From: Deltaproteobacteria bacterium
GTDB taxonomy: Bacteria; Desulfobacterota; Syntrophia; Syntrophales; UBA2210
NCBI GenBank assembly: GCA_019313695.1
Contig: JAFDAS010000007.1
Coordinates: forward strand, 1-48,003
Length of the DNA stretch: 48,003 bases
Direction: 5' to 3'
Below the pieces are notes generated by a model, which ran no database searches, was not told the DNA's origin, and saw only the letters and a list, made by a program, of their open reading frames with translations. The translations under genes were made by a program, and so were the position numbers. Shown piece by piece: positions 1 through 48,003 of this stretch (positions within the stretch are counted from its first letter, which is position 1; each line of letters opens with the position of its first letter).

Positions 1-103
1 GCTGGGAGTCGGGGGGGAAGAAGCCTGGCCCTACGGCAGCCAAGCTACTTAACTTGGTGGATCGGAAAGGCATCCAGGCAGTTGCGTGATCCGCAGAAAA
101 AAT
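1..103 (+). other. possible internal fragment of a group II intron
   Basis: This stretch has no reading frame of note and looks like structured RNA: short G-rich and C-rich blocks that can pair, such as GCCTGGCCCTACGGCAG and AACTTGGTGGATC. It reads naturally as a continuation of the intron 5' end found at the other end of the window (47899-48003), as if the two window ends were parts of copies of one intron. I cannot verify this without an intron alignment. It could instead be another structured or repeat sequence. Confidence 0.3.
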
Positions 104-119
104 AATCAGGGGGTAATCA

Positions 120-146
120 GGGGGTCAGGCTTGCCTTATTGTCGTT
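120..146 (+). repeat. left terminal inverted repeat of the RAYT element
   Basis: Perfect 27-bp inverted match to 1629-1655. It is preceded by a short direct duplication, TAATCAGGGGG, around 101-124. Confidence 0.75.
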
Positions 147-380
147 GTTGTATTGTGGATATATTCGTGGTATGCAAGGTATGTAGAGATTTTAAATGGG
201 GCAGACTCCATTTATTATAAGGGTGAAGAATTGATGAACTCGTAAAAAGCTCCGCTATGCCCCAACGAGTCGGGACATTATAATTGGAAGTAACTTGCAT
301 TATTTAAATTCGTGTATTACTTGGCATATGTTAAGAAATATCAATAAGTTATGGCGATTTTGTAAATTTTAGTTTCTTGG

Positions 381-516
381 AAGTCGAAATATGCACAATT
401 TTGTCATTCCCGTGAAGCTTGTCCTCGACCCCGATCGGGGAACGGGAATCCAGTTTTTTCAAGCACTTAGCCCTCCGTGGATTCCCGCCTGCGCGGGAAT
501 GACAGACTTTTTACGA
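381..516. repeat. dispersed palindromic repeat (family D), copy 1
   Basis: The segment begins AAGTCGAAATATGCACAATT and TTGTCATTCCCG, and ends with the inverse pieces CGGGAATGACAGACTTTTTACG. Inside are further hairpins (CCCCGATCGGGG). The same outer sequences recur at 8781-8908, 19020-19175 and 47839-47898, with fragments near 240 and 19693. It looks like a non-coding miniature element that folds into a long hairpin. Confidence 0.7.
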
Positions 517-537
517 GACCATCAAGAATTGTTACCG

Positions 538-595
538 GCTGCATGAGAAGATGGTGCATATCAAAAACCAAATAACGACAATAAGGCAAGCCTGA
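538..595 (+). repeat. unoccupied duplicate of the transposase 3' end
   Basis: Bases 538-573 repeat the 3' end of the transposase gene (1497-1532), and 574-595 repeat the element's right end (1629-1650), with nothing between them. In the full-length copy the same two pieces are separated by about 96 bp of a family-B repeat. This short copy is therefore the pre-insertion arrangement. Read in the transposase frame it would end ...NQITTIRQA instead of ...NQIVK. Confidence 0.75.
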
Positions 596-600
596 TAACC

Positions 601-1542
601 ATGGCAAGGAAACCTCGCATCCACTATCCCGGAGCAATTTATCATGTAATGCTCAGGGGTAACGCAAAGCAGACTATTTTTCATAATAATGAAGAATACC
701 GGTGTTTTGAGGATATCCTGGCCGAGGGGCTGGAGCAATATTCGCTCATGCTGCACGCGTATTGCTGGATGGAAAATCATGTTCACATGGCATTGCAAGT
801 CAACGACAAACCGCTTTCGAAGCTGATGCAAAATCTCTCGCAGCGCTATACACACTGGTTCAATAAGCGTTATGACCGGGTCGGGCACTTGTTCCAGGGA
901 CGTTACAAGGCAATTCTTGTGGACAAAGATGCCTATCTGTTAGAGCTGATCCGTTACATTCATCTCAACCCGGTACGTGCTGATATGGTGAGTGACCCCA
1001 TTGATTATCCTTTGAGCAGTCACGCAGCATATACCGGGCATGTGCAACCCCCTTTCTGGTTAACTGTCGACTGGGGCCTGGGTCAATTCGGCGAAACGGA
1101 ATCTGCCGCGCGTGCCGCTTATTTGCATTTTATGGGACAAGCAACGGAGGATAAACTTCTGGCGCAGCTCCGCCATGGCAGTAAGGAGGGGCGAATACTC
1201 GGCAATGAAAATTTTATCAAGGATGCACTCACACAAAACAGTGAAGCGGTTCCGGCGGGGATTACAATTGAGCAGCTGGTGGATGTGGTAGCGCATGGTT
1301 ACCATATCTCGCCTCTGGAAATGACGAGCGCCAGTCGTTCAAGACATCTGGCGGAAGCAAGGGCGATGACCGCACTGATCGGCATGGACCATTGCGATTA
1401 TTCGCTGTCAAATTTTGCACAGTACTTTAACCGGGATATGCCATCAATGAGCAGACAGATCAAAGCGATACGTGCTCGCCTTACAAAGAGCCAGCTGCTG
1501 CATGAGAAGATGGTGCATATCAAAAACCAAATTGTTAAATAA
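601..1542 (+). CDS. REP-associated tyrosine transposase (RAYT, Y1_Tnp/IS200-like) with C-terminal DnaA-like DNA-binding domain
   Basis: A 313-residue single-strand DNA transposase of the HUH family. The N-terminal Y1 domain (about 1-150) opens with RKPRIHYPGAIYHVMLRGN and carries the metal-binding HVH of MENHVHM near residue 60 and the signature RYIHLNPVRA near residue 120. The catalytic tyrosine should lie in this last region. Residues about 220-300 resemble the DnaA domain IV helix-turn-helix, a fusion common in RAYTs. These enzymes cut and join single-stranded ends next to palindromes. The stop codon (TAA) lies inside an inserted family-B repeat, which replaced the original tail. It sits within a 1.5-kb element with perfect terminal inverted repeats. 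Start: ATG at 601, without a clear ribosome binding site. Confidence 0.88.
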   Translation: MARKPRIHYPGAIYHVMLRGNAKQTIFHNNEEYRCFEDILAEGLEQYSLMLHAYCWMENHVHMALQVNDKPLSKLMQNLSQRYTHWFNKRYDRVGHLFQGRYKAILVDKDAYLLELIRYIHLNPVRADMVSDPIDYPLSSHAAYTGHVQPPFWLTVDWGLGQFGETESAARAAYLHFMGQATEDKLLAQLRHGSKEGRILGNENFIKDALTQNSEAVPAGITIEQLVDVVAHGYHISPLEMTSASRSRHLAEARAMTALIGMDHCDYSLSNFAQYFNRDMPSMSRQIKAIRARLTKSQLLHEKMVHIKNQIVK

Positions 1543-1628
1543 GGGACACTTCCCTATTTAGGAAGTAGGCGTAATTACTCAGGTATAAATATTAGATAGG
1601 GTTAAAAAATCAAACAGGGAAGTAAAAT
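1533..1628. repeat. family B miniature element, copy 1, inserted in the transposase 3' end
   Basis: It starts TGTTAAATAAGGGACACTTCC and ends near CAGGGAAGTA, and is flanked by AAAT at 1529-1532 and 1625-1628 as a likely 4-bp target duplication. It is similar over most of its length to copy 2 at 11135-11236, but its right arm is decayed. Comparison with the unoccupied duplicate at 538-595 shows that this segment is an insertion. Confidence 0.75.
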
Positions 1629-1655
1629 AACGACAATAAGGCAAGCCTGACCCCC
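1629..1655 (-). repeat. right terminal inverted repeat of the RAYT element
   Basis: Perfect inverted match to 120-146. The first 22 bases also recur at 574-595. Confidence 0.75.
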
Positions 1656-2432
1656 ATGATCCCGATGAAGAAAATAATAGCGCCTTTGTTTTATCCATTA
1701 TCGCTTTGTCTTGGGTTTCTGCTTGTGAGCATTTTTCTTCTCTGTTTTACTCGCAGGCGAAGGACGGGGAAGCTGATGGTCTGCCTGGGCTTTGTTCTGC
1801 TGGCGCTGTTCAGCTATGCCCCTCTCCCCGATATCGCTCTTGAGTCCCTGGAATGCAGATACGCTCCCCTTGTCGATGTGTCTCAATTCTCCGATGTTAA
1901 GTGGGTGGTCGTGCTGGGTGGCGGCCATAATTCGGATTCAAAATTTCCCGCTACATTGCAGCTCTCCGAATCCTCCCTCAGCCGTCTTGTCGAGGGGGTT
2001 CGAATCCACGGGCTCCTGCCGGAAAGCTGTCTTGTTTTATCGGGTGGCGCTGTCTTTGATCCGGTATCTGAAGCAGAGGTGATGGCGCGCGCTGCCGGGG
2101 TTATGGGGGTAGGGGGCGACGGGATTGTCCTCGAGGAGCTTTCCAGGGATACCGGTGATCAGGCCCGATTAGTTCACGAAATAGTCGGAGATGAAAGATT
2201 TATCCTGGTAACCTCCGCCTCGCATATGCCCCGTTCGATGGTCCTCTTCCGGAAATCCGGTATGGAACCGATACCGGCCCCCACGGATTACCGGGTGAAA
2301 AAAAGGCAAAGGCTCAGCCCGGGTGTCTTCTTCCCCAATGCCGGCAATCTTCGCAAGATGGAAATGGTCTTTCATGAATACCTGGGTCTGTGCTGGACAG
2401 CCCTGACTCACTCTCTTGACAGGCTATATTGA
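1656..2432 (+). CDS. elyC: ElyC/SanA/YdcF-family (DUF218) envelope protein
   Basis: A 258-residue inner-membrane protein, close in length and layout to E. coli ElyC (about 259), which is linked to peptidoglycan and undecaprenyl-phosphate metabolism at low temperature. Two membrane helices lie at about residues 8-30 and 40-58. The DUF218 domain follows: WVVVLGGGHN near 84, LVLSGGAV near 128, an acidic DTGDQA near 168 and VTSASHMPRSM near 185. The ORF begins at ATG 1656, one base after a transposon inverted repeat. A second in-frame ATG at 1665 (MKKIIAP) is an equally good start. Neither has a good Shine-Dalgarno, so the insertion may have replaced the native leader. The family assignment is firm; the exact role is inferred. 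Confidence 0.85.
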   Translation: MIPMKKIIAPLFYPLSLCLGFLLVSIFLLCFTRRRRTGKLMVCLGFVLLALFSYAPLPDIALESLECRYAPLVDVSQFSDVKWVVVLGGGHNSDSKFPATLQLSESSLSRLVEGVRIHGLLPESCLVLSGGAVFDPVSEAEVMARAAGVMGVGGDGIVLEELSRDTGDQARLVHEIVGDERFILVTSASHMPRSMVLFRKSGMEPIPAPTDYRVKKRQRLSPGVFFPNAGNLRKMEMVFHEYLGLCWTALTHSLDRLY

Positions 2433-2495
2433 GCATGGTAGTGTCGTGCCGCTCAAGAAATGTCATCTCCATTAAACAGGGAAGTGTTTAATTGC

Positions 2496-2527
2496 CGCGA
2501 ATAATTAATAATTAAGATGTGACCCTC
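2496..2527. repeat. family A miniature repeat, right end only (copy 1)
   Basis: It ends ...TTAAGATGTGACCCTC, six bases before the next ATG. The stretch before it (TTTAATTGCCGCG) matches that before the copy at 4560-4590, so these two share one truncated form. Just upstream, CAGGGAAGTG (2478-2487) looks like a scrap of family B. Confidence 0.7.
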
Positions 2528-2532
2528 TTTAG

Positions 2533-4401
2533 ATGAGAACGATTATACACAATAAAAACTTTTACCTGATGCTTTTTGCCGACGCGGTTGTTGTGGCGTT
2601 GGCTTATAGCCTGGGATATCTGGTTCGCTTTGAGGGGGATATTCCCTTGCAGAATCTGGCGCATTTTAAGGCCGCCCTGCCGTTTGTCGTCCCTCTCAAA
2701 CTGATCTGTTTTTTCATATTCGGTCTTTACAGGGGGATGTGGAGATACACAAGTCTCGCGGATATAAGGAAGGTCCTTAAAGCGGCGGCGCTTTCCTCCA
2801 TAATTATTATATTGACTATTCTGTTTTTATACCGCTTCCAGGGTTATGCCCGTTCGGTGTATGTTATCGATTTTGTGTTCACGTTTCTCCTTGTGGGGGG
2901 GATCCGGGTTTCCGTTCGACTGTTTTTTGCCGGTGAGTATCCGTTTTCCCGGGTATTTAAACGCGGCGGAGAATTTTCCGCGAGGACATTGCTGATCGTC
3001 GGCGCGGGAGACGCGGGTGAAAAGGTGCTCAGGGAAATTCTGGAACATCCGTCGATTAATGTAAAACCTGTGGGATTTCTTGATGATGATCCGGTCAAAA
3101 AGGGGAAGGCAATCCATGGAATTCCCGTCCTGGGAACGCTGGATGATATCGGCAGGATTAAAGAGAAGTTCGAGGAGATACTGATTACCATTCCTTCGGT
3201 CAGGGGTGAGGCGATGCGGCGTATCGTTTCTCTGTGTGAAGAGACGGGGAAGCCGTTTCGAACCGTGCCCGGAATCTGGGAGCTGATCGAGGGAAAGGTT
3301 TCGGTAAAATCGATTCGCAAGGTACGGCTGGAAGACCTGCTGGATCGAGAGGAGATTCATCTGGACGAAGAGGAGATTCGTCAATACATAAAAGACAAGC
3401 GGGTTATGATTACAGGGGCGGGGGGATCCATAGGGTCTGAGCTGGTAAGGCAGATGGGACGTTTTCAGCCACAGGCGCTGGCGCTTCTGGATTTCAGCGA
3501 GGAAAATCTTTTTCAGATAGAGGGAGAGTGCCGGCAGCGGTTCGGTTTTATCCCGGTATCGGGGTTTCTGGTTGATGTGAAAAACCGGGAATCCACGTGC
3601 AGGGCGTTTCGTGAATTTGGCCCTGACGTTGTCTTTCATGCCGCCGCTTATAAGCATGTTCCCATGCAGGAAATGCACCCGTGGGAGGCGGTGTTCAATA
3701 ATATCGCGGGCACACGAAACCTGGTCGAGGCGGCCCTGGAAAACCGGGTGGAGCGCTTTGTGCTTGTCTCGACGGATAAGGCCGTGCGGCCCGGCAATGT
3801 TATGGGCGCGACGAAACGCGTGGCTGAGATGCTTGTAGAATGCGTGAATGGCGGTGGCGTGACGCGTTTTATGGCTGTGCGCTTCGGGAATGTGCTCTGG
3901 AGCTCCGGGTCGGCGATTCCCCTGTTTCAGAAACAGATTTCCCGGGGCTTGCCTGTGACTATTACGCATCCGGAGATAACGCGTTATTTCATGAGCATTC
4001 CGGAGGCCGCACAGCTCATCCTTCAGGCGGGAGCTATGGGGAGGGGATGCGAGATATTCATCCTGGATATGGGCAAGCCCATGCGTATTGTCGATCTGGC
4101 CCGGGATCTGATACGTCTCAGCGGTCTTGAGCCGGACAAGGATATCCCCATTCAATTTATAGGGCTCAGGCCGGGGGAAAAGCTCTATGAAGAACTGATT
4201 ACGGAAGGGGAGGGGATCGTGGCCACTGATCATGAGAAAATCCTCGTCCTGTGTGGTAACGCGCACAATCGTGACGCCCTCAATGCACAGATCGACGAAC
4301 TCCTCGCAGTCGCGGCCACCTACGATGCCGCCGCCATAAGAGAAAAACTCCTTGAAATCGTACCGGAATACACACCAGGAGGGTCACATCTTAATTATTA
4401 A
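2533..4401 (+). CDS. membrane-bound nucleoside-diphosphate-sugar 4,6-dehydratase/epimerase (WbpM/CapD/FlaA1 family)
   Basis: A 622-residue enzyme of the WbpM type, which converts UDP-GlcNAc-like sugars to 4-keto-6-deoxy intermediates for surface polysaccharide. The N-terminal 120 residues hold about four membrane helices. A first Rossmann domain starts with VGAGDAGEKVL near 156. The catalytic short-chain dehydrogenase domain starts with TGAGGSIGSELV near 294. The active-site region is STDKAVRPGNVMGATKR near 412-428, where the usual Tyr of the YxxxK motif is Met, as is normal in this membrane-bound subfamily. The last residues (GSHLNY) and the stop codon are encoded by a family-A repeat that begins at 4379, so the native C-terminus has been replaced. 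No glycan-synthesis neighbours are seen. The substrate is not certain. Confidence 0.9.
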   Translation: MRTIIHNKNFYLMLFADAVVVALAYSLGYLVRFEGDIPLQNLAHFKAALPFVVPLKLICFFIFGLYRGMWRYTSLADIRKVLKAAALSSIIIILTILFLYRFQGYARSVYVIDFVFTFLLVGGIRVSVRLFFAGEYPFSRVFKRGGEFSARTLLIVGAGDAGEKVLREILEHPSINVKPVGFLDDDPVKKGKAIHGIPVLGTLDDIGRIKEKFEEILITIPSVRGEAMRRIVSLCEETGKPFRTVPGIWELIEGKVSVKSIRKVRLEDLLDREEIHLDEEEIRQYIKDKRVMITGAGGSIGSELVRQMGRFQPQALALLDFSEENLFQIEGECRQRFGFIPVSGFLVDVKNRESTCRAFREFGPDVVFHAAAYKHVPMQEMHPWEAVFNNIAGTRNLVEAALENRVERFVLVSTDKAVRPGNVMGATKRVAEMLVECVNGGGVTRFMAVRFGNVLWSSGSAIPLFQKQISRGLPVTITHPEITRYFMSIPEAAQLILQAGAMGRGCEIFILDMGKPMRIVDLARDLIRLSGLEPDKDIPIQFIGLRPGEKLYEELITEGEGIVATDHEKILVLCGNAHNRDALNAQIDELLAVAATYDAAAIREKLLEIVPEYTPGGSHLNY

Positions 4402-4493
4402 TTATTCGCGTATTCAAACAGTGAAATCCGCTACTTCGCTACTATTTCGGCCAGATCAGAGGACGAATAGTTAATAATTAAGATGTGACCCTC
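4379..4493. repeat. family A miniature inverted-repeat element, complete copy (upstream of polA)
   Basis: A 115-bp element with arms of about 30 bp: GAGGGTCACATCTTAATTAT at the left and its inverse at the right, with a unique core between. It is the reverse complement of the copy at 7279-7393 with, by eye, a single mismatch. It provides the final codons and stop of the preceding dehydratase gene. Confidence 0.85.
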
Positions 4494-4559
4494 TTAAATG
4501 GGGTCAGACTCGATTTAATTCATGACTCCTGTGACCCTCATGCGACGGTTTAAATTACC

Positions 4560-4590
4560 GCGAATAATTAATAATTAAGATGTGACCCTC
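4560..4590. repeat. family A miniature repeat, right end only (copy 3)
   Basis: It ends ...AAGATGTGACCCTC one base before the polA ATG. It has the same truncated form as 2496-2527. Any polA leader and ribosome binding site are therefore made of repeat DNA. Confidence 0.7.
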
Positions 4591-4591
4591 T

Positions 4592-7264
4592 ATGAATGAG
4601 AAACCTACATTGTTCCTCATAGATGGAACGAATTATATCTATCGCGCGTTTTACGCGATTCGCGGGCTTTCCAATTCCAGGGGATTTCCCACTAACGCGA
4701 TCTATGGTTTTACCAATATGCTCATGAAGCTGTGCCGCGACTGGGGGCCGGAGTATATCGCCGTTGTGTTCGACGCGAAAGGTCCCACGTTCAGGCATGA
4801 GGCGTATGATCAGTACAAGGCGAACCGCAGCGCGATGCCCGATGAACTTCGCCCCCAGATCCCGCATATCAGGGATGTCGTCCGCGGTTTTTCCATGAAG
4901 GTCATCGAAGAGCAGGGGGTAGAGGCGGATGATATTATCGGCACCCTGGCGAAGAGATACGGGCAGGCGGGGATGAAGGTGGTCATCGCCTCCGGTGATA
5001 AGGATCTGATGCAGCTTGTGTCGGATAATGTCCTGATGGTGGATACCATGAAGGACATATCCTACGATGTGGAGGGTGTCCGGAACCGTTTCGGCGTTGG
5101 TCCCGACAGGGTGATCGATATACTGGGTCTCGCGGGGGACACATCGGATAATATCCCCGGTGTCCCCGGTGTGGGTGAAAAAACCGCGCTCAAACTGGTG
5201 AACCAGTTCGGCTCTCTCGAAGGTGTCCTGGAAAATGCCGGAGAGGTCAAGGGCAGGGGACTGAGTGAAAAACTGAAGGAGTTTGCCGATCAGGCCCGCA
5301 TGAGCAGGGATCTGGCCACTATCAGAACGGATGTCCCGGTGGATTTCGATCTGGAGGATCTGCGTTTCAGGGAACCCGATGTGGAGGCTCTGAAGGAGAT
5401 CTTCCGGGAGTTCGAATTTCCCGCCCTCATCTCGAAACTGGGGCTAAAGGAGGAGCGGGAGGAGACGGATTATCGCCTGATTATCGATGAAACGGAATTC
5501 GATAGTCTGCTAGGTGAACTTCGACAGTCCGATGGGTTTTCCTTCGATCTGGAATTGACTTCAGATGAGGCGATGAGGTCAGAGATCGTTGGAATAGCGG
5601 TCTGCAGCGGCGCGAAGAAGGCCTGCTATATACCCCTGTCTCACACGTGTGAGGAGGCGCAGGAACAGCTTGCCGCGGATATGGCGCTGGGACGGCTGGC
5701 CCCGCTCTTTTCCGATGACAGCCTGAAGAAATACGGGCATGATCTCAAGACGGCGTCTGTTGTCCTCTCGCGGATGGGGATCGCGCTGAATGGGCACGGA
5801 TGCGATGTCATGGTGGCATCTTATGTCCTTAATCCCTCCCTGCGCGGGTATGGTCTGCCGGATGTGGCGCAGGATCACCTCGGTCGCGGTATTGCTTCCC
5901 TCAAAGACCTGACGGGGAGTGGCGCGAAGACGATTCCTTTTCAGGCCGTGCCTCTGGAAGATGCCGCGGATTACGCGTGCCGCAGGGCGGATTTTATATT
6001 CAGACTCTCGCCCCTGCTGGATGAGAAGATTGAGGAGGCGGGTCTGAGTGATCTTTTCCATGGGGTGGAAATGCCCCTTGTCGGGGTGCTTGCCTCGATG
6101 GAAAAGAAGGGAGTTCTTCTTGATTGTGAGCTTCTGGGTGAAATATCACGCGGGCTTGGAGAACGGCTCGGCGTCTCCGAGGAGAAGATATACGGTCTGG
6201 CGGAGGAGGAGTTCAATATAAATTCCCCGAAACAGTTGCAGGCGATACTCTTCGACAGGCTCGGCCTTCCCCGGGGCAGGAAGACGAAGGCGGGCTACTC
6301 GACGGATGTGGACGTATTGACGAACCTCGCGAGATCCTATGAGCTTCCGGCGGAGATACTTGAGTACCGCGGCATGGCAAAGCTCAAATCGACCTATGTC
6401 GATGCCCTGCCCGCGCTTGTCAATCCGGAGACGGGGAGGGTGCACACATCGTATAATCAGACTGTGACGGCGACGGGAAGGCTCTCGAGCAGCAATCCCA
6501 ATCTCCAGAACATACCGATAAGGACGGCCGAGGGGAAGAGGATACGCCAGGCCTTCATCGCGCCTGAAGGATGCGAAATCGTGTCGGCCGACTATTCTCA
6601 GATAGAGCTTCGTATCCTGGCGCATCTCTCCGGGGACAAGCTGCTTATAGAGGCGTTCGAATCCGGCGAAGATGTGCACGCAAAGACGGCCTCCGACATA
6701 TTCGGAGTGTTTCCCGGGATGGTCAGCGAGGAGATGCGCAGGCAGGCAAAGGTGATAAACTTCGGCGTCATTTATGGGATGAGCCCCTTCGGTCTTGCCA
6801 GAGAGCTGGGGATAAGCCAGAAGCGCGCGAAAGATTACATAGATGAATATTTCTCCAGATTTTCCGGCGTTCGCGGGTTCATAGAAGAGACGCTGGTAAA
6901 GGCCGGAGAGAGGGGATTCGTCACTACGCTCCTGAACCGCCGGCGATATATACCGGAGATCAAAAGTGGAAATGTCCAGGTCCGCCAGTTCGCGGAAAGG
7001 ACGGCCATCAACACCCCCATACAGGGGACGGCGGCCGATCTGATCAAGGTGGCGATGCTGAATATCGCGGGCGGGATCAGGGAAAAGAGACTGTCCGCGT
7101 CTATGATTATGCAGGTACACGATGAACTTGTTTTCGAAGTTCCGGCGTGGGAGAAGGAAGAGGTTATGAACCTTGTCAGGCGGGAGATGGAAAAAGTGAT
7201 AACCCTGAAAGTGCCGCTGAAGGTGGAGATCGCCTCCGGTAGAAACTGGGATGAGGCGCATTAA
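4592..7264 (+). CDS. polA: DNA polymerase I
   Basis: An 890-residue family A polymerase for Okazaki-fragment processing and repair. The 5' nuclease domain (1-290) shows FLIDGTNYIYRAFY, GVEADDIIGTLA, SGDKDLMQL and GDTSDNIPGVPGVGEKTA. The polymerase domain (about 480-890) has motif A SADYSQIELR near 664, motif B RRQAKVINFGVIYG near 716 and motif C MQVHDELVFE near 840. The central 3'-5' exonuclease domain keeps the DxE (FDLELT near 318), but the later acidic residues appear lost. The equivalent of E. coli Asp424 falls in HDLKTAS (Ala), and that of Asp501 in YACRRAD (Arg). Proofreading is therefore probably absent, as in several other bacterial PolI enzymes. The ATG follows a repeat and lacks a clear Shine-Dalgarno. 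The gene is bracketed by inverted 115-bp repeats. Confidence 0.97.
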   Translation: MNEKPTLFLIDGTNYIYRAFYAIRGLSNSRGFPTNAIYGFTNMLMKLCRDWGPEYIAVVFDAKGPTFRHEAYDQYKANRSAMPDELRPQIPHIRDVVRGFSMKVIEEQGVEADDIIGTLAKRYGQAGMKVVIASGDKDLMQLVSDNVLMVDTMKDISYDVEGVRNRFGVGPDRVIDILGLAGDTSDNIPGVPGVGEKTALKLVNQFGSLEGVLENAGEVKGRGLSEKLKEFADQARMSRDLATIRTDVPVDFDLEDLRFREPDVEALKEIFREFEFPALISKLGLKEEREETDYRLIIDETEFDSLLGELRQSDGFSFDLELTSDEAMRSEIVGIAVCSGAKKACYIPLSHTCEEAQEQLAADMALGRLAPLFSDDSLKKYGHDLKTASVVLSRMGIALNGHGCDVMVASYVLNPSLRGYGLPDVAQDHLGRGIASLKDLTGSGAKTIPFQAVPLEDAADYACRRADFIFRLSPLLDEKIEEAGLSDLFHGVEMPLVGVLASMEKKGVLLDCELLGEISRGLGERLGVSEEKIYGLAEEEFNINSPKQLQAILFDRLGLPRGRKTKAGYSTDVDVLTNLARSYELPAEILEYRGMAKLKSTYVDALPALVNPETGRVHTSYNQTVTATGRLSSSNPNLQNIPIRTAEGKRIRQAFIAPEGCEIVSADYSQIELRILAHLSGDKLLIEAFESGEDVHAKTASDIFGVFPGMVSEEMRRQAKVINFGVIYGMSPFGLARELGISQKRAKDYIDEYFSRFSGVRGFIEETLVKAGERGFVTTLLNRRRYIPEIKSGNVQVRQFAERTAINTPIQGTAADLIKVAMLNIAGGIREKRLSASMIMQVHDELVFEVPAWEKEEVMNLVRREMEKVITLKVPLKVEIASGRNWDEAH

Positions 7265-7278
7265 AACAGAGCGCCAGG

Positions 7279-7393
7279 GAGGGTCACATCTTAATTATTA
7301 ACTATTCGTCCTCTGATCTGGCCGAAATAGTAGCGAAGTAGCGGATTTCACTGTTTGAATACGCGAATAGTTAATAATTAAGATGTGACCCTC
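7279..7393. repeat. family A miniature inverted-repeat element, complete copy (downstream of polA)
   Basis: 115 bp, with the same arms as 4379-4493 and the core in the opposite orientation. The next gene starts 12 bases after its end. Confidence 0.85.
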
Positions 7394-7404
7394 ATGGTGA
7401 GATT

Positions 7405-8652
7405 ATGAAATGGATAACAGGCTGGCTGGTACAATTGGGATTAGGGGATAAAATGGCGGCAGTTTGCGCGGATGTCATTGCGGCTTTCGGCATCCTTGTG
7501 TTTGCCGGTCTTATTTATATTGTTGTAAGGCGATTTGTCATGAAGGGTATCATCCGCCTGGCGAAACAGACCAGGACGGACTGGGACGATATCCTCCTCA
7601 GGGAAAGATTCTTCCAGCGTGCCTCGCATCTGGCGCCCGCTCTGGTCATCTATTTCATGGCCCCTCTTGCCTTCGGCGGACACGAATCTGTCGTGGCGGT
7701 GGCGCAGTGTGCCGCCAAGGTATATATGCTGATTGCCGGTTTACTGGTGGCGGATTCGCTGTTAGACGCTGTTGTGGATGTCTCCCGTTCCCGCAATCTT
7801 CCATATAAGTCATCCGTTCGAGGGTTCGCGCAGGCATTCAAGATTATCCTGTATATTGTTATCGGCGTCGTCATCCTTTCCATGATTGCCGGGAAATCAC
7901 CAGCCTTTTTCATCGGCGGTATGGGCGCGATGACGGCGGTGCTGATACTGGTTTTCAGGGACTCCATCCTGGGATTTGTCGCCGGGATCCAGATGTCTAC
8001 AAATAAGATGGTAAACATAGGCGACTGGATCGAGATGCCCAAATATGGCGCGGATGGTGACGTGATCGATATTTCTCTGACAACGGTGAAGGTGCGGAAC
8101 TGGGACCAGACAATTATCACTATTCCGACCTATGCCATGATCTCCGATTCCTTTAAGAATTGGCGGGGAATGACTGAATCGGGAGGGCGGCGTATAAAGC
8201 GAGCCCTTTACATCGACATGACGAGCATTATGTTCTGCACGGAAGATATGCTGAACAGGTTTTCCAGGATCCAGTATATTTCGGGATATATCGCCGCAAA
8301 AAAGGAAGAACTGGCCGAGTATAACGCTGAATGCCAGGTGGACGAATCAGAGGTTGTAAATGGCCGTCGTCTTACCAATATCGGCACATTCAGGGCCTAT
8401 ATTACCGCGTATCTTCGGAATCACCCGAAGATACATCAGAATATGACCCTTATGGTGAGACAACGGGCCCCCACGGATCATGGACTGCCGATTGAGATCT
8501 ACGCGTTCAGCAACGATCAGGCCTGGGTCAATTATGAGGGAATTCAGGCCGATATCTTTGACCATATCCTGGCGGTTGTCCCGCGGTTCGAACTGCGGAT
8601 CTTCCAGAATCCGACAGGAGAGGATTTTAAAAAGATTAGGGGACGTTCTTAA
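7405..8652 (+). CDS. ybdG: MscS-family mechanosensitive channel, YbdG/MscM type
   Basis: 415 residues, the same length as E. coli YbdG, a miniconductance mechanosensitive channel that helps the cell survive osmotic downshock. Several membrane helices occupy about 1-185. The MscS pore and beta domain follows with GFVAGIQMSTNKMVNIGDW near 190, then IEMPKYGADGDVIDI, TTVKVRNWDQTIITIPT and SDSFKNWRGMTESGGRRIKR, all close to YbdG as I recall it. The chosen start is ATG 7405 (GAGATTATGAAATGG). The gene starts right after a family-A repeat, so its promoter must lie within or before that repeat. The family is clear. The gating pressure and physiological role are inferred from E. coli. Confidence 0.9.
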   Translation: MKWITGWLVQLGLGDKMAAVCADVIAAFGILVFAGLIYIVVRRFVMKGIIRLAKQTRTDWDDILLRERFFQRASHLAPALVIYFMAPLAFGGHESVVAVAQCAAKVYMLIAGLLVADSLLDAVVDVSRSRNLPYKSSVRGFAQAFKIILYIVIGVVILSMIAGKSPAFFIGGMGAMTAVLILVFRDSILGFVAGIQMSTNKMVNIGDWIEMPKYGADGDVIDISLTTVKVRNWDQTIITIPTYAMISDSFKNWRGMTESGGRRIKRALYIDMTSIMFCTEDMLNRFSRIQYISGYIAAKKEELAEYNAECQVDESEVVNGRRLTNIGTFRAYITAYLRNHPKIHQNMTLMVRQRAPTDHGLPIEIYAFSNDQAWVNYEGIQADIFDHILAVVPRFELRIFQNPTGEDFKKIRGRS

Positions 8653-8780
8653 CTTATTAACTTAAAGGCGGATCAGGAGGCAGAAGACAGAAGTCAGGAG
8701 ACAGAAGAAGGAAGAAAGGGAGTCCAATCCTTGTACCCTGTTCTCCGGCTAAATTGGAGAAGGATCATATTTGACAAACT

Positions 8781-8908
8781 CGTAAAAAGTCGAAATATAC
8801 ACAATTTTGTCATTCCGGCGGAAGCCGGAATCCAGTCCCGACGAGTCGGGATTAAGTAGTTATGTGCTTCTGGATTCCCGCTTACGCGAGAATGACAGAC
8901 TTTTTACG
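8781..8908. repeat. dispersed palindromic repeat (family D), copy 2
   Basis: The outer arms are CGTAAAAAGTCGAAATATAC and GACAGACTTTTTACG. Inner hairpins are CATTCCGGCGGAAGCCGGAAT and TCCCGACGAGTCGGGA. Confidence 0.75.
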
Positions 8909-8947
8909 GAAGCATCATATTTGTATGTGACCCTCTTAATTTCGGAG

Positions 8948-8977
8948 CGAATAGTTAATAATTAAGATGTGACCCTC
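8948..8977. repeat. family A miniature repeat, right end only (copy 5)
   Basis: CGAATAGTTAATAATTAAGA followed by TGTGACCCTC. A second fragment of the same end (TGTGACCCTC) lies about 20 bases upstream, suggesting an internally deleted copy. Confidence 0.65.
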
Positions 8978-9008
8978 TTAATAAATAAATGCTGAGGAGG
9001 AGACAGGT

Positions 9009-9725
9009 ATGGCGATTATAGAATGGAAAAAGGATGGGACGGTTGCGGTTATGACTATGAACAATGGCGAGAACAGGCACAATCCTGATTTTAACAGGGC
9101 TATCCTGAACGCCTTTGATGAGATCGAGAAGGACGAGACTGTCTCATCCGTGGTTATCACTTCAAGTGACCAGAAGAACTGGTCTCAGGGCATCGATGTT
9201 GAATGGATAATGGGTGCGATGAATAATAAGGAAACCGCGGCGATCAAGGATTTTATGTATGGCCTGAACAGGACATTTACAAGAATCCTGAATTTTCCGA
9301 TGCCCGTTATCGCGTCCATAAACGGGCATGTCTTTGGAGACGGGACCATCATGGCCTGTGCCTGTGATTTCAGGTTCATGAAGGCGGACAAGGGATATTT
9401 CTGTTTCCCGGAGGTGGATATAAACATCCCCTTCCTGCCGGGGATGTTAGCTGTTATAAAAAAGGCGATCCCGTACTACAAACTTGAAGAGCTTGTGTAC
9501 AGCGGGAAGAGGGCGGGCGCGAAGGAACTGGAGGCAAGTCACGTGATTGTGAAGGCGTCTGAAAACGAGGAGGAGCTCCTTGAAGACGCGATGGCGTTCG
9601 CCAGGACCTTCACCAAGAACAGGCCGGTATTCGAACAACTGAAAAAGAGACTGCACAAGCATATCGTTGAAATCATGGAGAAGGAAGACCCGGAGTTCAT
9701 AGAGCCCCTCAATATAATGGCATGA
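9009..9725 (+). CDS. enoyl-CoA hydratase/isomerase family protein (crotonase fold)
   Basis: 238 residues, complete for a crotonase. The oxyanion-hole segments are SQGIDVEWI near 60 and SINGHVFGDGTIMACACDFRF near 103. The region PEVDINIPFLPG near 137 resembles the catalytic segment of delta3-delta2-enoyl-CoA isomerases more than that of hydratases, so isomerisation of unsaturated acyl-CoA is a reasonable guess. A strong Shine-Dalgarno (GAGGAGGAGACAGGT) precedes ATG 9009. It stands alone: no other fatty-acid oxidation gene is nearby, and repeats flank it. The exact substrate cannot be read from the sequence. Confidence 0.82.
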   Translation: MAIIEWKKDGTVAVMTMNNGENRHNPDFNRAILNAFDEIEKDETVSSVVITSSDQKNWSQGIDVEWIMGAMNNKETAAIKDFMYGLNRTFTRILNFPMPVIASINGHVFGDGTIMACACDFRFMKADKGYFCFPEVDINIPFLPGMLAVIKKAIPYYKLEELVYSGKRAGAKELEASHVIVKASENEEELLEDAMAFARTFTKNRPVFEQLKKRLHKHIVEIMEKEDPEFIEPLNIMA

Positions 9726-9901
9726 GATGACTCTCTTGATTAATGGTCTTTTCGCCCAATCTCTGCGTTATGCTCAAAAAATAATCCTCGGAATATCAAG
9801 TATATGCACCCCAAGGGCATTTCCTGCGGGGCACCTGCGGTTATTTTTTTCGCATGCCTTGATCTTGAACAAAAATCCTCATAAATCAACAGGGTCATGA
9901 G

Positions 9902-11143
9902 ATGGCGAAACACAATGTTGTCGTAGTCGGAGGCGGCGCGTCCGGCATGATGGCCTCCGGACAGGCCGCCGAAATGGGTGCGGATACGCTGCTGCTTGAG
10001 AAGATGCACCGCCCGGGACGCAAGCTTGGCATCACGGGCAAGGGGCGGTGCAACCTCACGAATGTGGCTTCACTTCCGGAGATTATCTCGCACTTCGGGT
10101 CCAACGGGGTTTTTCTCCGGCAGGCCTTTCACCGTTTTTCGAATGATGAGCTTGTGGCGTTCTTTGGGGATCTGGGTGTTTCCACTGTTGTCGAACGCGG
10201 AGGACGTATATTCCCGGAGAGCGGACAGGCACGGGATGTGGTGGACGCGCTGACTGGATGGATGAGAAGGCAGGGCGTGACGGTGCGGCGGAAAGTATCC
10301 GTGGATGGCCTGCTTATCGAAGGGCGCAAGGTCTGCGGTGTGCGTGATTCCGGTGGAGAGACATACCCCGCGGATGCCGTTATTATAGCGACGGGGGGCG
10401 TATCTTATCCCGCCACGGGTTCAACCGGCGATGGGTATCGTCTGGCCCGGTCGGCAGGACATTCAATAGTGGCCCCGCGCCCCGCGCTGATTCCCCTGGA
10501 GACCGGAGGTGATGTGGCGCCGCGTCTGCAGGGCCTTGGCATGCGCAATGTGAATGTCAGTGTCCTGATTGACGGCAGAAAACAGGGCGAGGCGTTCGGA
10601 GAGATGCTCTTCACGCATTTCGGCCTTTCCGGACCGGTCATCCTTTCCCTCAGCGGCAAAGTAACGGACGCGTTGAATCTGGGCGGCCGGGTGATCATCT
10701 CCATCGACCTGAAACCCGCGCTGGATGAACGCAAGCTGGATGAAAGGCTGTTGCGTGATCTTGACGCGCATGGAAAACGCAAGTTTCAGACGTTGCTGGA
10801 AGGTCTGCTGCCCGCCAAACTGATACCCGTATGCATGGAGCTTACTGAAATCCCTCCGGACAGGAGGGGCCACCAGATTACCGCAAGTGAGAGGGGGCGT
10901 CTGCGGGCATGGCTCAAGGATTTTCGCTTTGAGGTAACCGGAACCCGCCCCATTTCCGAGGCCATCATCACCGCGGGCGGGATAAATACGGAGGAGATAG
11001 ATCCCCGCACAATGGCATCACGCCTTGTCGGCGGACTCTATTTCGCGGGTGAGGTGATGGATATAGACGCCGATACCGGAGGCTATAATCTCCAGGCCGC
11101 GTTTTCCACCGGCCGGCTCGCGGGAAGATCTGCCGTTAAATAG
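9902..11143 (+). CDS. NAD(P)/FAD-dependent oxidoreductase, BaiN/HI0933 family
   Basis: 413 residues. The N-terminal dinucleotide-binding motif VVVVGGGASGMMASGQAAE is followed by EKMHRPGRKLGITGKGRCNL, the hallmark of this family (HI0933/YhiN/BaiN, also annotated as aminoacetone oxidase-like). The C-terminal FAD contact region reads AGEVMDIDADTGGYNLQAAF near 380-400. The family includes BaiN, a bile-acid pathway reductase, but most members have no known substrate. The last two residues (Val-Lys) and the TAG stop are encoded by the arm of a family-B repeat starting at 11135. The start is ATG 9902; the sequence before it is CAGGGTCATGAG, a weak binding site. A strong family call; function unknown. 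Confidence 0.88.
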   Translation: MAKHNVVVVGGGASGMMASGQAAEMGADTLLLEKMHRPGRKLGITGKGRCNLTNVASLPEIISHFGSNGVFLRQAFHRFSNDELVAFFGDLGVSTVVERGGRIFPESGQARDVVDALTGWMRRQGVTVRRKVSVDGLLIEGRKVCGVRDSGGETYPADAVIIATGGVSYPATGSTGDGYRLARSAGHSIVAPRPALIPLETGGDVAPRLQGLGMRNVNVSVLIDGRKQGEAFGEMLFTHFGLSGPVILSLSGKVTDALNLGGRVIISIDLKPALDERKLDERLLRDLDAHGKRKFQTLLEGLLPAKLIPVCMELTEIPPDRRGHQITASERGRLRAWLKDFRFEVTGTRPISEAIITAGGINTEEIDPRTMASRLVGGLYFAGEVMDIDADTGGYNLQAAFSTGRLAGRSAVK

Positions 11144-11236
11144 GGACACTTCCCTATTTAGCAAGTCGGTGTAATTACTCAGGCATAAATAATAGATAGA
11201 GTTAAATATTTAAATAGGGAAGTGTCCCTATTTAAC
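11135..11236. repeat. family B miniature inverted-repeat element, complete copy
   Basis: 102 bp with perfect 26-bp terminal inverted repeats beginning GTTAAATAGGGACACTTCCC. Each arm is itself a palindrome (TAAATAGGGA-CAC-TTCCCTATTTA), so it can fold into several alternative hairpins. It lies between two convergent genes and provides the codons GTT AAA TAG (Val-Lys-stop) to both of them. Confidence 0.85.
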
Positions 11237-11530
11237 TTCGCTCTTAGCCCCTACCTGAAACTTTTTCTCTCTGATCTTCTCCACGATCTCTTCCAGGTCT
11301 GTCTTACTGTCTTCAAACTTTACAGTGATTATTGATGTCGTGGGGTCCAGTTTGAAATCAAGAACACCCTCTGCTTTTTTCAGGATAGAACTTATCCTAG
11401 CCTTGCCTGCTCACCCCCAGCATCCGGAAACATTCAGGCGATACGTCTTTTCGGCGGCAATGGATGTCTGCGGAAGGGCCATAAGAATTGCGCAGAGGAG
11501 TATTACTGCAATAATTTTCCCTGTAGTCAT
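11228..11530 (-). CDS. probable selenoprotein: secreted heavy-metal-associated (HMA/MerP-like) domain protein with in-frame TGA
   Basis: Reading the minus strand from ATG 11530 gives 100 codons, with a single in-frame TGA at 11413-11411 (codon 40) and a TAG stop at 11230-11228. Residues 1-26 form a signal peptide (MTTGKIIAVILLCAILMALP...). Residues 30-93 look like an HMA domain: YRLNVSGCWGUAGKAR, ISSILKKAEGVLDF, ITVKFEDSKTDLEEIVEKIR. The TGA would make Cys37-Trp-Gly-Sec40, a CxxU motif near the place of the metal-binding CxxC, though about two residues earlier than in classical HMA domains. The coding sequence is intact on both sides of the TGA, and a SECIS-like hairpin follows it. A simple nonsense mutation is the main alternative. 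The last Val-Lys-stop comes from a family-B repeat. The ribosome binding site is weak. Selenium-insertion genes are not in this window. Confidence 0.6.
11382..11410 (-). promoter_or_regulatory. candidate bacterial SECIS element after the in-frame TGA
   Basis: On the minus strand, TGA is followed by 12 bases and then the stem AGGATA (11398-11393), the loop AGTTC (11392-11388) and the stem TATCCT (11387-11382). The loop begins 18 bases after the TGA and has G at its second position. This fits the usual bacterial requirement of a short hairpin about 16-37 bases downstream with a G among the first two loop bases. The stem is only six pairs, so chance is possible. Confidence 0.5.
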
Positions 11531-11576
11531 TCGTTAAAGGTTTTTCACTTTCTTGGGACATTTTTCCTGTTTAAAT

Positions 11577-11669
11577 GGGAAATAAGGGGACAGTATACTT
11601 ATTTCGCTTTTATCTTGTGATCAGGCAGTTCTTTCCCGCAGAATTAAGTATACTGTCCCCTTATTTCCC
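11577..11669. repeat. family C miniature inverted-repeat element
   Basis: 93 bp with perfect 25-bp arms. The left arm starts GGGAAATAAGGGGACAGTAT and the right arm is its inverse, ending CCCCTTATTTCCC. It lies between the selenoprotein-like gene and ppiD. A 14-bp scrap of family A (AAGATGTGACCCTC, 11685-11698) follows, directly before the ppiD stop codon. Confidence 0.8.
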
Positions 11670-11698
11670 TTATTTCCTTATTTCAAGATGTGACCCTC

Positions 11699-13297
11699 TT
11701 AAAGGTCGTCCACTTTTTTGAGTATCTTCAGCTTCCCTTTGCTGATCATGTCTTCTCTTACCCCCTCCAGCCATGACAGGAGATATCCTTCTTTCTTCAG
11801 GCTGAGGAGGTAATCTTTTATGGAGTCTTTCCTGGCTTCCCATTCTTTTTCGTCCAGCCTGCCTTCTTCTTTAAATCTTATCACAATATATTTTCCATTG
11901 ACGAAGAATACATTGTCAGGGCAGGGCTCTTTTTCGGATATCCTGATAAGAGCTTCTTCCAGTTCCTGAGAGTAGCCGATCTTCGGTATGTTGGGACCCG
12001 GCAGAAATAATCCGGTTTCCGACAGCTTCAGACCTTTGTCTCTGGAGAGCTTTGCCATATCCATTCCATCCTTCAGATGACCGAGCATCTCTTCGGCCTT
12101 CTTCCTGGATAACCTTATGGATTCGCTCTCTGTGTAACTCTTTTCAACCTTCTTCGCGACTTCCCTGAGTTCGGGGATATAGGAAGGTCTCAGTGATACA
12201 AGCCTGAATATATAGTGCCCGCTGCCATCGGAAAATACGCGTCCCAGATCACCCTCTTGCAGATCGAATACATATTCGCCCAGGTCCTGAATGCCGGCTA
12301 ATTGACCGGTGAAGGGGGTATCGCGGAAGAATTCCGATGTCTCTATGGCAAGCCCCTTTCCCCCGGCATACTCTTCAAAGTTTTCCTCCTGGTATATCGT
12401 ATCGTGCGCCTTCTTTGCCTCTTCAAAGGCAGCGTCCATACCCTTTGCCGATTTCAATCTGGAGACAATTTCGCTTTTTACTTCCGACAGGGGTTTCGCT
12501 TTTCCGTTATCTTCGAACTCGCCTTCGTGATAGTCGTAATATTCCTCTATCTCTTCGTCTGATATGTTCGCGGAGCCGGCGAAAGATTCCCCCTTGAAGG
12601 CAATGTGCTCGATCACCGCCCCTTGAGGCATTCTGAACTCCTCACTATGTTCTTTGAGATACCTTTCAAGGTTTTCTTTGGAGGGCCGCGCTTTGGCCTT
12701 GAGCTTATCCGTGGCGATCTCTATGAAGTTTATATTGATCTTTCTGTTTTGCGTATTGTAGATGTCGCGGACTTCCTTATCGGATACCTTTGCCGACTCT
12801 CTGATAAGCCTTTCCAGTTTTCCTGCTTTTAACGCCCTTCTCTGAATGGCTTCAAAGTCCTCCGGGGCCATCCTCTGATACCGAAGAGCTCGCTGATACA
12901 GGTTGTTGTCGAAGACGCCGTTTCTCTGGAAGGCCGGATAGGAAAGAATGGATGCCTTCAGTTCATCGTCGCTTACGTCCAGTTTCAGATCATCGGCCTT
13001 TGACAGGATTATCGCCCGGTTTATGAGACTGTCGAATGCCTGTTGTTTCGGGTTCATTTTTTTCAGCAGATCATCGGTAAGATTGTCGCCATATCGCTGA
13101 CGATAGAAGTCCAGCAGGTTCTGATACTCATTTCTGAATTCCGCGTAAGCTATTCGTGATCCGTCGATCTCCGCAATGGTTTCAGTCTCCTTGTCCCCTC
13201 GCATGGATCCGAAGTAAAAGACAAAGACGATGATAATGATACCCAGCACGACCTTCATGAGCCAGTTTTTGGCGTGTGTCCGCATTAATTGGAGCAT
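11699..13297 (-). CDS. ppiD: periplasmic folding chaperone PpiD-like (SurA N-terminal domain, peptidyl-prolyl isomerase)
   Basis: 532 residues. A short cytoplasmic start (MLQLMRTHAKNWLMK) and one membrane helix (VVLGIIIIVFVFYFG) are followed by the SurA-like N-terminal region: IAEIDGSRIAYAEFRNEYQN, PKQQAFDSLINRAIIL and SYPAFQRNGVFDNNLYQRAL. A parvulin-like middle region and a long charged C-terminus follow. This is the PpiD layout: a membrane-anchored chaperone at the exit of the Sec translocon. The parvulin domain looks diverged (DTPFTGQLAGIQDLGEYVFD), so isomerase activity is uncertain. The ORF can be extended to a TTG at 13312, but ATG 13297 has the better binding site (AGGTCAGG) and starts as the family does. 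The stop is followed directly by a family-A scrap. Confidence 0.87.
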   Translation of the reverse strand: MLQLMRTHAKNWLMKVVLGIIIIVFVFYFGSMRGDKETETIAEIDGSRIAYAEFRNEYQNLLDFYRQRYGDNLTDDLLKKMNPKQQAFDSLINRAIILSKADDLKLDVSDDELKASILSYPAFQRNGVFDNNLYQRALRYQRMAPEDFEAIQRRALKAGKLERLIRESAKVSDKEVRDIYNTQNRKININFIEIATDKLKAKARPSKENLERYLKEHSEEFRMPQGAVIEHIAFKGESFAGSANISDEEIEEYYDYHEGEFEDNGKAKPLSEVKSEIVSRLKSAKGMDAAFEEAKKAHDTIYQEENFEEYAGGKGLAIETSEFFRDTPFTGQLAGIQDLGEYVFDLQEGDLGRVFSDGSGHYIFRLVSLRPSYIPELREVAKKVEKSYTESESIRLSRKKAEEMLGHLKDGMDMAKLSRDKGLKLSETGLFLPGPNIPKIGYSQELEEALIRISEKEPCPDNVFFVNGKYIVIRFKEEGRLDEKEWEARKDSIKDYLLSLKKEGYLLSWLEGVREDMISKGKLKILKKVDDL

Positions 13298-13519
13298 ATC
13301 CTGACCTTTCAATTTTGATGAGTGGCATTAGTAGTATAGTGGCCTCCAAAATGCAATGATTTTTTGTAACAGTTCACGGTTGCCGGTTCACAGTTCACAG
13401 CTCACAGTTTTTCAACCGTAAATCCCGACGAGTCGGGATTATGATTTTTTGAAGGGCGACAGACTTCTTACAAATCCGTTAGTGGTGGCACAGGGCACAT
13501 CCCTGGTGCGTATTTTTAA

Positions 13520-13548
13520 TTGATTAGGTTGTTGAAATACTGTATAGG
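13520..13548 (+). promoter_or_regulatory. putative sigma-70 promoter of the mre operon
   Basis: TTGATT (13520-13525) and TATAGG (13543-13548) are separated by 17 bases, about 50 bases before the mreB start. The region before it (13374-13440) holds low-complexity CACAGTTCACAG repeats and a TCCCGACGAGTCGGGA palindrome. Confidence 0.4.
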
Positions 13549-13582
13549 TGAAAGCCGACCACGATACGACCATGATGAATAA

Positions 13583-14635
<1,053 letters not shown>

Positions 14636-14768
14636 TCATCTGAAAATAGAAAATAGAAACTGGAAACTTGGACTTCATGCTTTTCTCCGGAACTTCCAAT
14701 TCTCAATTTCAAGTTTCAAGCCATGAACAACTGTACGGGCTTTGAGCTTGTCCGGGTTGAGATAAGAA

Positions 14769-15599
14769 ATGACATCTCCCAAAAGATATTACACGGTTAT
14801 CGCGGCCCTTGTCCTTGTAGTCGTTGTTTCCCTTACAATCTTCTCCCTGAATTTTAAATCACCCGGGAAAGCGGGCTTCTTCAAAAAGATCGTATTGGAG
14901 ATGGCCGCGCCTCTGAATTATGCAGTCAATTTGGCATTCAGCTCCATCGGCGGGGCATGGAAAAGATATGTTATGCTGGTGGGACTGGAAAAAGAGAACC
15001 GGGAGCTGAACGCAAGAGTTGTGTCTCTGACAAGGGATGTAAACGATTATCGTGAAATATCCCTTGAGTATGCAAGGCTGAAGAAACTCATGAACATAAA
15101 GGGTGGCTCAGGGTTTCCGACAGTTGTCGCCAGGGTGGTGGGAAGAAACAGGCTCTCTGTGTTCAGAACGGTGTTGATCGATAAGGGAACTGCCGATGGA
15201 ATAGAGCCCGGTTTTCCGGTAATAACCGCGGAGGGTGTGGCCGGTAAGATAATGGAGGTTTCATGGAATGCGTCAAAAGTCCTTCTTCTTGTAGATTATA
15301 ACAGTAATATCGATGCCCTGGTCCAGAGAAACAGATGTCAGGGTGTGCTCCGGGGGCGTGGCGGATCCTGGTGTGAATTGAAATACGTCCAGAGATCCGA
15401 AGATGTAGAAGAGGGAGATGTAGTAATATCTTCCGGTCTTGCCGGAGTTTTCCCCAAGGGTCTGGTTCTCGGAAAGGTTGCCGCGGTTGATAAGGAAGAG
15501 GCCGGTTTGTTCCAGAGAATCAGAGTAAGCCCGGCAGTCGATATTACCAAAGTGGAAGAGGCTCTTGTTATATTGAAGAGAACTGGAGAGGATAGATGA
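14769..15599 (+). CDS. mreC: rod shape-determining protein MreC
   Basis: 276 residues. A membrane helix at about 7-27 (YYTVIAALVLVVVVSLTIFS), a coiled-coil region around 75-105 (LVGLEKENRELNARVVSLTR), and then the two beta domains typical of MreC (VVARVVGRNRLSVFRTVLIDKGTADGI, VITAEGVAGKIMEV, VVISSGLAGVFPKGLVLGKV). It is a periplasmic scaffold linking MreB to PBP2. The start at ATG 14769 has a weak binding site (GTTGAGATAAGAA). Its stop overlaps the mreD start by four bases, indicating translational coupling. Confidence 0.95.
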   Translation: MTSPKRYYTVIAALVLVVVVSLTIFSLNFKSPGKAGFFKKIVLEMAAPLNYAVNLAFSSIGGAWKRYVMLVGLEKENRELNARVVSLTRDVNDYREISLEYARLKKLMNIKGGSGFPTVVARVVGRNRLSVFRTVLIDKGTADGIEPGFPVITAEGVAGKIMEVSWNASKVLLLVDYNSNIDALVQRNRCQGVLRGRGGSWCELKYVQRSEDVEEGDVVISSGLAGVFPKGLVLGKVAAVDKEEAGLFQRIRVSPAVDITKVEEALVILKRTGEDR

Positions 15600-16108
15600 T
15601 ATATTATCTTCTGTTGCCGGTTTTTTCACTGCTCCTGCTTACAATTCAGATAACCGTTTTTGACATACTTTTCTTCGGGAAGGCGGGGCTGGAGATATCA
15701 TTGATACTGGTTGTATATGCCGGCTTCCACCTGAGCCTTGCAAGGGGCGGGATACTGTCTTTTGTCCTCGGATTCTTTCTGGATTGTATTACCGGTGTCA
15801 TGCCGGGCTTCTTTGTGTTCAACTACATGCTGATATTTTTGATCTCTAAAGCGGTTTCACTCAAGGTATATGGCGGGGGAATCATCTTCACGGCCGGTTT
15901 CACGTTTATATGCGCCCTCCTCGGAAAGCTTTTGATAGCTTTGATGTATGAGGTCTTGTACGGTATCAGCGTGTTTTATGATGTATTGAATGTCTCGTTT
16001 CTCCAGGCCGTGGTTACCGGTGTGTCCGCGCCTGCTTTTTTTGCTCTGTTTTATCGTCTTGAGGGTTTGCTGAATGTTTGGGAATCAAGATCGCCTGACC
16101 AACTATGA
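15596..16108 (+). CDS. mreD: rod shape-determining protein MreD
   Basis: 170 residues, almost entirely membrane-spanning (about five or six helices), as usual for MreD. It overlaps mreC by ATGA and the following PBP2 gene by 35 bases. The sequence is weakly conserved in this family, so the call rests mainly on hydrophobicity, length and position between mreC and mrdA. Recognisable family-like stretches include RGGILSFVLGFFLDCITGVMPG. Confidence 0.9.
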   Translation: MIYYLLLPVFSLLLLTIQITVFDILFFGKAGLEISLILVVYAGFHLSLARGGILSFVLGFFLDCITGVMPGFFVFNYMLIFLISKAVSLKVYGGGIIFTAGFTFICALLGKLLIALMYEVLYGISVFYDVLNVSFLQAVVTGVSAPAFFALFYRLEGLLNVWESRSPDQL

Positions 16109-17921
16109 TCCGTGGAAATTCAGGAAGAAAATTCGAGTGGTTATATGGCTGGTGTTTCTTGCATTTTTCATTCTGACCGCCAGGCTCTGGTATCTCCAGG
16201 TTGTCAAGGGGGATAATCTGAGGCAGCGGTCCGAGAACAATCGAATCCGCATCCAGGAGATAAAACCACTCAGGGGATTGATCATGGACACCCACGGGGA
16301 TATCCTGGTGGACAATCAATCCTCTTTTGATATATCCATAATTCCGGAGGCCGCAAAGAATATAGAAGATGTTATGAGTAAGCTGGCAGGCCTTTGCGAT
16401 TGGGGGCCGGACGCGATATTCTATGATAACGCTTCTTTTAAGTCCGGCAAACCTTTTGTCCCTGTCAGGATCAGCAGAAATATAGGGAGGGATAAACTGG
16501 CCACAGTGGAAACCAATTCCATGGATCTGCCGGGTGTGGTGGTCGATGTTGTCCCTGTAAGGGAATATATATATGGGGAGATGATGGCTCACATCCTTGG
16601 TTATGTCGGAGAGATAAGCGCCTCCGAGTTGAACAGGGATGCTTACTCCGGTTACAGGCTGGATGACATAGTCGGAAAGTATGGAATCGAGAAATATCTG
16701 GATGAATATCTCAAGGGTGAAAGAGGAGGAGAACAGACAGAGGTAGATGCCGTCGGAAGAAGACTGAACGTGCTGGGAAAGATCAAGTCTGTTCCCGGTC
16801 ATAATGTTATCCTTAACATTGATGCCGATCTTCAAAAGATCTGCTGGGATGCCTTTCAAGAGAAAGCGGGAACGGCGATTGTTATGGACCCGCGTACCGG
16901 CTGTGTTATGGCAATGGTAAACAGGCCATCTTTTGACCCGAATCTCTTTAACCGCGGAATATCCGGGGAGAACTGGAAGAAACTGACGACGAATCCTCTG
17001 TGTCCTCTGCAGAACAAGGCTGTTTCAGGGCAATATCCCCCCGGCTCCACCTATAAACTGGTCGTCGCGGCCGCGGCGCTTGAGGAGGGTCTGGTAACAG
17101 AGGATACCCAAATATTCTGTGACGGCACATACCGGATGGGGGACAGGACTTTCAGGTGCTGGAAGAAGGGTGGTCACGGTACGGTGGATCTGCATCGCGC
17201 CATAGTGGAATCATGTGATGTCTATTTTTATCATCTGGGGGAGATGCTTGGTGTTGATAAACTGGCGGAGTATGCCGCAGGGTTTGGTTTTGGATATACA
17301 ACCGGCGTAGCTCTTCCGGGAGAAAAGAAGGGTCTGGTTCCTACAAAGGAATGGAAGCTGAAAAAATACGGGGAACCCTGGCAGAGGGGTGAAACCACCT
17401 CGTTGTCCATAGGACAGGGGTTTTCCCTTGTTACTCCCCTGCAGTTGCTTAGGGCGTATTGTTCAATAGCCAACGGCGGAATTCTCTATAGACCGCGGCT
17501 TATAAAGGGTATTGAGACGGTGGACAGACAAACAGTCAGAGGGTTTCCTCCTGAAAAAGAGAGGAGTATTCCTGTCAGCGGAAAAAATGTCGATATATTG
17601 AAGCATGGTCTGTGGGGGGCGGTTAATGAACCCCACGGCACTGGCTGGGCACTGAAAAGAAAGGAAATGGATGTGTGCGGGAAGACCGGCACCGCGCAGG
17701 TTATAAGTATGCCGGAGGATGGGGAGGACCAGAAGGGTGATGTCCCGTACAGATTCAGAGATCATGCCCTGTTTGTCTGTTTTGTACCTTACAAAGATCC
17801 CGAAATAGCGGTTCTGGTTATTGTGGAACATGGGGGACATGGCGGGTCCGTGTCTGCACCCATTGCGCGCAGGATCGTTGACGGGTATTTTAATCTCGAG
17901 AGAAAAGAGCAAAAGATGTGA
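16074..17921 (+). CDS. mrdA: penicillin-binding protein 2 (peptidoglycan D,D-transpeptidase)
   Basis: 615 residues. A single membrane anchor lies at about 24-44 (VVIWLVFLAFFILTARLWYL), then the dimerisation/pedestal domain (IQEIKPLRGLIMDTHGDIL, AHILGYVGEIS) and the transpeptidase domain. The catalytic motifs are the SxxK serine in PPGSTYKL near 325, the SxN-equivalent SCD in VESCDVYFYHLG near 382, and KTG in CGKTGTAQVIS near 537. This is the elongasome transpeptidase partnered with RodA. ATG 16074 lies inside the mreD end, so the genes are coupled. The rodA GTG overlaps its last codons. Confidence 0.96.
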   Translation: MFGNQDRLTNYDPWKFRKKIRVVIWLVFLAFFILTARLWYLQVVKGDNLRQRSENNRIRIQEIKPLRGLIMDTHGDILVDNQSSFDISIIPEAAKNIEDVMSKLAGLCDWGPDAIFYDNASFKSGKPFVPVRISRNIGRDKLATVETNSMDLPGVVVDVVPVREYIYGEMMAHILGYVGEISASELNRDAYSGYRLDDIVGKYGIEKYLDEYLKGERGGEQTEVDAVGRRLNVLGKIKSVPGHNVILNIDADLQKICWDAFQEKAGTAIVMDPRTGCVMAMVNRPSFDPNLFNRGISGENWKKLTTNPLCPLQNKAVSGQYPPGSTYKLVVAAAALEEGLVTEDTQIFCDGTYRMGDRTFRCWKKGGHGTVDLHRAIVESCDVYFYHLGEMLGVDKLAEYAAGFGFGYTTGVALPGEKKGLVPTKEWKLKKYGEPWQRGETTSLSIGQGFSLVTPLQLLRAYCSIANGGILYRPRLIKGIETVDRQTVRGFPPEKERSIPVSGKNVDILKHGLWGAVNEPHGTGWALKRKEMDVCGKTGTAQVISMPEDGEDQKGDVPYRFRDHALFVCFVPYKDPEIAVLVIVEHGGHGGSVSAPIARRIVDGYFNLERKEQKM

Positions 17922-19021
17922 AGATTGATCGTAGATTGTTTGCCAATTTTGACTGGGTCCTTCTGGGACTGGTTCTTCTGATAAGCGGTATAGGGATTTT
18001 GAATCTCTATAGCGCCGGTTCTAACCTGTCCGCGGGAGGAGAACCTCTCTACATAAAACAGATGACCTGGGTCTTGCTGGGACTTGTTATGATGGTTATC
18101 GCTTTCAGCGTCGATTATCATATTATCATAAGACATGCCTATCTTATTTATGTGATTTCAGTCCTGTTGCTTTTGCTGGTTTTTTTCTACGGGAACATTA
18201 CCCACGGTTCACAGAGATGGCTGGCGCTGTACGGATTTTCCTTTCAGCCGTCGGAATTGATGAAGCTGGCAATTATCATTGTCCTGGTGAGGTACTTTGA
18301 TGATAATATGGAGAAAGGTTATCGTTTTGGTAATCTTGTGGTCCTCCTGACAGTCGTGGGGATACCTTTTTTTATGATAGCAAGACAACCGGACCTGGGT
18401 ACCGCGATGTTTCTGATGGTACTGTTTCTTTCCATGGCGGTTTTTGCCGGGGTCGGCAGGAAATTTCTTATATACTTTACCCTGGGTGGCATGATATTAG
18501 CTCCGCTGTGCTGGTTTTTCATGAAGGACTACCAGAGGGAAAGAATACTTACCTTTCTGAGCCCTGAACGGGATCCCCTCGGAGCGGGTTATCATATCAT
18601 ACAATCCATAATCGCCATTGGTTCCGGCGGCATCTGGGGAAAGGGGTTCCTGAAGGGAACTCAGACACAGCTGAGATTTTTGCCTGAGCAGCAGACGGAT
18701 TTTGTTTTTTCCGTTTTTGCCGAGGAATGGGGGTTTGGCGGGGTATTTGTCCTGATGTTTATATTTTTTGTGTTGATCATGTGGGGTCTGAAGATTACAC
18801 GATATTCCAGAGATTTGCCGGGGGCATTGACGGCCTTTGGAGTGACGATGTTTGTCTTCTGGGGTATATTTATAAACGTCGGCATGGCTATCGGCATATT
18901 CCCTGTTGTGGGAATACCGCTCCCTTTTTTCAGTTATGGGGGGTCTTCAATGATTGCTCTGATGATAGGGGCGGGCCTGCTGATGAATGTGAGTATGCGG
19001 AGGTTTATCCTTCAACCATGA
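17918..19021 (+). CDS. rodA: RodA, SEDS-family peptidoglycan glycosyltransferase
   Basis: 367 residues with about ten membrane helices. SEDS landmarks include HGSQRWLALYGFSFQPSELMK near 95-115 and LKGTQTQLRFLPEQQTDFVF near 247-266 before the large loop aspartate region, with GIPLPFFSYGGSSM near 335 close to the end. It polymerises lipid II glycan strands in the elongasome with PBP2. The start is GTG 17918, overlapping the mrdA stop. The stop codon TGA (19019-19021) lies at the very start of a family-D palindromic repeat. Confidence 0.96.
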   Translation: MKIDRRLFANFDWVLLGLVLLISGIGILNLYSAGSNLSAGGEPLYIKQMTWVLLGLVMMVIAFSVDYHIIIRHAYLIYVISVLLLLLVFFYGNITHGSQRWLALYGFSFQPSELMKLAIIIVLVRYFDDNMEKGYRFGNLVVLLTVVGIPFFMIARQPDLGTAMFLMVLFLSMAVFAGVGRKFLIYFTLGGMILAPLCWFFMKDYQRERILTFLSPERDPLGAGYHIIQSIIAIGSGGIWGKGFLKGTQTQLRFLPEQQTDFVFSVFAEEWGFGGVFVLMFIFFVLIMWGLKITRYSRDLPGALTAFGVTMFVFWGIFINVGMAIGIFPVVGIPLPFFSYGGSSMIALMIGAGLLMNVSMRRFILQP

Positions 19022-19175
19022 TACATTCGCAAAAAGTCTTAAAAATGTCATGCCGGACCCCGTATCCGGTACGGGGCAGGCCTGATCCGGCATCCAGAAC
19101 ATGTTGAAATTACTGGATTCCGGCTTCCGCCGGAATGACGGAAAATGGCATTTTCTGACTTTTTACGAATGTATC
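19020..19175. repeat. dispersed palindromic repeat (family D), copy 3
   Basis: Arms GATACATTCGCAAAAAGTC (19020-19038) and GACTTTTTACGAATGTATC (19157-19175) are near-perfect inverses. Inside are CCGGAATGAC/GTCATGCCGG arms and a GTATCCGGTACGGGG segment. It follows rodA directly and may end its transcription. A partial arm (CTTTTTACGAATACATC) recurs at about 19693-19709. Confidence 0.75.
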
Positions 19176-19243
19176 AATCTTGACAGTTTTATGAGTCCCG
19201 CAGTCACCCGTTTGTGGAGGGACACGCGGAGAGGAGATTTTGA

Positions 19244-19651
19244 ATGATGAACAGGAAAAAAGACAAAGATGAGGAGATAAAGGCCTTTCTGGGTAAGGGC
19301 GCGGAGTTCAATGGAAAACTTGTCCTGAGTGGCCTGGTGAGAATCGATGGCGAATTCAAGGGTGAGGCATTGGGCAGCGGGATGTTGATCATAGGAGAGG
19401 GCGCCTATGTCGAAGCGGATATCGCGGTTGACAGTATATTGATTTCCGGTGAAGTAAGGGGGAATCTCGATATCAGGGAAAATGCAGAGATTTCGTCCAC
19501 GGGCAGACTCCTGGGCAGCATGAAGACGTCGATTCTTGTGGTGAAAGAGGGCGCTGTAATCGATGGCGCGTGTCATATGTCGGGCAAGGATAAGGATGAA
19601 GGTGAATATAAGGATAAGGACGGATATACAGTAGCCGAAACAGGCGAATAG
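19244..19651 (+). CDS. bactofilin (DUF583)
   Basis: 135 residues with the bactofilin core of short beta-helix repeats from about 20 to 108: GKLVLSGLVRIDGEFKGEAL, LIIGEGAYVEADIAVDSILI, GEVRGNLDIRENAEISSTGR. The N- and C-termini are short, charged and lysine-rich, as is typical. Bactofilins polymerise without nucleotides on the membrane and help place cell-wall or polar machinery. Its position after the mre-mrdA-rodA operon fits a morphogenesis role, but it has its own leader (a repeat lies between). The binding site GAGAGGAG precedes ATG 19244. Confidence 0.92.
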   Translation: MMNRKKDKDEEIKAFLGKGAEFNGKLVLSGLVRIDGEFKGEALGSGMLIIGEGAYVEADIAVDSILISGEVRGNLDIRENAEISSTGRLLGSMKTSILVVKEGAVIDGACHMSGKDKDEGEYKDKDGYTVAETGE

Positions 19652-19770
19652 AGTGGCGCTTCCAGGCAGCCTGACAAGCGGATATGGACGGAGCTTTTTA
19701 CGAATACATCAAACGTCCTCAGCAAAGGGAAGATTCCGGATATATAGTATGACCGCCGGTCAAAAAAAAC

Positions 19771-19799
19771 TTGACAAGGTCATGGAGTTATGGTTAGTA
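19771..19799 (+). promoter_or_regulatory. putative promoter for the atp operon
   Basis: A perfect -35 TTGACA at 19771-19776 is followed after 17 bases by a poor -10 candidate, TTAGTA (19794-19799). It is about 130 bases before the first ATP synthase gene. The -35 is convincing and the -10 is not. Confidence 0.35.
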
Positions 19800-19881
19800 C
19801 TTCCCGATTTTTGGCAGAGACCTCAATAGAGACTTTCCCAAAGTTATTTTTAATCTTCAGACATTTCTCACATAGTAATGG

Positions 19882-19901
19882 GGGTTTGTCATGACAAACC
19901 C
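19882..19901. promoter_or_regulatory. 20-bp perfect palindrome in the atp operon leader
   Basis: GGGTTTGTCATGACAAACCC is fully self-complementary and lies 27 bases before the first atp start codon. No T-run follows, so it is not an ordinary terminator. It could be a regulator binding site or a leader hairpin. Confidence 0.4.
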
Positions 19902-19928
19902 TTAATATCAAGGAGTGGTGGATATCAA

Positions 19929-20354
19929 ATGGTAGAGCTGAATTATACAGTCTGGATCCAGATGGCCAATTTCCTCTTGTTAATCTTGTTGCTCAACTTC
20001 CTCCTTTACAAGCCTGTTTTAAAGATCATCGAAAAAAGAGATAAAAAGATTGAAGAGTCGAATGAGGAAGTAAGATCTCTCGATGAAACAATCAAGCGTA
20101 AAATGGCCCGGTACGAGGAACAGATACGTCAGGCAAGAACAGAGGCTGCTGCTCAGAGAGATGAAATTGAAAAAGAAGGGACAGAGCAGGGGGAAGTGAT
20201 AACCGGAAAAGTAAGGAATGAGATCTCGAAAAAAATGGAAGACTTTAAGGCTGATATGCAGAAAGAAGCGGATGAAGCCAGGGGTGTTCTGCGGGATCAA
20301 ACCAGAACGATAGCCGGGGAGATTTCTGAAAAGATATTGGGAAGGGGTATATAG
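19929..20354 (+). CDS. ATP synthase F0 subunit b' (AtpF')
   Basis: 141 residues: one N-terminal membrane helix (WIQMANFLLLILLLNFLLY) followed by a long charged helix that forms the peripheral stalk. It is the first of two b-type subunits, so the stalk is probably a b/b' heterodimer, as in many deltaproteobacteria, cyanobacteria and alphaproteobacteria. An upstream in-frame ATG at 19878 exists, but it would read through the leader palindrome. ATG 19929 has the good binding site CAAGGAGTGG and begins as the family does. The next gene starts directly after the stop. Confidence 0.9.
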   Translation: MVELNYTVWIQMANFLLLILLLNFLLYKPVLKIIEKRDKKIEESNEEVRSLDETIKRKMARYEEQIRQARTEAAAQRDEIEKEGTEQGEVITGKVRNEISKKMEDFKADMQKEADEARGVLRDQTRTIAGEISEKILGRGI

Positions 20355-21053
20355 ATGAAGCGCCTTTTAGTTGTTTTTGGTTTGGCCCTGGCATTGTTGC
20401 TGGCACCTGCTGTCCTTGCTGTCGCGGATAGCGGTCAGGGTGGTGAGAAGGGTCTGCAAAGCGAGAAAGCCCTGCAGAGCATCGGGGCGAAGGAAGGCGT
20501 GGAAATAGAAGCTGAAGATATCGCCATGGAAGATATTGTTGAAGAGGAACACCATGGAGAGGATCATGGCAAGGCAAAACTTATCAATTTTGGCTGGAGG
20601 ATTCTTAATTTTGTCGTATTGTTTGTAATTCTTTATAAACTTTCAGCCAAGGCTATCAGGAATTTTTTTGCCGGTGGTCGCGAATCCATAAAGGCTTCAC
20701 TGGAAGAGGCCGTGACGGCAAAAGAGGAGGCGGAAAAGAGGCTCAGGGAACACTCCGACAGGCTGGATAAGGCTACGGCGGAGATACAGGGAATCGCCGA
20801 TATGATAAAGGCACAGGGGGTTGCTGAGAAAGAGAAAATTATCGAAGAGGCAAAGAAAACCGCCGAGAAAATGGAGGAAGATTCAAAGGCCAGGATGGAT
20901 CAGGAATTTAAAAGGGTACTTAATCAACTCAGGACGGAAGCCACGGAGCTTTCCGTTAAGATGGCGGAAGAGATCTTAAAGAAGAACATCGAAGAAAAAG
21001 ATCACGAAACTATGGTTAACGATTTCTTAGACAGGATGGTGAGCCGAAATTGA
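20355..21053 (+). CDS. atpF: ATP synthase F0 subunit b
   Basis: 232 residues, longer than a standard b subunit (about 160). The extra part is N-terminal: a signal-peptide-like segment (MKRLLVVFGLALALLLAPAV, ending in VLAVA) and an acidic, His-containing linker to about residue 73. The true b helix (FGWRILNFVVLFVILYKLSA) and the long stalk coiled coil follow. Such signal-bearing b subunits are familiar in deltaproteobacteria. It lies directly behind the b' gene, and its stop overlaps the TTG start of atpH. Confidence 0.92.
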   Translation: MKRLLVVFGLALALLLAPAVLAVADSGQGGEKGLQSEKALQSIGAKEGVEIEAEDIAMEDIVEEEHHGEDHGKAKLINFGWRILNFVVLFVILYKLSAKAIRNFFAGGRESIKASLEEAVTAKEEAEKRLREHSDRLDKATAEIQGIADMIKAQGVAEKEKIIEEAKKTAEKMEEDSKARMDQEFKRVLNQLRTEATELSVKMAEEILKKNIEEKDHETMVNDFLDRMVSRN

Positions 21054-21595
21054 TTGGGAGCGATATTGCAAAGAGATACGCGAGGGCGCTGTTTGATATA
21101 GCGCGAGAGGAAGACAGAATAGAAGCCATAGGCGGCGAACTTAATGGATTCTCTTCCATATTGAAGGAAAACGAGAATTTGGTGGAATTCTTTGCCAATC
21201 CCGTATTCAGCTGCCCTGATAAAGCGGCTGTCATGGGAGATATTCTTGATAAGACTGATATGTCGGCCACTACGTCGAACTTTCTGAAGTTGCTGGTGGA
21301 TAAGGAGAGGACGGATATCCTTGAGCAGATTGAAGAGTGCTACCGGAAATATATGGATGATGTTTTGAATAAGGTGAGGGTCAGCGTAAAGACGGCATTC
21401 CCACTGTCAAGTGAGCTGTCCGTGAGAATCAAAAAACAGATGGAAGGCCTGACTGGAAAGAACGTTGAGATGGTTGTTGACGAAGATCCATCATTGTTGG
21501 GCGGTGTTGTTATAGGGGTCGGAGACACCCTTTACGATGGCAGTGTCAGGGCTCAACTGAACAACATGAGGGAACTCATAAGGGAGGAGATGTAA
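21050..21595 (+). CDS. atpH: ATP synthase F1 subunit delta
   Basis: 181 residues, the usual length. The OSCP/delta motif is seen at both ends: AKRYARALFDIA near residue 6 and a C-terminal stretch GGVVIGVGDTLYDGSVRAQL near 150. The subunit links F1 to the peripheral stalk. The start is TTG 21050 (MIGSDIAKRYA), overlapping the atpF stop by TTGA, so it is translationally coupled. A GGAGGAGA binding site for atpA lies at its 3' end. Confidence 0.95.
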   Translation: MIGSDIAKRYARALFDIAREEDRIEAIGGELNGFSSILKENENLVEFFANPVFSCPDKAAVMGDILDKTDMSATTSNFLKLLVDKERTDILEQIEECYRKYMDDVLNKVRVSVKTAFPLSSELSVRIKKQMEGLTGKNVEMVVDEDPSLLGGVVIGVGDTLYDGSVRAQLNNMRELIREEM

Positions 21596-21598
21596 GGG

Positions 21599-23113
21599 AT
21601 GGGTGCAATCAGGGCAGAGGAAATAACACAGATAATTTCCAAACAGATAAAAGATTATGAGAACAAACTGGATGTCAGTGAAACAGGTACAGTCCTGTCG
21701 GTTGGAGATGGTATCGCCAGAGTTTACGGTGTGGAGAATGCCATGGCCATGGAGCTCCTCGAGTTTCCCGGCGGCATATTGGGAATGGTGCTCAACCTTG
21801 AGAGGGACAACGTCGGTGTCGCCATCCTGGGTGAGGATATACATATCAAAGAAGGTGATGTGGTCAAGAGGACGGGCAAGATCGCGCAGATCCCGGTGGG
21901 CGAGGCTGTTCTGGGACGCGTTATTGATGCCACAGGAGAACCTCTGGATGGGAAGGGTCCCATAGAAACGGACACCTACAGCAGGATAGAGATGGTCGCG
22001 CCAGGCGTTATCGACAGACAGCCGGTTAACCAGCCTGTCTATACGGGATTAAAGTCTATCGATGCCATGACGCCTATCGGAAGGGGACAGAGAGAACTCA
22101 TCATCGGAGACCGCCAGATAGGCAAGACGGCAATATGCATAGATACCATTATCAGGCAGAGGGATACAGGAATCAAGTGTATCTATGTTGCCATAGGACA
22201 GAAGAAATCAACGGTGGCCCAGGTGGTCGAGGCACTGAGAAAGCACGACGCGATGAGTTACACCTGCGTCGTCGCGGCCTGTGCCAGTGATCCCGGAACG
22301 CTGCAGTACATAGCCGCGTTCGCGGGGTGCAGCATCGGAGAATACTTCAGGGACAACGGACAGGATGCCCTGATTATGTACGACGACCTCTCCAAACAGG
22401 CAGTGGCCTACAGACAGATATCGCTTCTACTGAGGAGACCTCCCGGACGTGAGGCCTATCCCGGAGATATTTTCTATAACCATTCAAGGCTTTTGGAACG
22501 TGCCGCCAGGGTGAACGAGAAACTGGGCGGCGGTTCTCTTACTGCGCTCCCCATTATCGAGACTCAGGCCGGGGACGTCTCCGCGTTTATCCCCACGAAC
22601 GTTATCTCCATTACAGACGGTCAAGTTTACCTCGAGCCGGATCTGTTCTTCTCGGGCGTGAGACCCGCGATCAATGTCGGCCTGTCCGTTTCAAGGGTTG
22701 GCGGCGCGGCGCAGGTGAAGGCTATGAAACAGGTTGCCGGCACCCTGAAACTCGACCTGGCCCAGTATCGGGAGCTCGCCTCCTTCTCGCAGTTCGGAAG
22801 CGACCTCGACAAGGCGACTCAGGCGCAGTTGAACAGGGGGGGGAGGCTTGTCGAAATTCTGAAGCAGCCCCAGTATCAGCCGATGTCGCTGGCTCAGGAG
22901 GTGGTGGTTCTGTACGCGGGCGTCAGGGGGTTTGTGGATAAATATCCTTTGGAAAGCCTCAAGGATTATGAGAAGGAGCTCCTGAGCTTTGTGGATAGCA
23001 AACATCCGGATGTAATGAAAGAGATAGATGAGAAACAGGAGCTGAGTCCTGAGCTGGACAACAGGATAAAGGATATGTTAACGGAGTTTGATTCGGTATT
23101 TACCTCCGAGTAG
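21599..23113 (+). CDS. atpA: ATP synthase F1 subunit alpha
   Basis: 504 residues, standard length. Walker A is GDRQIGKTA near 169-177, with [20 protein letters not shown] near 260 and the family signature [17 protein letters not shown] near 361-377. This is the non-catalytic nucleotide-binding subunit of the F1 hexamer. It starts three bases after the atpH stop, with GGAGGAG upstream. The N-terminal delta-binding segment ([17 protein letters not shown]) is present. Confidence 0.98.
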
Positions 23114-23173
23114 AGAAACAGGCATCTGAGTACTGCTGTATAATCCGGAGATGGTACAGGGGAGTGGTTGTTA

Positions 23174-24049
23174 ATGGGCGCATCGTTAAAAGACATTAAG
23201 AGACAATCTATAGCCGTAGATAAGACCAGACAAATCACCCGTGCTATGAACATGGTGGCGGCGTCAAAGTTGAAGGCGGCGCAGTCGAAGATGGAGAATT
23301 TCAGGCCTTACGCGGATAAGATTATGGATGTATTTGACAGTCTGGCCGGGAGAGTGACATCGACCACGAATCCCCTGCTTGCCGTGCGTGAGCCACGCAG
23401 GATCAGGGTAATCATGATGACATCGGACAGGGGCCTCTGCGGCGGGTTTAATGCGAATATAATAAAGGAAGTTGAGAAATTCACAAAAGAAAAAACGGCT
23501 GAGGGGAAGGAAGTGTCGTTGATCGCCGTCGGCAAGAAGGGGAGAGATCCCTTCAGAAAGAAGGTAAAGATAGCGGGCGAGCATATAGACCAGCTGAGCC
23601 GCTTCGATATCAGCCTGGCTGCAGGCATTGCGGGAGAGGCGGTGCCGCCATTTGTCGCTGAAGAATATGACGAGCTGTACCTCTGCTACAATGAATTCCG
23701 GAGTGTTGCTTCGCAGAAGCCCAGAATGATCAGATTATTGCCCGCATCCTCCGTTGGTTCAGATGAGGGAGAACCTGAATCCACAGTTGATTACATTTAC
23801 GAACCTTCCGAGGAAGAACTTCTGGCCCATATTATCCCCCTGTATTTGAGGGTACTTATCTACAGGGGACTGCTGGAGACGTCGGCAGGTGAGCATGGCG
23901 CCAGGATGGTTGCGATGGATAACGCGAGAAGCAGTTGTGAAGATATGTTGCAGAGCCTTACCCGGCAGTTTAACAGGGCGCGGCAGGCGGCCATTACCGC
24001 TGAGCTTATGGATATTGTAGGCGGTACGGAGGCACTGTCGGCAGGGTAA
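23174..24049 (+). CDS. atpG: ATP synthase F1 subunit gamma
   Basis: 291 residues. The central rotor shaft has conserved ends: SLKDIKRQSIAVDKTRQITR, AMNMVAASKL at the N-terminus, TSDRGLCGGFNANI near 80, and MDNARSSCEDMLQSLTRQFN followed by RARQAAITAELMDIVGG at the C-terminus. ATG 23174 (MGASLKDIKRQ) is preferred to an in-frame TTG six bases earlier, because it matches the family start and has GGGGAG upstream. A 60-base gap separates it from atpA. Confidence 0.96.
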   Translation: MGASLKDIKRQSIAVDKTRQITRAMNMVAASKLKAAQSKMENFRPYADKIMDVFDSLAGRVTSTTNPLLAVREPRRIRVIMMTSDRGLCGGFNANIIKEVEKFTKEKTAEGKEVSLIAVGKKGRDPFRKKVKIAGEHIDQLSRFDISLAAGIAGEAVPPFVAEEYDELYLCYNEFRSVASQKPRMIRLLPASSVGSDEGEPESTVDYIYEPSEEELLAHIIPLYLRVLIYRGLLETSAGEHGARMVAMDNARSSCEDMLQSLTRQFNRARQAAITAELMDIVGGTEALSAG

Positions 24050-24067
24050 TCGCACATAAAAGGATAG

Positions 24068-25498
<1,431 letters not shown>

Positions 25499-25514
25499 GC
25501 CGGAGGATTGTTAG

Positions 25515-25922
25515 ATGGCCGATCAACTGATGTTGGAGATAGTTACACCTGAAAAGCTCGCGTTCAGCGATGTTGTCGAAGAGGTGACATTATCAGGAAG
25601 CGAAGGAGAATTCGGGGTATTAATCGGTCACGCGCCACTCTTGAGTTCTATAAAATTCGGTGAGCTCAACTATACGAAAGACAGCAAGAAGACATATTGG
25701 TTTGCCGGTGACGGATACGCGGAGATAACGAATCTCAAGGCAACAGTTCTTGTTGAATCGATCGAGGAGGCGAAGTCCATAATAGGGGAGGAAGCGCAGA
25801 AGACCAGAGAATCGGTGGAAGCGCAGCTGGCCGGGATGGACAAGGATGATCCCGATTACGAGAGGGTGAAGAAAACTCTGGGCAGGGCTGAGGCAAGGCT
25901 TAAGGTCGCAGAGAAAGTGTAG
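25515..25922 (+). CDS. atpC: ATP synthase F1 subunit epsilon
   Basis: 135 residues. The N-terminal beta barrel includes LEIVTPEKLAFSDVVEEVTL, SGSEGEFGVLIGHAPLLSSI and WFAGDGYAEI. The C-terminal helical hairpin is acidic and carries RAEARLKVAEKV at its end. It regulates and couples rotation. It is the last gene of the cluster and is closed by a strong terminator 60 bases downstream. The genes for subunits a and c are absent from the cluster; in this group they are usually in a separate operon. Confidence 0.95.
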   Translation: MADQLMLEIVTPEKLAFSDVVEEVTLSGSEGEFGVLIGHAPLLSSIKFGELNYTKDSKKTYWFAGDGYAEITNLKATVLVESIEEAKSIIGEEAQKTRESVEAQLAGMDKDDPDYERVKKTLGRAEARLKVAEKV

Positions 25923-25982
25923 GGGTGTGGCTTCTGCATAATTTCCTGTATGTCCGTTATATCAAGGCGATTGGACATTAAA

Positions 25983-26015
25983 GCCAGGGGAGCTTGCTCC
26001 CCTGGCTTGTTTTTT
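25983..26015 (+). terminator. rho-independent terminator of the atp operon
   Basis: GCCAGGGGAGC and its inverse GCTCCCCTGGC form an 11-bp stem with a 2-base TT loop (25983-26006), followed by TTGTTTTTT. It is a textbook intrinsic terminator between atpC and the antiporter gene. Confidence 0.93.
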
Positions 26016-26036
26016 CTGTGGCGGAGGCATCAACTC

Positions 26037-27524
26037 ATGGAGAAATCAAGAGAGTGCTTGCTGAACATCCTGACATTTACCCTGATTTATGCGTTGTCCG
26101 GCCTTGTTTTCGCGGATTTCGCAGTTGCGGCGGAGGCCGCGGTCCATTCCCATGGCGCACATAATATCGGGACAGAACTGCCCGTCTGGACGGCGGTTCC
26201 ATTTGTCGGGATACTTTTGTCCATAGCCCTGTGCCCGCTTCTGATACCCCATTTCTGGCATAACCATTTCGGAAAGATCTCGGCCTTCTGGGCGCTGCTC
26301 TTTGCTGTGCCCTTCCTTTTCACCTATCATAATATAGCTCTCCACCATATACTCCATATATACCTGATAGACTATATCCCCTTCATCATACTCCTGTGGG
26401 GGCTGTTTACGATAGCCGGAGGGATTGTCGTGAGCGGTTCACTGAAAGGCACCCCCGCAGTCAATACCGTTATGCTGCTGATAGGCACGATTCTGGCGTC
26501 ATGCGTGGGCACGACAGGGGCGGCCATGGTTATGATACGCCCGGTTCTCAGAGCGAACAGGGACAGATTGAAGAAGACGCATATTGTATGTTTCTTTATA
26601 TTTCTTGTGGCGAATATAGGCGGCTCTCTCACACCGCTGGGCGATCCCCCTCTCTTTCTTGGGTTTCTCCACAATGTTCCATTCTTCTGGGTTACAACGA
26701 ATCTGCTGCCACACATGTTGACCGCTTCCGCAATATTGCTGGTAATGTTTTTCATAGTTGACACCTTTTACTACCGCAGGGAGAAGGATCACGTAGAGAG
26801 CGGGCCCGAAGAAGAGAAGACTCCCCTCAAGATAGAGGGAGTTGTCAACTTTGTGTTCCTCCTGGGGGTCATCGGTCTCGTGCTGATGAGCGGTTACTGG
26901 AAGCCGGGGCATCTCAGTGTGGTGGGAGTGCATCTGGAATATCAAAGTATAGTGAGAGATTTCGGCATTATCACAATGGGGGTCCTTTCCCTCGTGGTTA
27001 CATCCAGGAGATTAAGAGAGGCCAATGATTTCAGCTGGTTTCCCATTGCGGAGGTAGCAAAACTGTTTGCCGGCATATTCATGACGATCATCCCGGCGCT
27101 TGCAATATTGAAGGCGGGGAACGACGGCGCCCTGTCAGGCCTTGTGCTTGCTGTAAAAGAATCATACCACTACTTCTGGGTTACGGGGATATTGTCATCT
27201 TTCCTTGATAACGCGCCCACATATCTCACCTTCTTTAATCTGGCCCTCGGGAAACTGGGCATTACAGAGGCCATGGTCCCGGGCGCGCTTGCGGCGAAGG
27301 CGGTTACGGCAAATCCGGAGTTCATAATGTATCTGAAGGCTATTTCCGTGGGGGCCGTCTTCATGGGGGCGAACACTTATATAGGCAACGCTCCGAACTT
27401 TATGGTCAAATCCATAGCGGAGGAATCGGGTGTAACCATGCCCAGCTTCTTCGGGTATATGATAAAATATTCAATTCCCATTCTTGCCCCTGTCTTTCTT
27501 ATTATCACCTTCATATTTTTTTAG
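26037..27524 (+). CDS. NhaD-type sodium:proton antiporter (ArsB/NhaD ion-transporter superfamily)
   Basis: 495 residues, with about 12 membrane helices. Conserved parts include GGIVVSGSLKGTPAVNTVML, ASCVGTTGAAMVMIRPVL and NIGGSLTPLGDPPLFLGFL near the first half-repeat, and SSFLDNAPTYLTFFN and GANTYIGNAPNFMVKSIAEE in the second. These are the re-entrant and NAP-type motifs of the NhaD/citrate-transporter superfamily. A histidine-rich N-terminal segment (HSHGAHN) follows a signal-like first helix. An in-frame ATG at 25950 would start inside the terminator. ATG 26037 has GGAGG nine bases upstream and is chosen. Placement after the ATP synthase is suggestive of ion-gradient management, but it is a separate transcription unit. 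Substrate is inferred. Confidence 0.85.
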   Translation: MEKSRECLLNILTFTLIYALSGLVFADFAVAAEAAVHSHGAHNIGTELPVWTAVPFVGILLSIALCPLLIPHFWHNHFGKISAFWALLFAVPFLFTYHNIALHHILHIYLIDYIPFIILLWGLFTIAGGIVVSGSLKGTPAVNTVMLLIGTILASCVGTTGAAMVMIRPVLRANRDRLKKTHIVCFFIFLVANIGGSLTPLGDPPLFLGFLHNVPFFWVTTNLLPHMLTASAILLVMFFIVDTFYYRREKDHVESGPEEEKTPLKIEGVVNFVFLLGVIGLVLMSGYWKPGHLSVVGVHLEYQSIVRDFGIITMGVLSLVVTSRRLREANDFSWFPIAEVAKLFAGIFMTIIPALAILKAGNDGALSGLVLAVKESYHYFWVTGILSSFLDNAPTYLTFFNLALGKLGITEAMVPGALAAKAVTANPEFIMYLKAISVGAVFMGANTYIGNAPNFMVKSIAEESGVTMPSFFGYMIKYSIPILAPVFLIITFIFF

Positions 27525-27612
27525 CGGGTAGAGGATTATATAAAAAGGATTCAAGGGGTCGAGGGGTCGAGTGAAAGGAAGAAAGACAAACCTGGAATCC
27601 TTAGTCCTTTTT

Positions 27613-28689
27613 TTATCTGTTAACGCCTGAGGCGAATATCCAAGGCGTGCAGTAGGAAGGTATGTATGTTTTTGTGAACCTGACATCTGAAAAGAACTTT
27701 GTCAGGATACCTTCAGCTACCTTAAGGGTTTCCTCGTCGTAATCCGAGCAGCACTGGGCCGTGATCATGCCGGAAGGTTTCAGGCTGGCACTGATCTTTG
27801 TGAAGAGATCGTCCAGAAAAATCTCCCGATCCATGTCAATAAAGGCCTCCGGGTGCATCGTCAGATCGTAGATGATGGCATCGAACCAGCAGTTGTTGCC
27901 CAGGAAACTGAAGACGTCGTTGTTGATGATTTCAACCCTTTCATCGTCGAATGCGTCGTGGCAGACACCTCTCAGATATCTCCCGCACGCTGTTGTGACC
28001 TCTTCGTCTATATCGATCAACGTGACCTTCCGGGGGTTGTGTTTCAAGAGTTCGTAGAGCACTCCACCGTCGCCTCCGCCCAGGATCGCCACATTGTACA
28101 GGGGAATTCCGGCCTTGACGAGGGGAGATACCATACTTTCATTGTAGAGACAGGCATCCTTCTCGGCTATCTGAAGATCGTTGTCAAGGAAGAGCATCCT
28201 TCCGAAATCCCTGTTGTCTATGATCCTGATATTCTGATACTTCGACATCTTGTTGAAGATATCTTTATCGATGTGATACCTTATATCAAAACCGCTTAGA
28301 TTGGTATCGTCCGTTATCCAGTTTTTGCTGTTTATCTCAAGGGGATTTCCTCTTGAGATCTCCGCGATTCTTGTGCTTCCCGGATCGAGCTTTTCCTTGA
28401 AATAATCCAGCAGCTCAAGAGATGCCTGACTGTCGCGGGAGCAGGTGAAGATATCCAGGGACGCGTGGCGTGCTTCCGGGTACGTGTGTATGGCCACGTG
28501 CGATTCGCTTATGACGGCGATGGCGGTAATTCCTATGGGGTCATAACAGTGGCTGCTGAGGCTCACAAGGCCGAGGGCGCATCTGTCGATGCCGTCGCGC
28601 AACATCTGCTCGATCGATTCCCTGTCATTGAGTATATCTCTGGAGCAGTTGAAGAATTCTGCTATTACCTGTATTCCCTGCGGTTTCAT
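27613..28689 (-). CDS. fused S-adenosylmethionine decarboxylase / spermidine synthase-like protein
   Basis: 358 residues in two domains. Residues about 1-115 are a SpeD-type decarboxylase. In SESHVAIHTYPE the serine becomes the pyruvoyl cofactor by self-cleavage, and FTCS.. with cysteine follows. Residues about 130-358 are a spermidine-synthase-like domain: DNRDFGRMLFLDNDLQIAEK, YNESMVSPL, VAILGGGDGGVLYELLKH and VTLIDIDEEV, with YDLTMHPEA where the catalytic Asp lies. Both steps of aminopropyl transfer may thus be in one chain. The longer ORF begins at 28836, but the ATG at 28689 (MKPQGIQVIAEF) starts as SpeD does and has GGGGGT upstream. It is transcribed against its neighbours. The two activities are inferred from motifs. 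Confidence 0.87.
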   Translation of the reverse strand: MKPQGIQVIAEFFNCSRDILNDRESIEQMLRDGIDRCALGLVSLSSHCYDPIGITAIAVISESHVAIHTYPEARHASLDIFTCSRDSQASLELLDYFKEKLDPGSTRIAEISRGNPLEINSKNWITDDTNLSGFDIRYHIDKDIFNKMSKYQNIRIIDNRDFGRMLFLDNDLQIAEKDACLYNESMVSPLVKAGIPLYNVAILGGGDGGVLYELLKHNPRKVTLIDIDEEVTTACGRYLRGVCHDAFDDERVEIINNDVFSFLGNNCWFDAIIYDLTMHPEAFIDMDREIFLDDLFTKISASLKPSGMITAQCCSDYDEETLKVAEGILTKFFSDVRFTKTYIPSYCTPWIFASGVNR

Positions 28690-28890
28690 GGTAACCCCCA
28701 TATGAATCAATGAGTTAATCAAAGGTACGGCGGCGTTCTTATATAAAAAAAGCATGTCAGGTGTCAAGAGAATAAAAGGTTCCAGTGAAAACCCGCAGGC
28801 GGAAAGAAAGGGCGGCAACCAGTTATTCATTGACAAAGATAATCACTCGTTGTACTTCTGTAACCAGCGAAGTGAGCGGGGCATGATACC

Positions 28891-29346
28891 ATGCAGGACA
28901 GATTGATAAGGATCGCGGCAACGGGTCTGGGCAGTGGCCTTTCGCCTCTTGCCCCCGGAACGGCTGGGACGCTGGTGGGGATACCTGTGTATATGGTTTT
29001 TTCCCGCTTTCCATGGCCGCTTTATCTCCTGTCGGTTATCGCCTTTTCGCTTTTTGCCGTTTATGTTTCGCAGGAGGCGGAAAAAATATACAATGAGAAG
29101 GACCCGCCCCGGATCGTTATTGACGAGATAGCCGGGTTTCAGGTCACCATGTTTCTGGTTGCGCCGACTGTCTGGCATATATTACTGGGATTTATAATCT
29201 TTAGAGTATTTGACATTATCAAGCCATTCCCGATACGTCTCTGCGAGAGAAGTTTCCCCGGGGGCTATGGCGTGGTGGGTGATGACATAGTTGCCGGCAT
29301 TTACGGGAATATCATACTGCTTCTGCTTATCAGATTTGTGGTTTAA
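28891..29346 (+). CDS. pgpA: phosphatidylglycerophosphatase A
   Basis: 151 residues. This membrane phosphatase removes phosphate from phosphatidylglycerophosphate to make phosphatidylglycerol. Family features are LIRIAATGLGSGLSPLAPGT at the N-terminus, then KDPPRIVIDEIAGFQVTMF near 70, and IIFRVFDIIKPFPIRLCER with YGVVGDDIVAGIYGNI near the end. Three or four membrane helices. Start ATG 28891, with GTGAGCGGGGCATGATACC upstream. It lies nine bases before cinA, a pairing seen in many bacteria. Confidence 0.93.
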   Translation: MQDRLIRIAATGLGSGLSPLAPGTAGTLVGIPVYMVFSRFPWPLYLLSVIAFSLFAVYVSQEAEKIYNEKDPPRIVIDEIAGFQVTMFLVAPTVWHILLGFIIFRVFDIIKPFPIRLCERSFPGGYGVVGDDIVAGIYGNIILLLLIRFVV

Positions 29347-29355
29347 AGGAATATA

Positions 29356-30603
29356 ATGGATATCGGAATACTGGTCATAGGGAACGAACTGACAAGCGGC
29401 ATGACGCAGGATACAAATTCTTCCTTTATTGCGCGTGAGCTGCATGAGTATGGGTGGAGTGTATCGGCGGTGATGGCCGTTGGTGACGATAGAGATGCCA
29501 TCAAGGGGGGGATTGACTATTTCCTGGGAATTTCCGATGCGCTTATAATCACGGGAGGGCTTGGCCCGACAGCGGATGATATGACGACAGCGGCTGTTGC
29601 CGGCGCATTTGACCTTGATCTGTATACCGATAATGCAGTTCTCAAAAGGCTTAAGGAACGGTTCGACAGACTTGATATTCCGTGGACGGAAAATAACGCG
29701 AAACAGGCCATGTTCCCCGAGGGCGCCGGCATCATAGATAATCCCGTTGGTACTGCCTGTGGGTTTTTCCTGGAACGCAGCGGCAGACCTGTCGCCGTCA
29801 TACCTGGGGTTCCTGCCGAGGCAAGGAAACTGCTTACGGGGGGTGTGATTCCTCTCTTCAGAGAAAAGCTCGCGTATCGTGAACATATCGCGAAAAGAAC
29901 GATAAAGATCTTTGGACTTACAGAGTCAGGGATCGATGAGACGCTTCTGCATGAAAATCTTAATATCCCCGGGGTAAGTGTGGGCTCCTATCCCCGGTTT
30001 CCGGAGATACGTCTGGTTGTCATATCCAGAGGCGAAGACAGGGATAGTGTGGAGGAAAACCTCGGAGCTGCCTGTAAGAGAATCGAAGAAAAGCTTCACA
30101 GGTATATATTCGGTTATGACGATGATACCATGGAAGGGGTAGTGGCCGCTTTTCTCACTGATAGAGGATTGACACTCTCAGTGGCAGAGTCGTGTACCGG
30201 AGGCCTGATAACCGACCGTCTGACAGATGTGCCGGGCAGTTCGGTGTTTCTGGAAAGGGGTGTGGTTACATACAGCAATACCTCAAAGGTGGATCTTTTA
30301 GGGGTGCCGGATTCAGTCATAAAGGAACATGGAGCTGTGAGTGAAGAGGCGGCTGTTCTGATGGCGGAGGGTGTAAAGAGGATTGCGGGGACGGATATAG
30401 GACTGGCCACAACAGGTATCGCGGGTCCGACAGGTGGAACGGAGGAGAAACCAGTGGGGACTGTCTTTATCGCGCTGTCCACCGGAGAGGGCACCACATG
30501 CCGCAGGTTTCTGTTCAGGTGGGATCGCAGGAGAATAAAGGAGATATCGTCGCAGATAGCCCTGAATATGCTGAGGAGGTTTCTGGCAGGATCAAACAGT
30601 TAG
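29356..30603 (+). CDS. cinA: CinA-family nicotinamide-nucleotide amidase / ADP-ribose pyrophosphatase
   Basis: 415 residues, full length. The N-terminal MoCF-like (COG1058) domain has IGNELTSGMTQDTNSSFIAR and ITGGLGPTADDMTTAAVA. The C-terminal PncC-like amidase domain has AESCTGGLITDRLTDVPGSS near 278 and ATTGIAGPTGGTEEKPVGTV near 352. It is thought to recycle pyridine nucleotides. It is probably cotranscribed with pgpA. In some bacteria cinA is upstream of recA; here thpR and recA follow. Confidence 0.95.
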   Translation: MDIGILVIGNELTSGMTQDTNSSFIARELHEYGWSVSAVMAVGDDRDAIKGGIDYFLGISDALIITGGLGPTADDMTTAAVAGAFDLDLYTDNAVLKRLKERFDRLDIPWTENNAKQAMFPEGAGIIDNPVGTACGFFLERSGRPVAVIPGVPAEARKLLTGGVIPLFREKLAYREHIAKRTIKIFGLTESGIDETLLHENLNIPGVSVGSYPRFPEIRLVVISRGEDRDSVEENLGAACKRIEEKLHRYIFGYDDDTMEGVVAAFLTDRGLTLSVAESCTGGLITDRLTDVPGSSVFLERGVVTYSNTSKVDLLGVPDSVIKEHGAVSEEAAVLMAEGVKRIAGTDIGLATTGIAGPTGGTEEKPVGTVFIALSTGEGTTCRRFLFRWDRRRIKEISSQIALNMLRRFLAGSNS

Positions 30604-30609
30604 ATAATC

Positions 30610-30633
30610 GGGGACAGGTTTAAACCTGTCCCC
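30610..30633. repeat. 24-bp perfect palindrome after cinA
   Basis: GGGGACAGGTTT followed by its inverse AAACCTGTCCCC, just seven bases after the cinA stop. It has no T-run, so if it stops transcription it is not a canonical terminator. The GGGGACAG motif also ends the family-C arms at 11577-11669 and appears near 38118 (GGGGACAG), so it may be a remnant of that family. A fragment of family D (CCGTAAAAAGTC) follows near 30700. Confidence 0.5.
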
Positions 30634-30729
30634 ACTGATCTAAAATGTTTGAATTCGCTGCGAAAAGACTTTTCACGAGTTTGCAAACCTTGGTGCACCC
30701 GTAAAAAGTCAATATTAAAGAGGGCTGTC

Positions 30730-31314
30730 ATGAAGGACGGAAAACCGATCAGGGTATTTCTGGCGATAGAACTTCCACAGGATATAAAAGACCTGATAGA
30801 AGATATTAAAGAAAGATTAAGGCCCGCGCTGAAAGGGATAAGATGGACGAGACCGGAAGGGATGCACCTTACGTTGAAGTTTTTCGGCGATGTATCTCAG
30901 GATGATGTGGTCCGCATTTCGGAGGTTGTTGGAAGAAACGTCAGGGGCATTGCCCCCATGGAACTGAATGTGGGTTTGCCGGGAGGATTTCCCAGCCTGA
31001 AGAAACCGAGGGTATTATGGCTCGGCATAGGTGGAGATATACAGAGGCTTGCGGCCCTTCATGCAGAGATTGAGGGGGATCTGGAAGAATGCGGTTTTCC
31101 GGGAGAAAAAAGAGCATTTAAACCGCACCTTACGCTGGGAAGGGCCCGGTCACACGGCGGAATAATCTCCGGAGCAGAGGACGTGATTACAAAAACAGGG
31201 GAGCCTGGCGCACACCGGTTTGATATACGGGAACTTATACTCTTCGAGAGTGAGCTGAAGCCCGGTGGCGCGGTATACAGAAAACTTGCCAGCTTTCCAT
31301 TCGGCGGGCATTAA
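30730..31314 (+). CDS. thpR: RNA 2',3'-cyclic phosphodiesterase (2H phosphoesterase)
   Basis: 194 residues with the two HxT/S motifs of the 2H family: HLTLKFFGD near 46 and HLTLGRARS near 136. The family (formerly LigT) opens 2',3'-cyclic phosphates on RNA. The ORF can be extended to 30649, but that part runs through a family-D fragment. ATG 30730 (MKDGKPIRVFLAIELP) has AGAGGG upstream and starts like the family. It sits between cinA and recA, an order seen in several bacteria. Confidence 0.92.
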   Translation: MKDGKPIRVFLAIELPQDIKDLIEDIKERLRPALKGIRWTRPEGMHLTLKFFGDVSQDDVVRISEVVGRNVRGIAPMELNVGLPGGFPSLKKPRVLWLGIGGDIQRLAALHAEIEGDLEECGFPGEKRAFKPHLTLGRARSHGGIISGAEDVITKTGEPGAHRFDIRELILFESELKPGGAVYRKLASFPFGGH

Positions 31315-31345
31315 TTTTGGATTCTTAATAACATTTTTTGACGGG

Positions 31346-31360
31346 CGGTACGTTATACCG
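31346..31360. promoter_or_regulatory. inverted repeat in the recA promoter, possible LexA operator
   Basis: CGGTA-CGTTA-TACCG is a perfect 5+5 inverted repeat lying just after a -35-like TTGACG (31339-31344) and 17 bases before the recA start. A position between promoter elements of recA fits an SOS operator, but it does not match a LexA box that I can name for this group. Confidence 0.45.
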
Positions 31361-31376
31361 ATAAAGGGAGGTCGCT

Positions 31377-32399
31377 ATGATATCTGATACAGATAAGGAA
31401 AGGTCTGTGGAGCTGGCTATAACACAGATCGAGAAGCAATTTGGAAAGGGTTCCATCATGAGGCTGGGCGGGGATGAATTTATATCAAATGTGCCCGCCA
31501 TATCTACAGGTTCCATAAGCCTTGATCTGGCCCTTGGTGTCGGCGGTGTTCCCAGGGGAAGGGTCATTGAGATATTTGGCCCCGAATCAGGTGGGAAGAC
31601 TACCCTTGCGCTTCACATTGTCGCGGAGGCGCAAAAGGCAGGCGGTCTCGCGGCGTTTGTGGACGCGGAACACGCGCTGGACGTGACTTATGCCAGAAAT
31701 ATCGGTGTGAATACGGATGATCTACTCATATCCCAGCCTGATACGGGGGAGCAGGCGCTTGAGATCGCCGAGGTTCTGGTGAGGAGCGGCGCGCTCGATG
31801 TCCTCGTTATAGACTCCGTTGCGGCCCTGGTGCCGCGGTCAGAGCTCGAGGGAGACATGGGGGACGCGCAGATGGGGCTTCAGGCGAGACTGATGTCACA
31901 GGCGCTCAGGAAGCTTACTGGAGCCATAGGCAAGACCATGACGACGGTTATTTTTATTAATCAGCTGCGTATGAAGATAGGAGTATTCTTTGGTAATCCG
32001 GAGACAACAACCGGGGGAAACGCCCTCAAGTTCTATTCAACCATGCGTCTGGATATACGCAGGATCGCTGCCATAAAACAGGGGCAGGATGTTATAGGAA
32101 ACAGGACAAGGGTAAAGGTGGTTAAGAACAAGGTCGCGCCCCCATTCAAACAGACGGAATTTGATATCATTTTCGGAGAGGGTATCTCAAAGGATGGCGA
32201 TCTCCTTGATCTGGCGTCTGACAACGGAATTGTTGAGAAGGCGGGCGCCTGGTATTCGTACGGAGGGGAAAGGATAGGACAGGGCAGGGAGAACACCAAA
32301 GAGTTTCTGAAGGATAACCCCGACATAAAGGATCGGATAACGGATGAAGTCTGCCAGAAATTCGGCCTGAAAAAGGATGAGGTAAAGGAAAAAGAATAG
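31377..32399 (+). CDS. recA: recombinase RecA
   Basis: 340 residues. Walker A is [12 protein letters not shown] near 66. Other signatures are [19 protein letters not shown] near 92, [20 protein letters not shown] near 140, [20 protein letters not shown] near 178 and [16 protein letters not shown] near 213. It forms the strand-exchange filament and activates LexA self-cleavage. A good binding site (AAAGGGAGGTCGCT) precedes ATG 31377. The stop overlaps the recX start. Confidence 0.98.
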
Positions 32400-32878
32400 T
32401 GGACGACGATCCTTTGTATGAGAAGGCAAGGCAAAAGGCGCTGCGGTATCTTTTATACAGGGGACGAAGTGTAGAGGAGGTGCGATCAAAACTTGCCCAA
32501 AAGGGTTTTGACGGTGCCGTAATCAAGAAGGTTGTTGACAGATTTATCGATCTTGGGTATCTGAACGATAAGAATTTTGCAAGGCAATGGGCAAAAAGCC
32601 TCGCCGTCAGCAGGTTGTGGGGTGACAGGAAGATAGAGATAAGCCTTGTCGAGAAGGGAATCTCCCGCGATCTTATAGAAGAAGCTATCGCCGAGGCAAG
32701 GAAGGAAAAAGACGAACGGAGCGCCATAGAAGATCTTGTTGGAAAGAGACTTCGCAGGGAATCTGAATGCGAGGTCTTTTCATATAAGGGGAAGAGAAGA
32801 CTGACGCAGAGTCTCGCGGGCAGGGGATTTCCTGTGGGGCTTATACTGGATGTGCTGAGAGAGATGGGGAATAAATAA
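32399..32878 (+). CDS. recX: RecA regulator RecX
   Basis: 159 residues, alpha-helical, with the RecX repeats: ALRYLLYRGRSVEEVRSKLA, VVDRFIDLGYLNDKNFARQW and EKGISRDLIEEAIAEA. It modulates RecA filaments. The start is GTG 32399, whose first base is the last base of the recA TAG, so translation is coupled. In related genomes alaS normally follows; here about 6.5 kb of accessory DNA intervenes. Confidence 0.93.
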   Translation: MDDDPLYEKARQKALRYLLYRGRSVEEVRSKLAQKGFDGAVIKKVVDRFIDLGYLNDKNFARQWAKSLAVSRLWGDRKIEISLVEKGISRDLIEEAIAEARKEKDERSAIEDLVGKRLRRESECEVFSYKGKRRLTQSLAGRGFPVGLILDVLREMGNK

Positions 32879-32945
32879 TTTTGTATTGATGTTCCCAGAA
32901 TTCCGGAATTTGCCCCATTGAGGGTTATAGGCCCTCAATAAGAAA

Positions 32946-33287
32946 ATGAAAAACATTGCGCGGCAAAGACTCCTCATTTCAATTCTCGTTGCGATGGTGT
33001 TTTCTGCGTTTGCAATTCCACCGATTGTTTCGTCCTGTAGCCTTGCCGACCCTGATATAGGAGGGAATTACAAGATGACCCAACTCTTCATTATTCACAC
33101 AAAGACGCTTACCATTGAAAGGAAATTGCGGGGCAGGTGGAATTTTGTGGGCAAGGAAGACCAAACAAATAAATCCGTCCCCTTTTTTCTTCTTTTTTCG
33201 ATCATAGTTATGGAATTGAACAGAAACCATGGAATCACTTACATGTATATCACGATATGTGTGGAGATATGCAGAACTATAGAATAA
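32946..33287 (+). CDS. small putative lipoprotein of unknown function
   Basis: 113 residues. The first 31 residues look like a lipoprotein signal (MKNIARQRLLISILVAMVF..., then VSSC at a lipobox). The remainder has no domain I recognise and contains a hydrophobic patch near 80. It follows a hairpin (ATTGAGGG...CCCTCAAT, 32917-32939) after recX. No clear Shine-Dalgarno is seen. It may be a degraded gene or a gene belonging to the first, partial cassette. Its reality is uncertain. Confidence 0.35.
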   Translation: MKNIARQRLLISILVAMVFSAFAIPPIVSSCSLADPDIGGNYKMTQLFIIHTKTLTIERKLRGRWNFVGKEDQTNKSVPFFLLFSIIVMELNRNHGITYMYITICVEICRTIE

Positions 33288-33310
33288 CTTGTTGTTCCGG
33301 ACGCTACGTG

Positions 33311-33391
33311 TCCTCGACAATCGCTGCGGATTTCATTCACTGGCTGCTCGGCGCGAAGCGCCTCACAACCAGCGAATGCAGCGCGTTAGGC
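33311..33391 (+). other. integron attC-like site 0 (5' border of the cassette array)
   Basis: It ends with the core GTTAGGC (33385-33391) after CCAGCGAATGCAGCGC, which pairs imperfectly with CGCTGCGGATTTCATTCACTGG on its left side. The left half is almost the same as that of the truncated site at 38030. The expected left core (RYYYAAC) is degenerate here (CCTCGAC). This is the 5' edge of the recognisable array. Confidence 0.6.
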
Positions 33392-33455
33392 GTTCTTAGG
33401 CTTGCGTGCATTGTTCCTTAAAAACAGTTGATATGATCCGAAGGAGAAAGTAACT

Positions 33456-34382
33456 ATGCTGAGCTATGTCATTATTTTAGTTGCCCTTGTCGGTTTGACC
33501 ATACATAGGTACCTGAATTCATTTAGGGAGAACAGACTACTGCCATATCCAATAGGCTTTAATGTGTTCACCATATTCTTCGTCTTGTTTTACCTTGCCA
33601 GCTTTATATGGATGTTCGGAATAGTGGCAGGAATCATTATATCGGCATTGTGTTTCTTTCAACTAATACATTCTGCGTTGCTTTGGATATTCGCTTTGCC
33701 TTGGCTTGTCAAGATGAACAAGAACGAAGAAATGCCTGAAGTAAACAGGCTCGTCTACTCAAGCTTTGCATTCATCGTGGGCGTACTTGGAATTATTACG
33801 ATTATCAACTTCTTTGTGTCTTCTTATAGAGGCATGTGGGAAGGAATTGAGGACAACATATGGCTGATCGTAATCACCTTTGTGGCTGTAATGTTGATTG
33901 GAAATCTCGCTAGAAGCATTGTCTTTAGAAAGATACAAAAGCTATATAATAATCCGGAACCAGCAGAATCCTCAAATCCTAACGTTCCTGATGAGATAAA
34001 AGAAACCTATAGGCTTCTTGATAAGGTTGCTGATGAGCTGAAGGGCGTAGATGAATTCTTGCTTCAAGAGATAATTAAGGAGGCTATACAATCGCTAACA
34101 ATAGATCAGGCCCAAATGAACGACTATGTAAAAGAAATAAGAGAAAATAAACGGAGTCCACAAGAATGGGTCTTTACATATATAATCAATGATGCTGCTG
34201 ATAAAATGGAAAGCGGTAAATATCATGTTTATAGAGGAGTGTTAGATAGTACAGGAGAAGCATATAAAGCGATTTTCGAACGAGGAATAAGAGCTATGAT
34301 CGGAATAGGTGCATATTCAAAAGAATGGGCAGATCAACATATCCGCGAGCCGGTCTATTCAAATATTAAGAAAGTAGGCTGA
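33456..34382 (+). CDS. cassette 1 protein: multi-spanning membrane protein of unknown function
   Basis: 308 residues. Several membrane helices lie in 1-155 (for example YVIILVALVGLTI, FTIFFVLFYLASFIWMFGIV, VGVLGIITIINFFV, IWLIVITFVAVMLIGNLA), followed by a soluble, charged, helical C-terminal half (about 165-308). No family is recognised. GAAGGAGAAAGTAACT precedes ATG 33456. The gene fills a cassette running from the core TTAGGCG (33386) to the attC at 34394-34509. The base composition is visibly richer in A+T than the flanking recA and alaS genes, fitting acquisition. Confidence 0.72.
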   Translation: MLSYVIILVALVGLTIHRYLNSFRENRLLPYPIGFNVFTIFFVLFYLASFIWMFGIVAGIIISALCFFQLIHSALLWIFALPWLVKMNKNEEMPEVNRLVYSSFAFIVGVLGIITIINFFVSSYRGMWEGIEDNIWLIVITFVAVMLIGNLARSIVFRKIQKLYNNPEPAESSNPNVPDEIKETYRLLDKVADELKGVDEFLLQEIIKEAIQSLTIDQAQMNDYVKEIRENKRSPQEWVFTYIINDAADKMESGKYHVYRGVLDSTGEAYKAIFERGIRAMIGIGAYSKEWADQHIREPVYSNIKKVG

Positions 34383-34393
34383 TGATAAGAAAC

Positions 34394-34509
34394 GCCTAAC
34401 ACATAGCGCTGGAGTTGACCACGTAGGGGAAAGCGCGATCAGCTTGGCCTCGTTGAACAAGTAGGCAGGGCTATTTCAATCAGCGCGGCAAATCAGCTTA
34501 TCGTTATGT
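34394..34509 (+). other. integron attC site 1
   Basis: It opens with GCCTAAC (34394-34400) and closes with GTTATGT (34503-34509). The inner arms TAGCGCTG and CAGCGCGG are partly complementary. AACGCCTAAC is the reverse complement of the cassette's own start GTTAGGCGTT at 33385, the pairing expected when a cassette has inserted from a circle. Length 116 bp, within the usual attC range. Confidence 0.8.
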
Positions 34510-34537
34510 GGAAAAAATAATAAAAAAGGGGTAATAC

Positions 34538-34993
34538 ATGTTTGGTGCAAAAAGTTTAGCCAGAAAAATGATTCAAGGCGTGGATGTTGTGAAATTGGTC
34601 TTATATAAAATCCTTACAGATGAATTTTCAGAAAAATATCAGAATAATGGAGAAGAATTTTACAAAACTCTCGCTGCTGCCTTAATAAATGAAATATTTT
34701 GCTGTCATAATGAAATGAGTCGTTCGGTGTTTGATGAAAATAAAAATACAGTTATTGACGAAATCAAGAATTTAGGCACAAATCATCCCGAACTAAAACG
34801 ACCCATCACTGATGCTTTAAGAGCTTCCGTTCAAGCCAACTTTATGTTATCAGGGAAAATGCAAGATAATTTCGAAGAAGTATTCAATAATGCAATTGAA
34901 AGAGACATTTTTATAAAAGGTGGTGAAAAGCCTGAACCTAAAACTTTTTTAGAGATGACCGAAAAACTTATTCAGAAATATAATATAAAATAA
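34538..34993 (+). CDS. cassette 2 protein of unknown function
   Basis: 151 residues, soluble, helical, A+T-rich. Nothing in it is familiar to me. Segments such as LARKMIQGVDVVKLVLYKIL and ALRASVQANFMLSGKMQDNF suggest a compact helical fold. AAAAAAGGGGTAATAC precedes ATG 34538. Only about 30 bases separate the cassette start (34504) from the ORF, and the stop lies next to its attC, which is the compact arrangement usual for cassettes. Confidence 0.7.
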   Translation: MFGAKSLARKMIQGVDVVKLVLYKILTDEFSEKYQNNGEEFYKTLAAALINEIFCCHNEMSRSVFDENKNTVIDEIKNLGTNHPELKRPITDALRASVQANFMLSGKMQDNFEEVFNNAIERDIFIKGGEKPEPKTFLEMTEKLIQKYNIK

Positions 34994-34995
34994 CC

Positions 34996-35063
34996 ACATA
35001 ACAACTCAATTGAGCGGATTTTTCCGCAGCTTTGCTGCTCCCCAAACCGCTCATTTCGGGCGT
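34996..35063 (+). other. integron attC site 2, left part (split by an intron; right end at 37054)
   Basis: It opens with ACATAAC (34996-35002). CCACATAAC is complementary to the cassette start GTTATGTGG (34503). Inner arms TTGAGCGG and CCGCTCA pair well. The right core is cut: bases up to GCGT (35063) lie before the intron, and TAGCAAT (37054 on) after it. Removing the intron restores GCGTTAGCAAT, a normal GTTRRRY core. Confidence 0.8.
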
Positions 35064-37053
35064 GTGTGCCGGGCATGGCACAGAACTAGCGGGGTGAAAG
35101 TCCCCGTGCCAGGTGTTCGCAGAGCCGAAGGCTAGGAGAAGGGCAAGGGCGCCATCGTGAGGTGAGGTCTGGAGGAAGCCCAATCCAAAAGCGTGGGGCG
35201 ACGAACAGGAACCGGATCTGAGGTGTGGTACGTCCGGGGCGAGCGGGCACGTGACCGCAAAGCCCTCCATCTGCGATTGGGGCGTGCTTTATAAATCCGG
35301 CGTTTACGCGCGGCAAGCTCTGTGTCTTACCCCGGGAGGCCTGTACGGTGTCGGTATGGCAGATATGGTATGCGACTATTAAGTCCACGTGTGGGGAAAC
35401 CCTTGAAACAGGTATGTCGAAACCTAAGTCGCCATGCACAGACTGAGAGTGGAGCAATCCACTCTGACCGCCGTGCAGGAGTCAGCAGAGGGCATAGTAG
35501 GAGGACCGAGACAGACATTATTCTTCTGAAGTATGGACGAACTAGGAACCCGCCCTGCAATCGAAAGAGCAGGAGCCGGAAACTCTCAGCCTAAACGGAA
35601 GAAAGATTTAATGTTATGCCGCCTCTGAAGGCCCGAACGGTTCCCTGAGAAGGGATTAAATGATAGGACTGCAGGACGAGGGACGAGTGAACAATAGACC
35701 GGCAAAACAATTGTGGTTGCCTTTTGAGATAAAGGGCGGAGCTTATGGAAGAGGTGGTTGATCGGGATAACCTGTTGACTGCCCTTCGCAACGTCAAACG
35801 GAACGGAGGTGCTCCTGGAGTAGACGGTATGACGGTAAAGGAATTGCCGGAATACCTGAAAAGGCAGTGGCCGAAGATCCGCAGGCAACTTATCAGTGGG
35901 ACATATGTTCCGCTGCCAGTCAGGCGGGTAGAAATACCCAAACCCGGAGGAGGAATACGCCAACTCGGTATTCCATCCGTGCTGGATCGATTTGTCCAGC
36001 AAGCATTAATGCAAGTACTGCAGCGAGAGTGGGACGCAACCTTTTCAGAGTCAAGCTATGGTTTTAGACCGAAAAGGAGTGCCCATCAAGCCATAAAACA
36101 ATCCCAAAAGTATCTCAAAGAGGGATACAGATGGGTAGTTGACATGGATCTTGAGAAGTTTTTCGACCGAGTAAATCACGACAAGCTGATGAGCGAGGTA
36201 CGGAAGCGAGTTTCAGACAGGCGAGTGAATACACTGATTCTGCGATTTTTACGATCCGGAGTGGAGCACGAAGGGGAGCTTCTTATAATGGAGATGGGAA
36301 CTCCACAAGGAGGGCCGCTGTCGCCGTTACTGGCCAACCTGCTGCTCGACACCCTGGATCGGGAACTGGAACGTAGAGGGCATCGATTTGTGCGTTATGC
36401 GGATGACTGTAATATATACGTTAAAAGCAGACGTGCAGGTTCGAGAGTTCTTAAAAGTATCAGTCAATTTCTGGATCGACATTTGAAGCTGTCAGTCAAT
36501 GAAGCGAAAAGTGCCGTGGGGAGGCCATGGGAACGTCAGTTTCTGGGTTTTACCCTCAGTTCTCGACTGAACAGACGAATCAGTTCTAAATCGATTAAAC
36601 GTTTTAAGAACAGGATTAGGGAAATCACCTGTCGGGTTCGTGGAAGACGCATCGAAGTAATAGTGAAGGAGCTTCGCCGGTTCATAATAGGCTGGCAGGC
36701 ATATTTTGACATTACAGAGGTGCGTTACGTTCTGAAAGAACTGGACTCCTGGGTTAGGCGACGTCTTCGGTGCTATCTTTGGAAGCAATGGGGACGTCGT
36801 GGCTACCGGGAGTTGAGGAAGCTGGGAGTGAGTAGAGATCTTGCTTGGAATACAGCGAAATCTGCCCATGGTCCATGGAGGCTGAGCCGCAGTCCGGGAT
36901 TGGCATTCGCATTGACGACAAAGTATTTTGCAAGTCTGGGGTTGCCGAGGCTGTTTATTAAACCGACTTAATCAACCGAACCGCCGTGGTACGTGATCCG
37001 TATGCCCGGTGGTGTGGGAGGAGGGGAGTCGCGAGGCTCCCCCCTATCCCGAT
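35064..37053 (+). mobile_element. group IIC intron inserted in an integron attC core
   Basis: About 1990 bp. It begins GTGTGCCGGGCATGGCAC, a typical 5' end of bacterial class C group II introns. About 680 bases of structured RNA come before the encoded reverse transcriptase. A domain V-like segment follows the gene (ACCGCCGTGGTACGTGATCC, then GTATGCCCGGTGGTGTGG, about 36979-37015), then a domain VI-like hairpin (GAGGGGAGTC/GAGGCTCCCCCC) and the end CCCGAT. The boundaries were chosen because they restore a perfect attC core. The orientation is the same as that of the cassettes. Confidence 0.87.
35745..36971 (+). CDS. ltrA: group II intron reverse transcriptase/maturase (class C type)
   Basis: 408 residues. 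RT domains run from GAPGVDGMTVKELPEYLK near 24 through RRVEIPKPGGGIRQLGIPSV, SESSYGFRPKRSAHQAIKQS, VVDMDLEKFFDRVNHDKL and GTPQGGPLSPLLANLLLD to the catalytic YADD in RFVRYADDCNIYVKS near 222. Then comes the thumb/maturase (X) domain (RPWERQFLGFTLSSRLN, GWQAYFDITEVRYVLKELDS, RRRLRCYLWKQWGRRGYREL). No HNH endonuclease domain follows, as expected for class C. It resembles the Geobacillus GsI-IIC enzyme as I remember it. GGGCGGAGCTT lies before ATG 35745. It appears intact and is probably active in splicing. Confidence 0.95.
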   Translation: MEEVVDRDNLLTALRNVKRNGGAPGVDGMTVKELPEYLKRQWPKIRRQLISGTYVPLPVRRVEIPKPGGGIRQLGIPSVLDRFVQQALMQVLQREWDATFSESSYGFRPKRSAHQAIKQSQKYLKEGYRWVVDMDLEKFFDRVNHDKLMSEVRKRVSDRRVNTLILRFLRSGVEHEGELLIMEMGTPQGGPLSPLLANLLLDTLDRELERRGHRFVRYADDCNIYVKSRRAGSRVLKSISQFLDRHLKLSVNEAKSAVGRPWERQFLGFTLSSRLNRRISSKSIKRFKNRIREITCRVRGRRIEVIVKELRRFIIGWQAYFDITEVRYVLKELDSWVRRRLRCYLWKQWGRRGYRELRKLGVSRDLAWNTAKSAHGPWRLSRSPGLAFALTTKYFASLGLPRLFIKPT

Positions 37054-37065
37054 TAGCAATTAAAT

Positions 37066-38028
37066 ATGAGTATTCCGAGAAAACATCACTATCTGCCACA
37101 GTTTTATTTGGAAGGTTTTAAAATATTGCCTCAAAAGGGCAAAAAACCTCATATCTGGCAAATTGAAAAAGTTGGGGAACAGAAGTACTATAACCCAGCG
37201 ATAACAGATACAGGGTGTATTCGTGATTATCACTCTCTTGACCATGAACTGGAGCCTGACCATAAAACAATCGAGTCCGTTCTTTCAACTATTGAAGCAA
37301 AGCAAGCTGAATTAGTTCAATCAATTATTAACTCAAAGGACATGAATCATTCTCAAATAGCAGAACTTGCGGGATTAATTTCTCTAATGAGATATCGAAT
37401 CCCTGCTTTTGCATCGTATATTGAAACCAGTCACAAAAAAATAGTTCTCGACAGCTTCAAGATCATGTATCAAACTGGAAAATTTCCCTCTCCTCCTAAG
37501 ATGATTCGGCAAATGTTTGAATCTAAAGGAATAGACGAAACTCTCAACATTAAAATTTCGAATTGGGAAATTGTTGAAAAAATATTAGAAGTTGGTTTGT
37601 CATCTGAAAGTATCAGTATGCTGTTACAGCTTAACTATCAAATTTATAGCACAAAGGAGCCGGATATATTTATTACTTCCGATAATCCGGTTGCGTTATT
37701 TCATCCAAATTATGAAGACTTAAAACCATATGGGATTGGTTTGGCAATCAAAGGAGTAGAACTCACATTTCCTCTTAGCTCCAATACATTGGTTGTTGCT
37801 GGACATCATCTTAAGCCAGGCTCCTATTTTGCCAACCATAATCAAGTGAATGAATTCAACCGAAGAACAATAATAATGGCTGAAAACTATATATTCTCAA
37901 ATAAAATTAGTACTGAGTTAAAAAAACATATAAACGATTTAAAAGATAATTTTGCTGGTTTCACTTTTGATAATCTATACTATGGTAAAGGTAGTGTATA
38001 CGTATCAAGGTTTATACCAGTACAATGA
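37066..38028 (+). CDS. cassette 3 protein, DUF4238 family
   Basis: 320 residues. The N-terminal KHHYLPQFYLEGF (residues 6-18) and the central DIFITSDNPVALF (about 203-215) are the marks of DUF4238, a widespread accessory-gene family of unknown biochemical role. No membrane segment is seen. A+T-rich. The start ATG 37066 is only 12 bases from the cassette start (TTAGCAAT, 37054) and there is no strong Shine-Dalgarno, so expression may depend on transcription from upstream. The gene ends right at its attC. Confidence 0.8.
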   Translation: MSIPRKHHYLPQFYLEGFKILPQKGKKPHIWQIEKVGEQKYYNPAITDTGCIRDYHSLDHELEPDHKTIESVLSTIEAKQAELVQSIINSKDMNHSQIAELAGLISLMRYRIPAFASYIETSHKKIVLDSFKIMYQTGKFPSPPKMIRQMFESKGIDETLNIKISNWEIVEKILEVGLSSESISMLLQLNYQIYSTKEPDIFITSDNPVALFHPNYEDLKPYGIGLAIKGVELTFPLSSNTLVVAGHHLKPGSYFANHNQVNEFNRRTIIMAENYIFSNKISTELKKHINDLKDNFAGFTFDNLYYGKGSVYVSRFIPVQ

Positions 38029-38029
38029 T

Positions 38030-38079
38030 TGCTAACAACTCGCTACGGATTTCATCCACTGGCTGCTCGGCGCGAAGGA
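38030..38079 (+). other. integron attC site 3, truncated
   Basis: TTGCTAAC (38029-38036) is the complement of the cassette start GTTAGCAA. It is followed by the left half CGCTACGGATTTCATCCACT and GGCTGCTCGGCGCGAAG, almost identical to the left half of attC 0. The right half is missing; GGAGAGGAAAAAGGAGAGG simple repeats take over. The array ends here. Confidence 0.7.
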
Positions 38080-38300
38080 GAGGAAAAAGGAGAGGAAAAA
38101 GGAAAACGGAAAAGGGGACAGATTTATTTTTATCCTTGAATGTGGATAAAGGGGACAATTCCCGAAGGGGGATAGAGCTTCGAATTCGGGGGACACAATA
38201 CTAAATTATTGACAAGAAAATAATGGGGTCAACGTTGCCACTGACTCTTGTTTTTGATTACCATCTATAATCCACAACAGATTATTAAGCGGGGAGTTTG
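38080..38300. other. repeat-derived spacer after the cassette array
   Basis: No gene is seen. It holds GGAGAGGAAAAA simple repeats, two GGGGACA-type repeat scraps (about 38118 and 38151), and on the minus strand TCAAAAACAAGAGTCAGTGG then GTTGACCCC (about 38225-38262), which resembles the 3' end layout of the RAYT element at 120-1655 and may be a decayed relative. Confidence 0.4.
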
Positions 38301-38307
38301 ATCTTCA

Positions 38308-38560
38308 TTGAAAAATGCCATCGGCCTGAGACACACAGTGGACTCCTATATAATCGATGTTCGAGCAGTAACCCGGATGGGACTTGACATAAAGATCTTT
38401 CGCATGAATCGCCTTGGCATCTCTCAGGACGGGATTGCAAAGAGATCAGGGCAAACGAGAGATATTATCAGATTGAAAAGGGCGACAACGCCAAAATCGC
38501 CATGAAAACCATAATCGACCGGGGCATTGAAAGCTTAAGAGTTATATCACTACAAAAAGA
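38308..38560 (+). pseudogene. decayed helix-turn-helix regulator fragment
   Basis: One frame gives IFRMNRLGISQDGIAKRSGQ followed by TRD, which looks like the first helices of an XRE-type helix-turn-helix. The neighbouring frame then continues QIEKGDNAKIAMKTIIDRGI, which looks like the rest of such a domain, so a frameshift near 38465 is likely. No proper start is seen. It may have been the regulator of the toxin-antitoxin genes that follow, or unrelated debris. Confidence 0.4.
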
Positions 38561-38570
38561 GAGGTGTATT

Positions 38571-38854
38571 ATGTTCAAACTCACGGATTATATTCCCAGA
38601 GCGGAGTTGGAAACATTCTGCCGGAGAAATCATATAACCAAAATGTCTCTTTTCGGTTCCGCCCTGCGTGATGAATTAAAGCCGGGCAGTGATATTGACA
38701 TTCTTGTGGAGTTTGACAAAAACCATATGCCGGAATGGAAATCGAGCTGGCGGAGATGTTCGGCAGAAAAGTCGATCTGCGCACACCTGCTGAACTCAGC
38801 CGGTATTTCAGAGATGATGTCATGGAAAAAGCGAAGGTGGAATATGCAATCTGA
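38571..38854 (+). pseudogene. mntA: MntA-like nucleotidyltransferase antitoxin, frameshifted
   Basis: From ATG 38571 (binding site GAGAGG) the protein reads MFKLTDYIPRAELETFCRRN, then SLFGSALRDELKPGSDIDIL with the nucleotidyltransferase motif GSx10-14(S)DID, as in minimal NTases. After VEFDKNHMP (near 38735) the sense switches to another frame: [39 protein letters not shown] and TGA at 38852-38854. A small deletion between the two parts, probably of a few codons plus a frameshift, explains this. In MntA/HepT pairs this enzyme AMPylates and silences the toxin. As it stands the first part runs in frame into the HepT gene. Confidence 0.75.
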
Positions 38855-39188
38855 AGATAAAATCCGCCTGCTGCATATTCTTGATGAAGCTGCTGAAGCC
38901 TGTCATTACGTAGAAGGTATTACGTTTGATGAATTTGTCAAAGAGGGTAAGACCGTTCGGGCTGTTATTCGATGCATAGAAGTTATCGGCGAAGCGACCT
39001 CAAAAATATCCATGGAATTTCGCAAAGAACATCCGGATGTCCCCTGGCAAAAAATAATCGGAATGCGTAATCGCTTGATACATGTTTATTTTGATATTGA
39101 TTACAATATTATTTGGCAGACAGCTAAAGAAAACCTGCCGCCTTTAATTGAACAATTGCAATCAATTCTGCAAAACAGTGAGCAGTAA
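38844..39188 (+). CDS. hepT: HepT-like toxin (DUF86 ribonuclease-fold) of an MntA/HepT pair
   Basis: 114 residues from ATG 38844, overlapping the old mntA stop (ATGCAATCTGA), the usual coupling of this pair. The catalytic Rx4H motif with the following tyrosine is present as [12 protein letters not shown] near 82, and the helical DUF86 body is intact ([36 protein letters not shown]). Because mntA has lost its frame, the surviving frame joins its first 55 residues to the upstream linker and the entire HepT (one ORF from 38502 to 39188). Whether the toxin is made from its own ATG or only as a fusion cannot be told. Confidence 0.82.
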
Positions 39189-39350
39189 ATGAAACAGATA
39201 GATAAGCTCATCATCAACACTTCAAGCACCCATCGATATGAAAGCGCCAAGTTAAAGACGAAACAGCCATTTGATCCATCGAAAATGTTGCCGAACCCAA
39301 AATATTTAGAGATGAGTGCGGTTGCAAAACGCAATGTTTTGGCCGTTTAA
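39189..39350 (+). CDS. short ORF, probable gene remnant
   Basis: 53 codons starting one base after the hepT stop: MKQIDKLIINTSSTHRYESA and onward. The first residues (MKQIDKLIIN) recall the beginning of some restriction-helicase proteins, from memory only, but the rest does not continue as one. It could be a truncated gene end or noise. There is no binding site beyond the hepT end. Confidence 0.25.
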   Translation: MKQIDKLIINTSSTHRYESAKLKTKQPFDPSKMLPNPKYLEMSAVAKRNVLAV

Positions 39351-39413
39351 ATTTTTAACCATAGGCCTGTTGAAAGGCTCTATGAATTAACTTTGTATAG
39401 GAGATATATATTG

Positions 39414-42053
39414 ATGACAGGCAGTGAGATCAGAGAAAAATTTCTTGAATATTTCAAAGAACGGGGCCACACGGTTGTGGCCAGTTCATCACTTATCCCG
39501 AAGGAAGATCCGACATTGCTCTTCACCAACTCCGGCATGGTCCAATTCAAGAACCTTTTTCTGGGGCAGGAGAGGCGTAATTACAAGAGGGCCGCCACAT
39601 CGCAGAAGTGTGTCAGGGCCGGGGGAAAGCACAATGACCTGGAAAACGTCGGGTTTACCGCGCGGCACCACACCTTCTTCGAGATGCTGGGCAATTTTTC
39701 CTTCGGCGACTACTTTAAGGATGAGGCCATAGCATGGGGGTGGGAGTTCCTTACGGATCTCATGGGTCTTCCCGAAGACAGGCTGTGGGTGAGCATTTTC
39801 AGGGATGATGACGAGGCCTTTGAGATATGGAATAAAAAGGTCGGGGTGCCGGCAGAACGCATAGTGCGTATGGGAGAAAAGGACAACTTCTGGATGATGG
39901 GTGATACCGGCCCCTGCGGCCCCTGTTCGGAGATATACTACGATCTGGGTAAAGACGCGGGATGCGGAAGGCCAGAGTGCAGTCTGGAATGTGAATGCGG
40001 CCGCTATGTGGAGATATGGAACCTTGTATTTACGCAGTATGACAGAGACGAATCGGGGACGTTGACACCCCTGCCGAGTCCCAACATAGATACAGGAATG
40101 GGGCTTGAACGACTGGCGGCGGTTATGCAGGGTGTGGAGAGCAACTACGACTGCGACCTCTTTCGGGACATCATTCTGCACATCGAAGGTGTGTCCGGCA
40201 AGAAATATAAGGATAACGAAGAATACGATATATCCATCAGGGTCATAGCCGACCACTGCAGGGCCATAACATTCCTTATCAGTGACGGAGTTCTTCCTGT
40301 CAACGAAGGGAGAGGGTACGTCCTTCGGAGGATACTGAGGAGGGCCGCCCGGCATGGAAAGCTCCTCGGTCTTGACAGACCTTTTCTGCATGACATGGTT
40401 CCCGTGGTTATAGGGGGAATGAAAGACTTCTACCCGGAACTCCTGGACAAGGAATCCTATGTAAGGAAAGTGATTGTTAATGAGGAACAGCGCTTCATGG
40501 AAACCCTCGATGCCGGCCTGCGAATACTGAATGACGAAATGGAGTCCCTGGAAAACAGGGGAGAGAAGATAATCCCCGGCGAGATAGTGTTCAAACTCTA
40601 CGATACCTTTGGCTTCCCGACCGATCTGACCGGAGAGACCGCGATGTCAAGCGGCATGTCTCTGGATATGGAGGGCTTTGAAAAATTCATGGAGGCCCAG
40701 AGAAAGAAGGCGAGAGAGTCATGGAAGGGGAGTGGTGAAGAAGAGGTGGCAGATATCTACAGGACTCTTTCCATAGATGGAATTTCCACACTGTTCGCGG
40801 GCTACGAAGGTAATATCGAAGCAACTTCCCGCGTCGTCGCAATCCTGAAGGACGATAAAGAGGTCGATTCCCTCTCGGAAGGTGAAAAAGGTGAGATATT
40901 TACGGATAAAACCCCATTCTACGGAGAAGTGGGCGGGCAGGTGGGGGATGTGGGCGTCATAGAGGGTGATGCCGCGATTTTCGATGTATGGGACACGCAA
41001 AAGCCCCTTGACGATCTCTTTACACACATAGGCAAGCTCAAAGAGGGACAGATAAAGGTTGGTGATTCCGTTGTTACGAAGGTCGATGCCGAAACGAGAA
41101 AAGCGGTAGAGGCGAACCATTCCGGCACGCATGTGTTACAGGCGGCCCTTAAAACCGTGCTGGGCGATCATGTCAAACAGTCCGGCTCTCTCGTGAATTT
41201 CGAGAGGCTCCGGTTCGATTTCACCCATTTCGCGGGGATAGAAGATGAAGAAATGGAAAGAATCGAAAGACTGGCCAACGAGTATATAAGGAAAAACGCG
41301 CTGGTTGAAACGAAGGTACTGTCCCATGCGGACGCCTTGAAAACAGGCGCCACAGCGGTGTTTGATGAGAAGTATGGAGATACGGTAAGGGTGGTCAGAA
41401 TGGGAGACTTCAGTATGGAGCTGTGCGGGGGCACGCATGTCCTGCGCACGGGGGACATAGGGTTTCTGAAGATTGTCCATGAATCGGCGGTTGCCGCGGG
41501 TGTGAGGAGAATAGAAGCGGTGACCGGCAGTGAGGCCGTGCGATATGTGGGAAAAATGGAGAGGGCGTTGAAGGATTCGGCGCTTCTTGTAAAAACCAGT
41601 CCTCTGGATCTTTCGGAGAGGGTGGGCAAGTTGTTGAAACGTCAGAAGGAATTTGAAAAGGAAATCGAAGCACTGAAGGGAAAACTGGCGGCGAAGGAGT
41701 CCTCTGACATCCTTGATAAGATAAAGGAAATAAAGGGCGTTAAGATGCTCGTATCCATGGTTGATGTGCCTGATGTGCGAACCCTTCGTGATTTCGGAGA
41801 TAAGGTGAGGGACAGAATTTCCTCCGGTGTTGTGCTGCTGGGAAGCAAAGTCGGGGATAAAGCCATGCTCCTGTGTATGGTGACGAAGGATCTTACTGAT
41901 CGATATAACGCGGGAAAGCTAATCGGAGAAATAGCGCCGGTTGTCGGGGGAAGCGGAGGAGGCCGTCCCGACATGGCCCAGGCCGGTGGATCCAAACCTG
42001 AGAAACTGGAGGAAGCGCTTGGCAGGATGGAAGAGATTCTGCTCAGAGACTGA
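39414..42053 (+). CDS. alaS: alanyl-tRNA synthetase
   Basis: 879 residues, full length. The catalytic core begins MTGSEIREKFLEYFKERGHT. Class II features are NSGMVQFKNLFLGQE and the HHTFFEMLGNFSFGDYFKDE region, with GPCGPCSEIYYDLG near 170. The editing domain holds the zinc-binding residues NHSGTHVLQAAL near 570 and CGGTHV near 670. The C-terminal oligomerisation domain with GGSGGGRPDMAQAGG is near the end. The ORF extends to 39393, but ATG 39414 follows AGGAGATATATATTG and starts like the family. It is the gene normally next to recX. Confidence 0.97.
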   Translation: MTGSEIREKFLEYFKERGHTVVASSSLIPKEDPTLLFTNSGMVQFKNLFLGQERRNYKRAATSQKCVRAGGKHNDLENVGFTARHHTFFEMLGNFSFGDYFKDEAIAWGWEFLTDLMGLPEDRLWVSIFRDDDEAFEIWNKKVGVPAERIVRMGEKDNFWMMGDTGPCGPCSEIYYDLGKDAGCGRPECSLECECGRYVEIWNLVFTQYDRDESGTLTPLPSPNIDTGMGLERLAAVMQGVESNYDCDLFRDIILHIEGVSGKKYKDNEEYDISIRVIADHCRAITFLISDGVLPVNEGRGYVLRRILRRAARHGKLLGLDRPFLHDMVPVVIGGMKDFYPELLDKESYVRKVIVNEEQRFMETLDAGLRILNDEMESLENRGEKIIPGEIVFKLYDTFGFPTDLTGETAMSSGMSLDMEGFEKFMEAQRKKARESWKGSGEEEVADIYRTLSIDGISTLFAGYEGNIEATSRVVAILKDDKEVDSLSEGEKGEIFTDKTPFYGEVGGQVGDVGVIEGDAAIFDVWDTQKPLDDLFTHIGKLKEGQIKVGDSVVTKVDAETRKAVEANHSGTHVLQAALKTVLGDHVKQSGSLVNFERLRFDFTHFAGIEDEEMERIERLANEYIRKNALVETKVLSHADALKTGATAVFDEKYGDTVRVVRMGDFSMELCGGTHVLRTGDIGFLKIVHESAVAAGVRRIEAVTGSEAVRYVGKMERALKDSALLVKTSPLDLSERVGKLLKRQKEFEKEIEALKGKLAAKESSDILDKIKEIKGVKMLVSMVDVPDVRTLRDFGDKVRDRISSGVVLLGSKVGDKAMLLCMVTKDLTDRYNAGKLIGEIAPVVGGSGGGRPDMAQAGGSKPEKLEEALGRMEEILLRD

Positions 42054-42186
42054 TGACATGTTATAAAGAGTGTCGAGGCAGCGTGAGGCCTGTGTGCCCC
42101 ACAGAGGGCACGCTACATATAGCAGATTTGAATTACCGGGAAGCTCAATAATTTCAATGTAATGACAGGGCATAGGAGGTGTCTGT

Positions 42187-43035
42187 ATGGCCGAATTTTC
42201 TGCCGATTATGAAAGCTTCAGAAGCGCGGACGACTTGAAGATCTTCTACAGGAGATACCAGGCCGATCCCGAGAAGGCGCGGATGGTAATTGCCCATGGA
42301 TTGGGTGAGCATTCCGGGCGATATGATAACGTTATTGAACGGCTCCTTCCCCAGGGCATAAGCATATGGGCACCGGATCACAGGGGGCATGGGCAGAGTG
42401 ATGGTCGCAGAGGGCACATAGACTCCTTCTACCAGTATGTGGAGGACCTTCGCAAACTTGTTGAAATTGCCAGGGATGGAATGGCCGAAGGTGTAAAGAT
42501 CTTTCTCCTGGGGCATAGTCTGGGAGGGCTTATCGCGCTGCGGTTTGCCGCCTGCTTTCCGGAAATGATGGATGGTGTGATTATCTCTTCACCATCGCTC
42601 GGGGTGACTGTGGATATACCTGTCGTCAAGGCATTTGCCGGCAGGATTATGTCAACCCTCTGGCCGACCCTCAGTCTTTCCAATGAACTGGATGCATCGA
42701 AGATCAGCCATGATGAAGAGGTGGTTCGCGCTTACAGGGATGATCCTCTGGTTCATGACAAAGTGAGCGCCCGCTGGTTTACCGAGTTTTTATCGGCCAT
42801 GGAAGCTGCCGGCCGTTCGGCCCCGGAGATAAAAGTTCCTCTGCTGATGCAGCTTGCGAGTGATGATCACCTTACGAATACAGACACATCGGCAAGGTTC
42901 TTTGAGGCCTTAAGCTCTGATGACAAGACACTTTACGTCTACGAGGATCTCTACCACGAGATATACAACGAGAGAACGGAACAGAAGAAGCGGGTGTTGG
43001 ATGATCTGGATGCCTGGCTTTTGAAACACATTTGA
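42187..43035 (+). CDS. alpha/beta hydrolase, monoacylglycerol-lipase-like
   Basis: 282 residues of the serine-hydrolase S33/monoglyceride lipase type. The catalytic serine is in LGHSLGGLIALRFAA near 113, the likely aspartate in ASDDHLTNT near 225, and the histidine in LYHEIYNE near 257. The opening VIAHGLGEHSGRYDNVIERL and APDHRGHGQSDGRRGH are strongly lipase-like. GGCATAGGAGGTGTCTGT gives a good binding site. Only 18 bases separate it from glpK, so the two probably form an operon: the lipase frees glycerol and the kinase traps it. No signal peptide, so it acts in the cytoplasm. Confidence 0.87.
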   Translation: MAEFSADYESFRSADDLKIFYRRYQADPEKARMVIAHGLGEHSGRYDNVIERLLPQGISIWAPDHRGHGQSDGRRGHIDSFYQYVEDLRKLVEIARDGMAEGVKIFLLGHSLGGLIALRFAACFPEMMDGVIISSPSLGVTVDIPVVKAFAGRIMSTLWPTLSLSNELDASKISHDEEVVRAYRDDPLVHDKVSARWFTEFLSAMEAAGRSAPEIKVPLLMQLASDDHLTNTDTSARFFEALSSDDKTLYVYEDLYHEIYNERTEQKKRVLDDLDAWLLKHI

Positions 43036-43053
43036 TAGAAGAGGTGTCTGAAA

Positions 43054-44571
<1,518 letters not shown>

Positions 44572-44600
44572 GCAGGCTGAAAGATTCAATCTTTCTGATC

Positions 44601-44645
44601 AAACAAAAAATCCCCCGTCTTTGCGGAAGGCGGGGGATTTCTCTT
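44601..44645. terminator. bidirectional terminator between glpK and the AtpZ-like operon
   Basis: AAATCCCCCGTCTT (44608-44621) pairs with AAGGCGGGGGATTT (44627-44640), with one G-T pair and a 5-base loop. For minus-strand transcription it is followed by TTTTTTGTTT, and for plus-strand by TTTCTCTT. It serves both converging units, better for the minus strand. Confidence 0.88.
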
Positions 44646-44671
44646 GCAGATTATATGGAGGCAAGTTCTTT

Positions 44672-44917
44672 TTATTGCTTTTTCATCTTTTTCATGAACA
44701 TGCGCGCTTCCCCATAGAGTCTCCAGATGCACAGGAATACGGCCAGTATGAAGAGACCTAACATGAAACTGGGTTCGGTATTAAGTTTGGCATCAATCCA
44801 GCGACCGGCATAGAGAAACATGAACGAGGATACGACGATAACAAGGCCCCATACACTTATCTGTAATATCTGAGAGAGCGTTGACCTCAGGTTCATTGAA
44901 TGGTGTGTGATCATCAT
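44672..44917 (-). CDS. AtpZ/AtpI-like F0F1-ATPase accessory membrane protein
   Basis: 81 residues with two membrane helices: VWGLVIVVSSFMFLYAGRWI and FMLGLFILAVFLCIWRLYG. The loop GRWIDAKLNTEPSF matches the AtpZ pattern (G..LD.KLGT.P.), and the tail is basic (MKKMKK). AtpZ is linked to ion handling or assembly of ATP synthase and normally precedes atpI-atpB-atpE. Here it stands without them and about 19 kb from the F1 cluster. The binding site AAAGGAGGGCACAACC precedes ATG 44917. Confidence 0.7.
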   Translation of the reverse strand: MMITHHSMNLRSTLSQILQISVWGLVIVVSSFMFLYAGRWIDAKLNTEPSFMLGLFILAVFLCIWRLYGEARMFMKKMKKQ

Positions 44918-44972
44918 GGTTGTGCCCTCCTTTCTTAATCGATTCCCCGCGCAAAGGGCGGGGGCGTAAATT

Positions 44973-45248
44973 TCAGCTTACCAGTGTTTTGAGTGCATTT
45001 ACAACAGGCGCCGTGAAGAGCGCTACGAGTACCGCGTAGAGCGCGAAGGAGCCGACAGCCTCGCTGAGATACAGTCTGGAATATTTGTGCTTCAGGGACG
45101 TGATTATCATGCCTCCAACTATCAGGCATCCGAGGTGAAAGTAGGGAAAACTTCCAGCGCTGGTTGCCACATATTCAGCATAGCCGAATGAAGCGGTTGT
45201 CAGCACCACAAAAGCTGCCAGGATTAGTGTTTGGAATATTCTTTTCAT
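44973..45248 (-). CDS. small membrane protein with signal peptide, unknown function
   Basis: 91 residues. A signal peptide (MKRIFQTLILAAFVVLTTAS, ending near GYA) is followed by two probable membrane helices (HLGCLIVGGMIITSL and EAVGSFALYAVLVALFTAPV) with a basic loop (KHKYSR). The layout recalls a small proteolipid, but helix 1 lacks the glycine pattern and the polar RxP loop of subunit c. It has a good binding site (CCAAGGAGGATATAACCC) and is 56 bases before the AtpZ-like gene, so the two are probably cotranscribed. Confidence 0.72.
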   Translation of the reverse strand: MKRIFQTLILAAFVVLTTASFGYAEYVATSAGSFPYFHLGCLIVGGMIITSLKHKYSRLYLSEAVGSFALYAVLVALFTAPVVNALKTLVS

Positions 45249-45573
45249 GGGTTATATCCTCCTTGGGGTTTTTCTTTTTGGCTTTTACTAATGAAATAAC
45301 CGTGCCAGTTTCCGGGTTTCGGGGTAAAATAATTACAACATGCCGAATATATTGACGTTATTCTGGCGGGCATGACAGGAAAATACGGCGTAAAGGTGTT
45401 GGAATACAAAGTCTGTTAAAAGAAACGTCCAATCCGGTTTAATGAAATGTTCACAAAGGTGGCGAAAGCGGGGGATGGGAATTTAAAATGAATATCCCGC
45501 GGCACGATCAAAGTTGTCTGAGAAAGATCTGAGGAGTTGTGATAAAATGACTTAGGCTTATGGAGGATGTATC
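45249..45573. other. divergent promoter region
   Basis: 325 bases between a minus-strand operon and the plus-strand hydrolase, so promoters for both should lie here. A TTGTGATAAAATGACTT stretch near 45538 could hold a -10 element for the hydrolase, with GGAGGATGTATC as its binding site. No repeats or genes seen. Confidence 0.4.
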
Positions 45574-46377
45574 ATGGTGGATATTTCTCAGATCGACTAC
45601 CGGATTTTCGACAAACCGGAAATCCTTACCTTTCTTTTCTACCCGCGCCGGGAAGACAGTTCTTTCAGACCCGAAGGAGATATTCACGATATGCGGATAC
45701 CGGTGGACGATCACGTGACCATCGGCGCGCGTTTTCACCACACGCAAAAGACGGCCCCAACAATCCTGTTTTTCCATGGAAACGGGGAGATCGTGGCCGA
45801 TTACGATGAGATCGGTCCCATATACGCGCAGACAGGCGTCAATTTCCTCCCAGTCGATTACCGGGGATATGGTCGCTCCACGGGAACCCCCACGGTAACG
45901 GCTATGATGCGGGATTCTCATGTCATTTTTGAATACATCTGGAACTGGCTCGATGAAGGAGATTATACCGGTCCTCTGATAGTCATGGGGCGGTCACTGG
46001 GCAGCGCGCCGGCCCTTGAACTGGCAGCACATTATAAAGACCGGATCGATGGTCTCATCATTGAAAGCGGATTCGCATACCTCCTGCCGCTACTTCGGTT
46101 AATCGGCGTTCCTCTTTCCGAGATGGACATTTCCGAAGAAGATGGCTGCCGGAACATTGAAAAGATCAGAACCTTTGACAAACCTACGCTGATTATTCAT
46201 GCCCAGTTCGATCACATCATTCCCTTTACCGACGGCAAAGACCTCTACGAGGCCGGTACGGCCCGGGACAAGCACATTCTCATGATTCCCGAAGCCGATC
46301 ATAATACGATATTTATGAGAGGATTCCGGGCCTATATGTCGGCAATCGCGGATTTTCTTCACCTGATTACTGATTAA
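45574..46377 (+). CDS. alpha/beta hydrolase (BEM46/ABHD13-like)
   Basis: 267 residues, cytoplasmic. The nucleophile elbow is GRSLGSAPALELAAH near 138. The oxyanion region is ILFFHGNGEIVADYDEIG near 66, then VDYRGYGRSTGTPTVTAMM. Likely acid and base residues are in HAQFDHIIPF near 208 and EADHNTIFMRG near 243. The family lacks a uniform substrate. GGAGGATGTATC precedes ATG 45574. A 45-bp segment of its 3' end is duplicated just after the stop (see 46383). Confidence 0.82.
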   Translation: MVDISQIDYRIFDKPEILTFLFYPRREDSSFRPEGDIHDMRIPVDDHVTIGARFHHTQKTAPTILFFHGNGEIVADYDEIGPIYAQTGVNFLPVDYRGYGRSTGTPTVTAMMRDSHVIFEYIWNWLDEGDYTGPLIVMGRSLGSAPALELAAHYKDRIDGLIIESGFAYLLPLLRLIGVPLSEMDISEEDGCRNIEKIRTFDKPTLIIHAQFDHIIPFTDGKDLYEAGTARDKHILMIPEADHNTIFMRGFRAYMSAIADFLHLITD

Positions 46378-46382
46378 TCCAG

Positions 46383-46430
46383 CGCATTCTCATGATTCCC
46401 TAAACCGATCATAATACGATATATTCATGC
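46383..46430 (+). repeat. short direct duplication of the hydrolase 3' end
   Basis: GCGCATTCTCATGATTCCCT, then AAACCGATCATAATACGATA, repeats 46273-46312 (GCACATTCTCATGATTCCCG onward) with a few changes. It looks like an old tandem duplication of part of the coding sequence. Confidence 0.75.
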
Positions 46431-46467
46431 AATTATCACATGTAGTTATGATTATATAAAATATCCC

Positions 46468-46494
46468 TTGACAGGATCGGGAAATGCATATAGT
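46468..46494 (+). promoter_or_regulatory. putative sigma-70 promoter before the iron-sulfur protein operon
   Basis: TTGACA (46468-46473) and TATAGT (46489-46494), 15 bases apart, about 90 bases before the small ORF at 46586. The spacer is shorter than the ideal 17. Confidence 0.45.
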
Positions 46495-46585
46495 GAACTG
46501 TAAAGCTGCGCTTTAAGCTTTATGAATTCACTGCCGTTTGACGAAAATCCATTCATATATTGACAATCAAAAGAAGGTTAAAACG

Positions 46586-46693
46586 ATGTCGTCGTTGGAA
46601 AAAATTTATACTGAGGACCACCGGATACTCAGAGATTTGTTGAAAAAGTATCCTGAAAAAAACATCGTCCTCATTCACAAGGAGGCTAAATGA
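46586..46693 (+). CDS. 35-residue ORF coupled to the iron-sulfur protein gene
   Basis: MSSLEKIYTEDHRILRDLLK and KYPEKNIVLIHKEAK. AGAAGG lies upstream of ATG 46586. The stop overlaps the next start as ATGA, and its end carries the Shine-Dalgarno (AAGGAGG) of the next gene. This is the layout of a small coupled gene or translated leader. No family known. Confidence 0.5.
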   Translation: MSSLEKIYTEDHRILRDLLKKYPEKNIVLIHKEAK

Positions 46694-47760
46694 CAGAAGA
46701 TATTTTTCGGGCGTTACAGAAAAGATTGGACAAATATTCTCTCGGCTTTCCCGCGACAGACATCCGAGTGGAGCTTGAAATTTTAAAGAAGCTCTTCACC
46801 GAAGGAGATGCGGCGATGTTCCTTGAACTTACACCCATGCTGGAGTCGCCGGAGTCGATCGCCCCACGTGTAAGCCGATCTGCTGAAGATGTGGCTGCAC
46901 AATTGGAGGATATGGCCAGGCGGGGTTTGCTTTTTCGTCTGCAGAGAGGTGATTCGGTTAAATACGGCGCCATTCCGTTCGTCCACGGCCTGTTCGAGTT
47001 CCAGGTTAAAAGGCTTGATCGGGATATGGCGGAGCTGGTTGAGCGGTACGGCCAGATAGACTTCAAAGAAGCCATTATCAAAAACGCGGATTCCTTCCTT
47101 CGCACAATTCCGGTTGAACGCTCAATAGATGTAACGCAAAACATCGCGGCTTATGATGACGCGTGCGAAATGCTCAGGAATATGAAAAAAATTGTCGTTA
47201 CCGACTGTATCTGCAGAAAGCAGAAGGGACTGATTGATAAAGGGTGCGGCAAACCGCTTGAAGCCTGTTTCATGTTCGGGAGCATGGGGCAATACTATCT
47301 TGACAACAAAATGGGACGCGAGGTTGACGCTGACGAGGCGATACGGATTTTAACAAAAGCCCAGGAAGCCGGGCTGGTAACACAACCGGCCACATCGCAG
47401 AATCCGTCAGGGATGTGCAATTGTTGCGGTGATTGCTGCGGAATTCTCAATGCGCTTAATACACTTCCCAATCCGGCTGAATATGTTTTTTCCAATCATT
47501 TTGCCGTGATTGACCAGGAGGCATGCAGCGGTTGCGAAGTCTGTATTGATCGTTGCCAGATGGGTGCCGTGAAGATGAATGATGATGACGTGGCACAGAT
47601 CAATCCGGATCGCTGCATCGGATGCGGATTGTGCGTAACGACCTGTCCAACGGATGCCCTTCAGCTTGTTCCGAAACCCGAAGAAAAGCGCCGCACGCCT
47701 CCGGCCAATAATGTTGAACAAATGATGGCCATGGCCGAAAAGAGAGGGATTCAATTTTAA
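46690..47760 (+). CDS. 4Fe-4S ferredoxin-type protein with cysteine-rich middle region
   Basis: 356 residues. The N-terminal 100 residues look like a winged-helix-type fold (SRSAEDVAAQLEDMARRGLL, FRLQRGDSVKYGAI). The middle has cysteine groups (DCICRKQKGLIDKGCG, CFMFG, MCNCCGDCCGILNAL) that could hold another metal site. The C-terminus carries two 4Fe-4S motifs: CSGCEVCIDRC near 278 and CIGCGLCVTTC near 309. Proteins with this architecture are common in sulfate reducers and syntrophs and are presumed electron carriers, but I know no assigned role. CACAAGGAGGCTAA precedes ATG 46690. Confidence 0.85.
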   Translation: MTEDIFRALQKRLDKYSLGFPATDIRVELEILKKLFTEGDAAMFLELTPMLESPESIAPRVSRSAEDVAAQLEDMARRGLLFRLQRGDSVKYGAIPFVHGLFEFQVKRLDRDMAELVERYGQIDFKEAIIKNADSFLRTIPVERSIDVTQNIAAYDDACEMLRNMKKIVVTDCICRKQKGLIDKGCGKPLEACFMFGSMGQYYLDNKMGREVDADEAIRILTKAQEAGLVTQPATSQNPSGMCNCCGDCCGILNALNTLPNPAEYVFSNHFAVIDQEACSGCEVCIDRCQMGAVKMNDDDVAQINPDRCIGCGLCVTTCPTDALQLVPKPEEKRRTPPANNVEQMMAMAEKRGIQF

Positions 47761-47838
47761 AAATTTGAGAAAGTTACCTTAAATATTTCAGAAGCAGCCT
47801 GGTGAATCATCAGGAAAATATTGCCGGAAATAAATATG

Positions 47839-47898
47839 ATGCATTCGTAAAAAGTCGAAATCAGCACAATTTTGTCATTCCCGTGAAAACGGGAATCC
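47839..47898. repeat. dispersed palindromic repeat (family D), copy 4, interrupted by an intron
   Basis: GATGCATTCGTAAAAAGTCG, then CACAATTTTGTCATTCCCGT, a GAAA loop and ACGGGAAT. The rest of the family-D element is missing because the intron at 47899 begins right after GGGAATCC. Confidence 0.7.
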
Positions 47899-48003
47899 GT
47901 GCGCCTGGGAGCAGGCGCGATCTGAGAGGTGAAAGTCCTCTCTCGGGAGATGTCCACTCCCGGTAGCCGAAGGTAACTGCGTCGTCGCGAGGCGGGGTGG
48001 AGA
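47899..48003 (+). mobile_element. 5' end of a second group II intron (cut by the window end)
   Basis: It begins GTGCGCCTGGGAGCAGGCGC, a GUGYG 5' splice-site with a domain I hairpin, then GAGAGGTGAAAGTCCTCTC, a typical group II feature, and GTAGCCGAAGGTAACTGCG. It differs from the intron at 35064. It sits directly behind a hairpin (ATTCCCGT-GAAA-ACGGGAAT), a target type favoured by class C introns. No reverse transcriptase is visible because the window stops. Confidence 0.72.

Follow-up and report, generated by a model that had tools for sequence, protein, structure and literature searches.

Integrons disseminate genes for resistance and adaptation, and introns inserted at the attC sites can lock cassettes in position. 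Among these are the classical IIC-attC introns (S.ma.I2 type), whose EBS1 is ACAA and whose site reads TTGT/T (PMC7923331). They occupy the R'' core on the bottom strand and run against the cassettes. For example, in the classical loci L108 and L109 the intron opposes the cassettes of a class 1 integron, with EBS1 ACAA and TTGT at the site. Other group IIC introns target terminators. Here we compare these systems with an intron found in a 48,003-nucleotide stretch of a deltaproteobacterial contig, hereafter the window.

Introns co-oriented with the cassettes have also been reported. A top-strand group IIC intron was described from Enterobacter cloacae by Rodriguez-Martinez, Nordmann and Poirel (2012, J Bacteriol 194:150, cited in PMC7923331), and a same-orientation intron was noted in Shewanella algae KC-Na-R1 (PMC9229058). 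According to the citing description, the E. cloacae intron belongs to group IIC, lies in the top strand of attC in cassette orientation, and is not a classical IIC-attC intron (PMC7923331), all of which it shares with the window intron. As that description has it, however, it is one clinical case, whereas the window intron is a member of an environmental lineage. The S. algae plasmid intron, which is 99.9% identical to the pR148 intron, belongs to the same clade as the window intron and is likewise co-oriented, at GCGT/TAG of the aadA1 attC on pKC-Na-R1. It differs in being plasmid-borne, within a class 1 integron, and the reverse transcriptase of this intron type (L112) is about 56% identical to that of the window. 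The first-pass annotation, made from the letters of the window, had set the intron apart from attC-targeting group IIC introns, which it described as lying opposite to the cassettes; these two reports precede it, and the window intron joins a kind already published as single cases. It had also allowed that a same-orientation group using the same site might be in print. Single cases are, but our literature search, of incomplete coverage, found no description of the lineage as a group. The novelty seems to lie in how far the lineage extends, in its having one origin, and in an explanation of its site through EBS1.

The window intron occupies positions 35064-37053 on the + strand (1,990 bp), looks complete, and encodes a reverse transcriptase of 408 aa. 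Its 5′ end (GTGYGCCRGGCATGG) and 3′ end (CTATCCCGAT) are common to homologs with unrelated flanks, which sets the borders at 35064 and 37053, and its terminal bases, GTGTG...GAT, agree with the class C border GUGYG...RAY. Two Rfam matches exceed their gathering scores: RF02001 (119.7 bits), covering part of ribozyme domain I at 35151-35325, and RF01998 (37.8 bits), at 35444-35506. A match to RF00029 across domains V and VI (36979-37053) stops exactly at the 3′ splice site, and at 23.7 bits, below the gathering score of 40, we use it as support for the 3′ end only. The intron-encoded reverse transcriptase/maturase (35745-36971, + strand) has RVT_1 and GIIM domains, a YADD motif and no endonuclease domain, and its closest PDB structure is the GsI-IIC RT. 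Class C ribozyme domains and borders, a reverse transcriptase and maturase without endonuclease, and a short pairing of the 3-4 bp kind between EBS1 and IBS1 (ACGU with GCGT) downstream of a stem-loop (the attC stem) all place the intron in group IIC.

Joining the flanks gives GGGCGT^TAGCAAT, which puts the insertion inside R', at GT|T, between both T of GTT. A T at both 35063 and 37053 leaves a one-base ambiguity in the placement of the junction, which homologs with other flanking bases resolve to 35064/37053. The attC is split into a left part at 34996-35063, comprising R'' (ACATAAC, 34996-35002), the stem and the GT of R', and the remainder of R' (TAGCA) at 37054-37058. Its fold is only moderately better than those of shuffled sequences (z -2.2). 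The homolog ends and joined flanks bear out the first-pass annotation on the borders and on the insertion between the two T, and with the Rfam matches and + strand ORFs they uphold its central claim of a group IIC intron in the R' core of an attC, reading with the cassettes. Two of its details need correction. The restored right core, GTTAGCA, was called perfect and matches GTTRRRY at 5 of 7 positions. Further, the insertion was placed at the recombination point; the integrase crossover in attC is G|TT, and the intron junction lies one base after it.

Cassette ORFs flank the intron on both sides, on the same + strand: one of 151 aa with no family match ahead of the split attC (34538-34993), and one with a DUF4238 domain 3′ of the intron (37066-38028). 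The preceding cassette ORF (33456-34382, + strand, 308 aa) also lacks a family match and is followed by a probable attC at 34394-34509 (GCCTAAC ... GTTATGT, + strand), recognised by motif only, its fold being no better than shuffles. A further attC right core, GTTAGGC, lies upstream at 33385-33391 (+ strand), and the R'' TGCTAAC of the last attC, apparently truncated downstream, is at 38030-38036 (+ strand). This short array is located after recA-recX, and a search for an integron integrase near it found none. The best IntI-like gene in the genome is on contig 52 (L178, G000:C52, about 420-1423) and is split by a frameshift. After the array, a single ORF at 38502-39188 combines nucleotidyltransferase (MntA-like) and HepT-like parts, resembling a fused type VII toxin-antitoxin pair.

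These surroundings could fit a dead remnant, a copy of the right lineage that neither splices nor moves: the window intron is the sole full copy in its genome, its array has no nearby integrase, and the genome's best IntI-like gene is frameshifted. Against this, the reverse transcriptase frame is open and retains YADD and both domains, the match to domain I is good, and the ends are conserved. We consider a remnant unlikely and treat the intron as apparently intact.

How the intron recognises its site can be read from EBS1, which we located via the RF02001 alignment. EBS1 is ACGU at 35249-35252, assigned from its loop position, its conservation in the clade and EBS1-IBS1 covariation in relatives. 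It pairs with IBS1, GCGT, the final bases of the 5′ exon (35060-35063), which is the pairing that had been suggested for the GGGCGT end. Nearly all aligned members of the window clade have EBS1 ACGU, which pairs with NCGT of the attC top strand, and 41 of the 42 distinct clade sites have CGT as IBS1. Among 29 introns with other sites, 22 are paired at each of the three positions closest to the splice site, compared with 4.8 on average and at most 13 in a shuffle control; the EBS1 pattern misread a few outgroup introns (e.g. L068, L077, L083), which weakens rather than inflates this count. The same approach was attempted for EBS3 and IBS3. IBS3, the first base of the 3′ exon (37054, from the homolog borders), is T in 33 of the 35 introns compared, and is so nearly invariant as to be uninformative.

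The expectation that this intron uses another strand or a different mode of recognition is therefore borne out, with a top-strand site and IBS1 NCGT rather than TTGT. By Watson-Crick pairing, CGT occurs at the bottom-strand R'' end in only one of the 32 attC sites of this set, for which the R'' sequences were picked manually. Once G.T pairing is permitted, 19 of these 32 ends would be compatible with ACGU as well, so strand discrimination rests on Watson-Crick pairing together with the observed sites.

Introns with NCGT/T sites form a single reverse-transcriptase clade (UFBoot 97 / SH-aLRT 85); this covers introns that have CGT (or CGC) at the end of the 5′ exon and a reverse transcriptase that could be placed. 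The tree was sampled by similarity to the window protein, and more distant attC-associated introns may be missing. Divergence within the clade is deep, yet EBS1 and IBS1 are fixed. The window reverse transcriptase falls outside the classical IIC-attC clade, as the placement proposed by the first-pass annotation reveals, and a joint clade of the two lineages is rejected (AU p = 0.002).

This phylogeny bears on whether the intron is a classical bottom-strand, R'' insertion that appears co-oriented through inversion of its attC or array. The two types do share group IIC membership, an attC core, GT/T and an upstream hairpin. However, the window clade has EBS1 ACGU, not ACAA, its reverse transcriptases are separate, the flanking ORFs share the intron's direction, and the same arrangement recurs in many relatives. 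EBS1 and the reverse transcriptase clade lead us to reject an inverted array, which is extremely improbable. The window intron has neither the bottom-strand R'' position, TTGT/T site and antisense direction of the classical type nor a reverse transcriptase in the IIC-attC clade; it has NCGT/T at R', EBS1 ACGU and a reverse transcriptase in the top-strand clade. The two lineages appear to have reached attC independently, one at each end of a near-palindrome and on different strands. We lean towards the view that attC targeting arose at least twice in IIC introns, ACAA leading to the bottom strand at R'' and ACGU to the top strand at R', such that a two-base difference in EBS1 picks the end and hence decides if cassette transcripts can be rid of the intron by splicing, with the second lineage undescribed as a group. 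A relative of the classical clade, L137 854 from a Dechloromonas MAG, has EBS1 ACAT at GGGT, with an attC-like fold ahead.

The surveyed sites also speak to the idea of a chance landing, in an attC hairpin, by a IIC intron of the general terminator type. Terminator-targeting introns share the ribozyme type, the reverse transcriptase and a hairpin ahead of the site, close relatives of the clade are located after terminators, and two clade members (L011 and L091) lie outside clear attC sites, with no recognisable attC, though the automatic fold test also counted L091. Terminator-targeting introns differ, however, in having various EBS1/IBS1 sequences, T-rich sites and few attC-like folds. A spanning attC-like stem-loop led by AAC lies upstream of 28 of 32 distinct clade sites and of 6 of 41 sites of other IIC introns, where 6.8 and 7.5, respectively (about 20%), would be expected from shuffled flanks. 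The recurrence at other attC sites for which the first-pass annotation had proposed a survey is thus present, and a repeated site, with EBS1 and IBS1 fixed across a deeply diverged clade, contradicts chance landing, which we judge very unlikely. Of 34 closest upstream ORFs, 30 have the orientation of the intron and 4 the opposite one; the direction of the downstream ORF is uninformative (15 against 12).

It is highly probable, then, that the window holds an apparently intact group IIC intron whose lineage targets the R' core of attC on the top (cassette-coding) strand. The parts of this explanation drawn from sequence are the borders, the site, the orientation, the covarying EBS1-IBS1 pairing, the single clade, and recent multi-copy spread in Gamma proteobacterium HdN1.

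The lineage is widely distributed. One scan of genome contigs yielded 80 loci, and further searches added members from the window's own phylum, from Gammaproteobacteria and from plasmids. By record title, genome hosts include Desulfobacteraceae, KSB1, Acidiferrobacterales, Dechloromonas, Nitrospira, an Omnitrophota MAG, HdN1 and an Enterobacterales MAG; plasmid hosts include Proteus, Aeromonas, Vibrio, E. coli, Klebsiella, Enterobacter and Shewanella. The clade spans several phyla as well as resistance plasmids, and its plasmid members run in the same direction as the annotated cassettes. Among 369 gammaproteobacterial genomes sampled, 30 matched the 5′-end pattern, and 14 of those (centre genome included) have a CGT-type site, some copies being partial. 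In HdN1, eight copies with 99.5-99.9% identity occupy different attC sites, which by their sequences would indicate recent movement of the lineage. In one of these (L135, at 1.744 Mb), the 5′ exon is an attC as in the other copies, and the 3′ exon (TTCAATCC) is without the TAG of R', possibly following a later rearrangement.

The following mechanism is our inference as regards recognition of the hairpin, entry into the top strand by reverse splicing, removal from transcripts in the host and loss of attC function. The intron RNA and its reverse transcriptase would recognise the stem-loop of attC instead of a terminator hairpin, and the EBS1 loop ACGU would pair with NCGT (IBS1) directly after the stem. 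Reverse splicing would then occur between both T of GTT, after which the reverse transcriptase would make a DNA copy of the intron. In the sense orientation, the intron could be spliced from cassette transcripts. The DNA copy disrupts R' and probably prevents the integrase from using the split attC; the cassettes on either side could therefore only move together. Splicing had been suggested as a way to unblock the attC, but because it acts on RNA, it would restore the attC sequence there and leave R' split in the DNA. The sense lineage could freeze cassettes without silencing those downstream, unlike the antisense type, since a sense intron can be spliced from their transcript. Together, the two lineages offer a natural comparison in which a four-base guide steers a IIC intron to either end of the same hairpin.

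Some loci depart from the full-length, attC-inserted form. At L181 (G487:C71; compare also L154), two short introns of 377 and 376 bp (3875-4251 and 5022-5397) occupy two different attC sites at NCGT|TA. They lack a reverse transcriptase gene and the EBS1-bearing part of domain I, and both have an identical internal deletion. They may be non-autonomous copies, or the product of gene conversion of full-length copies. A third copy, partly deleted, lies at 355-1421 of the same locus. Lastly, the clade member at L011 (3380-5309) lies in sense within a protein-coding frame; its site is GCGT|TGT and is not an attC. Once its flanks are joined, the coding frame reads through, and splicing may matter for the host frame.
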